A stretch of DNA of 64,000 nt from a virus. The number at the start of each line of letters is the position of its first letter. The stretch's first letter is position 1. The notes beneath the pieces were generated by a model. The model saw nothing but the letters and a program-made list of their open reading frames with translations. It was not told the DNA's origin and ran no database searches. Position numbers and translations under genes: made by a program. This document shows, piece after piece, positions 1 through 64,000 of this stretch. The stretch covers positions 34,323-98,322 of the IMG/VR virus record IMGVR_UViG_2077657010_000001; one strand, given 5' to 3'.

Positions 1-66
1 ACTCGCAGTAACAATGTTATTTTTGTTACTGTTATGCGGGTCAAAATCATACGCAAATTGGGGCAT
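1..66 (-). CDS. Start of a virion-like protein, cut by the window edge
   Basis: A reverse-strand reading frame opens with ATG at 66-64 and stays open to the window edge, giving 22 residues beginning MPQFAYDFDPHNSN. A GAGG ribosome site lies a few bases upstream (about 72-77). Openings of the type 'F-YDFDPTG' are common in large-phage virion proteins as I remember them, so a structural role is possible but not proven by so short a piece. It diverges from the gene at 168, so the 67-167 gap should hold promoters for both. Confidence 0.5.
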   Translation of the reverse strand, partial: MPQFAYDFDPHNSNKNNIVTAS

Positions 67-167
67 ATGTGTTACCTCTAAATAGTTAATCTTTATACCG
101 AGTGGCCTTTCCATCCGCACCACCCGCACCTACATATTATGACATCCACATTGCTTTTGGAGTACAC

Positions 168-1406
168 ATGGCGTCTAATTATACGATTGCAGACAGGCCT
201 GCAATTGCACGAGAAAGAAAGACAAAAAACTGGGTGGAGGTGTCAATCAGCGATGTCAATATTAGTCGCCTGTTTGAACTCTACCGACCTATTTATATAC
301 CATTAGATGACTTATTTGGTAAAGAATTAACACTTAACCTTTACGACTATGAAACAAGCATTGCACGTAAAGACTACCCTATCAGTGAGTGGTTAGAACT
401 CATTGGTGATATGGCATTAACTGTCAGTGAGGGTTACCCTGAACTTCACTTCGGTAAGGTGCATTACGTTCCATCGACTTACCATATCGGGACATCGCTT
501 AAGATGGCAAAACGTGATTACGATCCTAGCCATGATGTTGCCGTTGAGGATATGGACGATTTGATTATATCCTTACCTGATATCGATCCATACCATTTAG
601 CTAAGAATGTTCTGTTCAGTGTTGATGGGTTATTTGTTCCGGCTAAATACCAAGACTACGGAGCTAGGCTGTTAAATGCTGGGGAGATGATTCGATTCGG
701 TAAGAAGATTGAATTGGGTATGCTTAACTTTGAAGATGTGGGGCAGGTTGATGTTGAACCGATTACCGCTGACATGGTAGATAAAATCGATCCTGACAAG
801 TCATGGTTTGACCGATTAATTGTCCGTACTAAACAAGACGTAACCAATAAAACAGTTGGTGTGGTGATTGGTGGGTATTTACATTTACTTGACGGTACCG
901 TTAACGTACAAGGCCCTAACACGGTTACCTTATCTTTAGGTAACTATGATTTCCTAGAACGTGTTAACCAAACAAAAGACATCTTGGATCTATCGTTCAT
1001 GGAAATGGATAACCTAGACACTATCGGGTATGTCAACCGTTTCTTGACAGAAGATAATGCACACAAATACCTCACGTCAAAATACAGCTTTTTGGTGATT
1101 ATTGATAACCCTCACTTGATGCGTGAGTCTAGCGGTATTATGAATGTAGGCAAATTGGGTACCTACCTCATCCCGGAACAACATCATCTTGGTTGGTTAA
1201 TCGATCAATATGGGCGGGGATTAGAATACTGGCCTAAATACGAATGTGGGATGTGGGCACTGTCTACCTCTCGGTTTGAGTACCAAAGCTGGATGGCTGA
1301 GACAGTAGGCTGGGAGAAACTGATTGCTTTTAATGATGCGGCAGAGCCTTACACACCACATGAGGAAGTTGCACCTGAAATGGTCACCTTTTATGCTAAG
1401 GTCTAA
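168..1406 (+). CDS. Unknown protein, probable virion component (412 aa)
   Basis: I do not recognise a family. The frame is open from a GTG at 102, but I chose ATG 168 because GGAG at 159-162 sits 5 bases upstream, while nothing resembling a ribosome site precedes the GTG. The protein is acidic and mixed alpha/beta by eye, with no signal peptide or membrane segment and few cysteines. It lies opposite a putative virion gene and is followed at once by a terminator, so it is probably a single-gene unit. Virion structure is a guess from size and setting. Confidence 0.7.
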   Translation: MASNYTIADRPAIARERKTKNWVEVSISDVNISRLFELYRPIYIPLDDLFGKELTLNLYDYETSIARKDYPISEWLELIGDMALTVSEGYPELHFGKVHYVPSTYHIGTSLKMAKRDYDPSHDVAVEDMDDLIISLPDIDPYHLAKNVLFSVDGLFVPAKYQDYGARLLNAGEMIRFGKKIELGMLNFEDVGQVDVEPITADMVDKIDPDKSWFDRLIVRTKQDVTNKTVGVVIGGYLHLLDGTVNVQGPNTVTLSLGNYDFLERVNQTKDILDLSFMEMDNLDTIGYVNRFLTEDNAHKYLTSKYSFLVIIDNPHLMRESSGIMNVGKLGTYLIPEQHHLGWLIDQYGRGLEYWPKYECGMWALSTSRFEYQSWMAETVGWEKLIAFNDAAEPYTPHEEVAPEMVTFYAKV

Positions 1407-1409
1407 TTG

Positions 1410-1432
1410 GGAGGCTACGGCCTCCTTTTTTA
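1410..1432 (+). terminator. Intrinsic terminator
   Basis: A perfect 6-bp stem GGAGGC/GCCTCC with a TACG loop is followed by a T run. It starts 3 bases after the stop codon of the preceding gene. Confidence 0.85.
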
Positions 1433-1452
1433 TTTGCCATGATTGTAAAAAA

Positions 1453-1500
1453 TTTCAGATATATATCATCGTAGTGAAGAGAGAAGACAATCCCTCTTCA
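1453..1500 (+). promoter_or_regulatory. Repeated promoter-like element with 5' dyad (copy 1)
   Basis: This 48-bp element recurs at 63496-63543 with only a 4-base spacer changed. It contains TTTCAGATATATATCAT, the spacer CGTA, then GTGA and a dyad TGAAGAG (1475-1481) / CTCTTCA (1494-1500) around a 12-nt loop that is identical in both copies. It lies 45 bp before the ATG at 1545. I read the AT-rich part as an early-type phage promoter and the dyad as a 5'-leader hairpin or operator. That role is inferred from repetition and position. Confidence 0.65.
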
Positions 1501-1544
1501 TCACGTGCATACTGCACAATGTTTTTACTATGGAGAATAAAATT

Positions 1545-2090
1545 ATGCGCAATATCACAGCGAGTCAAGCACTTCAGGTGCTTCTAGAGAAAGTCAATGC
1601 GGAAGGCATTGACTCATTACAAAACGCGCTGCAGTTCACTGTCACCAGTGAACATGACGCTGAGATTGCTATGCAAGTTGCTGATGCAATAAGCGACCGT
1701 AACGATGCTGTGCAAGATGCACAGCAGTTAAATGGTAAAGTGGTAGTTGTCCAGTTGGGCAACTATGGCGATAGCCAAGGTGCGGCCTTGGCTAAAGGCC
1801 AAGTGCTGTCCGCGATGTTTAACATGGGGGGCGGGGTGACATACCTCGTCGCCACACCGAAAGGTGTGGCTGCAGCTACACCCGTGCGGGGTGGTGGCAA
1901 TATGTACTCCACGCACTGTATGCCAGTCCCAGAGTATTCCGGTTGGATACTCCAAAACTGGGGACTTGACATAACTGATCATGAAGATGCTCTTAATGAG
2001 AGCACGCTTCTAGGTGATAACATCACCGACGATAGAGTGATGATGAAGTTAATCAAGGAAGCCTTAGAGGACTTCCTCTATGAAGGCTAA
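1545..2090 (+). CDS. Unknown protein (181 aa)
   Basis: No family recognised. ATG 1545 is preferred over an in-frame ATG at 1530 because GGAG at 1532-1535 falls inside that longer version and spaces well to 1545. The N-terminal 65 residues look helical and acidic; the middle is glycine- and valine-rich (MGGGVTYLVATPKG, about residues 92-105), suggesting a small folded beta domain. It sits between a repeated promoter-like element and a strong terminator, so it is probably a monocistronic early gene. Confidence 0.75.
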   Translation: MRNITASQALQVLLEKVNAEGIDSLQNALQFTVTSEHDAEIAMQVADAISDRNDAVQDAQQLNGKVVVVQLGNYGDSQGAALAKGQVLSAMFNMGGGVTYLVATPKGVAAATPVRGGGNMYSTHCMPVPEYSGWILQNWGLDITDHEDALNESTLLGDNITDDRVMMKLIKEALEDFLYEG

Positions 2091-2100
2091 ATAATATAAA

Positions 2101-2129
2101 AGAGGGAGCATTAGCTCTCTCTTTTTTTT
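2101..2129 (+). terminator. Intrinsic terminator, duplicated sequence
   Basis: A 9-bp stem (one G-T pair) AGAGGGAGC/GCTCTCTCT with an ATTA loop is followed by eight Ts. The same sequence recurs at 2927-2955 after the next gene. Confidence 0.85.
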
Positions 2130-2155
2130 GCGTATAATTCCTAAGGAGATTTAAC

Positions 2156-2914
2156 ATGACTACCAATATTAAAACTGAGGATCTTATTGCGTTCTCAACA
2201 CGCAACGAGTTTTACACTAACATTTACATTGGACGCCACATTGCAACCATTCGTTGTAACAGACTACCTAAAACTGCTGTGAAGGCACTAAAGCAGTGTG
2301 GTCTAATACCGCACAAGTTAATTGACTTAGATTTCAATATCGGACTGGCCATAGTGGGTGACAATTATGCCTTTGTGGATAAAGAATATCTCGACGATGA
2401 TCAATGGCGTGGTATTGTTGTCACCAAAGAGCAGCTGTGCGATGTGTTCTGTATTGATGATATAGACATGTATGTTGATCACTTAGATAGTGAGCACACT
2501 ATGAGACTGGCAACGTACGAATCAGAAGACTTTTCCAGTGCTGAACACCTCAACAGTACTGTGACCAAGGTATTCAATAACTTTAATATCATACACGCCA
2601 TGCTCAGCGGACACACCCCAGAAATGAATACTGAGGTGCTTGTTGACGTCAAAGACACAATCCTCGATAAATCCATTGCAGAAGGACACGGTCGCCTATG
2701 TTGGGGGCGTATCGTTGGACATTCCAATGATGAGGTTATTGTTCAAATCGACAATAAGCAATTCTACTGCGCTGCGGGTAACTCAGTTAACCATTTATTC
2801 GCAACGGAGTTGTACGTTAAGGATAAATGTCCAACAACCTACTATGAGGTCGGTGATGTATCCAACCATAAATCCCGCACAATGAATGCATTTCTTTCAT
2901 TGTGTAAACGTTAG
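2156..2914 (+). CDS. Unknown protein (252 aa)
   Basis: No family recognised. The ATG follows AAGGAGATTTAAC. The sequence is acidic with a well-mixed composition, no signal peptide and no membrane segment, so a soluble cytoplasmic protein is likely. It is flanked on both sides by copies of the same terminator, which suggests this gene and the one before it arose or are regulated as similar single-gene cassettes, although the two proteins do not look alike. Confidence 0.75.
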   Translation: MTTNIKTEDLIAFSTRNEFYTNIYIGRHIATIRCNRLPKTAVKALKQCGLIPHKLIDLDFNIGLAIVGDNYAFVDKEYLDDDQWRGIVVTKEQLCDVFCIDDIDMYVDHLDSEHTMRLATYESEDFSSAEHLNSTVTKVFNNFNIIHAMLSGHTPEMNTEVLVDVKDTILDKSIAEGHGRLCWGRIVGHSNDEVIVQIDNKQFYCAAGNSVNHLFATELYVKDKCPTTYYEVGDVSNHKSRTMNAFLSLCKR

Positions 2915-2926
2915 TATAAGCTATTA

Positions 2927-2956
2927 AGAGGGAGCATTAGCTCTCTCTTTTTTTTT
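2927..2956 (+). terminator. Intrinsic terminator, second copy
   Basis: The stem-loop core is the same as at 2101-2129, again with a long T run, here followed by GCC. It ends the 252-residue gene. Confidence 0.85.
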
Positions 2957-3149
2957 GCCTATTTTGTTTTCCCCTCACTCTTCTTCTCTTTCTCTTCCCC
3001 CCTTTAAAATCCCCCTTTCTCTATCTCTTCTTCTCTCTCCCCTTTCTGGTCGCCTCTCCAGTCAGGGCCCCCCACATAGGGGCCCCCTTCCCAAGGAGCG
3101 GCTCAAAGGCGTCTTCAAAAGAAGACTAAGTGCGTAAAAAAATACAGGA
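2957..3149. other. Intergenic pyrimidine tract and small palindromes
   Basis: No credible gene lies here; the only forward frame is low-complexity Ser/Leu/Pro. From about 2965 to 3055 the forward strand is almost all C and T in runs of TCTTCTCT and CCCC. It is followed by a GC palindrome (GGGCCCC ... GGGGCCC, about 3066-3087) and a perfect GTCTTC-AAAA-GAAGAC hairpin (about 3111-3126). Such a tract may form triplex DNA or act as a protein-binding or replication site; function unknown. Confidence 0.5.
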
Positions 3150-3209
3150 AGTCTTCTAATCTCCCACGTATAAGATGTGGTATATACGTGGGTAGTAGAT
3201 TAGAAGACT
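3150..3209 (-). terminator. Long two-part hairpin between converging genes
   Basis: The outer arms AGTCTTCTAATCT (3150-3162) and its complement (3197-3209) pair over 13 bp. The inner arms CCCACGTATA and TATACGTGGG (3163-3172/3183-3192) pair over 10 bp, with a TAGT bulge and a 10-nt loop. Read on the reverse strand the hairpin is followed by CCTGTATTTTTTTA, so it probably ends the reverse gene at 3221. It is much longer than the other terminators here. Confidence 0.6.
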
Positions 3210-3220
3210 CTATTTGGGTT

Positions 3221-4228
3221 TTAATGGTTACTTGATCCGTAATGAATGTAATCACATTTTATATTTTTTGCCATTAATTGGCCTGTCACTGACACATTCG
3301 ATCCAAATATTGCATCTCCTTGGACTTCACAGCCGCCTCCTGCTGATGCACCGCCGCCGCCGACTGATAGGGCGGCACATGACAAGAGTCCCGTACAAGC
3401 CGTTTTAGGGGCATTAGATGTTACCTTATCAGCATTGAATGTAATTTGCTTTCCATTGATGGTGGTGGTATCAGTCGTCGCTGTCCATGTTTTCGTTTTG
3501 AATGTCATGGATTTACTGGCTTCCACTTTAAAGTCTTTACACTTAAAGGAGATGGTATTGACTGCGGTATAATTGATACTGTCAGGGGCATAAGCATCAA
3601 TACACTTTTTATCCAACTTAAGGTAAGTGCCATTCTCATTCTTAAAGCCGATAACCGTTTCATCACTGTTCATGTACATGATGTTACCGACATTGTCTTG
3701 GAGGGTAAAGAAGCCTTCACCTGTATTGAGTTGTAAGGTGTATGAGAAAGGTTCACCGTTGGCCATGGAAGTTTTTAATGTAATGTGCTTATCATGGGTA
3801 GATAGCTCTAACCAGTATGCGTTAGAGAGGTCATCTTTGATTGGGTTATCGGGATCGGCTGACCATGCATACAGTTTGGTCTCTAATCGCTTCACATTGG
3901 AGATATTGAAATCTGTCCAAAAGTAGTTATCCGTATCCCCTAACCGCCATATCAACACATGGTCATTTCGACGCACATCTGGGGCAAGCATCGAATTAGA
4001 GTTGAGCTTTAACCATTTAGCTGGAATACTGTTGGTTCGTTTAACCTTGATGACTTCAGGTCCCTCATCCGTATCGTACTGGTCTTCCACCAAATCAACC
4101 ACATCCAATACATCCTCATCGATACTCATACGGTATTCGATAGGGAACACACGGATAGTTTTCGTGTTCCGAGGTTTATTTCTAGCAACCAACCCCCAAC
4201 TATGGAAATGTAATTGTGATAATTCCAC
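3221..4228 (-). CDS. Baseplate central spike-like protein (335 aa)
   Basis: The N-terminal ~150 residues look like the OB-fold part of tail-spike hub proteins. From about residue 195 the chain becomes a run of short T/N/K/S-rich beta strands (DTTTINGKQITFNADKV type), as in the beta-helix of T4 gp5, P2 gpV and other contractile-tail spikes. A glycine-rich segment (GGGGASAGGG) and a tip with histidines (YIHYGSSNH) close the protein; such histidines bind metal in known spike tips. The start is GTG with AAGGAG 7 bases upstream. It would sit under the tail tube and pierce the outer membrane. The fold is inferred from the repeat pattern. Confidence 0.6.
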   Translation of the reverse strand: MELSQLHFHSWGLVARNKPRNTKTIRVFPIEYRMSIDEDVLDVVDLVEDQYDTDEGPEVIKVKRTNSIPAKWLKLNSNSMLAPDVRRNDHVLIWRLGDTDNYFWTDFNISNVKRLETKLYAWSADPDNPIKDDLSNAYWLELSTHDKHITLKTSMANGEPFSYTLQLNTGEGFFTLQDNVGNIMYMNSDETVIGFKNENGTYLKLDKKCIDAYAPDSINYTAVNTISFKCKDFKVEASKSMTFKTKTWTATTDTTTINGKQITFNADKVTSNAPKTACTGLLSCAALSVGGGGASAGGGCEVQGDAIFGSNVSVTGQLMAKNIKCDYIHYGSSNH

Positions 4229-4312
4229 ACACTGCTCCTTAATTAGAATAAGTAAATAAATATTGATATCGCATTTATATGCGGACCCACTATAGGAATT
4301 ACAAGGATCAAA

Positions 4313-4447
4313 ATGAAATCTCTTGATGAGATGGCAAAAGCATTTAAGGATTTTGCCACCGGCCTGCGAAAATTACAAGTTTCCATCCAACACCGTAAGG
4401 AGAATACCTCACATGGAAATCACAGAAAAAACACACTTAAACAATAA
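4313..4447 (+). CDS. Possible small protein or leader peptide (44 aa)
   Basis: ATG 4313 follows AAGGATCAAA and opens a 44-codon frame (MKSLDEMAKAFKDFATGL...) ending at 4447, overlapping the first 35 bases of the next gene in another frame. The N-terminal half could form an amphipathic helix and the end is basic (GNHRKNTLKQ). It may be a genuine small gene translationally coupled to the next, or chance. The divergent gap before it carries a CGCAT-TTAT-ATGCG dyad. Confidence 0.35.
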   Translation: MKSLDEMAKAFKDFATGLRKLQVSIQHRKENTSHGNHRKNTLKQ

Positions 4448-4985
4448 AGCATTACGTGAATCTGCAACACTTATCACACGTTCCCCAATCAAATTAGCAC
4501 GCTTTTTGTTTGCACTTGGACAAATCCCACATAGCGGTTTTCATGTTAATGAAGCAGGCACTTCGACGGGCAATGCATTATCGTTTACCCATCAGCTTAC
4601 CAATGACGATATGTTGCATATGAGCTTTTGGCATGATGCTGCACGCGTACAAACAAAAGCCGGTGGTCTTAACTGGTTAAATGGTCAGTTATATATGGGC
4701 CATAGTCCCATTGTGTCTTTTGAATGGGATGTGTATGTGGATGTCCAAACGTTACAATACACACTGTATGGACAACTGCTGGAATTCCGGGGTACGGATA
4801 CGCATGATAAAGCAGTCCTATACTGCCAGGCGTTTCACCATTACGCTAACAAGTATATTGATGTCGGCGATGCTGTCTATGAACCCGAGCACGCGTTTCA
4901 GGTGAATGAACACTGGCATGAACTTCTAGGCAAAACTATCCCATTGACTGATGGTTTGTTAGAAGATTTAGGCGTAGTGCGCTAG
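4413..4985 (+). CDS. Unknown protein (190 aa)
   Basis: No family recognised. I place the start at ATG 4413 (MEITEKTHLNN), 10 bases after AAGGAG, rather than at the TTG of the longer open frame at 4323. The protein is rich in His, Trp and Tyr (for example MLHMSFWHDAARV and VNEHWHELL) and has no membrane segment. A strong terminator follows, so it may be transcribed with the small upstream frame only. Confidence 0.7.
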   Translation: MEITEKTHLNNKALRESATLITRSPIKLARFLFALGQIPHSGFHVNEAGTSTGNALSFTHQLTNDDMLHMSFWHDAARVQTKAGGLNWLNGQLYMGHSPIVSFEWDVYVDVQTLQYTLYGQLLEFRGTDTHDKAVLYCQAFHHYANKYIDVGDAVYEPEHAFQVNEHWHELLGKTIPLTDGLLEDLGVVR

Positions 4986-5003
4986 TCACCTCCTACAATA
5001 CAT

Positions 5004-5038
5004 GAGTGCGCCTTTGGGTGCACTCTTTATTTTTTTAT
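5004..5038 (+). terminator. Intrinsic terminator
   Basis: GAGTGCGCC-TTT-GGGTGCACTC forms a 9-bp stem, then TTTATTTTTTT. Confidence 0.8.
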
Positions 5039-5088
5039 CTGTGTCCCTTTCCTATAGTAACGAATTATACATCAAATAGGAATATACA

Positions 5089-7587
5089 ATGAGTTTGACC
5101 TTTGAGAGTATTGAACTCATCGACTTTGACCGTATGGCCTTGAATGGTATCCGCCGATTTAAGTTGACATTAGATAAGATGATCACCCTTATCCTCGGTC
5201 GTAATGGCTGTGGTAAGTCTAGTCTTCTTGAACAGTTAACGTTAATGTGTCCCGATAAAGATGACTATAGTGTAGGCGGTGGCCGTGTTATCTGGTTTGT
5301 CTATAACGGCAGACGGTACCAATCTACTTGCATGCTAAAAGGTAAGTCGTTCAAATGCACCATCAGTGATGATACTGGTCATGTCTATTGTGATAACGTA
5401 AATCCAAAAGTCTATCACCTCACTATTGAAGATATGTTTAACTTCAATCGGATTATCAGTGATATCATCACTGGACGTTATTCCATCACGTCAATGAATA
5501 CCACTGAGCGTCGTAAACTCTTCACTGCGATTACTGAGTCCGACCTCACCTATGCGTTGAAGTTTTACAATAAAGCTAAATCCAAACTTAGAGATTCAAT
5601 CGGTACAACAAAGTGGCTTAAAAAAGAAATCGGCACATTGAAAACACAAATCATCAATGATGAAGATGAAATGAAAGCCACCAAGGAACGCATCGAAACC
5701 ATCAAAGGGGAAATTGTTAAGCTTGATGAGCAGATACAATACATTACCAGTTATATCCCCACGATTAAGCTATCGCCTGAGAATGCTGAGAAACAGCTTG
5801 AATCGCTCAATGACACGATGTTGGGTATAGATATACATTATCCCACATTAGTATCTGGCGTTGAACCTGATGCGATACAGAGCGAAATAGCCCGCATTGA
5901 CGGTAGCCTTTCTCAGATGAGTGAACAGTTGGAAGATTTGGACAGTCGTATACGTACTGCAAAAGAATATGACGCGACTGACGTGGACGCATTAAAGCGT
6001 GAATTGAATATCGTCAATACCTACCTTGTAGCATGGCCAGAAAAATGTGCTCCGTTTGATAATTTGCTTAATCTAAACGAAGATACACTCAAGATGGCCA
6101 GTAACCATTATGAGAATCTAACCGGCACGCTATATAATTATATTAATGCCTTGATGCCGTACAATGATATTATCGCAGATTGTGGCCAACAGCTTGATGT
6201 CAAATTCCAAGAACGTAATAAGGTATTAGCTGAACGTGACCGTATTGGGATGCAATGTAAAATGCTGCGCGAGGAGATTGAGCAGTTAAAGTCGGTGCAA
6301 GATGTCACGTGTGATAACTGTGGTAATATATTTAAGCCGGGGCACCGTAATGTTACCGTAGAAGATCATACTGAAAAGCTAAACACATTGATCGGTTATT
6401 ATGATGATTTGGACAATCAATATAAAACATTGTCTGAAGAAGTATCACGTCTTAATGAAGCCAAGCTATGTAAAGACAAGGTATTCTCACAAATCCATGA
6501 GATGTCTAAGTACCCAGCCTACAATAAACTTCTTGTCCAGCTACATACCGACACTGAAAAGTGGACTGCATTTAACATGACAGTCATCTCATCGACTATC
6601 AACCAGTTCGGAGATGCACTCGCGTGGGCGATGCGCATCAATGACTATAAAGCGAGGGAAACCAAACTTAAAAATGATATCGAGATTGCGGTTGCGACAC
6701 AAGTTGAAGATATCGATGCGTTAACTAAAAAGTATAATCAGGCCTCTGACCATTGTAGTGAATTACAACGTAAACGTAATTTACTGGTCACTGACATGAA
6801 TACCTACACACGCTATGCAGATAACCTTAACCGTGTTAATGATATTGGTGAGAGAATACAATCTCTTAGTGAGGAATGGCAGAAGGGTCATGTTAAGCAA
6901 AACTGTGAGGCGATTATCGGTAATCTTACCGAGCAGCGTGACTCATGGTGGACGGTGTTAGCTGAGGCCAATAAACGTTTCAATGAGATGGATGGCCAAC
7001 GCAAGAAGTTGTCCATGATGGAACAGCAGTTGGAAGATTCTACTGCTTCAGTTGAGCGTTTGACTAAAATCGTTAAGGCGATGTCACCTGACGAGGGTTT
7101 GCTCTCTAAATACCTTTACCAATCCATTCGTCGCATTGTCTCACTCATGTCTGAGTTTATCTCACACATTTGGGGATATGAGATGAAAGTATTGCCTTGT
7201 GATATCGAGGATGGTGAATTGGATTATAAATTCCCCTACGTGATACCCAGCAGCGGTGTAGAGCGTAAGGATATTGCAAAATCCTCTTCTGCACAATTAG
7301 GGGTGTTTGACTTTGTATTCATTCTTGCTACTTACCGCGTAATGGGTTTAAAAGGTTATCCATTGAAAGCGGATGAGACATTGTCTGCATTTGATGATGG
7401 TCACCGTGACAGTGCTATCAATTTTATTAAGACGATTGTAGCCCGAGGCGATCATAGTCAAAGTCTTATGGTTTCTCATGATGCAGATACCCACTTTAAA
7501 CTCACTAATGCAGATAACGTTGTGATTGACCCAGAAGGTATTGTACTACCACCGGAGTATAATGTAAATGTTGAAATCGACTACTAG
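5089..7587 (+). CDS. SbcC/Rad50-type recombination ATPase (T4 gp46-like), 832 aa
   Basis: An SMC/Rad50-family ATPase that would pair with an Mre11/SbcD (gp47-like) nuclease to process DNA ends for recombination-dependent replication. The Walker A motif GRNGCGKS is at residues 37-44. Long coiled coils flank a zinc hook CDNC at 408-411. Near the C-terminus come a signature-like region (SSSAQLG, about 737-743), an acidic pair DE at 762-763 in the Walker B/D-loop region, and a switch histidine in MVSHD. The length is close to other phage gp46 proteins or somewhat longer. No gp47-like nuclease is in this window, so the partner must lie elsewhere. Confidence 0.87.
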   Translation: MSLTFESIELIDFDRMALNGIRRFKLTLDKMITLILGRNGCGKSSLLEQLTLMCPDKDDYSVGGGRVIWFVYNGRRYQSTCMLKGKSFKCTISDDTGHVYCDNVNPKVYHLTIEDMFNFNRIISDIITGRYSITSMNTTERRKLFTAITESDLTYALKFYNKAKSKLRDSIGTTKWLKKEIGTLKTQIINDEDEMKATKERIETIKGEIVKLDEQIQYITSYIPTIKLSPENAEKQLESLNDTMLGIDIHYPTLVSGVEPDAIQSEIARIDGSLSQMSEQLEDLDSRIRTAKEYDATDVDALKRELNIVNTYLVAWPEKCAPFDNLLNLNEDTLKMASNHYENLTGTLYNYINALMPYNDIIADCGQQLDVKFQERNKVLAERDRIGMQCKMLREEIEQLKSVQDVTCDNCGNIFKPGHRNVTVEDHTEKLNTLIGYYDDLDNQYKTLSEEVSRLNEAKLCKDKVFSQIHEMSKYPAYNKLLVQLHTDTEKWTAFNMTVISSTINQFGDALAWAMRINDYKARETKLKNDIEIAVATQVEDIDALTKKYNQASDHCSELQRKRNLLVTDMNTYTRYADNLNRVNDIGERIQSLSEEWQKGHVKQNCEAIIGNLTEQRDSWWTVLAEANKRFNEMDGQRKKLSMMEQQLEDSTASVERLTKIVKAMSPDEGLLSKYLYQSIRRIVSLMSEFISHIWGYEMKVLPCDIEDGELDYKFPYVIPSSGVERKDIAKSSSAQLGVFDFVFILATYRVMGLKGYPLKADETLSAFDDGHRDSAINFIKTIVARGDHSQSLMVSHDADTHFKLTNADNVVIDPEGIVLPPEYNVNVEIDY

Positions 7588-7603
7588 TCAAAGAGGGAAT
7601 AAC

Positions 7604-7999
7604 ATGATCATCGACCTGACACAAAAAGAGGTCGGTGTGCGAATTGAGGCCTCCTCACATATTGAGGAATCAGCAATAAAGCGGGAGTTTGAAACGCATA
7701 TAAATTTTGATGTTTGTAGTGCAATATACTCGGCACTTCCAGATACACTGACACCCAATACACTCTACTTGTATATCAGGGATGGGAAGTTATGTGTCAT
7801 CGTAAGTGATGAGGAGGGTTATATTGCCCATATACACGGGTCACGTGGACTACTCCGATTTATGCGTACTCGCTTTACAATTTGTACAACGAAAACCGCA
7901 GCGGTATATATAAAGGAAAAAACGAAATACTTGCAGAGTATGTTACATTGGTATAACTACGAGGTGTGGGACATTGCTAACGGTAGCATCACGGGATAA
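7604..7999 (+). CDS. Unknown protein (131 aa)
   Basis: No family recognised. ATG 7604 is preceded by AGAGGGAATAAC; a longer frame into the previous gene lacks a ribosome site. The protein is soluble with a basic C-terminal half. Its end overlaps the macro-domain gene by 26 bases, so the two are probably translated together. Confidence 0.65.
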   Translation: MIIDLTQKEVGVRIEASSHIEESAIKREFETHINFDVCSAIYSALPDTLTPNTLYLYIRDGKLCVIVSDEEGYIAHIHGSRGLLRFMRTRFTICTTKTAAVYIKEKTKYLQSMLHWYNYEVWDIANGSITG

Positions 8000-8435
8000 C
8001 TTATCTGAAAGATGTATCACAAATGCGCCTGAGCAGACTATTATCATTACGACTAACTGTGAGGGCGCTGCTGGTAGAGGGGTAGTTTTGGCTATGAGGA
8101 GTAAGTACCCTTCTGTTTATAAGAAGTATAAACGTTTATGTAAGGAGGGTATTTATCATCCCAACATGTTAGTTACTGCCGATATTGGTAACGGTAAACA
8201 ATTATTACTCTTCCCCACGAAAGTCCAATGGCGTAAGCCTTCTTATGTGGAAATGGTTTGTGACAACTTATACATACTTTTAGATAATATTGATGTCCTT
8301 AACATTGAGAGTATTGCTACGCCTAGCATGGGGATGGAGAATGGGTGGTTAAAAGGAGAGGATAAAATGCGGGTCAATGATACCATGACACGTGTGTTTG
8401 AAGAAGCCCATATACCGGTTACATGGTACCGCTAA
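7974..8435 (+). CDS. Macro-domain (ADP-ribose binding) protein, 153 aa
   Basis: Macro domains bind ADP-ribose, and several hydrolyse it from proteins or DNA. The typical landmarks are in order: TNCEGAAGRGVVLAM (residues 27-41, the N-G-GRG ribose loop), the conserved run around RSKYPSVYKKYKRLCK (42-57), LLLFPTKVQWRKPS (77-90) and IATPSMGMENGWLKGED (114-130, the second phosphate loop). This spacing resembles the TARG1/DarG-type branch, which removes ADP-ribose from DNA or acidic residues. The start is TTG 7974, with GAGGTG 7 bases upstream; no in-frame ATG exists near it. A role against DarT-like defence is inference. Confidence 0.72.
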   Translation: MLTVASRDNLSERCITNAPEQTIIITTNCEGAAGRGVVLAMRSKYPSVYKKYKRLCKEGIYHPNMLVTADIGNGKQLLLFPTKVQWRKPSYVEMVCDNLYILLDNIDVLNIESIATPSMGMENGWLKGEDKMRVNDTMTRVFEEAHIPVTWYR

Positions 8436-8459
8436 CCAATCACCATTCAGGCATATATC

Positions 8460-8786
8460 ATGAATGTGGTATTAGGTAATGTATCTTTTAAGGATGTTAT
8501 TATGGAGTATTATCAAGAAGCGATTCGTCTTATCGAGAATGCGAGTATGTATGAGACCAAGCGTCAAAACAATATACCGTATAAGAAAATCCATGTGAAG
8601 ATTGTTCAGATGACGGCCGTCGGTATTAAAAAGGTGGCAGGTCTGGATGTGACTGATAAGGAGACCCTTTATCAGCTCAATGAAGCGTTAGATTCACAAG
8701 GATGGAATATCTTAAAATCGGATGGTAAGTATTGTCTTATTAGCCATGACCGAATCAAACACTGGCCAATGATCGGCAAGCAATAA
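8460..8786 (+). CDS. Unknown protein (108 aa)
   Basis: No family recognised. A small soluble, mildly basic protein. The ribosome site is weak (CAGG before ATATATC-ATG). It lies 24 bases after the macro-domain gene and 20 bases before the transglycosylase gene on the same strand, so it is probably co-transcribed with both. Confidence 0.65.
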   Translation: MNVVLGNVSFKDVIMEYYQEAIRLIENASMYETKRQNNIPYKKIHVKIVQMTAVGIKKVAGLDVTDKETLYQLNEALDSQGWNILKSDGKYCLISHDRIKHWPMIGKQ

Positions 8787-8806
8787 AGTTTTAAACGGAG
8801 TATAAA

Positions 8807-9655
8807 ATGAAAAACAATATGTTTAATGTAGTGATGGCAATTCTTCTGTTTCTTGCAACACTACTTATAACCGCACCAGAAAGTCACGCTTCAACTGGGT
8901 GGGATACGCATTCTGAGTTATTTGCTGAGGTGAGTCAGAAGACGGGTATTGATGTCCGTGAACTCACCGCTGTTGCTTCACTTGAGTCGTCCTTCAGACC
9001 ACATGTCAAAGCAAGTACATCCAGTGCAACCGGTTTGTTCCAATTTACTACACGTACCTGGCGTGTCACTTTAAAGACATACGGTCAAAAGTATTTACTT
9101 GATCCTAATGTATCAAGAAAAGACCCTTACGCCAATGCATTGATGGGTGCCGAATACATGAAGGAAAACCGTCGTGTATTGAAAAAGAAATTAGACAGAG
9201 AGCCAAACATCGTTGACGTTTATATGGCCCATCTGATTGCACCACGTCGGGTCGCAGCATTAGAAGACATTAACCCTAATGCAAAGCTAGCTTATATCTA
9301 TCCACGCATCGCAAGCGCTAACAAATCCTTGTTTTACGACGACAACGATTATCCATTATCCGTCTCACAATTTAAAACATTGATTAAGGATAAAGTGTAT
9401 GATGCATACTTTCAATATGAAGACCATGCATTGGCAGCTGTTGACAGTTACTACCAAAACATTTTAACAGATGCTGCTTACTCAGATTGTCTGGTACCAG
9501 CATGGACAGTGATGGATGTCAAACCTGTAGTGGCTGAATCCATTAAAATGGCCATCAATACCACCCCGATGTTAACTACGCCTAATAAGCGTAATTCCCC
9601 GAAAGATGACAAAGCTCAACGTATGGTGGTTGCTGACCGCCGTTGGACTGTATAA
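8807..9655 (+). CDS. Exported lytic transglycosylase (SLT), endolysin candidate, 282 aa
   Basis: The enzyme would cut the glycan strands of peptidoglycan. The SLT domain starts near residue 35, with catalytic Glu60 in VASLESSF, then ASTSSATGLFQF (69-80) and ANALMGAEYM. Residues 1-28 form a signal peptide or signal anchor with an SHA cleavage-like end. phiKZ gp144 is a transglycosylase endolysin of similar size but, as known, has a peptidoglycan-binding domain instead of a signal. The domain closely resembles the SLT domain of the 2245-residue virion protein at 30083. The C-terminal ~100 residues are unassigned. Export by the host Sec system would make it independent of a holin for crossing the membrane. 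Confidence 0.85.
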   Translation: MKNNMFNVVMAILLFLATLLITAPESHASTGWDTHSELFAEVSQKTGIDVRELTAVASLESSFRPHVKASTSSATGLFQFTTRTWRVTLKTYGQKYLLDPNVSRKDPYANALMGAEYMKENRRVLKKKLDREPNIVDVYMAHLIAPRRVAALEDINPNAKLAYIYPRIASANKSLFYDDNDYPLSVSQFKTLIKDKVYDAYFQYEDHALAAVDSYYQNILTDAAYSDCLVPAWTVMDVKPVVAESIKMAINTTPMLTTPNKRNSPKDDKAQRMVVADRRWTV

Positions 9656-9669
9656 CTAAAGGAGTTTAG

Positions 9670-9939
9670 ATGAAAAAGCATAACGTTGTATTTGACATTG
9701 AAAAAATCAACGCTGTGAAGTACCCAGTCGCCCGTGTAGATGATAATGTCGTCGCCGCGATTGTCGGCGGGGTAGTGTATTTCCTATCCGCGTTCATGAC
9801 GTATGACAAGAAGGCCCAGGATAAAATCAGTGGCCGTGTCATTGCCAAGTATAAACGCACATATGGCGTATCGGGGCTTGTCGCATTCGAAGAATGCGAG
9901 TTAGGCGAGTTAGTTAACAAACTTGAATGTACTGAATAA
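9670..9939 (+). CDS. Unknown protein (89 aa)
   Basis: No family recognised. The ATG follows AAAGGAGTTTAG. A small protein with a short hydrophobic stretch (VVAAIVGGVVYFLSAFMTY, about residues 27-45), long enough to be a membrane segment or a buried strand pair. It follows the exported transglycosylase by 14 bases, so it belongs to the same unit; a lysis-related membrane role is possible but unsupported. Confidence 0.65.
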   Translation: MKKHNVVFDIEKINAVKYPVARVDDNVVAAIVGGVVYFLSAFMTYDKKAQDKISGRVIAKYKRTYGVSGLVAFEECELGELVNKLECTE

Positions 9940-9941
9940 TC

Positions 9942-9974
9942 AGAGAGGTGGGCAAATGCCCACCTCTCTTTTAT
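9942..9974 (+). terminator. Intrinsic terminator
   Basis: AGAGAGGTGGGCA and TGCCCACCTCTCT form a long 13-bp stem followed by a short T run (CTTTTATG). Confidence 0.85.
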
Positions 9975-10002
9975 GTCTACCTATTAATCGGAGAATATAA
10001 TT

Positions 10003-10893
10003 ATGTATTACCCAAAATCATTAGATCATCAACTGCCCACTCAGGTTACGCGCCAAAACCACATTGACAAGCATGCAATGCTACGCATCAAAAGAGATGC
10101 GACAAACTTATTGTTAGGGGATAGCATCACAGAAAAGTCTGTGCAAGATACATTGCGCCTAATAACGCTGCCAAGTAATTCTGCCGATGAGTTATTACCT
10201 AGTGATAAAATATGCGGTTACTTGTCGGCACTGCATCGTGAGCTTATATACAATGAGTATACACATGAGCCTGTTGCCGAGAAAGTAAATCCTAACCAAT
10301 ACAACGGGACGTTCGTCCTTCAAGGTGACGTAGCGCAGTTGATAGACCTTGCTGTGAAGAAAGTCTACGGTTACACTAAGCTACTTACCGAACCGCCACG
10401 TGATTTGATTTCTGCACTTGATCAAATCACTGATATTGTGGTGGAGGATTTAAATGCCGTACTCATCCACAATGAAGCGATCAGGCGTGTGGTGCTGGAT
10501 AACGTTCCTATCAAAATGGAATACCTTACAGAGGGTAATTACAATAAGCGCTACACCATTGGCGCACTGGAGCATTTCAGTTATTGTGCCTACATTGGCG
10601 GTAAGATGTATATGGAATATATAGACCCTAACGATTCCAACACACAACCACCCGTAAATTTCAAGGTTCCATTCGCTTTACCTGAAGTGTACGGTTTGGT
10701 TTCACAGTGTGGGAATGACCTATTGAAACTTGCCACTAAATTAGAGTACAGTCAATGCCATCTAAAACCTCTAGTGCCCTACACGGTAGGTTTTGACAAC
10801 ACTGAAGTCCATAGTAAGTATGACGGTGTCGATGAGCTTAGACATCGCAGACAGTCGTCTAATCGTCGTGGTAATCGTCGCCGCATGTTTTAA
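10003..10893 (+). CDS. Unknown protein with arginine-rich tail (296 aa)
   Basis: No family recognised. The ATG follows TCGGAGAATATAATT. The protein is soluble and mixed alpha/beta, and ends in a strongly basic tail (RHRRQSSNRRGNRRRMF, last 17 residues) that could bind nucleic acid or a capsid interior. The last 123 bases are overlapped on the other strand by the frame of the gene at 10771. Confidence 0.72.
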   Translation: MYYPKSLDHQLPTQVTRQNHIDKHAMLRIKRDATNLLLGDSITEKSVQDTLRLITLPSNSADELLPSDKICGYLSALHRELIYNEYTHEPVAEKVNPNQYNGTFVLQGDVAQLIDLAVKKVYGYTKLLTEPPRDLISALDQITDIVVEDLNAVLIHNEAIRRVVLDNVPIKMEYLTEGNYNKRYTIGALEHFSYCAYIGGKMYMEYIDPNDSNTQPPVNFKVPFALPEVYGLVSQCGNDLLKLATKLEYSQCHLKPLVPYTVGFDNTEVHSKYDGVDELRHRRQSSNRRGNRRRMF

Positions 10894-11568
10894 ACAAAAA
10901 AAGAGAGGGGGCAATGCCCCCTCTTTATTTTTTGCCTCTAAGGCATCTTTATTATCTTCAAAGACAGATAACAATAACTCGTAATCTTCCCTTAACTGCG
11001 CATTTTCTTTCTCTAACTGTGTGACTTGTTCAGCCAAAGGTGTGTGACTATTGATTGCCGCACGACGAGAAGCCTCCAGCTCAACATGCTCCTCATGAGT
11101 GAGGGTGCCATCCATAGGCACTGTGGCGAGTTCAACATTCACCATCTCATCGCCAACGCCCGCCGCTTTCTTTACCATACTCGCAACATCTTCGACGATA
11201 TACTCAATATCCATCGTATTAGGTAATGGCCCCATATCAACGAGTACCAATTTACGTTCATAACGTATACCCGACATACCTGGATATGATTCAATATATG
11301 TATTAGGGATATACACATACTTATTATCGGAGGATATTAAGGTGACAATTGATGCCCCCTTATCAGTATCCTCTTCGTATATCGATGTGCTGATACCTAC
11401 CGGCTTGTAATACTGTCCGTAGACATCGATGTTCTTTTTTGCAAGCTCATCAATCGTTCGGATGGCATGACAGCGGTATGTTGTTTTTTCACGTAGCGTA
11501 TACGGCTGACTGACAATGAAGATGCCTGTCGCATTGACAGGCGGTGTAACTAATCGACGTTCTGACAT
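10771..11568 (-). CDS. Putative virion protein with coiled coil (265 aa)
   Basis: No family recognised. Residues about 180-225 (LAEQVTQLEKENAQLREDYELLL...) form a clear coiled coil. The start ATG follows GGAGTGTAAGGT, and the gene begins 3 bases after the 445-residue gene stops, so the two form one unit. Oddly, the frame runs through the terminator at 10903-10936 and 123 bases into the converging gene, so the last ~55 residues (KEGALPPLFF onward) are probably a read-through tail. Structural role inferred from the partner and strand. Confidence 0.6.
   Translation of the reverse strand: MSERRLVTPPVNATGIFIVSQPYTLREKTTYRCHAIRTIDELAKKNIDVYGQYYKPVGISTSIYEEDTDKGASIVTLISSDNKYVYIPNTYIESYPGMSGIRYERKLVLVDMGPLPNTMDIEYIVEDVASMVKKAAGVGDEMVNVELATVPMDGTLTHEEHVELEASRRAAINSHTPLAEQVTQLEKENAQLREDYELLLSVFEDNKDALEAKNKEGALPPLFFCLKHAATITTTIRRLSAMSKLIDTVILTMDFSVVKTYRVGH
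10903..10936. terminator. Terminator between converging genes
   Basis: GAGGGGGCA/TGCCCCCTC forms a strong stem flanked by A and T runs on both sides, so it could work in both directions. On the reverse strand it lies inside the open frame of the gene at 10771-11568. Confidence 0.8.
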
Positions 11569-11571
11569 ACC

Positions 11572-12909
11572 TTACACTCCATCTGAGGGCAATACTGCTT
11601 CTTCCATGGACGTGCGTGCCAATACGAGATAGAGTACGTTCTCGTAAGAGAATCCTACAAACATTAGTCCGTCACGTTCAACACGTGCATATTCAACATC
11701 TAAGTATGAATATTCATCCATCTCTTCAGCTGCAATCACGGCACCGTAGAGCATATGTACCCAATCAGTGGTACGCTTATCCATGCGGTTAAAGTCCCCG
11801 CTCATTGTTGGTGTGACAATGTATTTGGGGAAGTAATCGCTAAGCAAATATTTATTGTCGCGGTTTTCAACGCCCCCTGCAGTGACGAATGCCAGTGACT
11901 TATACTGGATTAACGACGACTGTAAATATTTTTTAACATGCCCACTCTTAGGGTACTTTATGTACTTTTGTGCCTTTTTTAGCACCTCATCATGTGATAG
12001 GATCGGGCTATACATCTGTCCACGTGCAGTTTCATCTGGCACACTACGTTTGTACCACATTGGCACAATAACGAATTCGGTAGATGTAAAGATGTCTGGG
12101 AAGACTGGTATCCAATCTTCGCGAACAAATGCAGAATGTGCGAGTATGTACTCCGCAATCGCTTCTTTGATCGCAAGTGGGTTCTTACCGGCCACCCCGT
12201 AAATGGCGACAGACCAAAACGTTTGTCGATGAGTTTCTTTATCTTCACGGTCATACCACGTGTATTCGTTGGTAACACGTTCAGAATAAGGATAACCATT
12301 GACTTTGTCTGTGGTCTTCTGGTCATGGTCTGGTAAGTTGAATGCGTCAAGTGCAGGGCCAACATACTGTATGGTTTTCATGAACGTATCGACTGGCTCT
12401 ACTGGCGGAATGACAACAATTTCATATTCGTCATATTGCGCCTTAAACGCTTCGTCGGCATACCAGATACGGATTTCGTTTTCTTCTTCACCGTCATCAA
12501 GATTCCACGTTAAAAACGATGGCATCCAGTTACCTCGTGCAGAAACAAGACGACCAATCTCAACATCCCCAATACTATCAGAAAACTCGGCAAGGAATAA
12601 TCGGCGGAACTGCTCTGGATCATCAGACAGTGCTCCTGATACTGAGTTGTTATACACCCATTGTGATATCTTTAGGATGTGTGTATAATACTTAGCAGGA
12701 ACGCTAACAATATCCTCTTCTTTCTTACATGAGAATGTGATTAACTCACAGTTTGGCGCATCGTTAATCGTGAAATATCCTTTCTCACGTGAGTAAGAAA
12801 GCGACATACTTGAGAGCTCACCTAATGGCGAGACGTTTTCTTTGTTACCATCGCTTGGCATGTTATCTGCCAACGCATTGATTTCAATGAAACCTTTTAT
12901 GTTGTACAT
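11572..12909 (-). CDS. Putative virion structural protein (445 aa)
   Basis: No family recognised. The start ATG follows CGGAGAACCCAC. It is an acidic protein with many aromatic residues and no signal or membrane segment, the kind of composition seen in tail and baseplate proteins. It leads a two-gene reverse-strand unit, diverging from the spanin genes. A GTGA-containing AT-rich stretch in the divergent gap (about 12920-12950) may carry its promoter. Confidence 0.65.
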   Translation of the reverse strand: MYNIKGFIEINALADNMPSDGNKENVSPLGELSSMSLSYSREKGYFTINDAPNCELITFSCKKEEDIVSVPAKYYTHILKISQWVYNNSVSGALSDDPEQFRRLFLAEFSDSIGDVEIGRLVSARGNWMPSFLTWNLDDGEEENEIRIWYADEAFKAQYDEYEIVVIPPVEPVDTFMKTIQYVGPALDAFNLPDHDQKTTDKVNGYPYSERVTNEYTWYDREDKETHRQTFWSVAIYGVAGKNPLAIKEAIAEYILAHSAFVREDWIPVFPDIFTSTEFVIVPMWYKRSVPDETARGQMYSPILSHDEVLKKAQKYIKYPKSGHVKKYLQSSLIQYKSLAFVTAGGVENRDNKYLLSDYFPKYIVTPTMSGDFNRMDKRTTDWVHMLYGAVIAAEEMDEYSYLDVEYARVERDGLMFVGFSYENVLYLVLARTSMEEAVLPSDGV

Positions 12910-12976
12910 GTGGGTTCTCCGATTATTACCGTCACATAATAATTATAAATGTTTATTAGCGAAGGAGATTAAACAA

Positions 12977-13390
12977 ATGGGCTGGGTAAAAATATTGCTA
13001 CCAATAATCTTAGACTACTTTAAGGAAATACTACTTCCACACAAGGATGCCAAAAAGACAACATTACTTGAACGTGTGTTGAGTCTTTTGGTCATCATTA
13101 TGTTCGTGATGTTGTCTATCACAGGTGAACGATTCTTCAGTCTTTATGATCGCATGCAGGTATTGAACCGTGAAGCGGTTGTCGCCAAGACCAAATATGA
13201 TGTGGTTCATCGCAAATATTTGGAAATGGTTGAAGAATATAATGGTCTCAGAGCCAAATACCGTTCCCTTCAAGACAAACGGTGTGAAGTAGAAGCAACT
13301 ACATACGATGACGAAGAGGGCGAACATCAATCTAATGACGATGGATTAAAGTCCCTACGTTCAGAAATAATCAACCACATAAACAGTTAG
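12977..13390 (+). CDS. Inner-membrane spanin candidate (Rz-like), 137 aa
   Basis: Spanins fuse inner and outer membranes in the last step of lysis. ATG 12977 follows GAAGGAGATTAAACAA; the upstream part of the longer frame lies inside the divergent gene. After a short cytoplasmic stretch comes one membrane segment (about residues 32-50), then a periplasmic coiled coil (about 55-110, heptad-like, many Lys/Glu/Arg) and an acidic end. It lies 8 bases before a lipoprotein gene, the usual i-spanin/o-spanin order. The call rests on topology and neighbourhood. Confidence 0.62.
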   Translation: MGWVKILLPIILDYFKEILLPHKDAKKTTLLERVLSLLVIIMFVMLSITGERFFSLYDRMQVLNREAVVAKTKYDVVHRKYLEMVEEYNGLRAKYRSLQDKRCEVEATTYDDEEGEHQSNDDGLKSLRSEIINHINS

Positions 13391-13398
13391 GCTAGCTA

Positions 13399-13917
13399 AT
13401 GAAGATTATCACTTCGTTGCTCCTGGCATTGCTTTTGGTAGGGTGCCAACTTCCTGACGCTGTATTTAAGACGCATAATCATCGCCTCACTGACGAGGAA
13501 GTGGCGCGTATTGTAAATATGGTCAAGGAGGATGGCAATAAGAATGAGGTATTCATGATGGAGTTAAAGGCACCGCCTGATATTTCCGATTATGAAAACC
13601 TGTTGAGCAATGAGCGTGTACTGCGTAAGTATTCTGATCATCTTAATTTATACTTTGAGCAGGTATTCGCTTATACCGCAACATTCAACCTCTATGCAAA
13701 AGAACGTGGGTGGAAGCCTCCTGAGCATCCACCTGTGTGTCGAATTCTTGATATAGATACGTTAGACGAATTACCTCCATTTGAGAATGTGGGTGAATCT
13801 AAAGACCTTAATTGGCAACTGGCCGATTATATCAAACGTCTTAAAGTGTTCTATGGCCAAGAATCCAATGAACAGGAAGTAACCAAAATTTTCCAACGTT
13901 TTTTATGCGTTTATTAA
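13399..13917 (+). CDS. Outer-membrane lipoprotein, o-spanin candidate (Rz1-like), 172 aa
   Basis: The first 15 residues are a lipoprotein signal with lipobox LLVGC, so Cys16 would be lipidated after cleavage by signal peptidase II and the protein placed in the outer membrane. The rest is helical and charged. At 172 residues it is longer than lambda Rz1 and not proline-rich, but separate-gene o-spanins of this size exist. Its position after the membrane coiled-coil gene supports a two-component spanin. The alternative is an unrelated phage lipoprotein, for example one blocking superinfection. Confidence 0.62.
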   Translation: MKIITSLLLALLLVGCQLPDAVFKTHNHRLTDEEVARIVNMVKEDGNKNEVFMMELKAPPDISDYENLLSNERVLRKYSDHLNLYFEQVFAYTATFNLYAKERGWKPPEHPPVCRILDIDTLDELPPFENVGESKDLNWQLADYIKRLKVFYGQESNEQEVTKIFQRFLCVY

Positions 13918-13923
13918 AGTAAA

Positions 13924-13968
13924 AAAAATACAGGCGATGTGGCGTTCTCGCCATGTCCCTGTATTTTT
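13924..13968. terminator. Long symmetrical terminator
   Basis: AAAAATACAGG pairs with CCTGTATTTTT (11 bp) and the inner GATGTGGCG pairs with CGCCATGTC (two G-T pairs), with a loop of TTCT. A/T runs on both sides allow bidirectional use. Confidence 0.8.
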
Positions 13969-14009
13969 ATATGCATCTAGTATCCTTTGAGCAGTAAAAG
14001 GAGTACCTC

Positions 14010-14708
14010 ATGTTTGCAACTATAAACCCACCTACCGTCGTCGTTGGGCTGGATGTCGAGACAAAAGCCCTTGTTCCTAACTCATATATTTTATCCGTTG
14101 GACTTGCCGCTTACGACATTAAGACACTACGGTGTGTTGAATTTGCTGAATTCGTTTTCGACCCAAACGACCCAGAGCAAATTACACGTGCTATCGATAA
14201 AAACACCATTGAATGGTGGCACAATCATCAAGATAACAATCCACGTTACCCAACTAAGGCTGTCTTTGAACACACTTGGGGTGGTACATTGCCATTCTCA
14301 ACCGGCATGAGTAAATTGGCGTCAATACTTCGACCCTATAGCAAGCGCGATGATGTTGTCATGCCAATGCGTGGCCCTGACTTTGACATGCCTATTCTCA
14401 TTAATGCCCTTCAAGAAACAGGCAACCGTAAAGGTGCGCTCTATGCCCGCAATTTAGACTCACACCGTACAGTGGAAAAGGTCATTGCAAGTTTAGAGTT
14501 GCCTGCATTAACTGAAAAAGAAGTTATCGCCAATATTGGTGAGATTAAATTACATACTGCTGGGTTTGATGCTGCTGTCGAGGCGTACGATACTGCACGA
14601 ATGTACCATGGCCTGCATCTCATTAAAGAGTTAGGATATGAAAAGACCTACGCTTATTTCGAATCCCTAGCAAGTGGCGATAGCATTTCATTCCCGAATA
14701 CAAAATAA
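14010..14708 (+). CDS. DnaQ-like 3'-5' exonuclease (DEDDh), 232 aa
   Basis: A single-domain exonuclease of the RNase T/DnaQ superfamily. The metal ligands are visible: Asp15 and Glu17 in GLDVETKAL, Asp126 in RGPDFDMPIL, and His182/Asp187 in the HxAxxDA motif HTAGFDA. IEWWHNH (67-73) is typical of the phage 'exodeoxyribonuclease VIII-like' group. It acts on single-stranded DNA or RNA ends, in repair, recombination or nucleotide recycling. The ATG follows AAAAGGAGTACCTC. The next gene is an RNase H 14 bases downstream, so the pair may be functionally linked. Confidence 0.8.
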   Translation: MFATINPPTVVVGLDVETKALVPNSYILSVGLAAYDIKTLRCVEFAEFVFDPNDPEQITRAIDKNTIEWWHNHQDNNPRYPTKAVFEHTWGGTLPFSTGMSKLASILRPYSKRDDVVMPMRGPDFDMPILINALQETGNRKGALYARNLDSHRTVEKVIASLELPALTEKEVIANIGEIKLHTAGFDAAVEAYDTARMYHGLHLIKELGYEKTYAYFESLASGDSISFPNTK

Positions 14709-14722
14709 ACAGAGTGACGACA

Positions 14723-16315
14723 ATGCATTACAAATATGCTGTAATATATACTGATGGTGGTGAATATCAGAATATGGCCGGTGCAGGTATCCACGGATAC
14801 TTGTTTAATGATTTACCCGCAGTAAGGTTTTCAAAAGTACCTGCGATTATTACACCATCTGGGTATGAACCTAAGCCGTCAGGTGCGCAACTTAAAGATG
14901 AGGCATACAACCCTACTTATAAAGAGTGGGACGTGTCTGTTTCACTACGTGACACCAAAACAGCCATAGCGTCAGGTGCCGATGTGAAAATTGTTGATGG
15001 TTGGTTGCCTTTACCGGGCGGCACATCACAATACGCTGAGCTGACCGCTTTCCTTTGGTTATTCGAACAAACTGAGTTCACATTCGAACATCTCATTGTG
15101 TATAGCGATTCCAATTATCTTGTTAAGGGTATCTACGAGCACCTCAAACAATGGATAAAGCGTGGGTGGAAGAAGCGCGATGGAATGCCTATTGCAAATC
15201 CTGAACTGTGGGTTAAGATCAATGAGGTTGTAAATAACCCAGACTTCTCAGAAAGTCGTGTAGAAAAGATTGCTGCCCACAAAGGTCACTATGGTAATGA
15301 ATGTGCTGACCGAAACGCAACCATGGCACGCTACATGGCAGCTAATGGATACCATGATTGTAAAATCAATATCGCTGACGTTCACGACTTCGATTACTGG
15401 GAGCCTGTTAAAGATTTCCCACCACTTGCAAGTCAAAAGTGGCTAGTCAGCTTTAATGAACGTATTCGTGATAAAAGCGAAATTGATGGAGAAGTCTACA
15501 ACCATTACTTCTTTGCAGACCACACTAAGGAAAACAATCGTCCAGACTTGTTAGCGAAGTTCATTTCTGATGCGAACTATTGTCTGTACCTTTGCAAGGA
15601 ACGGATTAACTTCGTGGATGACATCATCGACAAACACCGTGAGATGATGTGGCGTGGTACGTGTGAGATGTATCAGTCTGAATTGGTTAATCTTGTTAAT
15701 ATGACCAACTTACAGATGCCTAAAAATCTATGGGAGCTTAAGCGTGGGCCTGCGGGTGCGATGGGTTTGTCTGAAGACCGTTGTGAACTAAAAGGGGCTA
15801 AGGCTGAAAATGTCATCTCACATGTCATCAATCCACCAAAACTCTCATATCGGGTAGAAGAATACGAACTTCAACACCGTGAGATTATACAAAGTTATCT
15901 GGCTAAGTCTGGTCGCCGCTTTACAGGTGACGATAACTTCCGTCCATTTAATATCGTTGTTAATGACATCACAGACATCTTGTATGATGATGCTGTTGAT
16001 AAGAAAGGGAATGTGTCGGGTAAAGTGTTATCCGATACATATGGGCAAGTGACTCGCATGTTGGATTTCCATGTCCATCATCCATATAGTGATAAGACTG
16101 CTAAAGTCATCTTAACCTCTAAAGAAGACTTACCAGAGCGTAGCCTTCTCACCAAAATTAAAGATATGAACCCTAAGGTTTCCATCATCACATGGATACA
16201 CACTGGGTACAAGATTAATTATGGTACATTGGTCGAGTATGACGACGGAATCGCACTGTGGACGGCATATGGCTCTACACGGGTACTGACTAAGGAAGAG
16301 CAAGGTATCGCTTAA
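14723..16315 (+). CDS. RNase HI domain fused to a large unknown domain (530 aa)
   Basis: The N-terminal ~210 residues are an RNase HI that cuts the RNA strand of RNA-DNA hybrids. The catalytic acids are seen at Asp11 (YTDGG), Glu in QYAELTAF, Asp in VYSDSNYLVKG, and the HKGHYGNECADRNA motif. The following ~320 residues resemble nothing I know and more than double the usual ~155-residue length. The start is ATG 14723 after CAGAGTGACGACA; a GTG at 14714 is also possible. The role is probably primer removal or R-loop clearance. Confidence 0.8.
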   Translation: MHYKYAVIYTDGGEYQNMAGAGIHGYLFNDLPAVRFSKVPAIITPSGYEPKPSGAQLKDEAYNPTYKEWDVSVSLRDTKTAIASGADVKIVDGWLPLPGGTSQYAELTAFLWLFEQTEFTFEHLIVYSDSNYLVKGIYEHLKQWIKRGWKKRDGMPIANPELWVKINEVVNNPDFSESRVEKIAAHKGHYGNECADRNATMARYMAANGYHDCKINIADVHDFDYWEPVKDFPPLASQKWLVSFNERIRDKSEIDGEVYNHYFFADHTKENNRPDLLAKFISDANYCLYLCKERINFVDDIIDKHREMMWRGTCEMYQSELVNLVNMTNLQMPKNLWELKRGPAGAMGLSEDRCELKGAKAENVISHVINPPKLSYRVEEYELQHREIIQSYLAKSGRRFTGDDNFRPFNIVVNDITDILYDDAVDKKGNVSGKVLSDTYGQVTRMLDFHVHHPYSDKTAKVILTSKEDLPERSLLTKIKDMNPKVSIITWIHTGYKINYGTLVEYDDGIALWTAYGSTRVLTKEEQGIA

Positions 16316-16325
16316 TGGGGTATAG

Positions 16326-16631
16326 ATGCAATATGACAACAGTAATCTACTGGCGTTAGCACTTACGGTTTATGAAGAGGGTGTGCCAGTTTATGGCCCT
16401 CACGATTGGGTGTGGTATTACCAAGCCGAAGGGTATGGCCCTATCCCCATTCCACATCATGACTTTGGTGTATATGAACACCGAGATTATTACATTAGAG
16501 TATATCCTGGTGATTGTAATCATGGTGAATGGTCTATAAAGATTTCTTTTGATGGTTCTCATTATAGGGAACTCACTGACCATGAGCTATCATTGGCTTG
16601 TCTACGTAACCACATCATCCGAAAACTATAA
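16326..16631 (+). CDS. Unknown protein (101 aa)
   Basis: No family recognised. The ATG follows TGGGGTATAG, 10 bases after the RNase H fusion gene. A Tyr-, His- and Pro-rich small soluble protein (WVWYYQAEGYGPIPIPHHDF). It is the last gene of the exonuclease/RNase H unit, closed by a terminator. Confidence 0.65.
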   Translation: MQYDNSNLLALALTVYEEGVPVYGPHDWVWYYQAEGYGPIPIPHHDFGVYEHRDYYIRVYPGDCNHGEWSIKISFDGSHYRELTDHELSLACLRNHIIRKL

Positions 16632-16640
16632 CCATCTAAT

Positions 16641-16663
16641 AGGGTAGGTCTCGTGCCTACCCT
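16641..16663 (+). terminator. Intrinsic terminator
   Basis: AGGGTAGG and CCTACCCT pair perfectly around a 7-nt loop; a T-rich stretch (AGTTTATTTT) follows. Confidence 0.7.
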
Positions 16664-16670
16664 AGTTTAT

Positions 16671-16695
16671 TTTGGGTATATATCACTGTGATGTA
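16671..16695 (+). promoter_or_regulatory. Promoter-like element, divergent member of the repeated family
   Basis: TTTGGGTATATATCACTGTGATG shares the TATATATCA core and a GTGA with the elements at 1453 and 63496, but the spacing between the two halves is shorter. It lies directly before the small gene starting near 16704. Confidence 0.45.
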
Positions 16696-16703
16696 ATGTA
16701 ATT

Positions 16704-17042
16704 ATGATGGAGATTATGATGGAGATTAAGATGGTGAAAGATGAGCTCTATATACGCAGTGGTGTGTTAGATGTTGAGGAAGGAATGGATGTGGAGTGGT
16801 GTAACTATGCCACAGGGCTATACCTTGCATGTAATTTGGGACAGTTGCTCCTTCTCAGTAAGTACGCTGGGTATAACCACTCGATGTGGCCAGTAGTGGT
16901 TAGTACTGTATCACACACACCAACATATCGGGAGTTCTTGGATAGAGTAATCACATACATAGAGCAAACAAACCATGTATTGGATAGGGTTGTGGCTAAT
17001 TACCCACATGGTGTTAAACTTATAGTAATCACGGAGGTATGA
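16704..17042 (+). CDS. Unknown protein (up to 112 aa)
   Basis: No family recognised. The start is ambiguous because ATGATGGAGATT is repeated in tandem: ATGs at 16704, 16707, 16716, 16719 and 16731 are all in frame. GGAG copies serve 16719 and 16731 equally well (6-base spacing). The body is soluble and mixed. It follows a promoter-like element and overlaps the ribosome site of the next gene, so it is probably first in a two-gene early unit. Confidence 0.65.
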   Translation: MMEIMMEIKMVKDELYIRSGVLDVEEGMDVEWCNYATGLYLACNLGQLLLLSKYAGYNHSMWPVVVSTVSHTPTYREFLDRVITYIEQTNHVLDRVVANYPHGVKLIVITEV

Positions 17043-17045
17043 CTA

Positions 17046-17675
17046 TTGCGTGGTTCGTTTATTAATTATTTGTACATCCCAAGTGGGCGTGTTAAAGATC
17101 AAATTAAACGTATGTGGAAAAACGCTTATGACGATAACCATATTCACTTACTACCACTATCTGACCAAATGATGCTCCAAAGTGTTTATTTGGAGTTCCT
17201 TAGCCTTTTGATTTCTTTTATCTTAGACGTTAACCGTAACTTGATAGACATTAATGAGAAGTACGTCTTTGACCACCTTGTCTTTAATGAGATGAATACT
17301 TTTGATAATTACTTTGACAATTACTTCACACAACCTGATGAGTTAATCGAATCTGCAAACGACTTAGGGGATGCAGTATTAGATGACTTTAGTAATTTCA
17401 ACCACCCTGTGGGTGATTTGATATGTATTTATCAGACGACATCCGATATTGAATATGAGCATGAATGGCAGGAGCTGATGAATAGGGCAAATAAAAATAT
17501 GGGTGATTTGTGGTACACCATGAATGACACACATTCACTGTACCGTGAGTTAGAGAGACATCTACATGATGACTTTTCCCGGCGTGGCATGTACCGAATC
17601 ACACATCCTATATCCTCGGTTGAGTTCCATCGAGGATGTGCGTCAAAATGCATCATCCGTTTCGATGACAAATAA
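17046..17675 (+). CDS. Unknown acidic helical protein (209 aa)
   Basis: No family recognised. It starts at TTG 17046, with GGAGG 8 bases upstream; the only nearby ATG is out of frame and closes quickly. The start is 3 bases after the previous stop, so the genes are coupled. Rich in Asp, Asn and hydrophobics, it looks alpha-helical. A terminator follows immediately. Confidence 0.7.
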   Translation: MRGSFINYLYIPSGRVKDQIKRMWKNAYDDNHIHLLPLSDQMMLQSVYLEFLSLLISFILDVNRNLIDINEKYVFDHLVFNEMNTFDNYFDNYFTQPDELIESANDLGDAVLDDFSNFNHPVGDLICIYQTTSDIEYEHEWQELMNRANKNMGDLWYTMNDTHSLYRELERHLHDDFSRRGMYRITHPISSVEFHRGCASKCIIRFDDK

Positions 17676-17677
17676 AA

Positions 17678-17708
17678 AGAGGGGCACTTACCCCTCTCTT
17701 TTTTTTGC
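17678..17708. terminator. Terminator between converging genes
   Basis: AGAGGGG-CACTTA-CCCCTCT, then a long T run. It sits exactly between the forward 209-residue gene and the reverse 304-residue gene. Confidence 0.8.
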
Positions 17709-18623
17709 CTATTTTGATAGATCTTCAATCTTGTTTCGCGTATCTTCCAACGCTTTAGACACGACTTTGGCTTTCTGGCAGATGTGCCCATAGAACTCTA
17801 CCCATGCCGCCGCCATATACATACGGTCGGTCAACATATCAACAATCTTGTCATTGACATCTAACGACTCTGTATTAATCTGCTCTGCGATGTTTGTCGC
17901 ATAATCATGGATAGTTTTCATGCACTCACGTACACTGGTATGGTTGATACGGTTCAGATTGTCTTGTAGCTGCAACACACGTTCGGATGTAATGTTTAAG
18001 TCTTGATTTCGACTATACACTTTTTTGAACTTCTCTTTATCGGTACGCTGTCGCGGATCGAAACATTCACTGATGTCGCTAATTAATTTATCTAGTCGCT
18101 TTTGACTATACTCTGTTTTCGTTTTATTTTCCAACGGGAGTACTTTACGGCTATTGAGTAAATCAGGCTCGTTGACATACTTACCCATCAATGTACGTAA
18201 TGGAATTAGCAACCCATCATTAATATTCGCCAGATACTCTACTGACTCCTCCAGGGTTTCAATATATTCCAACATGCTAACTTTAAGACCCACTGGAACA
18301 TATACCGTGACATCCCCGATAGAGAGGTACGGATTGCGGTCTAGCCAATTGATAGAGGTCTTACCTAGACCATTTTGGTGTTCGAACTTGACCAGTTCTT
18401 TATTGCCACCAAATAGCGTTTGAAATATGGAATCTACACGTGCTGTGAGCATCGAGCGTAGACCGTCATTGAATGTTTCTTGGAAGTTGGCTTTTGTGTC
18501 ACCACGCTCCATGCCGATATAGCAAGTTTGGCGAGCTTGCTGGTGTTTGATGAGTACCGGCAACTCTGTCGTATTCGTATTCACAGGGACATACTCCATT
18601 ATTTTATTAAGACTGACAAGCAT
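17709..18623 (-). CDS. Unknown protein, possible virion component (304 aa)
   Basis: No family recognised. Mostly helical, with likely coiled-coil stretches in the C-terminal half (about 150-300). Neither possible ATG (18623 or an in-frame one at 18599) has a clear ribosome site, so the N-terminus is uncertain; I kept the longer form. Like the other reverse-strand genes of this window it stands apart from the forward blocks and may be a late structural gene. Confidence 0.6.
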   Translation of the reverse strand: MLVSLNKIMEYVPVNTNTTELPVLIKHQQARQTCYIGMERGDTKANFQETFNDGLRSMLTARVDSIFQTLFGGNKELVKFEHQNGLGKTSINWLDRNPYLSIGDVTVYVPVGLKVSMLEYIETLEESVEYLANINDGLLIPLRTLMGKYVNEPDLLNSRKVLPLENKTKTEYSQKRLDKLISDISECFDPRQRTDKEKFKKVYSRNQDLNITSERVLQLQDNLNRINHTSVRECMKTIHDYATNIAEQINTESLDVNDKIVDMLTDRMYMAAAWVEFYGHICQKAKVVSKALEDTRNKIEDLSK

Positions 18624-18728
18624 AGTATAGTTAGCGCATTATATATACATCCAGTTATTTTTAATTCAGCTGCCGATACTTTGACAGGTAGACTTATAGT
18701 TTGTAATTATCTTCTAAAAGGAGCAATC

Positions 18729-20189
18729 ATGGCCGGGCCAGCAAAACGAAAATTATCTAAAACTGTCCGTATTCGACTTAATTCATTTGGCCTATACGAT
18801 CATTTAACAGGTCGCTACTTAAAAGGGAAGCATGGTTTATATTATCTGAACGGTGGCCTTAGTACCGTATCTGGCTTTGGTGGTCGTGGTAACATGTTTA
18901 AGTCTGCGTTCTCAGGCACAGTTGGCGTTTCATCGTCATTGAAATACAATGTTGAGTTCACGGAGTTTTATGACAGTGAGCTAACGATGGATGTAGAACG
19001 CATTCAAGATTACATTAACTCAGTTGCCCTACACAACGGTTGGGAAGAAATCCCTCAGATTACTGACTTGTTGGAAGACGAGAAAACGACATGGAACATC
19101 ACCGCATCGGATGTGTCGTTTGTTGACGAGTGGTTCATGGATAACTGTCGGTCTGAAATCGGTAACCGTGAGAAAGTTAAACAGAAAGATATGTATGAGA
19201 CACCTTTTTATGATGTGAAAGGTGAACCTATCTACATTCCAAACCCGTGGATTTTTAACTGGGACTCTGTGTCAGAATCACGCATCTCGATTAACGATAA
19301 AAAGCTAGACAGTAACATGGTCGGGGATAAAGACCTCAACACTGAAGCGATGGATGATGCAAGGCATAAATCACAGCTCCTCCGACAGGTGCCTGCGGTA
19401 GCATCACGCGGTGGGATGTACTTCACTGCTGTTGCACATGCGGATGATGAGTTGAAGATGGATAAATACGATCCATCACAAAAGAAACTTCCTACACTAA
19501 AAGGTAATCTCAAGTTTAAAGGTGTACCTGGCCGTGCGTGGACGTTCCTAACCAATACCATCATGCTGGCAGTGCACAATGAAACGCTGCTTAACAAGCA
19601 AGATAAGATGTGTGAGTATCCACATCCTGAAATTCCAACAATGGTTGGCGATCCAGATTTGGTCAAAATACGGTATATTGAATGTCGTGGTAAAGGTGGC
19701 CCTACTGGTGCATATATCGACCTTATCTTCTCGCAACGTGAAGGGTTAGATGTTACACTGACGAATTACAACTATGTTGCTAAAGAGTTGAAGTCGTTTG
19801 GTCTTGATGAGAGCGGTTCCGGTAATGCCTTTAAACAATTGCAGATATACCCTGAGTATAAGTTCACTCGAAAAGATATCCGTAAGCATAAAGAAAACGA
19901 TCCTAAATTCCGACGGGCATTGGAACTCTTAGCGGGACTTGGATATATCTATTACAACTACCACGATGTTCCTGCAGAAATGAAAATTGACATTCCAGAA
20001 CTTTACACTAAAATAAAAGATGCTGGATTTGATTGGGATAAGATTCTGACAGACACCGTTGAGTATTGGCAGCCAGCCCATCTTGAACAGCAGAGTAAGA
20101 AAATCACACTGACTGCACGCACATTGCTTGGTATGGCGGTAGGTGAGTTTAAAGCTGACCACCCCGTGCTTAAAGCCCTAGCCAAATAA
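18729..20189 (+). CDS. UvsX/RecA-like recombinase candidate (486 aa)
   Basis: RecA-family proteins pair homologous DNA strands. Residues 49-60 (GFGGRGNMFKSA) resemble a Walker A motif in which Phe replaces the usual Gly, as in T4 UvsX (SKSFKS). A DSE follows at 82-84, as in the RecA/UvsX 'D-E' strand. FLTNTIMLAVHNE fits the Walker B strand, and ALELLAGLGYI fits the end of the core. At 486 residues it is longer than T4 UvsX (391). ATG 18729 follows AAAAGGAGCAATC. Other P-loop filament or packaging ATPases cannot be excluded. Confidence 0.58.
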   Translation: MAGPAKRKLSKTVRIRLNSFGLYDHLTGRYLKGKHGLYYLNGGLSTVSGFGGRGNMFKSAFSGTVGVSSSLKYNVEFTEFYDSELTMDVERIQDYINSVALHNGWEEIPQITDLLEDEKTTWNITASDVSFVDEWFMDNCRSEIGNREKVKQKDMYETPFYDVKGEPIYIPNPWIFNWDSVSESRISINDKKLDSNMVGDKDLNTEAMDDARHKSQLLRQVPAVASRGGMYFTAVAHADDELKMDKYDPSQKKLPTLKGNLKFKGVPGRAWTFLTNTIMLAVHNETLLNKQDKMCEYPHPEIPTMVGDPDLVKIRYIECRGKGGPTGAYIDLIFSQREGLDVTLTNYNYVAKELKSFGLDESGSGNAFKQLQIYPEYKFTRKDIRKHKENDPKFRRALELLAGLGYIYYNYHDVPAEMKIDIPELYTKIKDAGFDWDKILTDTVEYWQPAHLEQQSKKITLTARTLLGMAVGEFKADHPVLKALAK

Positions 20190-20194
20190 GTACC

Positions 20195-20216
20195 CTGTGG
20201 GGATGTCGTCCCCACA
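20195..20216 (+). other. Intergenic hairpin without T run
   Basis: TGTGGGGA/TCCCCACA forms an 8-bp stem with no T run. Similar hairpins lie after the beta gene (42684) and before terminase (56621), so these may be processing sites or weak terminators. Confidence 0.5.
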
Positions 20217-20244
20217 TCTTGAACCTACAAGGAATATAATAATT

Positions 20245-20544
20245 ATGGGTGTATTTACAAAGCTCATCGATTCTATCGACCACGATGAGATCAAAGAACA
20301 CATCGACAACAATATTGACGCGGACTACACCTATACTGGTGACTGGTCTGGTGAGCAGCATCATGCTAACCTCTACCTCAATAAGTTGTTATCTTCCATG
20401 GCCAGAGGTCATGATGTATCCGCTAACGAAATGCGCCAAGCTCGACGCACATTAACGGTTGTTGAAACTGAAGAGCAACTAGATGATTGGATTGTCGACT
20501 TGCATGAAAACTATTTCCCATTACTCATGTCACTATGGGATTAA
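20245..20544 (+). CDS. Unknown small acidic protein (99 aa)
   Basis: No family recognised. ATG 20245 follows ACAAGGAATATAATAATT; a GTG further upstream lies in a hairpin and is unlikely. The protein is acidic and helical (DHDEIKEHIDNNIDADY). It sits between the recombinase-like and SLOG-like genes, 12 bases before the latter. Confidence 0.65.
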   Translation: MGVFTKLIDSIDHDEIKEHIDNNIDADYTYTGDWSGEQHHANLYLNKLLSSMARGHDVSANEMRQARRTLTVVETEEQLDDWIVDLHENYFPLLMSLWD

Positions 20545-20556
20545 CTATGGTGTGTT

Positions 20557-21123
20557 ATGGAACATGTAATAGAAACGGTGTTGTCACATGAACTATCATG
20601 TCCGACACTGTTTGCACATACAGACACGGATGAAGCCCGTGAGAAGTTAAAGGATATCGTTAAAAAGGATAAGTTGAATATCGCCATTGTGGGCAGTGCA
20701 TATGCTTATGACATTGCCCGTGTTACCCGTATAATCAATACGCTCATACGTCCCTTTAAAGACCCCGACTCGTTACGTGTCATCTTTTATGATAACTCAG
20801 AATTAGCTTATATCATCAAAAAGTGGGGGGAGCACAACAAGATTGAAATTGTCCCTTACGAGATAGAAAGTGAATACCGACTCAATGGCATGGATGAGGA
20901 AAGTCCTCATTATTGGCGAGCGAAAGCACTTCAAAATAAAGCGCTCATTAGAAGAGACCAACGCATGATGAACGATACGGATGTGCTCATTTATTTGCAT
21001 GTCACTGGTGAGGATGATAAGGCAATTGATAATATGTATCAAGAAGCAATCAGTAAAGGTAAATTCGTAACTAAGCGGAATATTAAAGGTGGCTCCCATG
21101 GCAAAAAGCGAAAAAAGGCGTAA
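20557..21123 (+). CDS. SLOG/DUF2493-like Rossmann protein (188 aa)
   Basis: The pattern fits the SLOG superfamily of nucleotide-derivative binding proteins: a first strand NIAIVGSAYAYDIARV (41-56), a central strand (VIFYDN), and then RRDQRMMNDTDVLIYLH (132-148) matching the family's 'R-N-x-x-M ... aD-hh-a' segment, followed by a helix and the strand KGKFV. The glycine pair of the nucleotide loop is not obvious. The tail is very basic (GKKRKKA). SLOG proteins bind NAD- or ADP-ribose-like ligands. The end overlaps the next gene by 26 bases. Confidence 0.45.
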   Translation: MEHVIETVLSHELSCPTLFAHTDTDEAREKLKDIVKKDKLNIAIVGSAYAYDIARVTRIINTLIRPFKDPDSLRVIFYDNSELAYIIKKWGEHNKIEIVPYEIESEYRLNGMDEESPHYWRAKALQNKALIRRDQRMMNDTDVLIYLHVTGEDDKAIDNMYQEAISKGKFVTKRNIKGGSHGKKRKKA

Positions 21124-21763
21124 GACAGAAGCGTTCATTATCCAGATGTTGGATAAGGTGGATGTGAGCGGTACCAATAGCGACTTGTACAAAAAGGTGT
21201 TCGCTAAGATGGGTGATGGGGACTTCGTTAAGCTTATCTCCAAACCATTACCTATCTATGATCCAAATGGTGGTAAGGTCAAGATAGACCACATGCGGAA
21301 TATCAAAATCATGAGAGAGCTTGGGTATGAGCCTGAGCAGCACTTGTGGTTAACTGACCCCAAAACTGGGGTGATGTCTAAGACTGAGCGTAAACATCTG
21401 GTACTTAGACTACCTGTGCGTCGACAAACGCAGGATATCGATAAGAAAGCAAAGACGGCTGAACACAACCGAACGATAGACCCTACCACGGGTCAGACTG
21501 TAGGTTCGTCTAAAGGTTCTTCGTTTTCATTCCCGCAGATTTATGTCATGTATACCAAAGGGTATACCAATACCATCCAGGAGCTTATCAATGCTCGTGG
21601 TGGTAACGTTAAGGCCGGTAAAATCATTGACCGTGCTATCCGTCGTGATGGCCGTGGTAAACTCAATGAGGAAGGCACTGCGAATACAAACGTATCATCC
21701 AGTGTCAGCATCGGCAACATTTTTCGTGCAATGCACATTGACAACAATATAGGTAAATTATGA
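21098..21763 (+). CDS. RNA polymerase beta C-terminal fragment (phiKZ gp149-like role), 221 aa
   Basis: I align this with the last ~200 residues of bacterial RpoB. PIYDPNGGKVKIDHMRN parallels 'PVFDGAKEAEIKELL', and LWLTDPKTGVMS parallels 'IRLYDGRTGEQFE'. HLVLRLPVRRQTQDIDKKAKT parallels 'YMYMLKLNHLVDDKMHARS', followed by a G-rich turn. NTIQELINARGGNVKAGK parallels 'YTLQEMLTVKSDDVNGR', and NIFRAMHIDNNI parallels the final 'FNVLLKEIRSLGINI'. The large beta protein at 38543 lacks exactly this part. In phiKZ the virion polymerase beta is also split (gp178 and gp149). ATG 21098 follows TAAAGGTGG; a GTG at 21089 is less likely. It would form the beta clamp/anchor and contact beta'. Confidence 0.65.
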   Translation: MAKSEKRRKTEAFIIQMLDKVDVSGTNSDLYKKVFAKMGDGDFVKLISKPLPIYDPNGGKVKIDHMRNIKIMRELGYEPEQHLWLTDPKTGVMSKTERKHLVLRLPVRRQTQDIDKKAKTAEHNRTIDPTTGQTVGSSKGSSFSFPQIYVMYTKGYTNTIQELINARGGNVKAGKIIDRAIRRDGRGKLNEEGTANTNVSSSVSIGNIFRAMHIDNNIGKL

Positions 21764-22203
21764 AACCTACATACTACACCGGACACACTCTATTAGATAG
21801 CGTCGCCGATTTTATCAAGCCTAACGTTCGTGCGTTATTGGGAAAAGAAAAAGGCTTGTTGGGTTTAAACCATACCATCGGTATCTTACCGCACAACCAC
21901 TTCCAAACGGATTGGGTATTGCTCATCGCCGAGGGGGAAAAAGCACCTGACCATGCGTCGGAGATTTTCGACCTAATCCAGTGTGCACATTTCTACCTGA
22001 CCACATTCCATGTCGATGACTTTGACCTCTTCCGAAAAAATGTCGAAGAAGTCATCAAGGATGTGAAAAGTTGTGGTTATTATGACGGCGAGCACGGTGA
22101 GCATTTTGTAGATGAATTGTACACGTACGATCTACGTATCACCGCATGTCTACTAAGCATGGTTTTTCCTTTCTTATTGGATGAGTTAACTAGCGGGGAT
22201 TAG
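21760..22203 (+). CDS. Unknown protein (147 aa)
   Basis: No family recognised. The ATG overlaps the previous stop (ATGA), so translation is coupled to the beta C-fragment gene. An acidic soluble protein with two helical halves (for example FDLIQCAHFYLTTFHVDDFDLF). Its tight coupling suggests it could act with the RNA polymerase fragment, but this is context only. Confidence 0.65.
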   Translation: MKPTYYTGHTLLDSVADFIKPNVRALLGKEKGLLGLNHTIGILPHNHFQTDWVLLIAEGEKAPDHASEIFDLIQCAHFYLTTFHVDDFDLFRKNVEEVIKDVKSCGYYDGEHGEHFVDELYTYDLRITACLLSMVFPFLLDELTSGD

Positions 22204-22208
22204 TCAAT

Positions 22209-22928
22209 ATGTCCGAGGGTGTTAAGCAAAATACGCTCATTGACTTAGACTGTCTTGTTGATACACGGTTAGGGTTATTGTTCCAACACTATCGTAATCA
22301 TTATAACAAGCTGTCAGATGTTCAAATGAACGACATCATCCACCGGACACATGACACAATGTGGCAGTGGGCGTGTGTGTCGGAAGATGACTGGTGTGCC
22401 CAGTACGGTAAGCGTGATGTGGGTACCCTGAAACACAGTTTACCTACAGATATGATGATTAACTTAAAACCCATCATCATGAGTAAGTACGTTGAAGGAA
22501 AGACCAGTCCGGTACACCTCCCACTGCATTTATTCATTAACATATATCCTTATGTTTTGGATAATGAAGAATGTGAAGTGCTCGTTGATGCCATCAAAGA
22601 GTGTACGTTCGATGACTTAGATGTCGATGTCGTAAGACTGTCACCTGAATCATTGACACCGGGCAGTGTAAAAGATAGCTATCAAGTACTGTTCATGTAT
22701 GAGGGGGTGAAATGGCTCGAGTTGCACAAGCAAGAGTTGTTAGATTGCAAAATGCCACGAACCATTCTCAACTTGCCTGGTTACCTCATTGATAACAAAG
22801 AAGCAATGGAAGCGGCAGAGCAGGAAAATGTCGATCCATTTGAACGTGCTAAGGTGGCGATGTCTGAATTTATAACGTTAGAGTTTTTGTCGCCTAACTT
22901 TTTCAGTTTGTATATTGGAGACAAATAA
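22209..22928 (+). CDS. Unknown protein (239 aa)
   Basis: No family recognised. The ATG follows GGGGATTAGTCAAT, 5 bases after the previous stop. The protein is acidic and appears alpha-helical throughout, without signal or membrane segments. It is the last gene of the run that starts with the recombinase-like gene and is closed by a two-way terminator. Confidence 0.68.
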   Translation: MSEGVKQNTLIDLDCLVDTRLGLLFQHYRNHYNKLSDVQMNDIIHRTHDTMWQWACVSEDDWCAQYGKRDVGTLKHSLPTDMMINLKPIIMSKYVEGKTSPVHLPLHLFINIYPYVLDNEECEVLVDAIKECTFDDLDVDVVRLSPESLTPGSVKDSYQVLFMYEGVKWLELHKQELLDCKMPRTILNLPGYLIDNKEAMEAAEQENVDPFERAKVAMSEFITLEFLSPNFFSLYIGDK

Positions 22929-22930
22929 AA

Positions 22931-22952
22931 AAAGGGTGATTATTCACCCTTT
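22931..22952. terminator. Two-way terminator overlapping a stop codon
   Basis: AAAGGGTGA-TTAT-TCACCCTTT, with an A run before it. It ends the forward 239-residue gene, and on the reverse strand it includes the last codons and stop of the 154-residue gene. Confidence 0.75.
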
Positions 22953-23404
22953 AGTTCTTTTCTTTGTTCTTCGCGTATGCTATCAAGGTCGACAACTTCA
23001 CTACCAACACCAGAGATTTCACCTGGCTTTATATCAACATCAGGCAGCCGGTTGGGATCAATGTCAAGGTGGCGCTTACTGTGGACTTCTTCGACTTCAC
23101 CGTCGTAGGTTCTTCCATCACGGAGTACACCGACACAGTTGTCTTCGATTTTTGCAATGACTTCAGCTGCCATGGCATTGGTGTTTGCATTTTGTTGATC
23201 TACCTCAGTACGACGCTTACCAAATACAGATGCGTCTGAATCTTTGAGCATCTTCGCTAAGAAGTTTTTATCTTCTTTGTCTATAGGTATCGTGAATTTA
23301 CCGTTAGAGTCAGTAGTTACTTCACTGACTGCTTTGATGCGTACTTGTTGTGCCCATAACAACATATCGTCATCAGACATGACATCAGGCTCTTTTTTAT
23401 CCAT
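22940..23404 (-). CDS. Unknown charged protein (154 aa)
   Basis: No family recognised. The ATG follows CCGGAGTTAAT. Highly charged (Asp, Glu and Lys throughout) with an acidic C-terminus, no cysteine cluster and no membrane segment; large parts may be disordered. It stands alone on the reverse strand between two forward units. A small scaffold or packaging accessory role is conceivable, but nothing in the sequence proves it. Confidence 0.6.
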   Translation of the reverse strand: MDKKEPDVMSDDDMLLWAQQVRIKAVSEVTTDSNGKFTIPIDKEDKNFLAKMLKDSDASVFGKRRTEVDQQNANTNAMAAEVIAKIEDNCVGVLRDGRTYDGEVEEVHSKRHLDIDPNRLPDVDIKPGEISGVGSEVVDLDSIREEQRKELKGE

Positions 23405-23424
23405 ATTAACTCCGGATTAAAAAA

Positions 23425-23934
23425 ATGTTTAGACATATATTATTGTGGTGTATCCATCGACTGCATGCCGTTGCAATGGATAACGGTGAACGTGACAGGA
23501 TGTTAAAATGTGTGCTAGCAATTGAGACATTGCAGAAGCGTCATAAGATTAACAAGACTGTAGCCAACCATAAGCGTCACAGAGCGATTAAAATAACTAT
23601 GCATAGTAAGTGTGCAAGTGAGTTATTAATGTCGTTAGAATCGATTATAGAGAGCACGCAGGCAAGACCTAACGTTCGTGGGATCAAACAAGACACACTG
23701 CCGTCTTTGAGTAAAGGGACGGTCAGTGTGGATGATTGGTTAACCGATAATAATGGTAATTATTTAAATGCCGATGATGTGCTTAATCGGATCAGTGACA
23801 ATTTAAAAACCATTCGTGAGTTATATCTTGATGGTGTAGATAACAGTAATTTGAAGGAGGTGTTATTCGACCACTATCAAAATAAACCCGACATCGTCTA
23901 TAATGACATTGAGACAATCGTCGATGTATTATAA
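23425..23934 (+). CDS. Unknown protein (169 aa)
   Basis: No family recognised. The start at 23425 (MFRHILLWCIHRL) lies only 20 bases from the divergent start at 23404 and lacks a good ribosome site; ATG 23476 is an alternative. The N-terminal 15 residues are hydrophobic with a basic residue, possibly a membrane anchor. It is the first gene of a long forward run to 27888. Confidence 0.62.
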   Translation: MFRHILLWCIHRLHAVAMDNGERDRMLKCVLAIETLQKRHKINKTVANHKRHRAIKITMHSKCASELLMSLESIIESTQARPNVRGIKQDTLPSLSKGTVSVDDWLTDNNGNYLNADDVLNRISDNLKTIRELYLDGVDNSNLKEVLFDHYQNKPDIVYNDIETIVDVL

Positions 23935-23960
23935 CCTGCACTGTTAAGTGAGGATTAGAA

Positions 23961-24359
23961 ATGAGCAAGAAAAAGCTACAAGATGCCGTAGCCAATCCCG
24001 TAGAGCAAGTGAAGCGTTCTACGAATAACTTACTGGGTCGAGTGTATTGGATACTTATCGATAAACTAGACCTTAGCATGGAGGCGATAACGTTATCGTT
24101 AAACCGATATGTGAGAGACCCGAGAAATGGGGTGGTACAAACCTCGCATAAGCGAAGTGAAAAGATTTCTAACTTAACGGGTGAGTTGACTAATCACAGT
24201 CGTATGAGTTGGAATAAATTCATCGAAGGGCTTAAAGTCATTGAGGTTACTAGGGTGCGTATAACCTTTGAAGTGTGGCGTGGTAAGCGTGATACTTACG
24301 CAAAGACTGTCATCGATCAGAAAATGTCCGACCTTGAAACCTCTGACGAAGAAAATTAA
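23961..24359 (+). CDS. Unknown basic protein (132 aa)
   Basis: No family recognised. The ATG follows GTGAGGATTAGAA. Lys/Arg-rich and helical (MSKKKLQDAVANPVEQVKRS), with an acidic tail (DLETSDEEN). The basic body could bind nucleic acid. I considered an RNA polymerase beta' fragment because of the setting but see no beta' motif. Confidence 0.65.
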   Translation: MSKKKLQDAVANPVEQVKRSTNNLLGRVYWILIDKLDLSMEAITLSLNRYVRDPRNGVVQTSHKRSEKISNLTGELTNHSRMSWNKFIEGLKVIEVTRVRITFEVWRGKRDTYAKTVIDQKMSDLETSDEEN

Positions 24360-24368
24360 GGAGTTAAC

Positions 24369-25376
24369 ATGAAAACGCCTACGGTTAAGCCGGGCACATT
24401 CGAGTCTGATCCAAGAGACCAGCGTCGGGCAGTTGAAGATGTTTACAGTGAACCTGTATTAGAAACCCGTAACAATATTACGGGAACGTCTGAAGAAGTT
24501 GAAAGTGCCAGTAGCTACATGTCTAGCATTGACTTTGATGTCGATGCTACTATGAAATCCATTACCGAGAATGTCGGTAAAGACAGTGGTGGTCTCACGT
24601 TTGATTTTACAGAAACGCGTAAGCGGATTGAAAGCGCAATGGGTGTCCCTGGTGTGTCAGCAGATATGGATATCATGCAGAAAAAATCCGTGGCTGATGC
24701 TATTGCTGACAACTCGGGTTATAACAGTAAGGTCGTCATTGATGGCGTCTCAACTGTTATCGATAAAGACATTGACAACATGTCTGTATCGGATTTCGTA
24801 AGTACGGTTAATTCCGTATCGGGTAATAGTGAATTGGTTAAGGTCTTAGATCTTAGTGGCCAGGCGGCATTTGTAAAAGGCATGTCAGACGTTGCTATTG
24901 GTTGGGGTATTCCTGAGCTGCTAGATAAGTTGATTGACAATGTTGATGATGATACCGTTAAGCGTGAGATTAATCTAGAGAATCTGCTTAAGGTATCTAG
25001 ACGTGGCGATCTTAACCAAGCTGTTCATATTGCTAGCAATCTCGGTAAATCAACGGTGTATGGTGTACACGGTGATGTCATTGAGTTATTGGTTAAGCGA
25101 TATAAACGTCCTAAGAATACCAATAAGTCTGACACTGAATTGGGTGTGCAGTTGTTAGCGTTTTTCGAATGGATGAACCCTAATTGGGATAAAGACCCTT
25201 ACGATACAAATATCACCTGCTTAAAATTTTACGCGTTGGCAAACCCTATAGTGACTGAGCTACTTACCCACACGGATAAGTATTGCTACAGTGCGTTAGG
25301 TTCTACTATAAACATAGAACCTCCCAAATCAACAATAAACCGAATCATACCAGAGATGGTCGGGTTTGGCGAATAA
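24369..25376 (+). CDS. Putative virion protein (335 aa)
   Basis: No family recognised. The ATG follows AAGGAGTTAAC, 9 bases after the previous stop. The N-terminal half is Ser/Asp/Val-rich and repetitive in flavour, the C-terminal half more globular (FFEWMNPNWDKDPYD). No membrane segment. The composition and size fit a structural protein, but the function is open. It belongs to the same run as its neighbours on both sides. Confidence 0.65.
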   Translation: MKTPTVKPGTFESDPRDQRRAVEDVYSEPVLETRNNITGTSEEVESASSYMSSIDFDVDATMKSITENVGKDSGGLTFDFTETRKRIESAMGVPGVSADMDIMQKKSVADAIADNSGYNSKVVIDGVSTVIDKDIDNMSVSDFVSTVNSVSGNSELVKVLDLSGQAAFVKGMSDVAIGWGIPELLDKLIDNVDDDTVKREINLENLLKVSRRGDLNQAVHIASNLGKSTVYGVHGDVIELLVKRYKRPKNTNKSDTELGVQLLAFFEWMNPNWDKDPYDTNITCLKFYALANPIVTELLTHTDKYCYSALGSTINIEPPKSTINRIIPEMVGFGE

Positions 25377-25389
25377 ATAAGGAACAACA

Positions 25390-26154
25390 ATGTACGAGTT
25401 AGTATACGGCGATTTGACTTTCCACGTTTGTGAAAAGACCGATAAGATCAACCATGTATTGTATAAGTCTGAGCAAATGCTGGACTTTAGTGATGAGACC
25501 GCATTTCACCCTGTCACCATTAAACCCCATCGTGATGACAACGAAGACTTTGCGGGCCTTAACTTCATTATCAACTTCACGCGCAACCAGTCTATCATCG
25601 CGCAGTTCCGTGGGGTGGATGAGAACAGTGTGGCAGCGACTGCTAGCACCATGATCAAAATGGTTGAGTCACCTGCAGTCTTTTACAAAAAGATGCACAA
25701 TGTCATCTCCAAGCCCATGCGTGACCGCTACCGTTTACTGTTGTCTGAATACGGTTTAGTATTGTCGCGTGACATGGAACCTGAAAAACGTGATAAGCAT
25801 ACATCTGCTTTGCGTATCATTGCATCACTTGGAAGCACAGAGCATGCCGAGCTACTATCGGCCTATGAGAATGACGGTGATCTTATCAGTCTACTCGATA
25901 AGTATACGTCAGATGAACATTACCGCACACTGGCTCTTGACTTCCTTGAACTTTGTTACGGCATCGTCAATCGTGAAAAGCTCACGAATGAATGGTTAGA
26001 TGCCTTCCGTCTCGGGGAAGTCATGGAGAACATGCTACCGGAGCCTAATGTAACAGTCGACGCCTACACCGCAGGTATCATTACCCGTGAACAAACAGGT
26101 CTAAACGAATCCGTGCTAGACCAAATCGATAAGGCTAAAAACAACGGCGGTTAA
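25390..26154 (+). CDS. Unknown protein (254 aa)
   Basis: No family recognised. The ATG follows ATAAGGAACAACA. The N-terminal third looks beta-rich (MYELVYGDLTFHVCEKTD), the rest helical. A soluble acidic protein. It ends 2 bases before the next start, so it is coupled with the DUF488-like/NADAR pair; shared function is not implied. Confidence 0.66.
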   Translation: MYELVYGDLTFHVCEKTDKINHVLYKSEQMLDFSDETAFHPVTIKPHRDDNEDFAGLNFIINFTRNQSIIAQFRGVDENSVAATASTMIKMVESPAVFYKKMHNVISKPMRDRYRLLLSEYGLVLSRDMEPEKRDKHTSALRIIASLGSTEHAELLSAYENDGDLISLLDKYTSDEHYRTLALDFLELCYGIVNREKLTNEWLDAFRLGEVMENMLPEPNVTVDAYTAGIITREQTGLNESVLDQIDKAKNNGG

Positions 26155-26156
26155 AT

Positions 26157-26672
26157 ATGCTTGAACTGGCCACTGGCCGTGTTCATTTGTACCGCTATGG
26201 TGTATCTGGTTTAGGGTACCTGTTCTCAGATACCACCGCTAAATCATCAAAGCCTAACACCATCGGACATGCCCTTTCACCTGATTGGGCGACGATGGTT
26301 GGCCCCTATAAGCGTGGTGAGATAGACGAATACGAATACGCGTACCGATACCTTACCATGCTGCATGAATTACCAGATACTATCTATGATGCATTAGAAG
26401 TCGCCTCCTCACAGGGGCGGCTTCGTATTATGCTGTTAGCGTGTTATTGTTCATGGCCTAAATTCTGTCATAGGCACTTAGCATGTCGGTATATTGCAGA
26501 CCGTATAACCGATGCGTACTATACTGGCGAGGCCTATACCGTGGATAATTTTGAAGGGCCTCTATTATCACCACGAGACAATGAACATGAGGCCTACATG
26601 GATGCTATTTACGAAGGAGTTATTAATGAAATCTGTCACTATCGATGGCCAGATTATACACCCGTCGGGTGA
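26157..26672 (+). CDS. DUF488-like protein (171 aa)
   Basis: The segment MLLACYCSWPKFCHRHLACRYIAD (cysteines 96, 98 and 104; CHR at 104-106) matches the hallmark of DUF488-type phage and bacterial proteins, where a C-x-C and CHR site follows a beta strand. The function of that group is unknown, but such proteins recur beside NADAR and other NAD-linked genes. The rest of the chain gives no further match. Its 3' end overlaps the NADAR gene by 47 bases, so the two products are made together. Confidence 0.45.
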   Translation: MLELATGRVHLYRYGVSGLGYLFSDTTAKSSKPNTIGHALSPDWATMVGPYKRGEIDEYEYAYRYLTMLHELPDTIYDALEVASSQGRLRIMLLACYCSWPKFCHRHLACRYIADRITDAYYTGEAYTVDNFEGPLLSPRDNEHEAYMDAIYEGVINEICHYRWPDYTPVG

Positions 26673-27189
26673 TGGTGTCGACCATTTAAACATATATAGT
26701 CGCAGTAAATCAGAGCTGGGTCGGTGGATGTCCAACTTCAGTGAAACGAACACATCGGCTGGACATGGGACATTTAGAACACTTGAGGGGTATTACCACT
26801 ACCTTAAGATTGTGCTGAGTGTCATCGATGATGATGCAAATCCTTTAAGTCAAAAAGCTTACGATGACATTAACCAATATTTGGTTGACATCAAATCTGT
26901 TGATGGCGTGACTGCTAAAAAGCTTGGTAGCACGATGCGCACTATCTGTGAAGCCAATGAAGTGTCGGTGATGCGAAAGCCTACTGCTGAAATGGAAGAA
27001 TGGTTTACAGAGGCTGTTGAGCGTAAACTCAAAGATAACCAAGCCATGCTTGACCGCTTAAGAGACATCATTGAAGATGGTGTACCTCTAACCCACTATT
27101 ACGACTATGGTGATAGTGTTATCTACAAACCACATTTCAAGTGGTTGGTGGATGTTTATTACAATGCGATTAATAACATAGGAGAATAA
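26626..27189 (+). CDS. NADAR-family protein (YbiA-like N-glycosidase fold), 187 aa
   Basis: NADAR domains act on N-glycosidic bonds of ribose derivatives; some remove ADP-ribose from guanine in DNA. The motifs are in order: IYSRSKSELGRWMSNF (23-38, usually 'S-x-x-x-x-LSNF'), FRTLEGYYHYLKI (50-62, with the family's key Glu at 54), AKKLGSTM (97-104), and a C-terminal HYYDYGDSVIYKPHFKWL where the family has 'D-x-x-WG'. ATG 26626 follows GAAGGAGTTATTA; the longer open frame overlaps the previous gene. Together with the macro-domain gene it suggests ADP-ribose removal. Family confidence is moderate. Confidence 0.65.
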   Translation: MKSVTIDGQIIHPSGDGVDHLNIYSRSKSELGRWMSNFSETNTSAGHGTFRTLEGYYHYLKIVLSVIDDDANPLSQKAYDDINQYLVDIKSVDGVTAKKLGSTMRTICEANEVSVMRKPTAEMEEWFTEAVERKLKDNQAMLDRLRDIIEDGVPLTHYYDYGDSVIYKPHFKWLVDVYYNAINNIGE

Positions 27190-27192
27190 TTA

Positions 27193-27888
27193 ATGTCAAT
27201 TTCACTGTTTGGGCTAAGCGAGTATGAATATATTGACTATAAGGACTTAGTTAAACTGAGAAGCCTTGCGGCGGCATATCGCCGCAAGATACGTGAGCTA
27301 GGACGAAATAGTGGTACAGAAGAAGGGCTAGAACGTACTCGCTGTGCATACCTACGTCAACTCGAAAAGATGTATCGTAGTGTGTTGGTTAATAATGTAC
27401 TTAACAGTGACCACATCGATAATACATACACAGCGCCATCTACTGCCGTAGAAGTTGATGGGGATGTCACCAAGCTGTATAATTCAAACATTCTCACCCA
27501 CCACCAATTGACAGTTAATGATTTTGGTAAAGGTAAGTTGATATCTGTAGATATACCATTTAAGGTTCATGGTGTGATTGACTTTACTGTCAACCATCAC
27601 AGTGATGATTATACTGGATATATCAGTGTACGGATGTTAGGTGTTTTGAATGTTAAGGGGTATTATAAAGATGCATTAAACGCCTATAAATCTGGTAGTG
27701 TATCTGCGATTGGCAGTTACTTAAAACACATCCACGAGGTTGATTGCCTTAACATCTTCGATATACCGGACATTTTCACATTTGTCGGTGAAGAAGGTTA
27801 TGAAAAGATTACAGCACTGTGTGATCCGCTGTATGCCTACTTCATGATCAATGACTTCACTATCAAATATGAAGACATCGGCAAATAA
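27193..27888 (+). CDS. Unknown protein (231 aa)
   Basis: No family recognised. The ATG follows ATAGGAGAATAATTA, 3 bases after the NADAR stop, so it is coupled with it. The N-terminus is helical and basic (LAAAYRRKIRELGRNSG), followed by a probable beta-rich part (LISVDIPFKVHGVIDFTVNHH). Soluble. It is the last gene of the 23.4-27.9 kb run. Confidence 0.68.
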   Translation: MSISLFGLSEYEYIDYKDLVKLRSLAAAYRRKIRELGRNSGTEEGLERTRCAYLRQLEKMYRSVLVNNVLNSDHIDNTYTAPSTAVEVDGDVTKLYNSNILTHHQLTVNDFGKGKLISVDIPFKVHGVIDFTVNHHSDDYTGYISVRMLGVLNVKGYYKDALNAYKSGSVSAIGSYLKHIHEVDCLNIFDIPDIFTFVGEEGYEKITALCDPLYAYFMINDFTIKYEDIGK

Positions 27889-27893
27889 AAAAG

Positions 27894-27920
27894 GAGGGGC
27901 GCATGCCCCTCTTTTTTTTT
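27894..27920 (+). terminator. Intrinsic terminator
   Basis: GAGGGGC-GCAT-GCCCCTC with a run of nine Ts. It also faces the stop of the converging 698-residue gene. Confidence 0.88.
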
Positions 27921-27923
27921 GTG

Positions 27924-30020
27924 TTACTCACCACGGTCTGGCAGTTTTGTAAATGCAGACAAACCACGTCCCACCCAGGTATTAGACAAGCTATTCGCAT
28001 GTCTACCTGACATGAATGCAGACTTCCAAGATTGCTTCCACCGGTTAAGGTTGAATACTACCTTTTCGAGCGCATAAGTCATTTGGTGTAAAGACGCACC
28101 TCCAATCGTTGCCATGTAATCGGTGTATTTGTTATCATCGTCAAAGATACTTGGATCGCGTATAATCGGCATGTGCATCGCACGCGACAAATCTCTGACG
28201 GTAATGGTCATCTCTGCCGCCAGCATCTTACCGTCCGGACGCCAACCCATATTACCTGTACCTCGAGTAAGCTGTATACTCTCAATGATACCTGTACGAA
28301 TTGCCATTCTTCCTTGGAAATAACACTCACACAACAACGGTGAGTTGTATGTTTGCTTACCTGTAGACATCGGTAACGCGCCTGCCAATCCTAATATAAT
28401 TGGAAGGGTAATGTCTTGGAAGCGTGACAAGTCGTTTCCATAGGGGCCACCTAACGGAATTGTAAAAGACTCTGTGGCTGTTTCTGCTGTTGACGACTCA
28501 TACACATCTTGGATATCTACATAGGAGCTTCCGTATATCGCCGCAAGTCCAGATATGTTGAGTGTCGACAATGCACCACCCATGAAATCTTTTATCCCTG
28601 TTGTGATGGAGTCGATGAGATCAAAGCCAGTCTTACCACCAGATGTGGATGCATCAATCGACCGAGCTGTCGCTGACATACTGTTTAACTTCTCAGCAAT
28701 CTCCGGTTGTTTGGTGGTATTACTGAATGAGTCAGAGACAGAGTTGTTACCATTCACTCTGAATGTCACCCACTGGCCACCATCTCTAAGTTCAGAGCCT
28801 AACGTATCACCCACGTCTTTAAAGTAGTTAAACATTGGGCCAAAGAAGCCAAAAATATCTTGATCTTCAGTAGGTTTACCATCTTGTTGTTTACTTGCCT
28901 CCGACACTTTAGCAGAGATTTGCTCATCGGTAATACCCTCAGCCGACATCCCTTTGCTGAACTTTTCTTTCAATGCCTTATGCACATCAGCCTGCGCACG
29001 CTCTTCTGAGTCACTAACACGGTATGCTGGGTTAGACGCATACGCTTGAATGACATGATGAAGAGACATTTCCTTTTCATCTATCTGCTGCTCCATGATA
29101 GATGTGTTTTTTGCCTGATTGATGTACTCATTCAGCATCCCTTGGAATTGCTCTTCGTTTGCTGAATTGCTATATAAGGATTCAAGTGTTTTGGCTTGAT
29201 AGTTTGCAAGGATTTGGAAGCGGTTAATTGCACGGAATAGATCAAACTTACCGCTTGATTTCCATATATCTGGAAGCATGCTATACACTTGCTCCATGTC
29301 TACCTTGCTTCCTTCCTCGCCTACTTCATTGTACCGGTCCTGACTAAACGGTTCCCACATGGGTAGCAGTTCTGCATACATCAATTGGGTATCTGCCATC
29401 GCCTGTGCAGATTGTAAGTATAAGTTCATTGCAGGTTTGAGGTAAAAATACCTCGAGGTCTTTTTAGATGCAATATAACCAAGCACCTTAGAGGATACCA
29501 GAAAGGGGATGATGACTGCTGCAGGCAGTGCCACAAACATCGCTGAAATACCTGCTATTTTACCTGCACCGCGCATCAATGACGTATACTCACCACGCTT
29601 TGCTAGTATCGCCGCATCACGACTATACATGTTTGCAAAGAAAGGTACTGTCCCGGAGTATTTAGGGACACCCCACCGAAAGTGGACATACTGAGCGACA
29701 TCATCATAGTTCTCTGAATAATCTCTACCTTGCCTGAAGCTACCCGCATTATCTTCAACAGCAAAGCCCTCACTTACATCGATTTGATCTTTTATATCTG
29801 GATTGTCCCTTGACAATAGACCCGTCGCCTTAATGTCAGCAAAACGAGTAAATTGGTAGGGTGGGTTGATGGCTTCATTACCACCGATGGTTGAATCTGC
29901 AAATTTAAAATCTGCAGTCGATTTTGGCGACCCACCAAAACTACTCCGACCGCGTTGGGATTTTGCGAGGCCAAACATGCCTCTCACCCATTGTTTGTCG
30001 AATGTTCTATTTACAGCCAT
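27924..30020 (-). CDS. Large virion/tail protein with hydrophobic segment (698 aa)
   Basis: No named family, but the setting next to the gp181-like protein and the C-terminal segment PLLCECYFQGRMAIRTGIIESIQLTRGTGNMGWRPDGKMLAAEMTIT, typical in pattern of phage tail or baseplate components, support a structural role. Residues about 145-185 are hydrophobic (FVALPAAVIIPFLVSSKVLGYIA) and could insert in a membrane during DNA entry. The middle is Asp/Ser-rich. The ATG follows TAGGAGTTAACAC, 62 bases after the 2245-residue gene. Confidence 0.7.
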   Translation of the reverse strand: MAVNRTFDKQWVRGMFGLAKSQRGRSSFGGSPKSTADFKFADSTIGGNEAINPPYQFTRFADIKATGLLSRDNPDIKDQIDVSEGFAVEDNAGSFRQGRDYSENYDDVAQYVHFRWGVPKYSGTVPFFANMYSRDAAILAKRGEYTSLMRGAGKIAGISAMFVALPAAVIIPFLVSSKVLGYIASKKTSRYFYLKPAMNLYLQSAQAMADTQLMYAELLPMWEPFSQDRYNEVGEEGSKVDMEQVYSMLPDIWKSSGKFDLFRAINRFQILANYQAKTLESLYSNSANEEQFQGMLNEYINQAKNTSIMEQQIDEKEMSLHHVIQAYASNPAYRVSDSEERAQADVHKALKEKFSKGMSAEGITDEQISAKVSEASKQQDGKPTEDQDIFGFFGPMFNYFKDVGDTLGSELRDGGQWVTFRVNGNNSVSDSFSNTTKQPEIAEKLNSMSATARSIDASTSGGKTGFDLIDSITTGIKDFMGGALSTLNISGLAAIYGSSYVDIQDVYESSTAETATESFTIPLGGPYGNDLSRFQDITLPIILGLAGALPMSTGKQTYNSPLLCECYFQGRMAIRTGIIESIQLTRGTGNMGWRPDGKMLAAEMTITVRDLSRAMHMPIIRDPSIFDDDNKYTDYMATIGGASLHQMTYALEKVVFNLNRWKQSWKSAFMSGRHANSLSNTWVGRGLSAFTKLPDRGE

Positions 30021-30038
30021 GTGTTAACTCCTAATCAA

Positions 30039-30068
30039 AAAAGACAAAGCGGGTCTAGATGACCCGCC
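30039..30068 (-). terminator. Reverse-strand terminator after the 2245-residue gene
   Basis: On the reverse strand GCGGGTC-ATCTA-GACCCGC is followed by TTTGTCTTTTTT. It lies between the two reverse virion genes and would limit read-through into the 698-residue gene. Confidence 0.7.
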
Positions 30069-30082
30069 CCATCTCCTTTTTA

Positions 30083-33000
30083 CTATGCACGCCGTTTACG
30101 TGACAACGATACTGGCCCTTTTGAATGGTTGATTTCATATTTATTTTTTGCCAACTGTGAGCGTTCAGCTTGCTGCTCACGCATGAGTTGTTCACGAGAT
30201 ACACCCTCTTCAGGTACATTCGTTTGCAACTCTTTCATGTGGCTCAATGTCAATGAAATCTCCTTTAGCACTTCGAGTTGTTTACTCAGGTACTGATTAG
30301 AGACACGTCCCTCTTCAAGATGTGCACCGGCAACGGATGCCCGCTCTCCTTCCAATTGACGTTCAGTCTCTTTGATCTTATCATCTACCTGACGTTGTGC
30401 TTCCCGCGTGTACGTCTCTAAACTGACATTACTCTGGGACGCTGCGGCAGTGACTTGTTTCTTCACTGTTTCATCCACATTCCTAGAAGCTTCCATATCA
30501 GAACGAGAGTACGTCGGTTTGTTTTCCATCGCTTTGTTAACAGAAGACTTATTAGTAAGGTCTTTTGCTAATTTCTGCGTGGCCACACGACTACGGTCTT
30601 CCTCGGGATTGATTTTTGCAACAGTACGATCATCATCTTTAACCACTGGAGTGAAATCGGGTTCCGCGTCAGTGTATTGTGAAACGTAACTGAATTTAGA
30701 CGACGCTTTACGTGTGAGCTTCTCATGCACTTCACGGTAGCTGATCGGTCTACCACGGCCTGTGAAGATAGCAGGATTCGCTGCTGCCGCTTGCGTAAAG
30801 TCCTCTGCTGCAATCGCGTCAGGGCGACTATACAGGTTAGACAAGAACTTAGACGCACCGCCATGTCCCAGGAAGTGTGCCAAATACAAATCAGCCGGGC
30901 CGGGCTTAACTCCCGTAGGCAATGAACCTTTAATGGATTGTGCACCACTGCGTAAGTACTCTGCACCCATCAGTGCGTTAGCAACTGGATCATAGGGGCT
31001 GGCATCTTTAGGTATGCCGTACTTATTACCGTGCTTCTCCAGCGTCTCATTCCATGTGGAATTGATAAACTGGTAGAGGCCTTTTGCTGAGCTTGTACTT
31101 GCCCCAGCTTTAGGGTTCAATGATGACTCCATCATGGCCACAGTTAACAAGAGCGATTCATCCACACCTGTAGACTGACTGACACGTTTTATCATCTCAG
31201 CCACAGAACCACGATCATTCCCTTCAAGCTTTATTTTACCATAAGCACTATCGGGGTCTGTCGCCTCCTTACTGATATCCCCCATGGGTATATTCGAGTC
31301 AGGTGTGTAACTATCATTGGCACTGTTCGTACCTTGATACTTACTGAGGATGTCGTTTGCTAACGAAGTACGTCCCTTAGGACGAGGTGGCCTTTTCGGT
31401 TTCTTCGTTGGCTTGTTACTGGTATCATTGGCTGACGCATCCGTATCAGTTGCCTTTTGTTCACTTGCCTCAGCCTGCTTTAGCAGTTTACGGAGGAACT
31501 TAAGATTATCTTCAACAGTTGATGGATCGTCATTTAACTGTGAGATATCCGGCCAAGGTGAATGTCTAACACTCCACACTGACACAAACTCACTACGTAC
31601 ACGTATCTTCTTATTCACCATGCCATTAGCTACATGAATAGCCCACGGTGAGGATGAAGACACATTGACCAACAATACGTTCGCTTGTGGCGAATACCGT
31701 TTCAGTTGTGTTAGGTACTCTACAAATACGGGTAAGAAACGATTCTTAAACCACGAAGACCACACATTATACTGTTCGATATTCTTAGCACTCATGCCAA
31801 AATTAGACATGTGTGTTTTTGCCATGTCGCTCACTTTGGTCTGTACACGGAACCCTTTTCCAGAGAAGCTTGTGTTCTTAACAATGGCTTCTTCAAGATC
31901 CCATAGCGCTTGGATTTTATCAACATCTAATGATTCCAAACCATACGTACGCACCCTTACCGCTTCAAGTGCCGTCAAGTCATTCGCTGACCTCACCTTA
32001 CGCGTTTTGGGTTCACCCTTAACAAGCTCAACTTCACCCTCTTTACCATCATCCCCAGTTTTGAGTTTACCATCCACACCAATACGTTTAGGTTTAGGTG
32101 CATCAGAACCAGGACGTGATGATTTAGGTTTATCTGCATCGCTTTCGGTTTCTTCCGTTGCGGTTGTATCCTCTCCTTTGTATTCCTTGACGAGCTCTTC
32201 AATCTCTTTGCGTGATTTAGGCTCAACCTCTTCTTTAATCTCCTTACCTGTCATTAGTTCACCTTGGAACCAATCGTCAAGCTCAAATGGAGACGTTAAC
32301 ACTTCAAAGCTTGGGTGGTCTGCAGGTAATACACACCCCTCCAAAATCTTTTTCATGTTCTTAGGTTGGACTTTCTTGATATTATCAAGTTCACCCAAAG
32401 ACACTTCAGCGGCATGTTGTTGGGCACGTGTTGCCCATAATAGATACACTTGCATATAACGGCGATAGAGCCAGACTTTAAATGACTCAACTTGTTCACC
32501 ATCTGATGTGTCGACACCAAACAGTTTTGCAATCGAAGTCATCTTATCTTCATCAATGCCCTTAACCGTTGCGATGCCTTTTGAATCATAGCTTGTATGT
32601 TTGGCCATAATAGACTCTAACTTAACAAGCTTTTCAACTTCATCATCATCGGGGTCATCGTACTCATGCGTACCATATTGCGCCATACGTAAGCGGGCAA
32701 GTGGGCCAAGCTCATCGCTTGTGAAGTACATGTATGCACCAACACCAACCGCAGCTGCACCAATAGCCAACCATGCAGGTGCTGACAATAGACCCAATGC
32801 GCCAACAGCAGCACCACGGACAGCAGTCCACATACCCTGCCTTGCAATGAAACCTCCGGCCGTTCTTAGACCAGTGCCCATCCTAGACATAAAGCTCGCC
32901 TTAGAGGCGGCATTAGCGGCACTTGTAGCGGCTTTCTTACCACTGAATGGGTTGAGTTTACTTAGCAGTGAACCAATCATCCCGTCAGCTTTAAATGCGC

Positions 33001-36000
33001 CTGAGATTTTAGCGAGTATGCCCGTCCCAATTGCACCGCCTAAGAGACCACTGATTTTGTCTATTGCGCCTGAGCCTAAACCAAAGATCTTGGATAGTGC
33101 ATCACTGCCTTTCTCTTTGGCTTTACCTGCCGCTTCTTTGATCTTTTCTTTACGTGCTTTACGTTTCCTTTCTTTCTCCGCTGCCTTTTCCTTGGCACGT
33201 TCAGCACGTTTTTGACGGATATCACGATAACTGTTATCGCGGATACCATCCCCATCAAAGTCCTCAGCATCCTCTTCAGGCTCTTCACTTTTGGTATCAT
33301 CAGCTGACACATCGTCTTCTGCGATTATCTCCTCACCGTCAGTGGCATCGTTATCACCCACACCAAACTGGTCACTAAGTAATACTCGGATTTCCTCCAA
33401 CTTGGCAACCACATCACTGTCTTTCTTAGTGATACCTAACTTGTCAAGGAATCGGGCGGCGATATCCGCAATGGAATCTACGCCTTTACCGAGCATTGAC
33501 TTCGTCCAGTCGACCATCCCAGTGAAGCCTTTCTTTATACTAGACAGTCCCCGTTTTCCATAATCCCAAGCAGCACTACCTACCGCTTTTACCTTTTGGA
33601 ATGTGGACTTAAACGGTTCGCCATTAGCATCAACCAATTCAAAGTCAGGGTTATCAAACTCACCGTAGTCAATGACCCACTCTTTGTGTTTGGTAATGAC
33701 TGGCCCTTTAATATCACCTGGCCCTTTGATGACTTTACCGGATGTCACATCAATGTAATGCCCACGATCAATAAGGAATGCTTTTAGTCGAGGCTCATCT
33801 TCCCCTTTGACATAGATACTTTCTGTTGGGAAGATCTCTTTGATTAACTTACTCCCCCCCTCCTTGATAGATTTCAGTACACGTGAAGGTAACGTAACAA
33901 CCGTTCTGGCTAACTTACCAGACAGCTTACCGAGACGTTGGCCCAGCGACTTCATCCCCGATTTGGTGTAGTAGGTAAAGCCATCAATTTTGTTGGCGAT
34001 CTCTTCTGTGCTAAGGAGCATCTCGCCATGCTCATCGTAGACCGCCCCATCGATATCATCGATGCTTTTTATCTGCTTACCCTCTTTGTTGTAATACTTA
34101 CCCAACTTCATCAGACGACCACTTAATACTAAGTTACCGTCCTCATCGTAGATGTTGGCCGTATCTGTTAAACCTTTCCACCCACTCTTAACAACATCCT
34201 TGGCTTGTCCTATCGAGTCAGTGGCAAACTTCTTGACACTCTCAAAGGTGGGGAGTTTACTTTTAATACGGTTGACGGTATTACCAACAAAGTTTTTGGC
34301 TCGTCCGTAAGCTTGACTTACATGTTCACCAAATTTGCCGAAATAGCCCGCACGCTCTTTACGGTCGCCATCAGACAGGTCAGCGGATTCGAATGACGGT
34401 ACACCATTAACAGCCATATCTTCTAAGATACCGATAATGTTTTGCATCTCAGGTCTAAGGTTGTTTTCTTCTAGCTGCTTAAGCACAGCATTGGTCAAAC
34501 GTTCCTTTTCCTTTTCTGCATTTTCACTACCTGCATTCGTACCTATATTCTCCAGTATGGTTTCAAGTCTCCTCTCATCACCGAAGAATGTATCTCGGAC
34601 ACCCGTAACCACCTCTTCACCCAACATGCTTAACGTGTTGCGCATCTCGTAGGTGTCTAACGCAATCGAGGTGATGTCTTCATCTGTCTGCTTATTCAAT
34701 ACAGCCGTGATGTGTTCAGGTGCGGGTGAACCACCCCCTGTTGGGCCAGGACCACCTGATGGTGGGGTAGGGCTAGGGGGTGGTGTATTTGGACCGTCAG
34801 GTGGTGGGTTGTTACCCGAGGCAGCGTCAATGACACTTTCCACCTTTTCTCTTGGAGATAGATAGTCGTAGCTACTCAAGAGATCTTTATTCATCCTTAA
34901 GTATTCACCATCACGGTCAAAGACCCCAGCACGTGCCACCGCTGCACCACTGTACTGGTTCTCCATCTCAGTCACTTTCTCTTGTGCTGAGCCAATACGT
35001 CTGCGTATCCCAGAAAGTCGGTCAGATACTAAGGCATTGATTTTCGCTTCCTGTGTCTTGTCATCACTGATGTCTCTGAACATTTTGTTAAGTTCAAAGA
35101 TATCGTCGATGTTCGCATCTTTAGAATAAGCGTCTTGGTTCTCCGCTAAATTCTTAACATTGAACTGTTTGACATTACGAATATGATCATCTAACGTCCT
35201 GCCTAATGACTCACGTTGAGATTCTGTCAGGTCACCCTTGGTGTCAATTTCATTGATGACCGAATCAATACCCTGACGAACAGACTCTTTAGTCTCAGGA
35301 TCTTCAATAAAGTCACGGATGCGGCTGTCAATTTCATCCTTGTCTACAAACGACATCGTGTTGTAGTCAAACGTTTCGTTGACTGGACCCTTACCGTTAC
35401 CCTCCATGATGGCACTATAGATGCGTGACAACCACTCTGGGATGACATCGTTAAGTGTCACGTCACTGCGACGTGTCCATGCAGAGGCTTCTGACAGTTC
35501 CGTGACAGTCGTATTTGAAAGTTCTGCACTATCACCGCCATATCTCGGTAGTATGGAGGTGAGTAAGTTAAGCAGCGGGTTTTCTGAGTTCCGGCCTGTA
35601 GCTGCATCATTCAAATACTCTGGGAGTGTGGTTAACCGATAACGGAGTTTAGCACCAAGTTTGGCGACCTCTGGATGTTCTTCCCCCTTTTCTTTAAGCA
35701 TCTTCTGATACTTTTTGATCATCGGCGCTAGATATTTATCGGTAAGGTAATCCCCCGCCATACCTGCAGCAGATTGAATATACTCACCACGTTGCTGGGC
35801 ATCCGTTTTTTCCACATCAGGTTCATTTTCCATTTCCTGAATCATGGAGTCTGCACCCATCTCAACCATACTTAGGTTAGAGCGTACTTTATCCCCTAGA
35901 CCCGATATGGCCTTTTTAGCATTCTCACCGAGATTACTTATATAGCTCCTTGCAAACTCGGCAGGTGAGGCATTACGGATGATCTCCCGTTTCATCAATG

Positions 36001-36820
36001 CTGATGTTATCTCACCAAACTGCTCTTTGGCATAATCAGGCAGCGCGGTATTCTTTACGATAGAGTCCATCGCTGGGATGATCTTATCCATCGATTCCTT
36101 TAGGGCACTTAGCGTATCAACCTGAACGTAATACTGTCGCCAGCTAACTTCGAGCATTTTTCTGCGGTATTTGTCGGTCACCCGATTATATGAAACAATG
36201 TTCGCCAGGTCACCTCTAATGCCGGATACAAGCTTATTCATGCCGTCTTGACGGACAGCATCAGCAGCAGTCTCAATGTCGGATTGCACCTTCTCTTCTA
36301 TCTGCTGCTCTTTGTCTTCTTCACGCTGCTCTTGTGACGCCTGAAACGTATCAGACAGCATGGCTTGTAAACCAGCTTCTCTAGGATCTTCCGTATTACG
36401 GTAGCTCCCAGACATACTGTCATCATCACTTGCCCATTGATCTACTTTTTCAGAAAAACGACTTGGCAAGTAACGTTTGACCAGCGGCATACTCTGCTTG
36501 GTAATCCGCTTGAGGTCACGTTTAGTTTCTTTTAACTGGTCAGCCGCTTCACGGTATACCTCACGACCCTCAGACGCAACTGTATCATATGCATCCGACG
36601 CTACTGTATAATCCTCAGGCAAAGAATCAAGTATGAGTCGTTTACGTTTATTTCGATCGCCTGCAATCTTTTTTGCGGCACTTGTAGCGGCAGTAACCGG
36701 AGCACTTGCAATGGCTTCACGGTCAGTCGGTATTTTTGGGGCCGGGGGATCGAAATCTAGATCGAGGTCTAACTCGTCATCTAGATCCCAATCATCTAAA
36801 TCTACTTTTTCTTCAGCCAT
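30083..36820 (-). CDS. Giant virion protein with SLT lytic transglycosylase domain (phiKZ gp181-like), 2245 aa
   Basis: The length is almost that of phiKZ gp181 (2237 residues), a virion protein that degrades peptidoglycan during entry. From the N-terminus: acidic start, long helical charged stretches, a Pro/Gly linker (about 665-705), a Lys-rich helical part, a hydrophobic patch (about 1330-1370), a second charged part, then the SLT domain (about 1875-2030) with catalytic Glu1898 in MMESSL and ASTSSAKGLYQF. The last ~200 residues are coiled and charged. The size and helical build also suit a tape-measure or injected role. ATG follows CCGAGGTTAAA; the RNA polymerase gene diverges only 21 bases away. 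Confidence 0.85.
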   Translation of the reverse strand: MAEEKVDLDDWDLDDELDLDLDFDPPAPKIPTDREAIASAPVTAATSAAKKIAGDRNKRKRLILDSLPEDYTVASDAYDTVASEGREVYREAADQLKETKRDLKRITKQSMPLVKRYLPSRFSEKVDQWASDDDSMSGSYRNTEDPREAGLQAMLSDTFQASQEQREEDKEQQIEEKVQSDIETAADAVRQDGMNKLVSGIRGDLANIVSYNRVTDKYRRKMLEVSWRQYYVQVDTLSALKESMDKIIPAMDSIVKNTALPDYAKEQFGEITSALMKREIIRNASPAEFARSYISNLGENAKKAISGLGDKVRSNLSMVEMGADSMIQEMENEPDVEKTDAQQRGEYIQSAAGMAGDYLTDKYLAPMIKKYQKMLKEKGEEHPEVAKLGAKLRYRLTTLPEYLNDAATGRNSENPLLNLLTSILPRYGGDSAELSNTTVTELSEASAWTRRSDVTLNDVIPEWLSRIYSAIMEGNGKGPVNETFDYNTMSFVDKDEIDSRIRDFIEDPETKESVRQGIDSVINEIDTKGDLTESQRESLGRTLDDHIRNVKQFNVKNLAENQDAYSKDANIDDIFELNKMFRDISDDKTQEAKINALVSDRLSGIRRRIGSAQEKVTEMENQYSGAAVARAGVFDRDGEYLRMNKDLLSSYDYLSPREKVESVIDAASGNNPPPDGPNTPPPSPTPPSGGPGPTGGGSPAPEHITAVLNKQTDEDITSIALDTYEMRNTLSMLGEEVVTGVRDTFFGDERRLETILENIGTNAGSENAEKEKERLTNAVLKQLEENNLRPEMQNIIGILEDMAVNGVPSFESADLSDGDRKERAGYFGKFGEHVSQAYGRAKNFVGNTVNRIKSKLPTFESVKKFATDSIGQAKDVVKSGWKGLTDTANIYDEDGNLVLSGRLMKLGKYYNKEGKQIKSIDDIDGAVYDEHGEMLLSTEEIANKIDGFTYYTKSGMKSLGQRLGKLSGKLARTVVTLPSRVLKSIKEGGSKLIKEIFPTESIYVKGEDEPRLKAFLIDRGHYIDVTSGKVIKGPGDIKGPVITKHKEWVIDYGEFDNPDFELVDANGEPFKSTFQKVKAVGSAAWDYGKRGLSSIKKGFTGMVDWTKSMLGKGVDSIADIAARFLDKLGITKKDSDVVAKLEEIRVLLSDQFGVGDNDATDGEEIIAEDDVSADDTKSEEPEEDAEDFDGDGIRDNSYRDIRQKRAERAKEKAAEKERKRKARKEKIKEAAGKAKEKGSDALSKIFGLGSGAIDKISGLLGGAIGTGILAKISGAFKADGMIGSLLSKLNPFSGKKAATSAANAASKASFMSRMGTGLRTAGGFIARQGMWTAVRGAAVGALGLLSAPAWLAIGAAAVGVGAYMYFTSDELGPLARLRMAQYGTHEYDDPDDDEVEKLVKLESIMAKHTSYDSKGIATVKGIDEDKMTSIAKLFGVDTSDGEQVESFKVWLYRRYMQVYLLWATRAQQHAAEVSLGELDNIKKVQPKNMKKILEGCVLPADHPSFEVLTSPFELDDWFQGELMTGKEIKEEVEPKSRKEIEELVKEYKGEDTTATEETESDADKPKSSRPGSDAPKPKRIGVDGKLKTGDDGKEGEVELVKGEPKTRKVRSANDLTALEAVRVRTYGLESLDVDKIQALWDLEEAIVKNTSFSGKGFRVQTKVSDMAKTHMSNFGMSAKNIEQYNVWSSWFKNRFLPVFVEYLTQLKRYSPQANVLLVNVSSSSPWAIHVANGMVNKKIRVRSEFVSVWSVRHSPWPDISQLNDDPSTVEDNLKFLRKLLKQAEASEQKATDTDASANDTSNKPTKKPKRPPRPKGRTSLANDILSKYQGTNSANDSYTPDSNIPMGDISKEATDPDSAYGKIKLEGNDRGSVAEMIKRVSQSTGVDESLLLTVAMMESSLNPKAGASTSSAKGLYQFINSTWNETLEKHGNKYGIPKDASPYDPVANALMGAEYLRSGAQSIKGSLPTGVKPGPADLYLAHFLGHGGASKFLSNLYSRPDAIAAEDFTQAAAANPAIFTGRGRPISYREVHEKLTRKASSKFSYVSQYTDAEPDFTPVVKDDDRTVAKINPEEDRSRVATQKLAKDLTNKSSVNKAMENKPTYSRSDMEASRNVDETVKKQVTAAASQSNVSLETYTREAQRQVDDKIKETERQLEGERASVAGAHLEEGRVSNQYLSKQLEVLKEISLTLSHMKELQTNVPEEGVSREQLMREQQAERSQLAKNKYEINHSKGPVSLSRKRRA

Positions 36821-36841
36821 TTTAACCTCGGATATTCTTTT

Positions 36842-38533
36842 ATGTATGAATTAAATACACCCACACTCGTTGCTACTGAAGCGTATAACGGTGATAATAA
36901 AGGACCGTCACAGAACTGGATAAGTTTTGAACTGCTCAACGTCAACCAAAATGAAATAAAGCGTTTACGTCCAGTTACGGCATTGGACACCTATGTAGGT
37001 GCAACAAAAAACCTCCACCCTGATGGTTTATACTCCACTGAAACATTTGGCATTTTAGGGTCAGATGAAAGGTTTAATAAATTCGGTTATATTGATCTAG
37101 GTATCGAAATAATCTCTCCCGTTGTCGCCCATGCACTGTTTGACCTTAAACGTCTGTATAAAGAAATACTGAGCAGTTCACGTCATGCAGTATGGGATGC
37201 TGAAGAATGTGACTTCTTTCCAGCCTCCCCTGAAGACGACGGTGCCAGCACGGGGTACAGTTTTTTCATGGCCCATTACCATGAACTAAAACCTAAATCA
37301 ACTGACAGTCTCATCCGACAACAGAACATCGATGTCTTTAATGCGTTCCGTGATATCGCCATGAGTCGGTATGTGCTTGTATTACCTGCTGGGTATCGCG
37401 AAATCGAAATAAAAGACGCAGCAACAGGTGGCGGTAAAGAGCAGGAAGATGACATCAACCCGATGTACCGAAAACTCATCACTACCTCCAAATCGATCCC
37501 GCCACGCAGTGCTGGCAAAAATAGCCCACTATTAGACTCAGTACGCTGGAACTTACAAAAAGCATTCATCGATATTTACGAGTACCTATTTACAGGACTA
37601 GACGGCAAACAAGGCCGGATTCGCGGTAAGTGGACAAAACGTAACATCCAAAACGGTACACGTAACGTTATAAGCTCAATGGATGCATCGAGTGAGGTCA
37701 TGGGTCGTGAAGATGCCATGCGACCGACCGACACTGAGATGGGTCTTTATCAGGGCATCAAGTCACTGCTCCCTGTAGCCATCCATGCAATACGTACAAG
37801 ATATTTACCTGAAGTTGATGCAGGGAATGGGTCACTATACCTCATCGATCCTAAAACGTTAAAACGTGAAATGGTGAGCGTTAAACCTGAAAGTTATGAT
37901 TTGGTTACTACCGATGAGGGCATCGAAGAACTCATCAACAAATTCAAAGTCAGGGACAAACGCCATAAACCATTCACCATCGAAGGTAAGTATGTTGCAC
38001 TTATCTATGATGACGGTGAGTATTTCAAAGTCTTCTACGATATCAGCGAGCTGCCTGAGGATAAGGATAAGAAATATGTCAGTGGTATCACTATCACTGA
38101 ACTTCTCTATCTCAGTGGCTATGATAAGTGGAACGATTACTTTACTATTGTAACGCGCTACCCTGTCACCGGTGAGGGTAGTACTTATTCGTCAACTATA
38201 AGATTGACGACTACATCTACATCAAGCATGCGGTATGAGTTACTGGATGATTGGAAGAGTCAATATGACAAACCCGCCATCAGTTTCCCAGATAAGAGTA
38301 ACGATGAGTTTGTCACCAGCATGGCACCACACCCGAGTCGATTAGAGGCACTCGGAGCTGACTTCGATGGCGATACGGCATCAGGTGATTCACCATATAC
38401 CGTGGATGCCCTTGAAGAGAACAAGAAGATGATTAACAGTGTTTCATATTGGCTAAGCCCCAATGGTGAACTTAACCTCGATGTTGGCGTTGAGACAATT
38501 GAACGTGTTGCCACTATGCTATTAAAAGATTAA
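36842..38533 (+). CDS. RNA polymerase beta' N-terminal part (phiKZ gp180-like), 563 aa
   Basis: It carries the catalytic part of a multisubunit RNA polymerase. LHPDGLYSTETFG and FGYIDLGIEIISPVVA (about residues 58-100) match the RpoC start ('GLFSEKIFG', 'MGHIELASPVAH'). KQGRIRGKWTKRNIQNGTRNVIS matches '[22 protein letters not shown]'. The Mg-binding motif is ADFDGD at 506-511 with Asp507, 509 and 511. The frame stops about 50 residues later, so the bridge helix and trigger loop must be on another gene (phiKZ gp80), not seen here. The zinc cysteines of bacterial beta' are absent. Linkage to the gp181-like gene points to the virion enzyme. The ribosome site is weak. Confidence 0.87.
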   Translation: MYELNTPTLVATEAYNGDNKGPSQNWISFELLNVNQNEIKRLRPVTALDTYVGATKNLHPDGLYSTETFGILGSDERFNKFGYIDLGIEIISPVVAHALFDLKRLYKEILSSSRHAVWDAEECDFFPASPEDDGASTGYSFFMAHYHELKPKSTDSLIRQQNIDVFNAFRDIAMSRYVLVLPAGYREIEIKDAATGGGKEQEDDINPMYRKLITTSKSIPPRSAGKNSPLLDSVRWNLQKAFIDIYEYLFTGLDGKQGRIRGKWTKRNIQNGTRNVISSMDASSEVMGREDAMRPTDTEMGLYQGIKSLLPVAIHAIRTRYLPEVDAGNGSLYLIDPKTLKREMVSVKPESYDLVTTDEGIEELINKFKVRDKRHKPFTIEGKYVALIYDDGEYFKVFYDISELPEDKDKKYVSGITITELLYLSGYDKWNDYFTIVTRYPVTGEGSTYSSTIRLTTTSTSSMRYELLDDWKSQYDKPAISFPDKSNDEFVTSMAPHPSRLEALGADFDGDTASGDSPYTVDALEENKKMINSVSYWLSPNGELNLDVGVETIERVATMLLKD

Positions 38534-38542
38534 GGTCGAATT

Positions 38543-41500
38543 ATGTTATTACTTAAACAGTTTAACCGCAAGAATACCATTCGTCGTGTTGAACAATACG
38601 GCAACCCAAAAGTATCGAAATTTGCAGAGCTAGAGCTGCCTAAAGGTAGTATTCTCCACTATGTACCTATGCACGGTTATACTGAACTGGCACCGGCACA
38701 AACCATGCCAATGTTTGAGAATGCGCCTAAAGCGGTTCAGGTAAACCACATCACTGAAATGGAGATGCATGGTACCATAGGTCGACCACGTCGTGATAAT
38801 ACAGGTGTTGACCGTGAAATCATCCGTTATCACCGCATTAATAAGAAGATGCGTCGGATGCACAAAGAAACATTGGTGGAGCGAGACGACCGTACACTCT
38901 TGGTTGAGAACTATGCACCGTTAGGTAAAGCATACCGTTATCCACAGACGCTGACATCTTTCTACGACCGTTGGCATAACCTGACATTGACGATGATGCG
39001 TCAAATTACACGCGATGCTAATAAGTATAGCCGTCAGAACTATTTTATCATTGACCTTGCGGACTTCTTACCCTCTCGGACTAAGTTTGATTCGGCTACA
39101 CGTCGACGTGATGCCAGTTCGCTAGAGGCCTTTACTGAGCCAGCCAATTTGTTCTTGTTAGACATCTGGACATGGTTAGGTAAGTATCGTGATAAATCAT
39201 TGTTGTCGTGGATTGATTCACCTTTACTTAGCAAGGTCAATATCATTATTCAGTACAATGGTAAGTTCGTTAACTTAAACTTGGGCGAGTTAGACTTTTG
39301 GCGTGACGGTGAAGAAGACAAGGGCCGTATTAAGCCAAGAGATATGCAGTACCGTTTTTATGAAACGATCATTACTTTAGCAAAAGCCACTATACCAGAA
39401 GAAGAGGGTGGGGAAGAAGCTGAAGAAGAGACGGCACTTGTCCAAGTTGATCGTAGTGATGTTGACGAAGACCCAGGTGAAATCGACTTTGACGCAGATG
39501 TTGAAGACACATTCGATCCGTCACAGTCAGCTGTTGAAGATGACGAAGACTTCGAAATCCTCGCCACGGAAGACACAACAACTGAGAGCAGTCTCGATGA
39601 GGGAATTGCTGTTGATGAAGGTGTTGATGTGGCCTGTCAAAAATACATTGATGCCGGTGTGTTGACCACGAAAGAATATCAACGTATGCAAAACCTATCT
39701 GCTAAATACAAAGATATCCCTAACCCATTCGGCGAGGGTACATTAGCAGACATGGTTGAGGTCACGCCTGAAGAAGTCAAATTAGAGGAGACACAGCTGT
39801 TTGAAGATGACACTGTCATTGATCAATCTATTTTGAAGTCAACGACGGTAGGCTTCAATAAGAAGTACACGGAAAATGTCTTACCAAAAGATATTGTTTC
39901 TAGCGTTGTCTCCTTACAGCGTGCTGGTGTTGCTATCGATGATTACAAAGTTGACACTGTTGTCGATGCGGCCAATAAACATTTGGTGCACTCGTTACGT
40001 CTTATCCCTGTCAAGGGTCGACCCACGACTGTCCGATTTACTACACCGCTGGTTGACGAAGATGGTTGTTGGGTAGCCAATGACGTTAAGACGACCATGA
40101 AGAAGCAACGTGTCGATATACCTATTAGGAAGACTGGGCCGGACACGGTGGCACTCACCACGTTCTACGGTAAGAACTTCATTCGTCGCTGTGAAAAAGC
40201 AACCTACAATCGAACACGTTGGGTTACCAACCAGATTGTAAGTGCAGGTATCAATGACGACATCGCTATCAATGATGTGAAGACGGGTAATGTTTTCAAT
40301 CCAGCGGTGTATGCGCCAAGGGACTACACCACAGTGGCCAGTCGTGTGAGTAGTTTCCGAAGTGGTCGGTATATCTATTACTTTAATATTGACAAGGTGG
40401 ATGAAAACTTTGGTGCGGATGTCGTTAAGAAACTGCGCAAGCAAAAGTTAACACCGGTTGCTATTTCTAAGAACGATGTATTCGCAATGGATGAATATTC
40501 GATGATGTATCGAGTAATGGATACTGGCATTGAACAGATTGGCACGTTGCTTGAAGTGATTGGTATTCCAACTGAGAAAGAGCCGCGTGAATACGTCGAG
40601 TTATCCATGATGGGGGATAACATACCGCTAGGTGTTATCATGGCTTACTATATTGGTCTTGAGCCGTTATTGAAACAACTCAACGTGGACTACACCACGT
40701 TAGAGGCCAATGAGCGTGTACCTAAAGGTTCCGGTGACTTAACCATCAAGATGAAGGATGCGAAGTACGTTATCAACTATGATAACCATCAGCAAGCCAC
40801 CATCTTGAACGGGTTCATCCCCTATCTTAAAATCATGCGTGACTTCACACAACGTGACTTCGATAAACGGGATGTGTACCTGAATATCATCCAAAAGGAT
40901 GGTCTGGGTATTCGTTACCTCAATGAGTTAGATCTGATGGAAGCGTTATACGTTGACCCTATCAGTGAGCGTATCTTACAAGGTATGGGTGAACCCACAC
41001 ACTTCAAAGGTCTGATTCGTCGCGCCAATGAGATGTTAGCCAACGATATGCACAAAGATGAGGTGGATTTATCTGAGCAACACTTTTATGGACATCAACG
41101 TATTGCCGGGGCAGTTTATACGACCATGGTACGCGGCTTACGTAATTACAACAACAAGCCTGGCAGTAACAAGAAAATTGATATCCCTAATAGCGAAGTA
41201 TGGCGAGCAATCAGTGAGGATGCGACAACCATGCCTGCGGCAGGGGCTAACCCCATCCAATCTGTAAAAGAAAACGATGTGACGACATTCGGTGGTACGG
41301 GTGGTCGCTCTAATCGTTCGCTCGTTAAACGTACACGTCGTTATGATAAGTCTAATTTGGGCATTGTCTCTGGCGATACGGCAGACAGTGGTGATGCTGG
41401 TGCGGTTGCTCAGCTATCACTCAATCCTAAAATCACATCGTTGGATGGTATGGTTGAAACCAATGATGTTAAAGCTTTAGAGCCTGCCAATGTGTACTCA

Positions 41501-42679
41501 CTGCCCGTGATGCTTGCACCCGGTGCAATGTATGATGATGATAAGCGTAAAAACTTTATCGGAATACAACATGGCTCAGCCACTGCAGCAGATGGATACG
41601 TTGCCCCATCTTACCGTACTGGTGTGGAGAAGATTGTTGCACACCGCACAAATAGCGAGAATGCCTCCATCGCAGAAGCCGAAGGTACGGTTAAAGAGGT
41701 GAGTGAATTCGGCATTACGGTGGAATACAACACTGACCCAGTTAAGACTGAGACATACCAACTCGGTCGGTTGTATGGTAAATACGAAGGGGGTGTGTAT
41801 CCAAACCAAAAGGTGGCTAACTTCAAGGCGGGTGACAAGTTCAGTAAGGGTGCAGTACTTGCATACAACGATAAGTTCTTTGTCCCTGATGAGTTTAACC
41901 CTGAGCAGGTCAATTGGAAATTAGGTGTATATGCCACAGTTGCACTGCTTGAAGGTGTTGATACGCTGGAGGATTCCAGTGCAATCAGTAAAAACCTATC
42001 AGTTGCCTTGACGTCTGAAACTACCAAGATAAAAAACATCACAGTTGGTTTTAACCAAGCTGTGCATGACTTGGTTAAGATGGGCAGTTACCTAGAGTCG
42101 GATGATGAGCTTTGTGTGATTGAAAACGAACTCACTGCGGGTGATGATAAATTCAACGATGAGTCGCTAGATACATTGCGGAAGATATCGTCGCAGGTAC
42201 CACGATCTTCTAGTGGTGGTCGCGTAGAGCGTATTGAAGTTTTCTATAATGGGGATATTGAAGACATGTCGCCATCTATTGCTGAGATAGCAAAAGCGGG
42301 TGATCGCCGACGTAAGCGTGAGGCTAAACATAGTCAAGGTCTTAACGCTGAGACGGGTAGAATTGACTCGACCTTTAAGGTTGATGGTAATCCTGTAGAA
42401 ATGGACACTATGGTGATCCGTGTTTACACCACCAAGAAAACACCGGCTATTGGCGGCGATAAAGCTGTTTTTGCTAACCAAATGAAAACAACTTTCCGTC
42501 GTGTGATGACTGGCGTTAACCGTACAGATGGCGGTTTGGAATTAGACGCCATCTTCGGTCGTGTCTCCATCGACAACCGTATCGTACTCAGCGTGTATCG
42601 TATCGGTACGACTGTACTGCTGTGTGAACTTATTTCTGAAAAAGCACGTGAAATCTACGGGTTAGATGAAGCGGCTTAA
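38543..42679 (+). CDS. RNA polymerase beta subunit, lacking its C-terminus (phiKZ gp178-like), 1378 aa
   Basis: The second large subunit of the phage RNA polymerase. DKSNLGIVSGDTADSGDAG (about residues 935-953) stands at RpoB 'GRICPIETPEGPNIG', RKNFIGIQHGSATAADGYV (about 1000) at 'GSNMQRQAVP', and NWKLGVYATVALLEGVDTLEDS at '[22 protein letters not shown]'. KTPAIGGDKAVFANQMK (about 1297-1313) stands at 'VGDKMAGRHGNKG', and the final ELDAIFGRVSIDNRIVLSVY at 'DIVLNPLGVPSRMNIGQ'. The chain then ends, missing the last ~200 RpoB residues, which appear at 21098. Residues about 284-366 are a very acidic insertion. It starts 9 bases after beta'. Confidence 0.87.
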   Translation: MLLLKQFNRKNTIRRVEQYGNPKVSKFAELELPKGSILHYVPMHGYTELAPAQTMPMFENAPKAVQVNHITEMEMHGTIGRPRRDNTGVDREIIRYHRINKKMRRMHKETLVERDDRTLLVENYAPLGKAYRYPQTLTSFYDRWHNLTLTMMRQITRDANKYSRQNYFIIDLADFLPSRTKFDSATRRRDASSLEAFTEPANLFLLDIWTWLGKYRDKSLLSWIDSPLLSKVNIIIQYNGKFVNLNLGELDFWRDGEEDKGRIKPRDMQYRFYETIITLAKATIPEEEGGEEAEEETALVQVDRSDVDEDPGEIDFDADVEDTFDPSQSAVEDDEDFEILATEDTTTESSLDEGIAVDEGVDVACQKYIDAGVLTTKEYQRMQNLSAKYKDIPNPFGEGTLADMVEVTPEEVKLEETQLFEDDTVIDQSILKSTTVGFNKKYTENVLPKDIVSSVVSLQRAGVAIDDYKVDTVVDAANKHLVHSLRLIPVKGRPTTVRFTTPLVDEDGCWVANDVKTTMKKQRVDIPIRKTGPDTVALTTFYGKNFIRRCEKATYNRTRWVTNQIVSAGINDDIAINDVKTGNVFNPAVYAPRDYTTVASRVSSFRSGRYIYYFNIDKVDENFGADVVKKLRKQKLTPVAISKNDVFAMDEYSMMYRVMDTGIEQIGTLLEVIGIPTEKEPREYVELSMMGDNIPLGVIMAYYIGLEPLLKQLNVDYTTLEANERVPKGSGDLTIKMKDAKYVINYDNHQQATILNGFIPYLKIMRDFTQRDFDKRDVYLNIIQKDGLGIRYLNELDLMEALYVDPISERILQGMGEPTHFKGLIRRANEMLANDMHKDEVDLSEQHFYGHQRIAGAVYTTMVRGLRNYNNKPGSNKKIDIPNSEVWRAISEDATTMPAAGANPIQSVKENDVTTFGGTGGRSNRSLVKRTRRYDKSNLGIVSGDTADSGDAGAVAQLSLNPKITSLDGMVETNDVKALEPANVYSLPVMLAPGAMYDDDKRKNFIGIQHGSATAADGYVAPSYRTGVEKIVAHRTNSENASIAEAEGTVKEVSEFGITVEYNTDPVKTETYQLGRLYGKYEGGVYPNQKVANFKAGDKFSKGAVLAYNDKFFVPDEFNPEQVNWKLGVYATVALLEGVDTLEDSSAISKNLSVALTSETTKIKNITVGFNQAVHDLVKMGSYLESDDELCVIENELTAGDDKFNDESLDTLRKISSQVPRSSSGGRVERIEVFYNGDIEDMSPSIAEIAKAGDRRRKREAKHSQGLNAETGRIDSTFKVDGNPVEMDTMVIRVYTTKKTPAIGGDKAVFANQMKTTFRRVMTGVNRTDGGLELDAIFGRVSIDNRIVLSVYRIGTTVLLCELISEKAREIYGLDEAA

Positions 42680-42683
42680 TGAT

Positions 42684-42704
42684 GTGGTGGGTCGCTCCCA
42701 CCAC
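42684..42704 (+). other. Intergenic hairpin without T run
   Basis: GTGGTGGG-TCGCT-CCCACCAC, an 8-bp GC-rich stem 4 bases after the beta stop. With no T run it may be a processing or 3'-end stabilising site, or a weak terminator. Confidence 0.55.
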
Positions 42705-42733
42705 TATTAACTGAAACTCTGGAGTGTAACGTT

Positions 42734-42946
42734 ATGAATAATGACATGCCTATGGCAATTAAACGCCGTAATGAGGTGGCGTTGGCTAATGCCACAGAAG
42801 TGGGCACACGGGCTATCTTGAAAGTATTGGGTGGTAGTTGTTCTAAAACTATCTCTGGTCAAAGCATCGATCGCGCCACTGCATCCGATGCGATTGCAGC
42901 CCGTATCAATAACAAAGTCGATGACGCATTGCGAGGTCTGAAATGA
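42734..42946 (+). CDS. Unknown small protein (70 aa)
   Basis: No family recognised. The ATG follows CTGGAGTGTAACGTT. A small basic protein rich in Ala, Ile and Lys/Arg that looks helical. Its stop overlaps the next start (ATGA), so the two are coupled. Its place between beta and several putative virion genes suggests a virion or assembly role. Confidence 0.65.
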   Translation: MNNDMPMAIKRRNEVALANATEVGTRAILKVLGGSCSKTISGQSIDRATASDAIAARINNKVDDALRGLK

Positions 42947-44391
42947 TTTATACGAGTTCTTTTAATGCGACGTTAGTCATCGCTGAACGTCTGCAGGCGG
43001 CGAATGTGTCAATCACCGCGCACCCGTCATCTATCATCGGTAATATGGAAGATGTGGCCTACAGCCCCATCATCGATCAGTACCAAGGTAATGACTTCAT
43101 TGGCGATTATCAAACATCAATCAGTCGTGTCCCTGGACTAGGCCAAAGTGGTGGGTATGAGTTGAACAATGACGGTGAAGTAGAGATGCTTTTCCGCAAT
43201 TCATTGTACTCATCCTCTGCAGATGAAGCCTCCGACATTATCGCTGATTCTGTCAAACGCGCCTTAAACAAAGCACGTAATGTGGTTAGTCCAATCATCC
43301 GCACATCTATTGATTTGGTTAACAGCTATGTTCGTGTTGCAGAAACATCACGCGAACCGTACGATATCAACGATATCAATACACCTAAGCTGTGGGAAAT
43401 GCCTATCGTCATCTCGACGTTGGAAAAATACCAGTCTAAGGTGAGTACACTACGTCAAGGTGAACTTCCAACCATCCCACTGCCAGAAGGTCTTGAAGAA
43501 GCACTCACTACAGGGACATCTGATTTGGATGAGGCGTTTTCCATCTGTTTAAGCCAGACTGGGATGACCATTGGTGATGTATGGGATGAGGTTTTTGGCG
43601 GTAAGCCACGCATTCCGTCTGTAACGTCTCCTATTTATCTTAACCGCAATAAGACACTCATCAAGTTCCTGATGTGTTCTATTTTGCAAAGCGCACCATT
43701 ACCTGGCGTTAAACTGTCTAAGCTCCAATGGGAGTCGGCGATGGTTAAGGCGACTAACCTGTTCGGTGAAGCTTCTCGTTTCTTACTGGAAGAGATTGAA
43801 AATAACCGTAAAAACCGTATGTTAGTCTATGATATCGACCATGCCCAAAAAGTTATTTATGTCAATGGTGACATTTACGACGAGTGGTTAGATGCTGGTG
43901 GTAAGCCGGAAATCCTTATCGGTGCAGCATTGCAAGCGACTGTAAAACCAACGTCTTACTCTTATCAGGTGATGTTGGATAACGCTAGTCAGTATATGCG
44001 TTCGTGGACAAATTACCACGCGTCTATGCGTTCTAAAGATGAGTCTAAGCGTTTGGCTAACTTTAAAGATGGTCTGTACAATGCGTTGGTACGTGCCATT
44101 GATAACACTGACCATGATCACTTTGAAAACAACGTCACCAGTCAAGTGCTTAAAGAGCGAGCTGCGCAGTACACCAACGGTATCACATCAAGCAGCTTAA
44201 TCACCATGGAGACTGCGGTTGTTGATGGTGTTTGTGATGTATTATTCCCACACACGCCTGCAAAAGACATCCTGAAAAATATTGGCAAGTATGTTGATGA
44301 AGGGTATGCGCCTGAAGAAAGTGCTACCTTGGTCATGGTGGACTACATTGCTACATGGATTGCGGACAATATGTTGATCTCAAGAGCATAG
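42943..44391 (+). CDS. Putative virion protein (482 aa)
   Basis: No family recognised; by gene order it stands near phiKZ gp177/gp176. I searched it for RNA polymerase beta' C-terminal motifs (bridge helix, trigger loop) and found none. The protein is mostly helical and acidic, with no membrane segment. It overlaps the preceding gene by 4 bases and lies 7 bases before the next, forming one unit with the polymerase and protease genes. Confidence 0.68.
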   Translation: MIYTSSFNATLVIAERLQAANVSITAHPSSIIGNMEDVAYSPIIDQYQGNDFIGDYQTSISRVPGLGQSGGYELNNDGEVEMLFRNSLYSSSADEASDIIADSVKRALNKARNVVSPIIRTSIDLVNSYVRVAETSREPYDINDINTPKLWEMPIVISTLEKYQSKVSTLRQGELPTIPLPEGLEEALTTGTSDLDEAFSICLSQTGMTIGDVWDEVFGGKPRIPSVTSPIYLNRNKTLIKFLMCSILQSAPLPGVKLSKLQWESAMVKATNLFGEASRFLLEEIENNRKNRMLVYDIDHAQKVIYVNGDIYDEWLDAGGKPEILIGAALQATVKPTSYSYQVMLDNASQYMRSWTNYHASMRSKDESKRLANFKDGLYNALVRAIDNTDHDHFENNVTSQVLKERAAQYTNGITSSSLITMETAVVDGVCDVLFPHTPAKDILKNIGKYVDEGYAPEESATLVMVDYIATWIADNMLISRA

Positions 44392-44398
44392 GGGATTT

Positions 44399-45118
44399 AT
44401 GGATATCAAGAAGTTAGTGCGCCGACCAGAGGCGGTGCATGAGACACTCGTGAATAAAGACCATCAACTCATCACCAAGACAGGGTGTAAGATTCTTGTA
44501 CCTGAAGGTTATGTAGGTAAAGGTCTGGCATCTATTTCTTCGGAAGTCACCACGATTGGTATTTGGATGATGGTCATCAACGACAAGCATTATGCCGTCT
44601 CTATTGCAACTTCTATGATGAACCTGACCCCATCCTCTATTGAGATGGATACGATTGAAGAGGAGGACTTTTACGTCCTCCATTTCGACCCTGGCAGTGT
44701 AGTCATTCGAAATACCGAATTGGTTAAAGATAAGAAAATCGTTAACTACATCATGGACTACTTCACTGACTATGGGCACAGTCCGTGGTTCATTAATTAT
44801 ATCGACCACTCAGAACTATTCGTGGAGTGTCGAGGTTTCAATGACATCACCTTGGTAGAAAGTCAGGCCATGCTAGACATTGTTACGGCACATATCTCAC
44901 GTGACCCTAACGACATCAAGCAATACTACCGCCATACTCTCAAAGATAAGGCGGATATACATAAAAGGCCATTACTGCTACCTTTGCGTGATATTGCCAA
45001 TAACACCACGTCTAACTTAGCAAGGTTAAACGGCTCGGAAATGAAGCGTTCCATTAAAGCGTCCTTGACCAATGAACCAGTACGCGAAGAGCCGCTTGAA
45101 ACAATTATTGCAAGGTAA
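44399..45118 (+). CDS. Putative virion or assembly protein (239 aa)
   Basis: No family recognised. The ATG follows TAGGGGATTT. The N-terminal half looks beta-rich (TKTGCKILVPEGYVGKGLASISSEVTT), the C-terminal tail basic and possibly flexible. Lying 5 bases before the prohead protease gene, it may be a head-assembly partner or a protease substrate; that is context only. Confidence 0.66.
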   Translation: MDIKKLVRRPEAVHETLVNKDHQLITKTGCKILVPEGYVGKGLASISSEVTTIGIWMMVINDKHYAVSIATSMMNLTPSSIEMDTIEEEDFYVLHFDPGSVVIRNTELVKDKKIVNYIMDYFTDYGHSPWFINYIDHSELFVECRGFNDITLVESQAMLDIVTAHISRDPNDIKQYYRHTLKDKADIHKRPLLLPLRDIANNTTSNLARLNGSEMKRSIKASLTNEPVREEPLETIIAR

Positions 45119-45123
45119 AGAAA

Positions 45124-45885
45124 ATGAAAAAGTTAAAATATTCTTGTACGGCACTCGTCGGTACAAATAAAAAAGGGATATTGGAACCTGATGAGCATGG
45201 GTATTATTATCTGTGCTTAGGTGCGATGAATATCCACAATTCTCAAGGTATCTGGTATGACTGGGAAACCAGTAAATCTATCTTGGGTCGTTCGGCGACG
45301 TTCCGGCGTAAGGCTGAAAAAGCTGCACTGATGAGCGAAGAAGAACATCCTGATTGGGAAGCGGGATGGAGTCTTGAACAATATATTAGTCGCATCCGCA
45401 TATTCGATAAAGATCGTGTTTGTGCCTTTATCCGTGATGTTGAGATTGTTCAAGGCGAGAAAGTCGGCGGTGGAAAACACCGCATGTACTTTTACGCATG
45501 GGTTAAACCGTGGGGTGCACGTGGTGAACATCTTAAAGCTGCATTAGATGATCCCCATCAAAATGTTTACTTTAGCCTCCGTGCGCTTTGTGATGATAAC
45601 TGGGTCGGTGGACAGTGTGTTCGTACACTTGTTGAGTTCGTTACCTTTGACTGGGTGTCTGAAGGTGGGCTCCACGTTGCGAGCAAATACCACAGTCCTG
45701 CGCTTGAATCGCACGATATTGATGTACCGGTCAGTGTACTTCAAAATATCGTTGATAAACGTGGTTCGGAGACTCAGTGTATCGGTCTAGAGAGCGAAGA
45801 CTATGACAACATCCAGCGTGTCATTGACTATGCCAAAAATAGCGAGCAGGGTGTTGTTAGTAAGCCTAAATTTTTGAAATGGTAG
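45124..45885 (+). CDS. Prohead protease (T4 gp21 / phiKZ gp175-like), 253 aa
   Basis: A serine protease that matures the capsid by trimming scaffold and capsid proteins. The catalytic pattern of the phage prohead protease fold is visible: His75 in SEEEHPDWEAG, the strand YFYAWVKPWGARGEHLKAALD before the active site, and Ser151 in VYFSLRAL (families have 'SSRGL'). FVTFDWVSEGG (172-182) matches the 'FDlVtdPS' strand. The length fits the family. The ATG follows AAGGTAAAGAAA. Cleavage motifs in other virion proteins of this phage were not searched. Confidence 0.72.
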   Translation: MKKLKYSCTALVGTNKKGILEPDEHGYYYLCLGAMNIHNSQGIWYDWETSKSILGRSATFRRKAEKAALMSEEEHPDWEAGWSLEQYISRIRIFDKDRVCAFIRDVEIVQGEKVGGGKHRMYFYAWVKPWGARGEHLKAALDDPHQNVYFSLRALCDDNWVGGQCVRTLVEFVTFDWVSEGGLHVASKYHSPALESHDIDVPVSVLQNIVDKRGSETQCIGLESEDYDNIQRVIDYAKNSEQGVVSKPKFLKW

Positions 45886-45898
45886 TTAGGGGGCAGTT

Positions 45899-46564
45899 TT
45901 GGGAAAAATACATAAGTACCTTGATATGCTTCCGAGTGGGATAAGTCGTGATATAAAAGTAGTGGGTAGTGATACCGACTTTTTACATATCTCGAATGAT
46001 CCCAACATCAAAAAGATGACACCGCGAATCGGCCATCGTCAACTGCTTTCAGAAGATCGTACCATACCACGTGTGTCTGGATGTGCTGACTTAAAAGGCT
46101 GCATCTATGGCCACTCAATGGTATACGCGTCATCTATTGATGGCGTGGATAAAGAAAAAGAGAAAGATTCTGATAAGACATTCTGGTATACAATCTACCG
46201 CATTACTGGGTATGAATTCGTTAAGCCGGGTAAACGTTTGCTACCTGATACTCACATGACGGACGAGTTATGGTTAATTGGGTATACGCCAGAAGCTTAC
46301 GACATCAAACCTGTTAAGGTAGGTATGCTCTTACCAGTAAGGTCTATGTTGGTATCTAACCATGGAAAGCAAGAGTCGTACAATTTGTTCTATCTATATG
46401 TCAAAGATGAACTGACCTTGGACGGTAATGTGTTGAAAAAGGGTTATTACTCATTCACACTCGACGGTGATCTCATCCCACAAGTTGGTGTACATAATGT
46501 GGAAAACCTTAAAACTATATCAAAGGAGACTTGGAAGTCTGCACTAAAAGAGATTGATGGCTAA
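45899..46564 (+). CDS. Unknown protein next to the prohead protease (221 aa)
   Basis: No family recognised. It starts at TTG 45899, with AGGGGG 5 bases upstream; ATG 45926 is the fallback. Appears beta-rich and basic in the N-terminal part, soluble. It is the last gene of the beta'-beta-protease unit, so a head-assembly role is plausible. Confidence 0.63.
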   Translation: MGKIHKYLDMLPSGISRDIKVVGSDTDFLHISNDPNIKKMTPRIGHRQLLSEDRTIPRVSGCADLKGCIYGHSMVYASSIDGVDKEKEKDSDKTFWYTIYRITGYEFVKPGKRLLPDTHMTDELWLIGYTPEAYDIKPVKVGMLLPVRSMLVSNHGKQESYNLFYLYVKDELTLDGNVLKKGYYSFTLDGDLIPQVGVHNVENLKTISKETWKSALKEIDG

Positions 46565-46623
46565 AACCGTTAATCGCATTAATGTCACAATGCGCACGTG
46601 TCTATTAATGTGAGGGTATATAC

Positions 46624-46938
46624 ATGCCAAATGTCTATAATCTAAAAATCCCTCCAACACTTTTAAGGTTAGGTACTGCTGCTGTCGAAAGGCTATTCAT
46701 AACCGGCTTACGTCGGCAGATAACCATTGATGATGTACAACACCTGATGGATAAACGCTATCCTGACCGTAAGCGTGCTGCAAACGCCCAAGTGAAGATA
46801 GTATCTGAAGGTGACCTTGCAGTATTCAATATGGACATTGAAAGTCTGTTGGATAAGGGTATCAGTCACAACACAAAGATGTCATTGGCATCATCATACA
46901 CACGCGGGTATTTAACTATCCGGGTTATTGATATATAA
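46624..46938 (+). CDS. Unknown basic protein (104 aa)
   Basis: No family recognised. The ATG follows GAGGGTATATAC. A small basic protein with an ATVERL-type helix start and a hydrophobic core pattern. The gap before it holds ATTAATGTCAC and ATTAATGTGAG (about 46579-46614), similar to the right half of the repeated promoter-like element, so it may have its own promoter. Confidence 0.65.
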   Translation: MPNVYNLKIPPTLLRLGTAAVERLFITGLRRQITIDDVQHLMDKRYPDRKRAANAQVKIVSEGDLAVFNMDIESLLDKGISHNTKMSLASSYTRGYLTIRVIDI

Positions 46939-46957
46939 CATTTAGTAGGAAGGTAAC

Positions 46958-47479
46958 ATGCTTGTTTTTAATATTGATTCAGACGGTGTAGCGGCTAATT
47001 GGGAAAAGTACATGCTGAATAACCATTTCACAGACATGGAAAATATTCGTGTGTTAAACAAGCACCCTGAACGCCGTAAGCTGATTGCTGAAGTTTATAA
47101 GAAGGACCCGCATGTTTTTCGTAAGCTTGAACCCATCCCACAATTCCGCCAGCTGTTAACGTGGTTAGATGATAATGACGTAAACTTTAGGATTTTAACC
47201 GCTTGTGGTGGCGATCATCCCGATTACGATCTCGTTGCTAAGGACAAGCGTGACTTCTTCATGGAGCATTACGGGATTGAAGCAGATAAAGTCATTGTGA
47301 CCGAAACGTCTGCGGATAAGTCTAACTACGCTGGTAGTGATCAGGTACTCATCGATGACTTCGATATGAACTGTGAAGCGTGGGAAGAAAACGGGGGTAT
47401 TGCAGTTGAAGTTGATCCTAACAACTACGATATCGATAAGCTGCTGTTCGTACTAAATGCCATTGTAGCTGATGAATAA
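46958..47479 (+). CDS. HAD phosphatase, 5'(3')-deoxyribonucleotidase-like (173 aa)
   Basis: The HAD motifs are clear: motif I DSDGV with nucleophile Asp7 and acid Asp9, motif II ILTACGG (Thr81), a Lys at 121 and motif IV LIDDFDMN (Asp133/134). The size and small helical cap fit the NT5C nucleotidase group, which removes phosphate from nucleoside monophosphates, so it may tune the nucleotide pool during phage replication. The ATG follows GTAGGAAGGTAAC. The substrate is inferred. Confidence 0.72.
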   Translation: MLVFNIDSDGVAANWEKYMLNNHFTDMENIRVLNKHPERRKLIAEVYKKDPHVFRKLEPIPQFRQLLTWLDDNDVNFRILTACGGDHPDYDLVAKDKRDFFMEHYGIEADKVIVTETSADKSNYAGSDQVLIDDFDMNCEAWEENGGIAVEVDPNNYDIDKLLFVLNAIVADE

Positions 47480-47487
47480 TACTGAGA

Positions 47488-47514
47488 CAGGTGTGGGGTA
47501 TATCCTCACACCTG
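47488..47514 (+). terminator. Hairpin after the HAD gene
   Basis: CAGGTGTG pairs with CACACCTG around a GGGTATATCCT interior. T-run support is weak (CCTTATATG), so it may be a terminator or a processing site. Confidence 0.55.
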
Positions 47515-47643
47515 CCTTATATGCCTCTCAATGGATATGTGTGGTGTTTTAATAGGTATGGTAGTATGGTAGGGCAATTGTTTTATTTTGTGGCTGCATA
47601 CAGCTTTATAGGGATTATATTTATAGGTACCAATGAAACACAT
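47515..47643. other. AT-rich intergenic DNA
   Basis: No credible gene here. AT-rich with several short repeats of TATGGTAG and GGTATGG type. It leads into the promoter-like element at 47644. Nothing further is recognised. Confidence 0.4.
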
Positions 47644-47668
47644 TTTGGGTATATTTCATTACCGTGAT
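47644..47668 (+). promoter_or_regulatory. Promoter-like element of the repeated family
   Basis: TTTTGGGTATATTTCAT, the spacer TACC, then GTGA: the same layout as at 1453, 60796 and 63496. The ATG of the next gene is about 80 bases further on. Confidence 0.55.
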
Positions 47669-47749
47669 ATGTGGCCATTAAAAATTAACTCGCTGTCACA
47701 TATTTTGAACACACGTTCCATTATTTATATTAGGTATTAAGGATTTAAA

Positions 47750-48175
47750 ATGAGCATTAAGAAATTAGACCTACTAGACGGCATTGATGTTAAGGTAACC
47801 AAGGACAACATGGTTGAACTTAAAAATGGTGATGTCATTCAGAAAGTCTATGATGAAAATGGATTTGACGGAGACCGTCTATCGCTATTGCGAGACATCA
47901 ATAGTGAGGTGTCTAAGAAGCTTACGAGCGTGGCGGGCAAGGCCATGACCACACACCTTCAGGCTGAAGGTAACGAAGACATTGAAGGTTTATCCTTCGA
48001 GCATGAGTTGCCACATGCCGACTTCGGTGTGGCGATTACACGCCCTGCCAAAAAGAAAGGTAAGAAGCTTGACCGTGATGAAGTCAAAGCGAATATCGCA
48101 TCTTATGTCAAGTCTAAGGGTCTTGACTCAACTAACGAGGTACGTGATGAATTAGCGTCGATGTGGGACGACTAA
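47750..48175 (+). CDS. Unknown protein (141 aa)
   Basis: No family recognised. The ATG follows TTAAGGATTTAAA. A charged protein with a Lys-rich middle (PAKKKGKKLDRDEVK) and an acidic end, probably soluble and partly disordered. It stands alone between a promoter-like element and a very strong terminator, so it is probably a monocistronic early gene. Confidence 0.68.
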   Translation: MSIKKLDLLDGIDVKVTKDNMVELKNGDVIQKVYDENGFDGDRLSLLRDINSEVSKKLTSVAGKAMTTHLQAEGNEDIEGLSFEHELPHADFGVAITRPAKKKGKKLDRDEVKANIASYVKSKGLDSTNEVRDELASMWDD

Positions 48176-48194
48176 TCACGGTGTTATGATTAAC

Positions 48195-48228
48195 GATGTA
48201 GTAGGGAAACCCCTACTACATCTTTTTT
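48195..48228 (+). terminator. Strong intrinsic terminator
   Basis: A perfect 12-bp stem GATGTAGTAGGG/CCCTACTACATC with an AAAC loop and seven Ts, the cleanest terminator in the window. Confidence 0.92.
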
Positions 48229-48251
48229 TGTCTTGTTAGATAGGAGCGGTT

Positions 48252-48476
48252 ATGTCATTATCGTACGATTATGGTAAGGATTGGTCTACCTCATCCCAAC
48301 ATGTTGCGGTGCCAGGAGTCTGCTTTGACTGCGGCGGTAAAGGCGTTAAGAAGCCATCCACTATCAGTAGTATTGTTTGGTTAATCATCTCACCACATAG
48401 TGGCTACACAGATTGCTTGTGTGAAGCGTGCATGCAATCACGATTATCATTCGTTGGGTTAACGCCTGACGTGTGA
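48252..48476 (+). CDS. Small zinc-binding protein (74 aa)
   Basis: Two cysteine pairs, CFDC (followed by GGKG) near residue 24 and CLCEAC near residue 56, form a likely treble-clef or ribbon zinc site; the CxxCGGKG pattern recalls the DnaJ-type zinc repeat. The ATG follows GATAGGAGCGGTT. No other domain. It lies alone between two terminators. The partner is unknown; nucleic-acid or protein binding is plausible. Confidence 0.65.
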   Translation: MSLSYDYGKDWSTSSQHVAVPGVCFDCGGKGVKKPSTISSIVWLIISPHSGYTDCLCEACMQSRLSFVGLTPDV

Positions 48477-48488
48477 GGCAAATAAAAT

Positions 48489-48519
48489 GAGGGAGCCGAA
48501 GCTCCCTCTATTTTTTTTG
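48489..48519. terminator. Terminator between converging genes
   Basis: GAGGGAGC-CGAA-GCTCCCTC followed by a T run. It ends the zinc-protein gene and faces the end of the tail-tube gene. Confidence 0.88.
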
Positions 48520-48520
48520 C

Positions 48521-49369
48521 TTAAATTTGGCTATTAGCGGCTTGCTCTGCAGTAGCGTTATAACCAACTTTGGTTGCCTCTACGTCTGGATCAGGCTCAG
48601 TAATGAACGCTTGGCGCGTAAATGTATTCAAGCCTAGACGGTTATGGCGATCGATTTCTTGCTTAGCCGCCTGAAGTGCACCGAAACCAGTTTGCTGGAG
48701 CGATGTCATTTGGATAGCAAGTTCGTTTTTCTCACCTGGTGCATCCAGCTGACGACGTGCGCCATCAGGACCATTTAGGCGAGGTGCCATGTTCGTGCAA
48801 ATCCATGCACGGAGAGGATACTTCTGAAGCGGATCCATTTCATAATACAATGCGGTCATTGAATAGAATGAAAGGAGCTGCTCTGTAACACTATCATCAA
48901 TAACCGACGCTAGTGGCACTTTAGCGATAGGATCCATCATACCGTAACGGATCCACGCTGATAGCATGTTCTGGTAGCCTAAGTTGTAGCTGTCTGGCCC
49001 AGTATGGGTGATATCAGACTGCTCTTCTTTAACATCAGTCAATTCAAACTGACGTTGGCCGCCACCACCGATGAGGGTTTCTGCGAATTCAGCGGTAAGT
49101 GCTTTATTCAACCCGTCAATCTGTGTGTGTGTTTCGAAGAATGTTTTGATAGCACGCTTCCAGTATTCTGGCTCTGGCATGCTCTCTACCCACTCTGGGA
49201 ACTCCAGAATCTTACACACCACATTACGTGATGTGTATGATGTATTGAGTGCTACAGTACTCAGGTCTGTAACCGGGCCGTTCTGACCCGCGATGAACGC
49301 ATTTGCCATCGGCGCAATGCTGTGCTTGCTCTCCGAGTTGGCAATCATGCGGTTTTTGATATCGGCCAT
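48521..49369 (-). CDS. Tail tube protein candidate (phiKZ gp30-like), 282 aa
   Basis: It directly follows the sheath gene on the same strand, the usual sheath-tube order of contractile phages (gp29-gp30 in phiKZ), and its length fits. The chain is mostly soluble with mixed strands and helices; I see no diagnostic motif, so the call rests on position and size. The ATG follows AGGGGTAATGTGAT. It would form the inner tube through which DNA passes. Confidence 0.7.
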   Translation of the reverse strand: MADIKNRMIANSESKHSIAPMANAFIAGQNGPVTDLSTVALNTSYTSRNVVCKILEFPEWVESMPEPEYWKRAIKTFFETHTQIDGLNKALTAEFAETLIGGGGQRQFELTDVKEEQSDITHTGPDSYNLGYQNMLSAWIRYGMMDPIAKVPLASVIDDSVTEQLLSFYSMTALYYEMDPLQKYPLRAWICTNMAPRLNGPDGARRQLDAPGEKNELAIQMTSLQQTGFGALQAAKQEIDRHNRLGLNTFTRQAFITEPDPDVEATKVGYNATAEQAANSQI

Positions 49370-49375
49370 ATCACA

Positions 49376-51421
49376 TTACCCCTCTTGGGTTTGGAAACGG
49401 TGAGCAACCAATGTAGTCTTAAAGACAGTTTTCATTGTTGCGCCGTAGAAGTGCACGTTCAATGAGATGCTATTGCCGTTAGCAATATCGATTTCACTGA
49501 AGTATGGTTCGAATTCCAGGTTGACAACACCGTCGTAGATGCCATCGGTCTTTTTGATAAGCTTATTGCGAACCATCTTGATGATTTCGCCGTTTGTCTT
49601 ATCAGACACACCTGACATTTCAGCCCACACACGCTCGGTGATCATCTGGAGGTTACCCACAACCATCGAAATCAACCAGCTGTTCAATACAGAACGGTCG
49701 TCTTGATACACTGAGTACAGTGCAGGGAAGTGATAACGGTACTGGTCAAATGCACGTAAGCTGATTAGGCCGGTATCCCAATCTGATACATAAACCGGGA
49801 AGGGTTTATAATCTAGGTTGAAATCATACCCTTCGTCAATGATGGTTAATTCACCACGACTGAAGCGGTACGCTGGCTTAAAGCGACCTTCCATAGAACC
49901 TGCATAAAGCGATGCTTTATTTGCAAGGCTGTATGAGACAGGTACACGCTCTTTGTACTGGCTATTGTTCAAGTACATTGAGTGGCCAACGATGTGTCCA
50001 CGCATCGTGCCTGTACCGTAGTACACTGACTCAGGCATTGAACGCAGCATGGCAGATAGTGCGACTTTCATCGCTTCTTCTGTCTGCATATCGTTAACAC
50101 CTTCGTTAAACACATGCGGAACCAAGATGAGGTTGGTGTGCTTATAACGACCGATGTAGTTACACATCTGCTCTTTGGTATCGGTTGAGAAACCAGAATC
50201 CCACAAGTAGCTATTCGGATACTTCAAGATAGCGTCATATTTTACAGTACCGTTACCGTAATTGCGCATCTCTTCACGAACCAACTTATCGAAGGTTTCG
50301 TTATCCATGGTACCATCGCTACCGCCAGACATGTAATGGACGTGGCCATCGGTGAGTAGCTCACCGCCCTGTTCGCCGCTATCGACCAGCAATCCATTAT
50401 ATGGGTTACCCTCAAGGTCAAGACCTGTGAAGATATCTACCATGTATGGGTTGTCTGCGACGTCTTCGTCGTCACGGATGACTTCAGCCGCATCGCCAAG
50501 TACCTTTTCGAGGTAATCGCGGTATACGTACATATCGCTACATGGGCCGAGTACTGGTGGCGTGCCATCCATTGTACTGCGATCGCGCCACGACTTCAGT
50601 GCGATATCTTCAAAGTCCAGCTCCATGCGCATTGGGCGATAATACGCATTCGGCTTAAAGCTGAATGAAATCGCATTTTGACCTTTCAAGGTTGGCATGA
50701 TGGAAGGTTTAACACCTTCTTCAACTTGCTCTAACCATTGCATGCCCATGATACGTCCGCCAACTGTACGGGCGATGTCTGGGTCAGATGACACGGTTGA
50801 CTTGGCATTCTGGCAGTAAAGTGATAACCCGTAATTATTTACGGATGCGCCAGGGTAAGGGCCCGGAATATCCATGATTGGATAGACGGTAGATTTACCT
50901 TGGTCAGTGGATACCGAACCTTCGAACGGAGTTGCTTGGCGGTACTTGCCTGACTCTTCGTTAATCTGACCAGTGCGCCAGATGATCAAAACACCGTCGA
51001 TTTCGCCTTTAACTTTTTTAACACCATTTTCATAAACAATGGAGCCGTCAAAGTTACGCTCGTACTGAGGAACCTTAGAGGGTACCACTTCAGCATAGAG
51101 ACGCATAGAGCCTGTCGAAGCATCCTGTGGTACAACCCGCTGAAACATAATCGGGTTAGCATTGCGGTTAAACAGCTCTGCGAAAGGTGTGTTAAAGGTG
51201 GTGTATGGACTCTTTAAGTTAAAGAGGTCGCCGTATAGTGACTTTGCAGTCGAACCATATACAACATGTGCCGCACCTACCTCGCCTTTGGGTGCGAAGT
51301 CAAAGATGAGCGGCAAGTGGATTGGAACGGGTACCTGCTCAACGACTGTAGGTGGAACGGACTGGTCGTCCACACCGTACTTGACGTTTTGCGCCGTACC
51401 ATTCTTGATAATAGTAGACAT
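49376..51421 (-). CDS. Tail sheath protein (phiKZ gp29-like), 681 aa
   Basis: A large sheath subunit that contracts to drive the tail tube into the cell. Its length is close to phiKZ gp29 (695). The N-terminal part shows the sheath start pattern (VPVPIHLPLIFDFAPKGEVG ... VVYGSTAKSLYGDLF), with a middle acidic insertion (about 310-385, glycine-rich GGSDGTMDN) and the conserved C-terminal handshake region (DIANGNSISLNVHFYGAT ... FKTTLVAHRF). The ATG follows ACAGGAGACTGAAA. The tube gene follows 6 bases later. Confidence 0.86.
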   Translation of the reverse strand: MSTIIKNGTAQNVKYGVDDQSVPPTVVEQVPVPIHLPLIFDFAPKGEVGAAHVVYGSTAKSLYGDLFNLKSPYTTFNTPFAELFNRNANPIMFQRVVPQDASTGSMRLYAEVVPSKVPQYERNFDGSIVYENGVKKVKGEIDGVLIIWRTGQINEESGKYRQATPFEGSVSTDQGKSTVYPIMDIPGPYPGASVNNYGLSLYCQNAKSTVSSDPDIARTVGGRIMGMQWLEQVEEGVKPSIMPTLKGQNAISFSFKPNAYYRPMRMELDFEDIALKSWRDRSTMDGTPPVLGPCSDMYVYRDYLEKVLGDAAEVIRDDEDVADNPYMVDIFTGLDLEGNPYNGLLVDSGEQGGELLTDGHVHYMSGGSDGTMDNETFDKLVREEMRNYGNGTVKYDAILKYPNSYLWDSGFSTDTKEQMCNYIGRYKHTNLILVPHVFNEGVNDMQTEEAMKVALSAMLRSMPESVYYGTGTMRGHIVGHSMYLNNSQYKERVPVSYSLANKASLYAGSMEGRFKPAYRFSRGELTIIDEGYDFNLDYKPFPVYVSDWDTGLISLRAFDQYRYHFPALYSVYQDDRSVLNSWLISMVVGNLQMITERVWAEMSGVSDKTNGEIIKMVRNKLIKKTDGIYDGVVNLEFEPYFSEIDIANGNSISLNVHFYGATMKTVFKTTLVAHRFQTQEG

Positions 51422-51493
51422 TTTCAGTCTCCTGTTGAGTTATGACGTCATGTCATATGTATTTACGCTTACAACATACCAATGGAGTAAATA

Positions 51494-52384
51494 ATGAGTC
51501 TTTCATCCGCATATGGATCAAAACTTTTAGTCGGATTCAATACCCGAGAGATTATCAATAGCATCAAACGGGCAGAAATCATCGAAAAGTGCCCACAGCC
51601 CCAAGATGGTGTTGCATACATTACTGAGAAGCACGAAGTTGCTCCTTTCAAGTACCCGATTGTCGACCATGTGACCAATACGGTTTACGTAGACTCTCGG
51701 CCATTTACATCAGTTGACCGAGACGGTTCATTAAAGATCCGTAACGAACTCGATGATAAATTACAACAGGTACTCGCTAAGTTGGAACTCGTGTGGTCGT
51801 TGTCAGAAGACAATAACCGTGTACAGCGGGCGCTACACTACAGTACCGAAGTGTTCGTAAAGTGGCTGTCTGGCATCCTAAAACGCCGCTATGGTCTTGA
51901 ACCACTTACAGGTTTACAAGTCCACACGGTAGTTGCGATGTATGGTATTGGCCAGTTCATAAACAATATTGATGAACGTGCAGCCACAAAGCACTTACAA
52001 AGTATTGCTAACGATCACCGCATTCCTAACGACATTGTCATGTCTGTTGGGGAACGTGTTGGTTATATTTTTCCACGTGACCTAAACGAGTTTGTTGAAG
52101 TGTTGGTCAATTCAGACTTATCACCACGCCTTAAAGATGTATCAACCCGTGGGCTATATGAAGCACTGGGTGGTTCATGGTGGGGGAATACTGATGCTAA
52201 ATTCTTGACTGGGCAAGCCTTGGAATATCCACCAACAATGGCGGGTCTTGTATGGATGGCTACAGAAAACAGTATGTTCAAAAAGACTGCGATCGGCGAT
52301 ATCGTTGATAACAGTAATCGTAACAATACACACTACAACTTCCAGCGTGGCCTTCAGCTCATTTTCGACACGTATTTGGATTAG
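51494..52384 (+). CDS. Putative virion structural protein (phiKZ gp28 position), 296 aa
   Basis: No family recognised. It diverges from the sheath gene with a 72-bp gap and leads a forward run to terminase; in phiKZ the genes between terminase (gp25) and sheath (gp29) are structural, so I infer the same here. The protein is mostly helical and soluble. The ATG follows AATGGAGTAAATA. Confidence 0.66.
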   Translation: MSLSSAYGSKLLVGFNTREIINSIKRAEIIEKCPQPQDGVAYITEKHEVAPFKYPIVDHVTNTVYVDSRPFTSVDRDGSLKIRNELDDKLQQVLAKLELVWSLSEDNNRVQRALHYSTEVFVKWLSGILKRRYGLEPLTGLQVHTVVAMYGIGQFINNIDERAATKHLQSIANDHRIPNDIVMSVGERVGYIFPRDLNEFVEVLVNSDLSPRLKDVSTRGLYEALGGSWWGNTDAKFLTGQALEYPPTMAGLVWMATENSMFKKTAIGDIVDNSNRNNTHYNFQRGLQLIFDTYLD

Positions 52385-52392
52385 GAGTTACC

Positions 52393-54927
52393 ATGGAAAA
52401 TTGGTTAGTTACACATGCACTTGAAAATGTATGGTGTAAACCGTATAACGATTTCCGTTGGTTGATCTCACCGACACGGATAACAAAAGAAACGGGTGAG
52501 CTTTACGGAGTGAACTCACAGGGCTACTCCGTACGTCTACCTAAAATGGATACATGGTTTCATGTATTTCATTTGGGTAAATTAAATCACGATGCAATCG
52601 GCATCGAATACTTATTCGACCAATGGATTCGAATTGACCGGCTAGTCAATCATTGGGGTGTGTTGGTTAAGCTTTACAACGAACTTGGCCGTACCTTTCC
52701 ATTGTCGTATGCGTGGTTACGGAAACAGCCTAACGGCAATGTGTTGATTTGTTTAGAGATGGTCACCAACCAAGCTGACTTTTCACACGAGCGTTTATTC
52801 GTTAGGTTCTACAACAGCTATTTCACTAAGACCGAGTCGTTTAATAGTGATTATGCCTCGTCGGTTACAGGTAACGTGGTTAGAAGCGACCCTGTAAGAA
52901 CCGACATGGTTAACTTGTTTCAATCACTCCAACAACGCGCGGGTGAACCTATTGCTTACGTTAATGGTTGGGAAGTCGATGTCTTGACAAAAGACGATAT
53001 TAAGATGTGGGATTTTGTTGAGGTCGTTTATGATGGTCTTGCAGAATCCATTCACTATTTTGATATCAAAGACTTACTTTCCTTTTATAGTGATTTAGAT
53101 GGTAAACGTAAGTATCTTTTACATCCACCTAAGCAGTTAGACACCATCAAGTTCATTAACGATATTGAAGTTAGTGTGCTTGAGGGGAATTACGGTGTAC
53201 ATTATCATCAACACCGTGCTGATTCATTCCGACAGGTAACCCACAACGATTATAGTCTGGACACATCTAGAATTTCTACTTATGTGGAAAATTCAGATCT
53301 ATTCAGTGATTCAACCAACATGACATTGAAAGTGACCGTACATCGCAGTGGGATGGATAGACCGATTATCTGGGAAGATAACCGCATCCATGAACTGTAT
53401 AAGCTATCTGATAATGATATTGTTAAATCGATGGCGGGGATGGATTCACATATTCCTGAGTGGCGTGCATCGCATTTAGAGCAGTCTGCTTATAATCGGA
53501 TTATGGCAAGCTCTTACCAGTCAATTGATAACCAGATAGCTACAGATTGTTACGGATACAATGCGATTGCTCGTTATTCCTCAGGGTCGCCTGTCTACAC
53601 CGAGGTGGTGGGTGGTGAGCTTGTCGCTAAATTGTCACCATTTCATGCGCGTAAATGTACGGCGTTTGAGTATAACTCAGATGGGCATTTGCTGGGCTAC
53701 TATCACCACACTGGTAAGGTCGATGCTTATTATCGTTGTCAGCATCAGAATTGCCATCTGGTGGAGACTGTAGAAGGTCACGGTGGGAAGGTTCTTGACA
53801 TCATAGAATCCAATGAACCATACGTACCAGAACATGGTGTCAATTACCGTGTTTATACCAATAAGCTTTTAAGTGGTACGCCTTCATTTGAATATGAAGA
53901 TATCACCGATAGTGATAAATACGGGAAAGATGAATCTGGTAAGTTAATCTGGAATCTCGACCTGACACGACGACTCCCAGTTATATGGACAGATAAGACA
54001 TTCTTGCTTTATGAATTTGACCATGACATCTATGATGGGCATATTAAGTTTAGCATCGATCACTGGACAGATGAGAACAACTATCGACCACTGAAGATGG
54101 AGCCTGAGACATTAGAAATTTGGCTTAATCGTCGGTTCCTTGTTGAGGGTGTGGACTATCATGTTGTCTGGCCGCAGGTTGTTATTTGTAACAAAAAGTA
54201 TCTTGAGGGTACTGGCGATGAGCGTCATAATGTTAACATCGTCGTACGGTGTCGTGGGTTAGCAGACAAGCGACGTATTCCCAAAACGGGCTTTGTTGTT
54301 AACGGATTGTTAAGTAACAATAGTGTTTATGACGTACGTGACGATAAGCCACTGCATATCTCCATGGGCGGTAGCGTGTGTCACCGTGGTGAGATTATGT
54401 TCCGTGAAGATGCACATGTTGGAGCGACGGATAAATATAACGGACTGCCGTATTCTGTAAATGATCCAACTGTCCCACTACGAGGGTTGACCGTGTCGGA
54501 CACTTACGACATTCGAGATAAGTCTCGAGATTTAGATGGTCGAATTGAAGACTATTTGACAAATAAGCTACCGACACCACCAGACATCGAGCATAACCCA
54601 TCTGGTCAATGGCATACATTGTTCAGTCCCATTATGAATAAAATCATACATGACATGATAAATGGTCACTTAGAGCCCGTGGCAGATGACGAATTGTATT
54701 ACATTAGCACTCGTCAGTTTGATACGCTCATGGAACCATACATGTACCTGTTGGATTATGAACCTGCATTGTCAGGCATCGACCTTCGTTATGTCCACAT
54801 TGCACCACATGATAATGATGATGTCATTGCATTAACACCTATAAAGTTAGCGCTAGTTGAGCGGTTAAATGACCGCTACCTAGACAATCGTGTTAATTTA
54901 ACCAAACACCTTAGGGTTGAGGAATAA
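52393..54927 (+). CDS. Putative virion structural protein (phiKZ gp27 position), 844 aa
   Basis: No family recognised. A long protein rich in Tyr, His, Asp and Trp with no membrane segment, consistent with a beta-rich tail, neck or baseplate part. The ATG follows TTAGGAGTTACC, 8 bases after the previous stop; it ends 2 bases before the next start, so it is a tightly coupled member of the terminase unit. A receptor-binding or adhesion role is possible; nothing diagnostic seen. Confidence 0.68.
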   Translation: MENWLVTHALENVWCKPYNDFRWLISPTRITKETGELYGVNSQGYSVRLPKMDTWFHVFHLGKLNHDAIGIEYLFDQWIRIDRLVNHWGVLVKLYNELGRTFPLSYAWLRKQPNGNVLICLEMVTNQADFSHERLFVRFYNSYFTKTESFNSDYASSVTGNVVRSDPVRTDMVNLFQSLQQRAGEPIAYVNGWEVDVLTKDDIKMWDFVEVVYDGLAESIHYFDIKDLLSFYSDLDGKRKYLLHPPKQLDTIKFINDIEVSVLEGNYGVHYHQHRADSFRQVTHNDYSLDTSRISTYVENSDLFSDSTNMTLKVTVHRSGMDRPIIWEDNRIHELYKLSDNDIVKSMAGMDSHIPEWRASHLEQSAYNRIMASSYQSIDNQIATDCYGYNAIARYSSGSPVYTEVVGGELVAKLSPFHARKCTAFEYNSDGHLLGYYHHTGKVDAYYRCQHQNCHLVETVEGHGGKVLDIIESNEPYVPEHGVNYRVYTNKLLSGTPSFEYEDITDSDKYGKDESGKLIWNLDLTRRLPVIWTDKTFLLYEFDHDIYDGHIKFSIDHWTDENNYRPLKMEPETLEIWLNRRFLVEGVDYHVVWPQVVICNKKYLEGTGDERHNVNIVVRCRGLADKRRIPKTGFVVNGLLSNNSVYDVRDDKPLHISMGGSVCHRGEIMFREDAHVGATDKYNGLPYSVNDPTVPLRGLTVSDTYDIRDKSRDLDGRIEDYLTNKLPTPPDIEHNPSGQWHTLFSPIMNKIIHDMINGHLEPVADDELYYISTRQFDTLMEPYMYLLDYEPALSGIDLRYVHIAPHDNDDVIALTPIKLALVERLNDRYLDNRVNLTKHLRVEE

Positions 54928-54929
54928 TC

Positions 54930-56609
54930 ATGCCTAATAGCGATCATAAAGGGCCTAGTGAAGGATATGGGGTACCGCGCCCCAATCCGTTACGTGGCTT
55001 TACTATCCATAACTACGCTGATATCTACTCCGGGCCTACCGGGAAAGGTTCAGCAATTGCTAATCCCGATGACCTGATTGTGGATTATCCCAATAAACAG
55101 TTGTGGCGTGTCATTGATACAGACTACACGAACTACACGTACGAGTTGGAAGACTTCACTCCAACGAATACCTACAATGCTGAAATACGTATTGGTGGTT
55201 GTGCACCGCACAAATCAGATACATTCCGTATACTTATCGACAAGTCCAAACATCCGGTATCGTTGCGATTTGATGGACGTAACACAGTGACTGGTTCAGA
55301 CATTACACATGTACGCGTATTCCGTGGTGAGCGTATTGACAGTGACGGTGAGGTTGTGTCTGGTTATTACCGTAACGGTACACTGGAATCTGACCTCATA
55401 CCACTTGTCCTTGCGAGTAAAGATGGGAACAAAACTGTAAAGACACCACTGCCTGGTGTGGCGACACGCGACATTGCAGATGGTGAGATGTTGACTGCCG
55501 TATTTTATAGCTCTGAGCGTGGTGTGGCAGCCATCGCCTATTACTACGCAGTAGACACCTCTATTGTCATGCCTATGGAGAAACCTGTTCGACAAGTGTT
55601 GGATGTTAAACTACGTTCACCCTTCATGTCTAAGAGTGATGACCGCACATTGAAGTTACCCGTCAACATTCCGATTGATGATATCCCACTACAAGCGGAT
55701 GTCCAATACACGGATGGTGTACGGACAATCAATGTGGACAACACGCGGGTAACGTTACATGGGCTTAAGAACAGTGGCTCACATGACACGTTCTACGTCA
55801 GTTCAAATGTAGGTTTGACACTACCGCTTACGTTAAGCTACCGACTGGGTCGTAACGAAGCGTACGTCGGTGACGATGTGGTAGAGAATGTGATTAACAA
55901 GCCATACTTCGCTACAACTGAGCAGATTGATGGTAGCTACAGTGTTAAGCTATTTGTAGCGCCGCGTTGGTTGGATGTAGACCGAGGATACCGCCTGAGC
56001 TATTACCTGTATGACTTAGAGCGTGGTAATGTCTTTGACGCAACACCTTATGTTGAGGCTGGTGAGAATAGTCAAGTCTTCGATCCTAAGTTGTATAATT
56101 ATAAACAGCGCATGATCGTTCGGGTTGACATGTCGAAGATTAATCAGAACTACACAGCCCATGTTCATCCACAATCTTTCCACATTTCACTGCAAAGTCC
56201 TGGCAATGAACCCGGTGATGATTTCTACATCGATTACATACCAGACGGTGAAACTTACGGGGAAGGGGTTCAAGCATTGTTCTATTACAGTGATGCGAAC
56301 TACTGGATGTTGGATGTCTCTTCTGGTTGTAAGAGTAAGGCGGAGTGGATTAAGAAGCTTTATGACAAGTCATACCCACTTTACGATAGACGTACTGAGT
56401 CTGAGCCACCAGAGCCAACACATGTGCAGGTGTTAGTTGGTGAAGAGACCTACACCATCCCTGTTGATGCGTGGCACCAGCCATTCAATATCAACTTTAA
56501 GGTGAGTGAAGGTCAGCAGATCTTATTGCGTTGGGTGCGCCGAACGCCTCAAGATGAATTGCATTTGGCGATGTCGCCGATGTTAGCACATCAGAAAAAG
56601 AACCTTTAA
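54930..56609 (+). CDS. Putative virion structural protein (phiKZ gp26 position), 559 aa
   Basis: No family recognised. Many short strands with D, N, T and Y and repeated 'VRVFRGERIDSDGE'-like turns suggest several beta-sandwich domains. The ATG follows TTGAGGAATAATC. It follows the 844-residue gene by 2 bases and precedes terminase by 41 bases, separated by a hairpin. Confidence 0.68.
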   Translation: MPNSDHKGPSEGYGVPRPNPLRGFTIHNYADIYSGPTGKGSAIANPDDLIVDYPNKQLWRVIDTDYTNYTYELEDFTPTNTYNAEIRIGGCAPHKSDTFRILIDKSKHPVSLRFDGRNTVTGSDITHVRVFRGERIDSDGEVVSGYYRNGTLESDLIPLVLASKDGNKTVKTPLPGVATRDIADGEMLTAVFYSSERGVAAIAYYYAVDTSIVMPMEKPVRQVLDVKLRSPFMSKSDDRTLKLPVNIPIDDIPLQADVQYTDGVRTINVDNTRVTLHGLKNSGSHDTFYVSSNVGLTLPLTLSYRLGRNEAYVGDDVVENVINKPYFATTEQIDGSYSVKLFVAPRWLDVDRGYRLSYYLYDLERGNVFDATPYVEAGENSQVFDPKLYNYKQRMIVRVDMSKINQNYTAHVHPQSFHISLQSPGNEPGDDFYIDYIPDGETYGEGVQALFYYSDANYWMLDVSSGCKSKAEWIKKLYDKSYPLYDRRTESEPPEPTHVQVLVGEETYTIPVDAWHQPFNINFKVSEGQQILLRWVRRTPQDELHLAMSPMLAHQKKNL

Positions 56610-56620
56610 TTAATTGACAT

Positions 56621-56639
56621 GGGTGGGACACTCCCACCC
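56621..56639 (+). other. Intergenic hairpin without T run, before terminase
   Basis: GGGTGGGA-CAC-TCCCACCC, directly followed by the terminase ribosome site TTGGAGGG. It may attenuate or process the message between structural and terminase genes. Confidence 0.55.
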
Positions 56640-56650
56640 TTGGAGGGTTT

Positions 56651-58765
56651 ATGATATTAAGGGAAAATGACTGGTATCGGCCTGAATACAAAAATGCGAT
56701 CATCCACTACAGTACAAAGAACCAATCATTCTTGAAGCTAGCAGCGATTCACAGAAAGATGGGTGTTAAGCACTGGTACTGCTGTCTCGCACTTATCAAT
56801 CCTAACCTCGAGTTTATTGATCCACATAGTCCTGACTTGACACTTGACCAACAGACCGAAGTCGTTATTGAGATGTTGATAAACCCATGGTATTTTTTCC
56901 GTGAGTTTGTCAGGGTGCCCGTTGAAGGTGAGTATGTTCCCTTTGAAATTCATCGTGGGTCATTTACACTGATATGGGCATTTTTTAATAACATCGATAT
57001 TGCCCTACTGCTTATCCGTCAGCGTGGTAAAACTGTGACGGTTGCATGTCTATTGACTTACCTTAAGCGTATCTTGAAAGGTGCAAGGACAATCCTTATC
57101 ACTAAAGATAACACATTGCGTACTGAAACATTAACAAAGATGAAGAAGATACGTGATGGGTTGCCGGGGTATGCATGGAGAAGTAGTCGGGATGATGCAG
57201 ATAACAATGAAGTCTTTACCTATAAGGCGAGGGATAACGTATTAGTTACCGCTATCGCACAAGGCTCGATTGCAGCCGCTGAGAATGCGGGACGTGGACT
57301 TACATGTGCACGATTGTTTGGGGATGAGGTTGCCTTTATTCGATTCATTCGTAAAATGCTAGCAGCCGCACTCGCATCCGGCTCACGTGTACGTATCACA
57401 GCAGAGGAACGTGGTATTCCCTACGGTAACGTATTTACTACAACGCCGGGTAAGCGTGACAGTGAAGATGGGCGGTATATTTACGACATGTTCCATGCTG
57501 GGCGATATTGGGATGAGTCTATGCTGGATATACCGACACGAGGTGAGTTGATTGACCATATCAGCAAAAACTCTACCGGTGACCGTGTATTGATTCATGC
57601 GCCGTTTAACCACCGTCAGTTAGGTATGACAGACCGTGAGTTGTACCTCGCCATGGCTAACGCTGGTGGTACTCGTGAAGAGCAGCAACGTGACTTTGGT
57701 CTGCAGTGGACTGCAGGTACCATGTCATCGCCTATCAGTGCTGATGATTCTAAACGCATACGTGAAAGTGTATGTGATCCTATCCCCTATGTTGAGATTT
57801 TCAAAAACACCTATTGTATTAACTGGTATTACAAGCAACACGAAATCGATACAAAGATGCGTGCTAAACACATCATTGGTGTCGATACCTCGGATGCGGT
57901 AGGTCGAGATAATATTGCATTGGTAATGATTAACAGTGAGACGTTGGAGACAGCGGCTACCGCGATTGTCAATGAGTCTAACTTAATTGTATTTTCAAAC
58001 TGGTTATCTGACATTCTAGTTAAGTATGAGAATACTATCTTGGTTATTGAGCGTAAGTCTTCTGCGCCGACTATCATAGATTCCATGCTCATTACCTTAC
58101 CATCGCGGGGAGTTGACCCATCCCGTCGTATCTTTAACCGTGTTGTGCAAGAACGTGATGCGAACGATCCCGATCTTGCTGAATTTACCAAATGTAATCG
58201 TGTCAAAAGTGAGGCTTTCTATGAAGCATACCGCAAGTTCTTTGGCTTCATGACTACGGGTACAAAACGTAAATTACTCTACGGTGAAGTGTTGCAAACT
58301 GCTATTAACATGGCAGGGGATAAAATCAAAGACAAGATGTTAGCCGATGAATTACTTGCACTTGTGGTTAAGGACGGTCGTATTGACCACAAGACTAGCG
58401 GTAATGACGATACCGTAATCGCATGGTTATTAGCTGTATGGTTCATGCTATTTGGTAATCGTCTGAATCACTACGGGGTCTCTAACCGTATACTGATGCG
58501 TCGACATGAAGCAGAAGCAAACGGTGATGATTTCGATAGTGAGGACTATCAACGTCGAGTCAAAGAGCAGGATGAGCTCAGCTCTGAGGTTGATGATATT
58601 TGTATGAAAATAGGGACTTCCTCTAACCCTTACGAGTTAGCTAACTTAAGACGGTTATTAAGAGTTAAACTGGCCAAACTCGATATTGATACGTCACATG
58701 CTAAGACCGTTGGGGAGTTGCGGGAAATTATTGGAAATGAAAAACTTAAGTCGAGGTACATATGA
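56651..58765 (+). CDS. Terminase large subunit (phiKZ gp25-like), 704 aa
   Basis: The packaging motor ATPase and nuclease. The adenine/Walker A region is LLIRQRGKTVT (about 119-129, with QRGKT at 124-128), Walker B LFGDEVAF has Asp225/Glu226, and the nuclease starts at IIGVDTSD (Asp412), with a further acidic site near DHKTSGNDD (about 577-585). Size and arrangement fit phiKZ-like large terminases. The ATG follows CTTGGAGGGTTT. No small terminase is recognised nearby, as is usual in this group. Confidence 0.94.
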   Translation: MILRENDWYRPEYKNAIIHYSTKNQSFLKLAAIHRKMGVKHWYCCLALINPNLEFIDPHSPDLTLDQQTEVVIEMLINPWYFFREFVRVPVEGEYVPFEIHRGSFTLIWAFFNNIDIALLLIRQRGKTVTVACLLTYLKRILKGARTILITKDNTLRTETLTKMKKIRDGLPGYAWRSSRDDADNNEVFTYKARDNVLVTAIAQGSIAAAENAGRGLTCARLFGDEVAFIRFIRKMLAAALASGSRVRITAEERGIPYGNVFTTTPGKRDSEDGRYIYDMFHAGRYWDESMLDIPTRGELIDHISKNSTGDRVLIHAPFNHRQLGMTDRELYLAMANAGGTREEQQRDFGLQWTAGTMSSPISADDSKRIRESVCDPIPYVEIFKNTYCINWYYKQHEIDTKMRAKHIIGVDTSDAVGRDNIALVMINSETLETAATAIVNESNLIVFSNWLSDILVKYENTILVIERKSSAPTIIDSMLITLPSRGVDPSRRIFNRVVQERDANDPDLAEFTKCNRVKSEAFYEAYRKFFGFMTTGTKRKLLYGEVLQTAINMAGDKIKDKMLADELLALVVKDGRIDHKTSGNDDTVIAWLLAVWFMLFGNRLNHYGVSNRILMRRHEAEANGDDFDSEDYQRRVKEQDELSSEVDDICMKIGTSSNPYELANLRRLLRVKLAKLDIDTSHAKTVGELREIIGNEKLKSRYI

Positions 58766-58983
58766 CAGTATTCACAATTTGGCTAGCATTATTACTCTGT
58801 AATATTGCTATTGTCGCAGCGGGTAGCCACTTATATTACGGGATATTACAACGTATCTCTACAATGAGTGGTGGTCTAAAACTACAGATAGCGGTGATCA
58901 TGACTGCATTGACGTTTAGTGCAACTGCGACCGCTAGCACATACCTTTATAGCATTCTGGAGGTCGTGCGTACTGTCCAATGA
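58762..58983 (+). CDS. Small membrane protein with two helices (73 aa)
   Basis: The start overlaps the terminase stop (ATGA). Two membrane segments are visible, about residues 4-27 and 42-65, with a short basic loop between. Size and topology fit a class II holin, but nothing besides topology supports that, and its place after terminase is unusual for a holin. Other small phage membrane proteins look alike. Confidence 0.6.
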   Translation: MTVFTIWLALLLCNIAIVAAGSHLYYGILQRISTMSGGLKLQIAVIMTALTFSATATASTYLYSILEVVRTVQ

Positions 58984-58985
58984 TA

Positions 58986-59020
58986 GGTAGGTAGGGCCAT
59001 TTGGCCCTACCTACTTTTTG
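58986..59020 (+). terminator. Strong intrinsic terminator
   Basis: GTAGGTAGGGCC and its complement form a stem of about 13 bp with an ATT loop, then TTTTTG. It ends the terminase unit. Confidence 0.88.
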
Positions 59021-59036
59021 TGCGATCACACAAAAA

Positions 59037-59072
59037 AAAATGGCGGAGTGGTCAAAAGACCACCCACCAAAA
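59037..59072 (-). terminator. Reverse-strand terminator
   Basis: On the reverse strand GTGGTC-TTTT-GACCAC is followed by TCCGCCA and nine Ts. It ends the reverse unit 59099-60736. Confidence 0.6.
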
Positions 59073-59098
59073 GTATCAACGTGTAATTCAGTCATTCA

Positions 59099-59392
59099 CT
59101 ACACTACAGCGACTGATGAGCCGCTGGGACATTGGCTTATAGTAAGCCATTGATTACATTTAATATTAAGTAGGCGTCCTCGTCTACACATCCCAATAAC
59201 GTGCGCATTTATACGACCGATCGTGGTCATCGCACGACGAGGACGTGCTCGCCTCACAGGTTCACTATATGTGGTCTCGCCTACTAAAGACCACAAAGAG
59301 GCTTCTATGTTATAAATATCATAAGTGCAGGACATCATTTTAGATGTGGAAAGTACACCAACAATGCCTGCAGATAATACAACAATATCCAT
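59099..59392 (-). CDS. Possible small protein with N-terminal hydrophobic segment (97 aa)
   Basis: ATG 59392 has GGAGG 6 bases upstream, better than the longer form starting at 59407. The N-terminal ~18 residues are hydrophobic (MDIVVLSAGIVGVLSTS), then the chain is basic and Cys/Arg-rich without a known family. It lies 36 bases after the 435-residue gene on the same strand and before a reverse terminator. The unusual composition leaves some doubt that it is expressed. Confidence 0.5.
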   Translation of the reverse strand: MDIVVLSAGIVGVLSTSKMMSCTYDIYNIEASLWSLVGETTYSEPVRRARPRRAMTTIGRINAHVIGMCRRGRLLNIKCNQWLTISQCPSGSSVAVV

Positions 59393-59428
59393 AGGCCACC
59401 TCCACAATATATACGGTTATGTATTTTT

Positions 59429-60736
59429 TTAACTGTATATATTTGCAGATAATGCTCGCAGTAGTAGATACAACATGGTCGATGTACGTACTGAGGCAAT
59501 GGCAGTGTCTGCACGGAGAGTAGTATGCTTCTTCGCGTACTTCTCTAAGCGTTCACGTAGCTCCAATATAGTTTTATCTGATGAACGTGCTGCTGTATAA
59601 AGTGATTTCATTTTCCACAATATTCCACCAATATCGTTGAATCGGATACGTTCAGTTGAGATGTAATCAAAGGCATGTTGTAATGTCATGTCTATGATCT
59701 CTTCGATGTTTTGACGTTCCTTAACCGACTGCTCACGTGCCATTGCGGTCAATACATCAACAAGCGATTGACGTGATGTGGTTGACATGATGTCTAGGAT
59801 AACCTCAACCAACTCACGTTTAATGAAGCTGGACTCATTACCTGATACGTCGAGTAAGTAATTACGTGCGGTTGTGTACACGTTGGTGGTGTCACGTATG
59901 ATCATCTCACCGTCAACCATTGCGGTTGCAGAACGTGTTTCAATACGCGAATTATCATTACGTACTCTCTCAAGTACTTTGTAATGATCTTTTAATGACT
60001 TACGGATACGGGTTGAAATATCAGACAAGATATAAATGATCTCATCATCCGGACTGAAGTCATTGAACCCATCATAGTGAACGCTCTTACGGTCAATGAA
60101 AGACTCTGCACGCTGCCTTAACACCTCACCCCACGTACCATACTGTTTAATGGCGAACTTCATTGACAGCTGGCTATAGACCGCCTGTGCGGCTTCTTTA
60201 TCGACAAGCTTCTCAAACCAATGGCTGTATAATGATGTCATCAGTTTAAACTGCAACATGACAAGCGCTTCAATGGCTGATTTGTGTATGATAGGATCAC
60301 GCATATTCAACGTGGACATACATTTGTGCACATACCAGACTACTGACAAATTATAAACATCGCCCGTCACTTTCCAATCTTTTCCGATGCTGGGTACTTT
60401 TTCAATACAATCTTTGAGGTACTCTTCGTCGATTTCCAATACATCATCAAACCAGCGGTCTCTGTCTGTATCATAGAAAATGATGCGGTCAACGCCCATC
60501 AGGTTACCGCCAAAAAAGGAGGGGTTATCATCACGTGACGCGATGCTGTTGCTATAGCGTATCACACGTTTAGCCATTTTGGTGTCTGGCGTTACACCCC
60601 ACACGGCTTCATCAAATGCTTGGCCAATTGTAGGGTCTTTAATATCGTTAAAGTCTTCTAATGCAACATCGGGTGATGTATATGTGGGTTTAATTTTTAA
60701 TCTATTACTACGCAGTGGGAGATCATCATTTGACAT
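59429..60736 (-). CDS. Unknown protein, possibly virion (435 aa)
   Basis: No family recognised. The ATG follows GCGGAGCAAATAAAC. The protein is acidic to neutral and largely helical, with no signal or membrane segment. It leads a two-gene reverse unit facing away from the gene at 60853. As with other lone reverse genes here, I suspect a late or structural role. Confidence 0.66.
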   Translation of the reverse strand: MSNDDLPLRSNRLKIKPTYTSPDVALEDFNDIKDPTIGQAFDEAVWGVTPDTKMAKRVIRYSNSIASRDDNPSFFGGNLMGVDRIIFYDTDRDRWFDDVLEIDEEYLKDCIEKVPSIGKDWKVTGDVYNLSVVWYVHKCMSTLNMRDPIIHKSAIEALVMLQFKLMTSLYSHWFEKLVDKEAAQAVYSQLSMKFAIKQYGTWGEVLRQRAESFIDRKSVHYDGFNDFSPDDEIIYILSDISTRIRKSLKDHYKVLERVRNDNSRIETRSATAMVDGEMIIRDTTNVYTTARNYLLDVSGNESSFIKRELVEVILDIMSTTSRQSLVDVLTAMAREQSVKERQNIEEIIDMTLQHAFDYISTERIRFNDIGGILWKMKSLYTAARSSDKTILELRERLEKYAKKHTTLRADTAIASVRTSTMLYLLLRALSANIYS

Positions 60737-60795
60737 GTTTATTTGCTCCGCATTTAAAAAAGGAATATGTCGACTAAGGTGTTAGTCAAATAAAG

Positions 60796-60821
60796 TTTAG
60801 GTATATGTCATTAACGTGAAC
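60796..60821 (+). promoter_or_regulatory. Promoter-like element of the repeated family
   Basis: TTTAGGTATATGTCAT, the spacer TAAC, then GTGA. It lies in the divergent gap, 32 bases before the ATG at 60853. Confidence 0.55.
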
Positions 60822-60852
60822 ATAGGCAACTAAATTACTAAGGAGATTCACT

Positions 60853-61626
60853 ATGTATGCCCAAAAGCGTTCAACCTTTAATCGTAAATACAAAGACGGT
60901 CAGCTTGTAACATCGGCTGGTCGTGTTGAAGTAACACATGTACCTACAGGTGCGGCGTGCACTGTAGAACTGCTAGAAGACACAGCCATATTACGGAATG
61001 GCCGTATGACGCTCATTAACAATGAGTTGTCTGAAGTACTACATTTATGTGGCGCACAAGGTGATATCATCATTCACCACACTAAAATCAACTACGGGAT
61101 ACCTAAGTGGTTAACCTATAAGATTCACAACGAGCCGTTCAAGGAGTGGAAAGACGACATCGTCATTTACCTCACGGAGCCGCCCAAATGCCCACAATAT
61201 ATGGCCGAGAATCTACATGGTGTCAAAGTCATGGTATTGGAAAAAAGACAGCTCAAAGTAGAAGAGTTGACTGATGCCATTGTAGATAAATCTAAAAGTA
61301 TTTATTACGACGGGATGATTGTTAGTTGTAAGAACTTACAAGGAGAGGTGGAGAAGTTTCACTTCTTACCACAGCGCTATGCGCAAGGCCGTGTTGTAGA
61401 CATTGGGGAAGATTGGGTCATTGCTGAGGTTAAGCGTTCTGATGACGATCAACCCCACATTGTGAGGGTGCCATCATTATCCAATGCGGTGAGGAATTAT
61501 ATCGACAAAAATGAGAAAGACAACGTCATCGGTAGGATGTTGAAAGTACAATACACCTCATACATCCCAGGCGATCGTGTAGAGAACTTCTCATCCCCTG
61601 TCGCATTATTTATCATTAATCAATAG
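60853..61626 (+). CDS. Unknown protein (257 aa)
   Basis: No family recognised. The ATG follows AAGGAGATTCACT. The C-terminal half (GRMLKVQYTSYIPGDRVENFSSP) vaguely recalls OB-fold ends of nucleic-acid enzymes, but no ligase motif is present and I do not claim one. It is the first gene of a forward run (60853-62334) behind a promoter-like element, so probably early. Confidence 0.66.
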   Translation: MYAQKRSTFNRKYKDGQLVTSAGRVEVTHVPTGAACTVELLEDTAILRNGRMTLINNELSEVLHLCGAQGDIIIHHTKINYGIPKWLTYKIHNEPFKEWKDDIVIYLTEPPKCPQYMAENLHGVKVMVLEKRQLKVEELTDAIVDKSKSIYYDGMIVSCKNLQGEVEKFHFLPQRYAQGRVVDIGEDWVIAEVKRSDDDQPHIVRVPSLSNAVRNYIDKNEKDNVIGRMLKVQYTSYIPGDRVENFSSPVALFIINQ

Positions 61627-61635
61627 GAGGCCAAC

Positions 61636-62055
61636 ATGGACCTTTCATTACGCTTTATTCGTAACGGTGACGTCGATGTTCGTCGCCGTAGTATCACTAT
61701 CATGAAACACCGTGACAGTGAGAGACCGATACTCTCTATGCAAGGTAAGCCTGAGTCGGGTGACTATGTCGCCCACCTTAGGTTGGCTGATGGCAAAGAG
61801 TTGCTGGTAAAGGCCAGCTCCGAATACGTATTCCGTCATTTGAGCCGACGTACGATCAAAAGCAACATCAACCAAGCCGTGGAGAAATACGGCGTGTCAG
61901 TGGTAGACTTCGGTCTACTGTATAACGATAATGGTGTTTATCACATTAACGGTAAACCAATCATGGTTGATGCTGATGACGAATCATCCAGTTTGGTGGT
62001 GCATTACTCTAACAAGCCAACCAACAAAAGCAGTTGGTTAGATAACCGTTTTTAA
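61636..62055 (+). CDS. Unknown basic protein (139 aa)
   Basis: No family recognised. The ATG follows TAGGAGGCCAAC, 9 bases after the previous stop. Arg-rich N-terminus (LRFIRNGDVDVRRRSITIMKHRD) and soluble. Coupled with its neighbours. Confidence 0.66.
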   Translation: MDLSLRFIRNGDVDVRRRSITIMKHRDSERPILSMQGKPESGDYVAHLRLADGKELLVKASSEYVFRHLSRRTIKSNINQAVEKYGVSVVDFGLLYNDNGVYHINGKPIMVDADDESSSLVVHYSNKPTNKSSWLDNRF

Positions 62056-62064
62056 GGAGTCGAA

Positions 62065-62334
62065 ATGGAAAGTGTCTATTGGAACCTGACAGAAAAGAAG
62101 CTGCCAGTAAAGACTGTAGGCCCGCTACCGAGCAACATCTCGGATGAACTGCACTTTGTATTACACGGTGGTGTTGCAAACAACACCATTCGTCTTGCAG
62201 AGATGATGGATATGGTCGGCGCAACACACGTTGTCGTCGACTATAATGTCTGTGATGACAGTGTACGGTATATCATCGATAACCTGAAGATCATCCGTCC
62301 AGGTGCGGTGATTGATGTCAATGACATCGTTTAA
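62065..62334 (+). CDS. Unknown protein (89 aa)
   Basis: No family recognised. The ATG follows AAGGAGTCGAA. Acidic and soluble, with an alternating strand-helix look (HVVVDYNVCDDSVRYIIDNLK). Last gene of the unit, followed by a terminator. Confidence 0.64.
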   Translation: MESVYWNLTEKKLPVKTVGPLPSNISDELHFVLHGGVANNTIRLAEMMDMVGATHVVVDYNVCDDSVRYIIDNLKIIRPGAVIDVNDIV

Positions 62335-62344
62335 CTATTGGCTA

Positions 62345-62372
62345 GAGTGTGGTAGACTCCACACTCTTTTTT
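62345..62372 (+). terminator. Intrinsic terminator
   Basis: GAGTGTGG/CCACACTC with a TAGACT loop and a T run (TTTTTTTA). Confidence 0.85.
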
Positions 62373-62395
62373 TATTTGTATCTAGGAGAACAACT

Positions 62396-62776
62396 ATGTC
62401 TTGGGAAGTACATTTCACGAACCTGCCGATTCAAGATGAATACGATGTTTGTGAGCATCTAAAGCATGCAAATACGGCACCACATATTGTCGGTGAAAAT
62501 GATTCGATGGGGCCAGTACATCGCATGGCAATGTGTCAGTCGTGTTATGACGAGCATGTGGCGAAACGTGATGCGGAACTAGAGCCTTGCCACGATTGCA
62601 ACACTTTATTACCTAACAGTAAGCTACACACATGGAAGTGGTATGAATTTGATCCACGTCAAGGCGATGAGCCGCTGTTAATCTGTGGCGTATGCTGGAA
62701 TATGGACAAACACCAGCAGCGCATCAAAGAGTCACGCAATGCTCGTATGATTGACAGTGAGGTCTATGGCGATTAA
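62396..62776 (+). CDS. Zinc-binding protein with three Cys pairs (126 aa)
   Basis: ATG 62396 follows TAGGAGAACAACT; the longer open frame starts inside the previous gene. CQSC, CHDC and CGVC pairs in the C-terminal two thirds form one or two zinc ribbons. No other recognised domain. Zinc ribbons of this kind often bind nucleic acid or RNA polymerase; given the phage's own polymerase, a transcription role is a possible but unproven idea. Confidence 0.66.
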   Translation: MSWEVHFTNLPIQDEYDVCEHLKHANTAPHIVGENDSMGPVHRMAMCQSCYDEHVAKRDAELEPCHDCNTLLPNSKLHTWKWYEFDPRQGDEPLLICGVCWNMDKHQQRIKESRNARMIDSEVYGD

Positions 62777-62790
62777 AGGCAAATAAAAAA

Positions 62791-63075
62791 AGGTACTGGG
62801 GAGGTTACCCTCCCCATACCACCCGGTGAGACATTCCGGTTTACGAGTAGACGACTAATGGCAGAAGTCGTTTTACGTCGATAAACGATAGCTTGACTGG
62901 CAAGTGCTTGAGCATATCGTTATTAGGGGTTGGGGGGTGAGACACCGCGACCCCATGGGTGTATCGGAACCCGACAAAAAATCACCCCCCGTGTAGAAGT
63001 TTATAACAGCTTAGCTGACATGCTATCACGAATGGGAAATGAGCAAGAAACACATTCGTACTGTAACTTCTACAT
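62791..63075 (+). ncRNA. Candidate structured noncoding RNA, about 285 nt
   Basis: No gene is present here. Many inverted repeats are perfect or near-perfect: GGGGAGG/CCTCCCC (62798-62804/62809-62815), ACGACT/AGTCGT (62851-62856/62866-62871), AACGATA/TATCGTT (62884-62890/62915-62921), GGGGGGTGA/TCACCCCCC (62932-62940/62982-62990) and ACGAATG/CATTCGT (63028-63034/63053-63059). The last is nested inside the 10-bp pair TGTAGAAGTT/AACTTCTACA (62992-63001/63065-63074), which stacks on ACAG/CTGT. Small hairpins such as TCGG-AAC-CCGA lie inside. There are no T runs, so these are not simple terminators. The strand is assumed from the neighbouring genes. No known RNA class recognised. Confidence 0.6.
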
Positions 63076-63121
63076 AATAATAACCTACCTGTAAAAAATA
63101 CCATTAGTAAAGGAGTTTAAG

Positions 63122-63490
63122 ATGAGTGACGTACAAGTTAAAGATAAACCCACAATAGTGACAGTTGTGATGGGTGAAGTAACTGACAGTTTTGGTGTAG
63201 ATATACTCAATGGTGAGGTCATCACAACACGTGGTGATGAGGTGTGGGTATCAACACCAGAGGGTGTGATTGTAGGGCATCAAAAAGAAAACTATATCGT
63301 AGGTAAAGATGCATTCCCTATATTCATAGATGACGACATTCGTCACGATTGGTGTCAGTATGCTAAGATGTTACATGGTATAGATCTAACTGGTGTCAAA
63401 TCGGCGGGCGAGATAATGTACCAAGGCCTTGTCGATGAGGGGATTGTAAAAGCAGGGATAAAAGCGGCCAGGGTCTATGCCCTTAAATAA
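63122..63490 (+). CDS. Unknown protein (122 aa)
   Basis: No family recognised. The ATG follows AAAGGAGTTTAAG. A beta-rich small acidic protein (TIVTVVMGEVTDSFGVDI; GDEVWVSTPEGVIVG) and a helical end. It lies directly downstream of the structured stretch and could be controlled by it. It ends 5 bases before the next promoter-like element. Confidence 0.68.
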   Translation: MSDVQVKDKPTIVTVVMGEVTDSFGVDILNGEVITTRGDEVWVSTPEGVIVGHQKENYIVGKDAFPIFIDDDIRHDWCQYAKMLHGIDLTGVKSAGEIMYQGLVDEGIVKAGIKAARVYALK

Positions 63491-63495
63491 AAAAG

Positions 63496-63543
63496 TTTCA
63501 GATATATATCATTAATGTGAAGAGAGAAGACAATCCCTCTTCA
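63496..63543 (+). promoter_or_regulatory. Repeated promoter-like element with 5' dyad (copy 2)
   Basis: Identical to 1453-1500 except for the 4-base spacer (TAAT instead of CGTA), including the TGAAGAG/CTCTTCA dyad and its 12-nt loop. It lies 26 bp before the ATG at 63570. The conservation of both halves at opposite window ends argues for a functional early promoter plus leader. Confidence 0.66.
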
Positions 63544-63569
63544 CATCATCATTAGTAAGGAGATTAGTT

Positions 63570-63944
63570 ATGAGAAAGTTACAGAATATCGTAATTGAAG
63601 CTGAATCTGTACTCAATACAATTCTACCAGTTATTGAATATAGCCCAGAATGGGCCAATGGTACAGGTTACCTTGATAATGCAGTTAAGGTCTCCATAGA
63701 AGTACCGTCCAAATTCTGGGATGATAAAAACCGTTTCGGGATTATCATTCCGCTAGGGGAGCGTGATAATCTGGTTGTCTTCGAGCGGTATAGTAACGGA
63801 GAAGACGACATCATTGTCTACAACGCCGCCACACGTTCTCCGTGGCGCAGTCTAATAGAGACCGCCATCGGCGGTCGTGTTGTGGCAGAAAAAGGTGAGC
63901 TCGTCACAGAGCTCATTGTAGCTATCACGCTACAAAACAAATAA
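63570..63944 (+). CDS. Unknown protein (124 aa)
   Basis: No family recognised. The ATG follows AAGGAGATTAGTT. A soluble acidic protein with a mixed fold by eye (FGIIIPLGERDNLVVFERY). It sits behind the second copy of the repeated promoter-like element and before a terminator, the same arrangement as the gene at 1545, though the two proteins show no similarity. Confidence 0.72.
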   Translation: MRKLQNIVIEAESVLNTILPVIEYSPEWANGTGYLDNAVKVSIEVPSKFWDDKNRFGIIIPLGERDNLVVFERYSNGEDDIIVYNAATRSPWRSLIETAIGGRVVAEKGELVTELIVAITLQNK

Positions 63945-63949
63945 AAAAC

Positions 63950-63974
63950 TGAGGGCTTCGGCCCTCTTTTTTTG
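63950..63974 (+). terminator. Intrinsic terminator
   Basis: GAGGGC-TTC-GGCCCTC with a run of seven Ts, then GCC, the same tail seen after other terminators here. Confidence 0.86.
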
Positions 63975-64000
63975 CCTCAATGGAAAGTCGATCTCTCTCC

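Follow-up and report, generated by a model that had tools for sequence, protein, structure and literature searches.

Genomic setting of the locus

The window analysed here, 64,000 nt in length, comes from a virus contig of 98,322 bp. Its large terminase gene (terL, 56651-58765) encodes a protein with 69% identity to the terminases of the Vibrio jumbo phages pVa-21 and pVp-JHP1101 (JHP1101), and 43-44% identity to those of SPN3US-like and Erwinia phages. The annotation of JHP1101 includes a nuclear shell protein and several RNA polymerase subunits. From the terminase identities and this annotation we therefore regard the phage of the window as phiKZ-like.

Downstream of terL, a gap of 345 nt (62777-63121) separates a 126-aa gene from a 122-aa gene and holds a strongly structured stretch, 62791-63075. 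An earlier note had called this the longest gene-free stretch of the window, which does not hold in that form: when genes are limited to ORFs of 110 aa or more, other gaps reach at least 345 nt, and the interval 58984-59428 exceeds this length, provided that the minus-strand ORF located there is not a gene. The features predicted in the gap, all on the strand opposite to that of the neighbouring genes, are as follows.

63073 to 63098, minus strand: putative promoter TTTTTTACAGGTAGGTTATTATTATG, with G63073 taken as +1
62785 to 63073, minus strand: predicted non-coding RNA of ~289 nt, without a credible ORF; minimum free energy -96.1 kcal/mol and z -4.3 for these ends
62993 to 63073, minus strand: domain I, closed from nt 1 by a 9-bp helix, GUAGAAGUU/AACUUCUAC, with two arms inside
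63052 to 63035, minus strand: apical loop of domain I, the largest open loop of the RNA
62932 to 62990, minus strand: domain II, a 9-bp helix, GGGGGGUGA/UCACCCCCC, around two hairpins
62884 to 62921, minus strand: domain III, hairpin AACGAUA/UAUCGUU
62844 to 62880, minus strand: domain IV, hairpin of the predicted fold
62780 to 62820, minus strand: intrinsic terminator, a 12-bp hairpin of about -21 to -22 kcal/mol followed by a TTTTTTTATTTG tail

Folding of the intergenic stretch

Folding of 62791-63075 gave -102 kcal/mol (z -4.8) for the plus strand and -96.6 kcal/mol (z -4.0) for the minus strand, and on neither strand did any of 200 dinucleotide-preserving shuffles fold as well, in agreement with the strong structure that the earlier note had described. 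The same note had listed at least six inverted repeats, including two long-range stems that enclose further hairpins. The predicted fold contains more than six helices, and both long-range stems are present in it: GTAGAAGTT/AACTTCTAC of domain I pairs 63073-63065 with 63001-62993 at a mean pair probability of 0.99, and GGGGGGTGA/TCACCCCCC of domain II pairs 62990-62982 with 62940-62932 at 0.93. As had also been stated, 62791-63075 contains no credible reading frame, and none was found for the RNA strand within the window.

When ~3270 windows of 285 nt from the whole contig were ranked with their dinucleotide content allowed for, the stretch came 43rd on the plus strand (top 1.3%) and 74th on the minus strand (top 2.3%). 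Its structure is thus exceptional, yet not unique in the contig. Several other windows, coding ones among them, fold even better, as would be expected if the locus held no RNA gene at all and its appearance were due to chance hairpins and a stray terminator in a generally hairpin-rich phage genome; the failure of all 200 shuffles to fold as well argues against that explanation.

Searches for known RNA families returned nothing of significance. The window had no match at the gathering score of the Rfam covariance models (6S, SRP, RNase P, GOLLD, ROOL and others), relaxed thresholds applied to the stretch yielded chance-level matches only, and cmscan of the window element together with the elements of the relatives gave no significant hit. 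ARAGORN detected no tRNA or tmRNA gene in the window, and a sensitive blastn search of 50,697 phage records found no DNA homologue of the RNA.

Other structured stretches of the contig

Three further stretches stood out. The interval after terL, 58780-59420, folds far more strongly than 62791-63075, with z about -8 for either strand. A plus-strand terminator follows a 73-aa ORF in it. Its minus strand has a strong terminator (hairpin 59040-59066, T9 at 59031-59039) and an ORF of ~97-102 aa (59099-59407) that is equipped with a GGAGGTGG ribosome-binding site; the interval may represent a gene, a 3' UTR belonging to the 435-aa gene, or another structured RNA. The stretch 1530-2090, where a 186-aa reading frame with no known relatives has tandem perfect hairpins every 20-60 nt, likewise ranks near the top of the contig for structure. 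Finally, 2970-3220 consists of pyrimidine-rich non-coding sequence, resembling a pyrimidine-rich stretch of the pVa-21 gap, followed by an inverted repeat, AGTCTTCTAATCT ... AGATTAGAAGACT, that adjoins a TTTTTTTAC box on the minus strand.

A terminator and a putative promoter agree on the minus strand

On the minus strand, the outermost hairpin, GGTATGGGGAGG-GTAA-CCTCCCCAGTACC, runs directly into TTTTTTTATTTG and is therefore taken to be an intrinsic terminator. Its tail lies just outside 62791-63075, so that the absence of T runs noted earlier holds for the plus strand and fails for the minus strand. A hairpin followed by TTTTTATTTG is the habitual terminator of this phage: seven of the eight other such sites in the contig sit 9-35 nt past a stop codon on the same strand (one of these, at 17678, follows a minus-strand gene, 17709-18623, that the automatic gene picker had missed), and the eighth, at 63947, is the reverse side of a plus-strand terminator. 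Upstream of the site at 62789 there is no minus-strand gene as far as the contig end, so this terminator should end something non-coding. The presence of the phage's own tail on a gene-free strand is a second argument against a stray signal among chance hairpins.

At the other end of the stretch, the minus strand reads TTTTTTAC-N14-TATG (63098-63073). The pattern TTTTTTACN{5,18}TATG has this single match in the 64 kb, where 0.27 would be expected. Middle promoters of phiKZ carry AAanTTACc centred near -24, and its late promoters carry TATG, the G being the start site (PMC4666361); the layout found here resembles both motifs, TTAC and TATG. If G63073 is +1, the first base of the transcript also opens the 9-bp helix that closes domain I. 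The candidate thus appears to have a promoter of its own.

Since the promoter match, the 5' helix from +1 and the terminator agree on the strand, we assign the RNA to the minus strand. Of the earlier proposals, that of a phage noncoding RNA is thereby retained, now on this strand. The two strands of the window element fold about equally well, which we counted against a non-coding RNA gene, and the slight advantage of the plus strand (-102 against -96.6) would suit a structured UTR between the 126-aa gene and the 122-aa gene that stabilises or regulates their mRNA, as a read-through 3' region of the former and a 5' leader of the latter. No plus-strand terminator was found between the two genes, so read-through is possible. 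However, the T tract and the promoter motif lie on the opposite strand, in relatives the minus-type strand of the element gives the better fold (for the Vibrio pair and Derbicusvirus, the strand carrying promoter and terminator outfolds its complement), and no homologue of the 122-aa gene occurs at the loci of relatives. We consider such a plus-strand element unlikely, and the large 5' leader of the 122-aa gene, also proposed earlier, was set aside on the strand evidence.

The same anatomy recurs at the syntenic position in related lineages

The gene order around the gap (terminase; phrog_2921 on the minus strand; phrog_8136; at least one small plus-strand gene; gap) is shared with pVa-21/JHP1101, Derbicusvirus, Seoulvirus and Wellingtonvirus. 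At the syntenic position, a predicted promoter, a folded stretch and an intrinsic terminator follow one another in four related lineages.

Vibrio pair (pVa-21/JHP1101), syntenic gap, minus strand: predicted RNA of 276-278 nt
Derbicusvirus, syntenic gap, minus strand: predicted RNA of 135-139 nt
Seoulvirus, syntenic gap, plus strand: predicted RNA of 93-95 nt
Kwan, syntenic gap, plus strand: predicted RNA of ~323 nt

The motif TTTTTAC-N14-17-T[AC]TG was found once per syntenic gap in all five lineages (one representative each), and in shuffled gaps it was present in at most one of the five. This recurrence, taken with the terminator and the shuffled folds, makes an origin of the locus in chance hairpins quite improbable. 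In EarlPhillipIV, the motif also lies just upstream of the annotated genes gp64, gp74, gp122, gp199 and gp236, so it probably represents a general promoter class.

The orientation of the element varies, being plus in Seoulvirus and Wellingtonvirus, which we again counted against the reading as a non-coding RNA gene. Comparison of the RNA bodies between lineages revealed no similarity beyond that of shuffles; the bodies are not alignable, a further point against this reading, and common descent of the RNA across lineages is at most conjectural. Each alignable set of RNAs comprises two to five close relatives and does not include the window RNA. The IMG/VR loci with the nearest proteins (L011-L015) have gaps without an alignable RNA, a conserved word of the Vibrio RNA had no match in IMG/VR, and searches of IMG/VR with single neighbour proteins found nothing.

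The earlier note had named compensatory changes in the stems as what would support its RNA candidate. Within the Vibrio pair, whose RNAs are 78% identical, 78-80% of predicted pairs are kept, compared with 70% under random changes (23 and 7 of 1000 random sets did as well), and both partners have changed in 5-6 base pairs. For CR5 and Phobos, covariation was not in excess. These data hint at covariation in the relatives' RNAs, in the Vibrio pair only.

Several further observations concern the gaps of relatives. Both Vibrio phages carry, past the RNA terminator on the minus strand, a second near-identical hairpin with a TTTTATTTGCC tail (L002 8721, L003 9592), and the two hairpins are putative tandem terminators. 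Short ORFs annotated over the relatives' RNAs (L003 9693-9824, L069 735-872, L067 731-937) differ in strand and place, and so are probably over-annotation. In the gap of the IMG/VR relative L013, the promoter motif occurs twice on the plus strand, with no clear RNA end. The same gap has two similar cassettes (16655-16760 and 17340-17440, plus strand) ~690 bp apart, each laid out as TTTTTTACA...TATG, then CTTCCC...GGGGAAGGGGGG...GGGGGG. In Erwinia phage Kwan, the same intergenic region (L010 7593-7658, plus strand) has a sub-threshold match to the Rfam int-alpA RNA family (31 bits against a gathering score of 35.8; E 0.007).

The syntenic gaps of relatives measure ~0.5 to 1.75 kb and are among their largest intergenic regions, and adjacent or paired G tracts recur in several of them; in the window, GGGGTTGGGGGG lies at 62926. 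Both features would fit an element acting at the DNA level, such as a packaging site or, as in T4, a replication origin primed by a transcript, with the structure as a by-product. JHP1101 shows no GC-skew turning point at the locus, however, no iterons were seen, and a primer would not be expected to carry an intrinsic terminator. We hold this explanation to be very improbable.

A candidate antisense target

The loop of domain I contains, at 63036-63050 (minus strand), a 15-nt perfect antisense match to a start-codon region elsewhere in the window.

23958 to 23972, plus strand: possible target GAAATGAGCAAGAAA, containing the start codon of a 132-aa gene (23961-24359, phrog_4910)

A match of 15 nt to any start region of the contig was reached by one of 1000 dinucleotide shuffles of the RNA, and the energy of the duplex between the loop and GAAATGAGCAAGAAA is about -22 kcal/mol. 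The 132-aa gene is kept in pVa-21 and JHP1101 (63%). The search covered phage start regions, in less than half of the genome if its length is like that of relatives (~230 kb). When the RNAs of JHP1101 and EarlPhillipIV were compared with their own start regions, antisense matches were not above chance. Given this result, and since ATGAGCAAGAAA is a plausible common gene start, we treat the pairing as a lead and not as a result: the complementarity hints that the loop may act on the start region at 23961.

Interpretation

Taken together, these results make it likely that the gap contains a free-standing minus-strand non-coding RNA gene of a phiKZ-like jumbo phage, with a predicted transcript from 63073 to ~62785 and a putative function as set out below. 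The basis of this reading is computed, and comprises structure, promoter and terminator matches, synteny and loop complementarity. The literature searched contains no description of the locus and documents no transcript from it.

We propose that a phage RNA polymerase would transcribe the minus strand from the TTAC + TATG promoter at 63073 to ~62785, where the intrinsic terminator would end the transcript. The RNA would fold from its first base, and its stable domains would shield both ends. As its most likely mode of action, though a tentative one, it could then serve as a trans-acting riboregulator whose domain I loop would pair with a messenger. The leading candidate in the phage of the window is the start codon of the 132-aa gene at 23961, and the RNA would block translation of that gene. 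In related lineages, the same locus would hold an RNA gene of different sequence, with the same type of promoter and an intrinsic terminator.

In our opinion, the most interesting feature is that one locus repeatedly shows this promoter and terminator anatomy, with RNA bodies unrelated to one another. It is conceivable, although we put it forward tentatively, that nucleus-forming jumbo phages keep a slot for an RNA gene downstream of the terminase, in which this anatomy is constant while the body, and even its direction, is swapped in each lineage. If so, it would fit an RNA engaged in an arms race with the host, or one retuned to another target in each phage.

A phage non-coding RNA gene is an ordinary kind of thing, found here where few are known. 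Knowledge of free-standing genes of this type in nucleus-forming jumbo phages is scant. A recurrent locus for such an RNA, marked by a recognisable promoter of the phage-polymerase type, offers a concrete and cheap target across cultured phages (SPN3US-like, Derbicusvirus and pVa-21-like), and its confirmation would mean that the TTAC + TATG promoter class also serves RNA genes.

Comparison with known systems

The large ornate RNAs GOLLD, ROOL and OLE of phages and bacteria are larger than the RNA described here. The window RNA resembles them in being a large structured non-coding RNA (PMC12286853) and differs in matching no Rfam family, whether at gathering or at relaxed thresholds.

With stand-alone sRNA genes of bacteria and phages that end in an intrinsic terminator (Hfq-type antisense RNAs), the candidate has in common a predicted promoter of its own, a structured body, a terminator and an open loop complementary to a start codon. 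At ~290 nt, however, it is long for that class, and the pairing is seen in one lineage only.

Grad-seq of phiKZ has revealed non-coding RNAs of ~100 nt, between PHIKZ298 and PHIKZ297, and of 180 nt, from the 5' UTR of p40, which were described as UTR-derived (PMC8545117). Like the window RNA, they are structured, come from a phiKZ-like phage and lack good small ORFs. Set apart from them by that description, and by its place downstream of terL on the strand opposite to its neighbours, the RNA of the window has a predicted promoter and terminator of its own.
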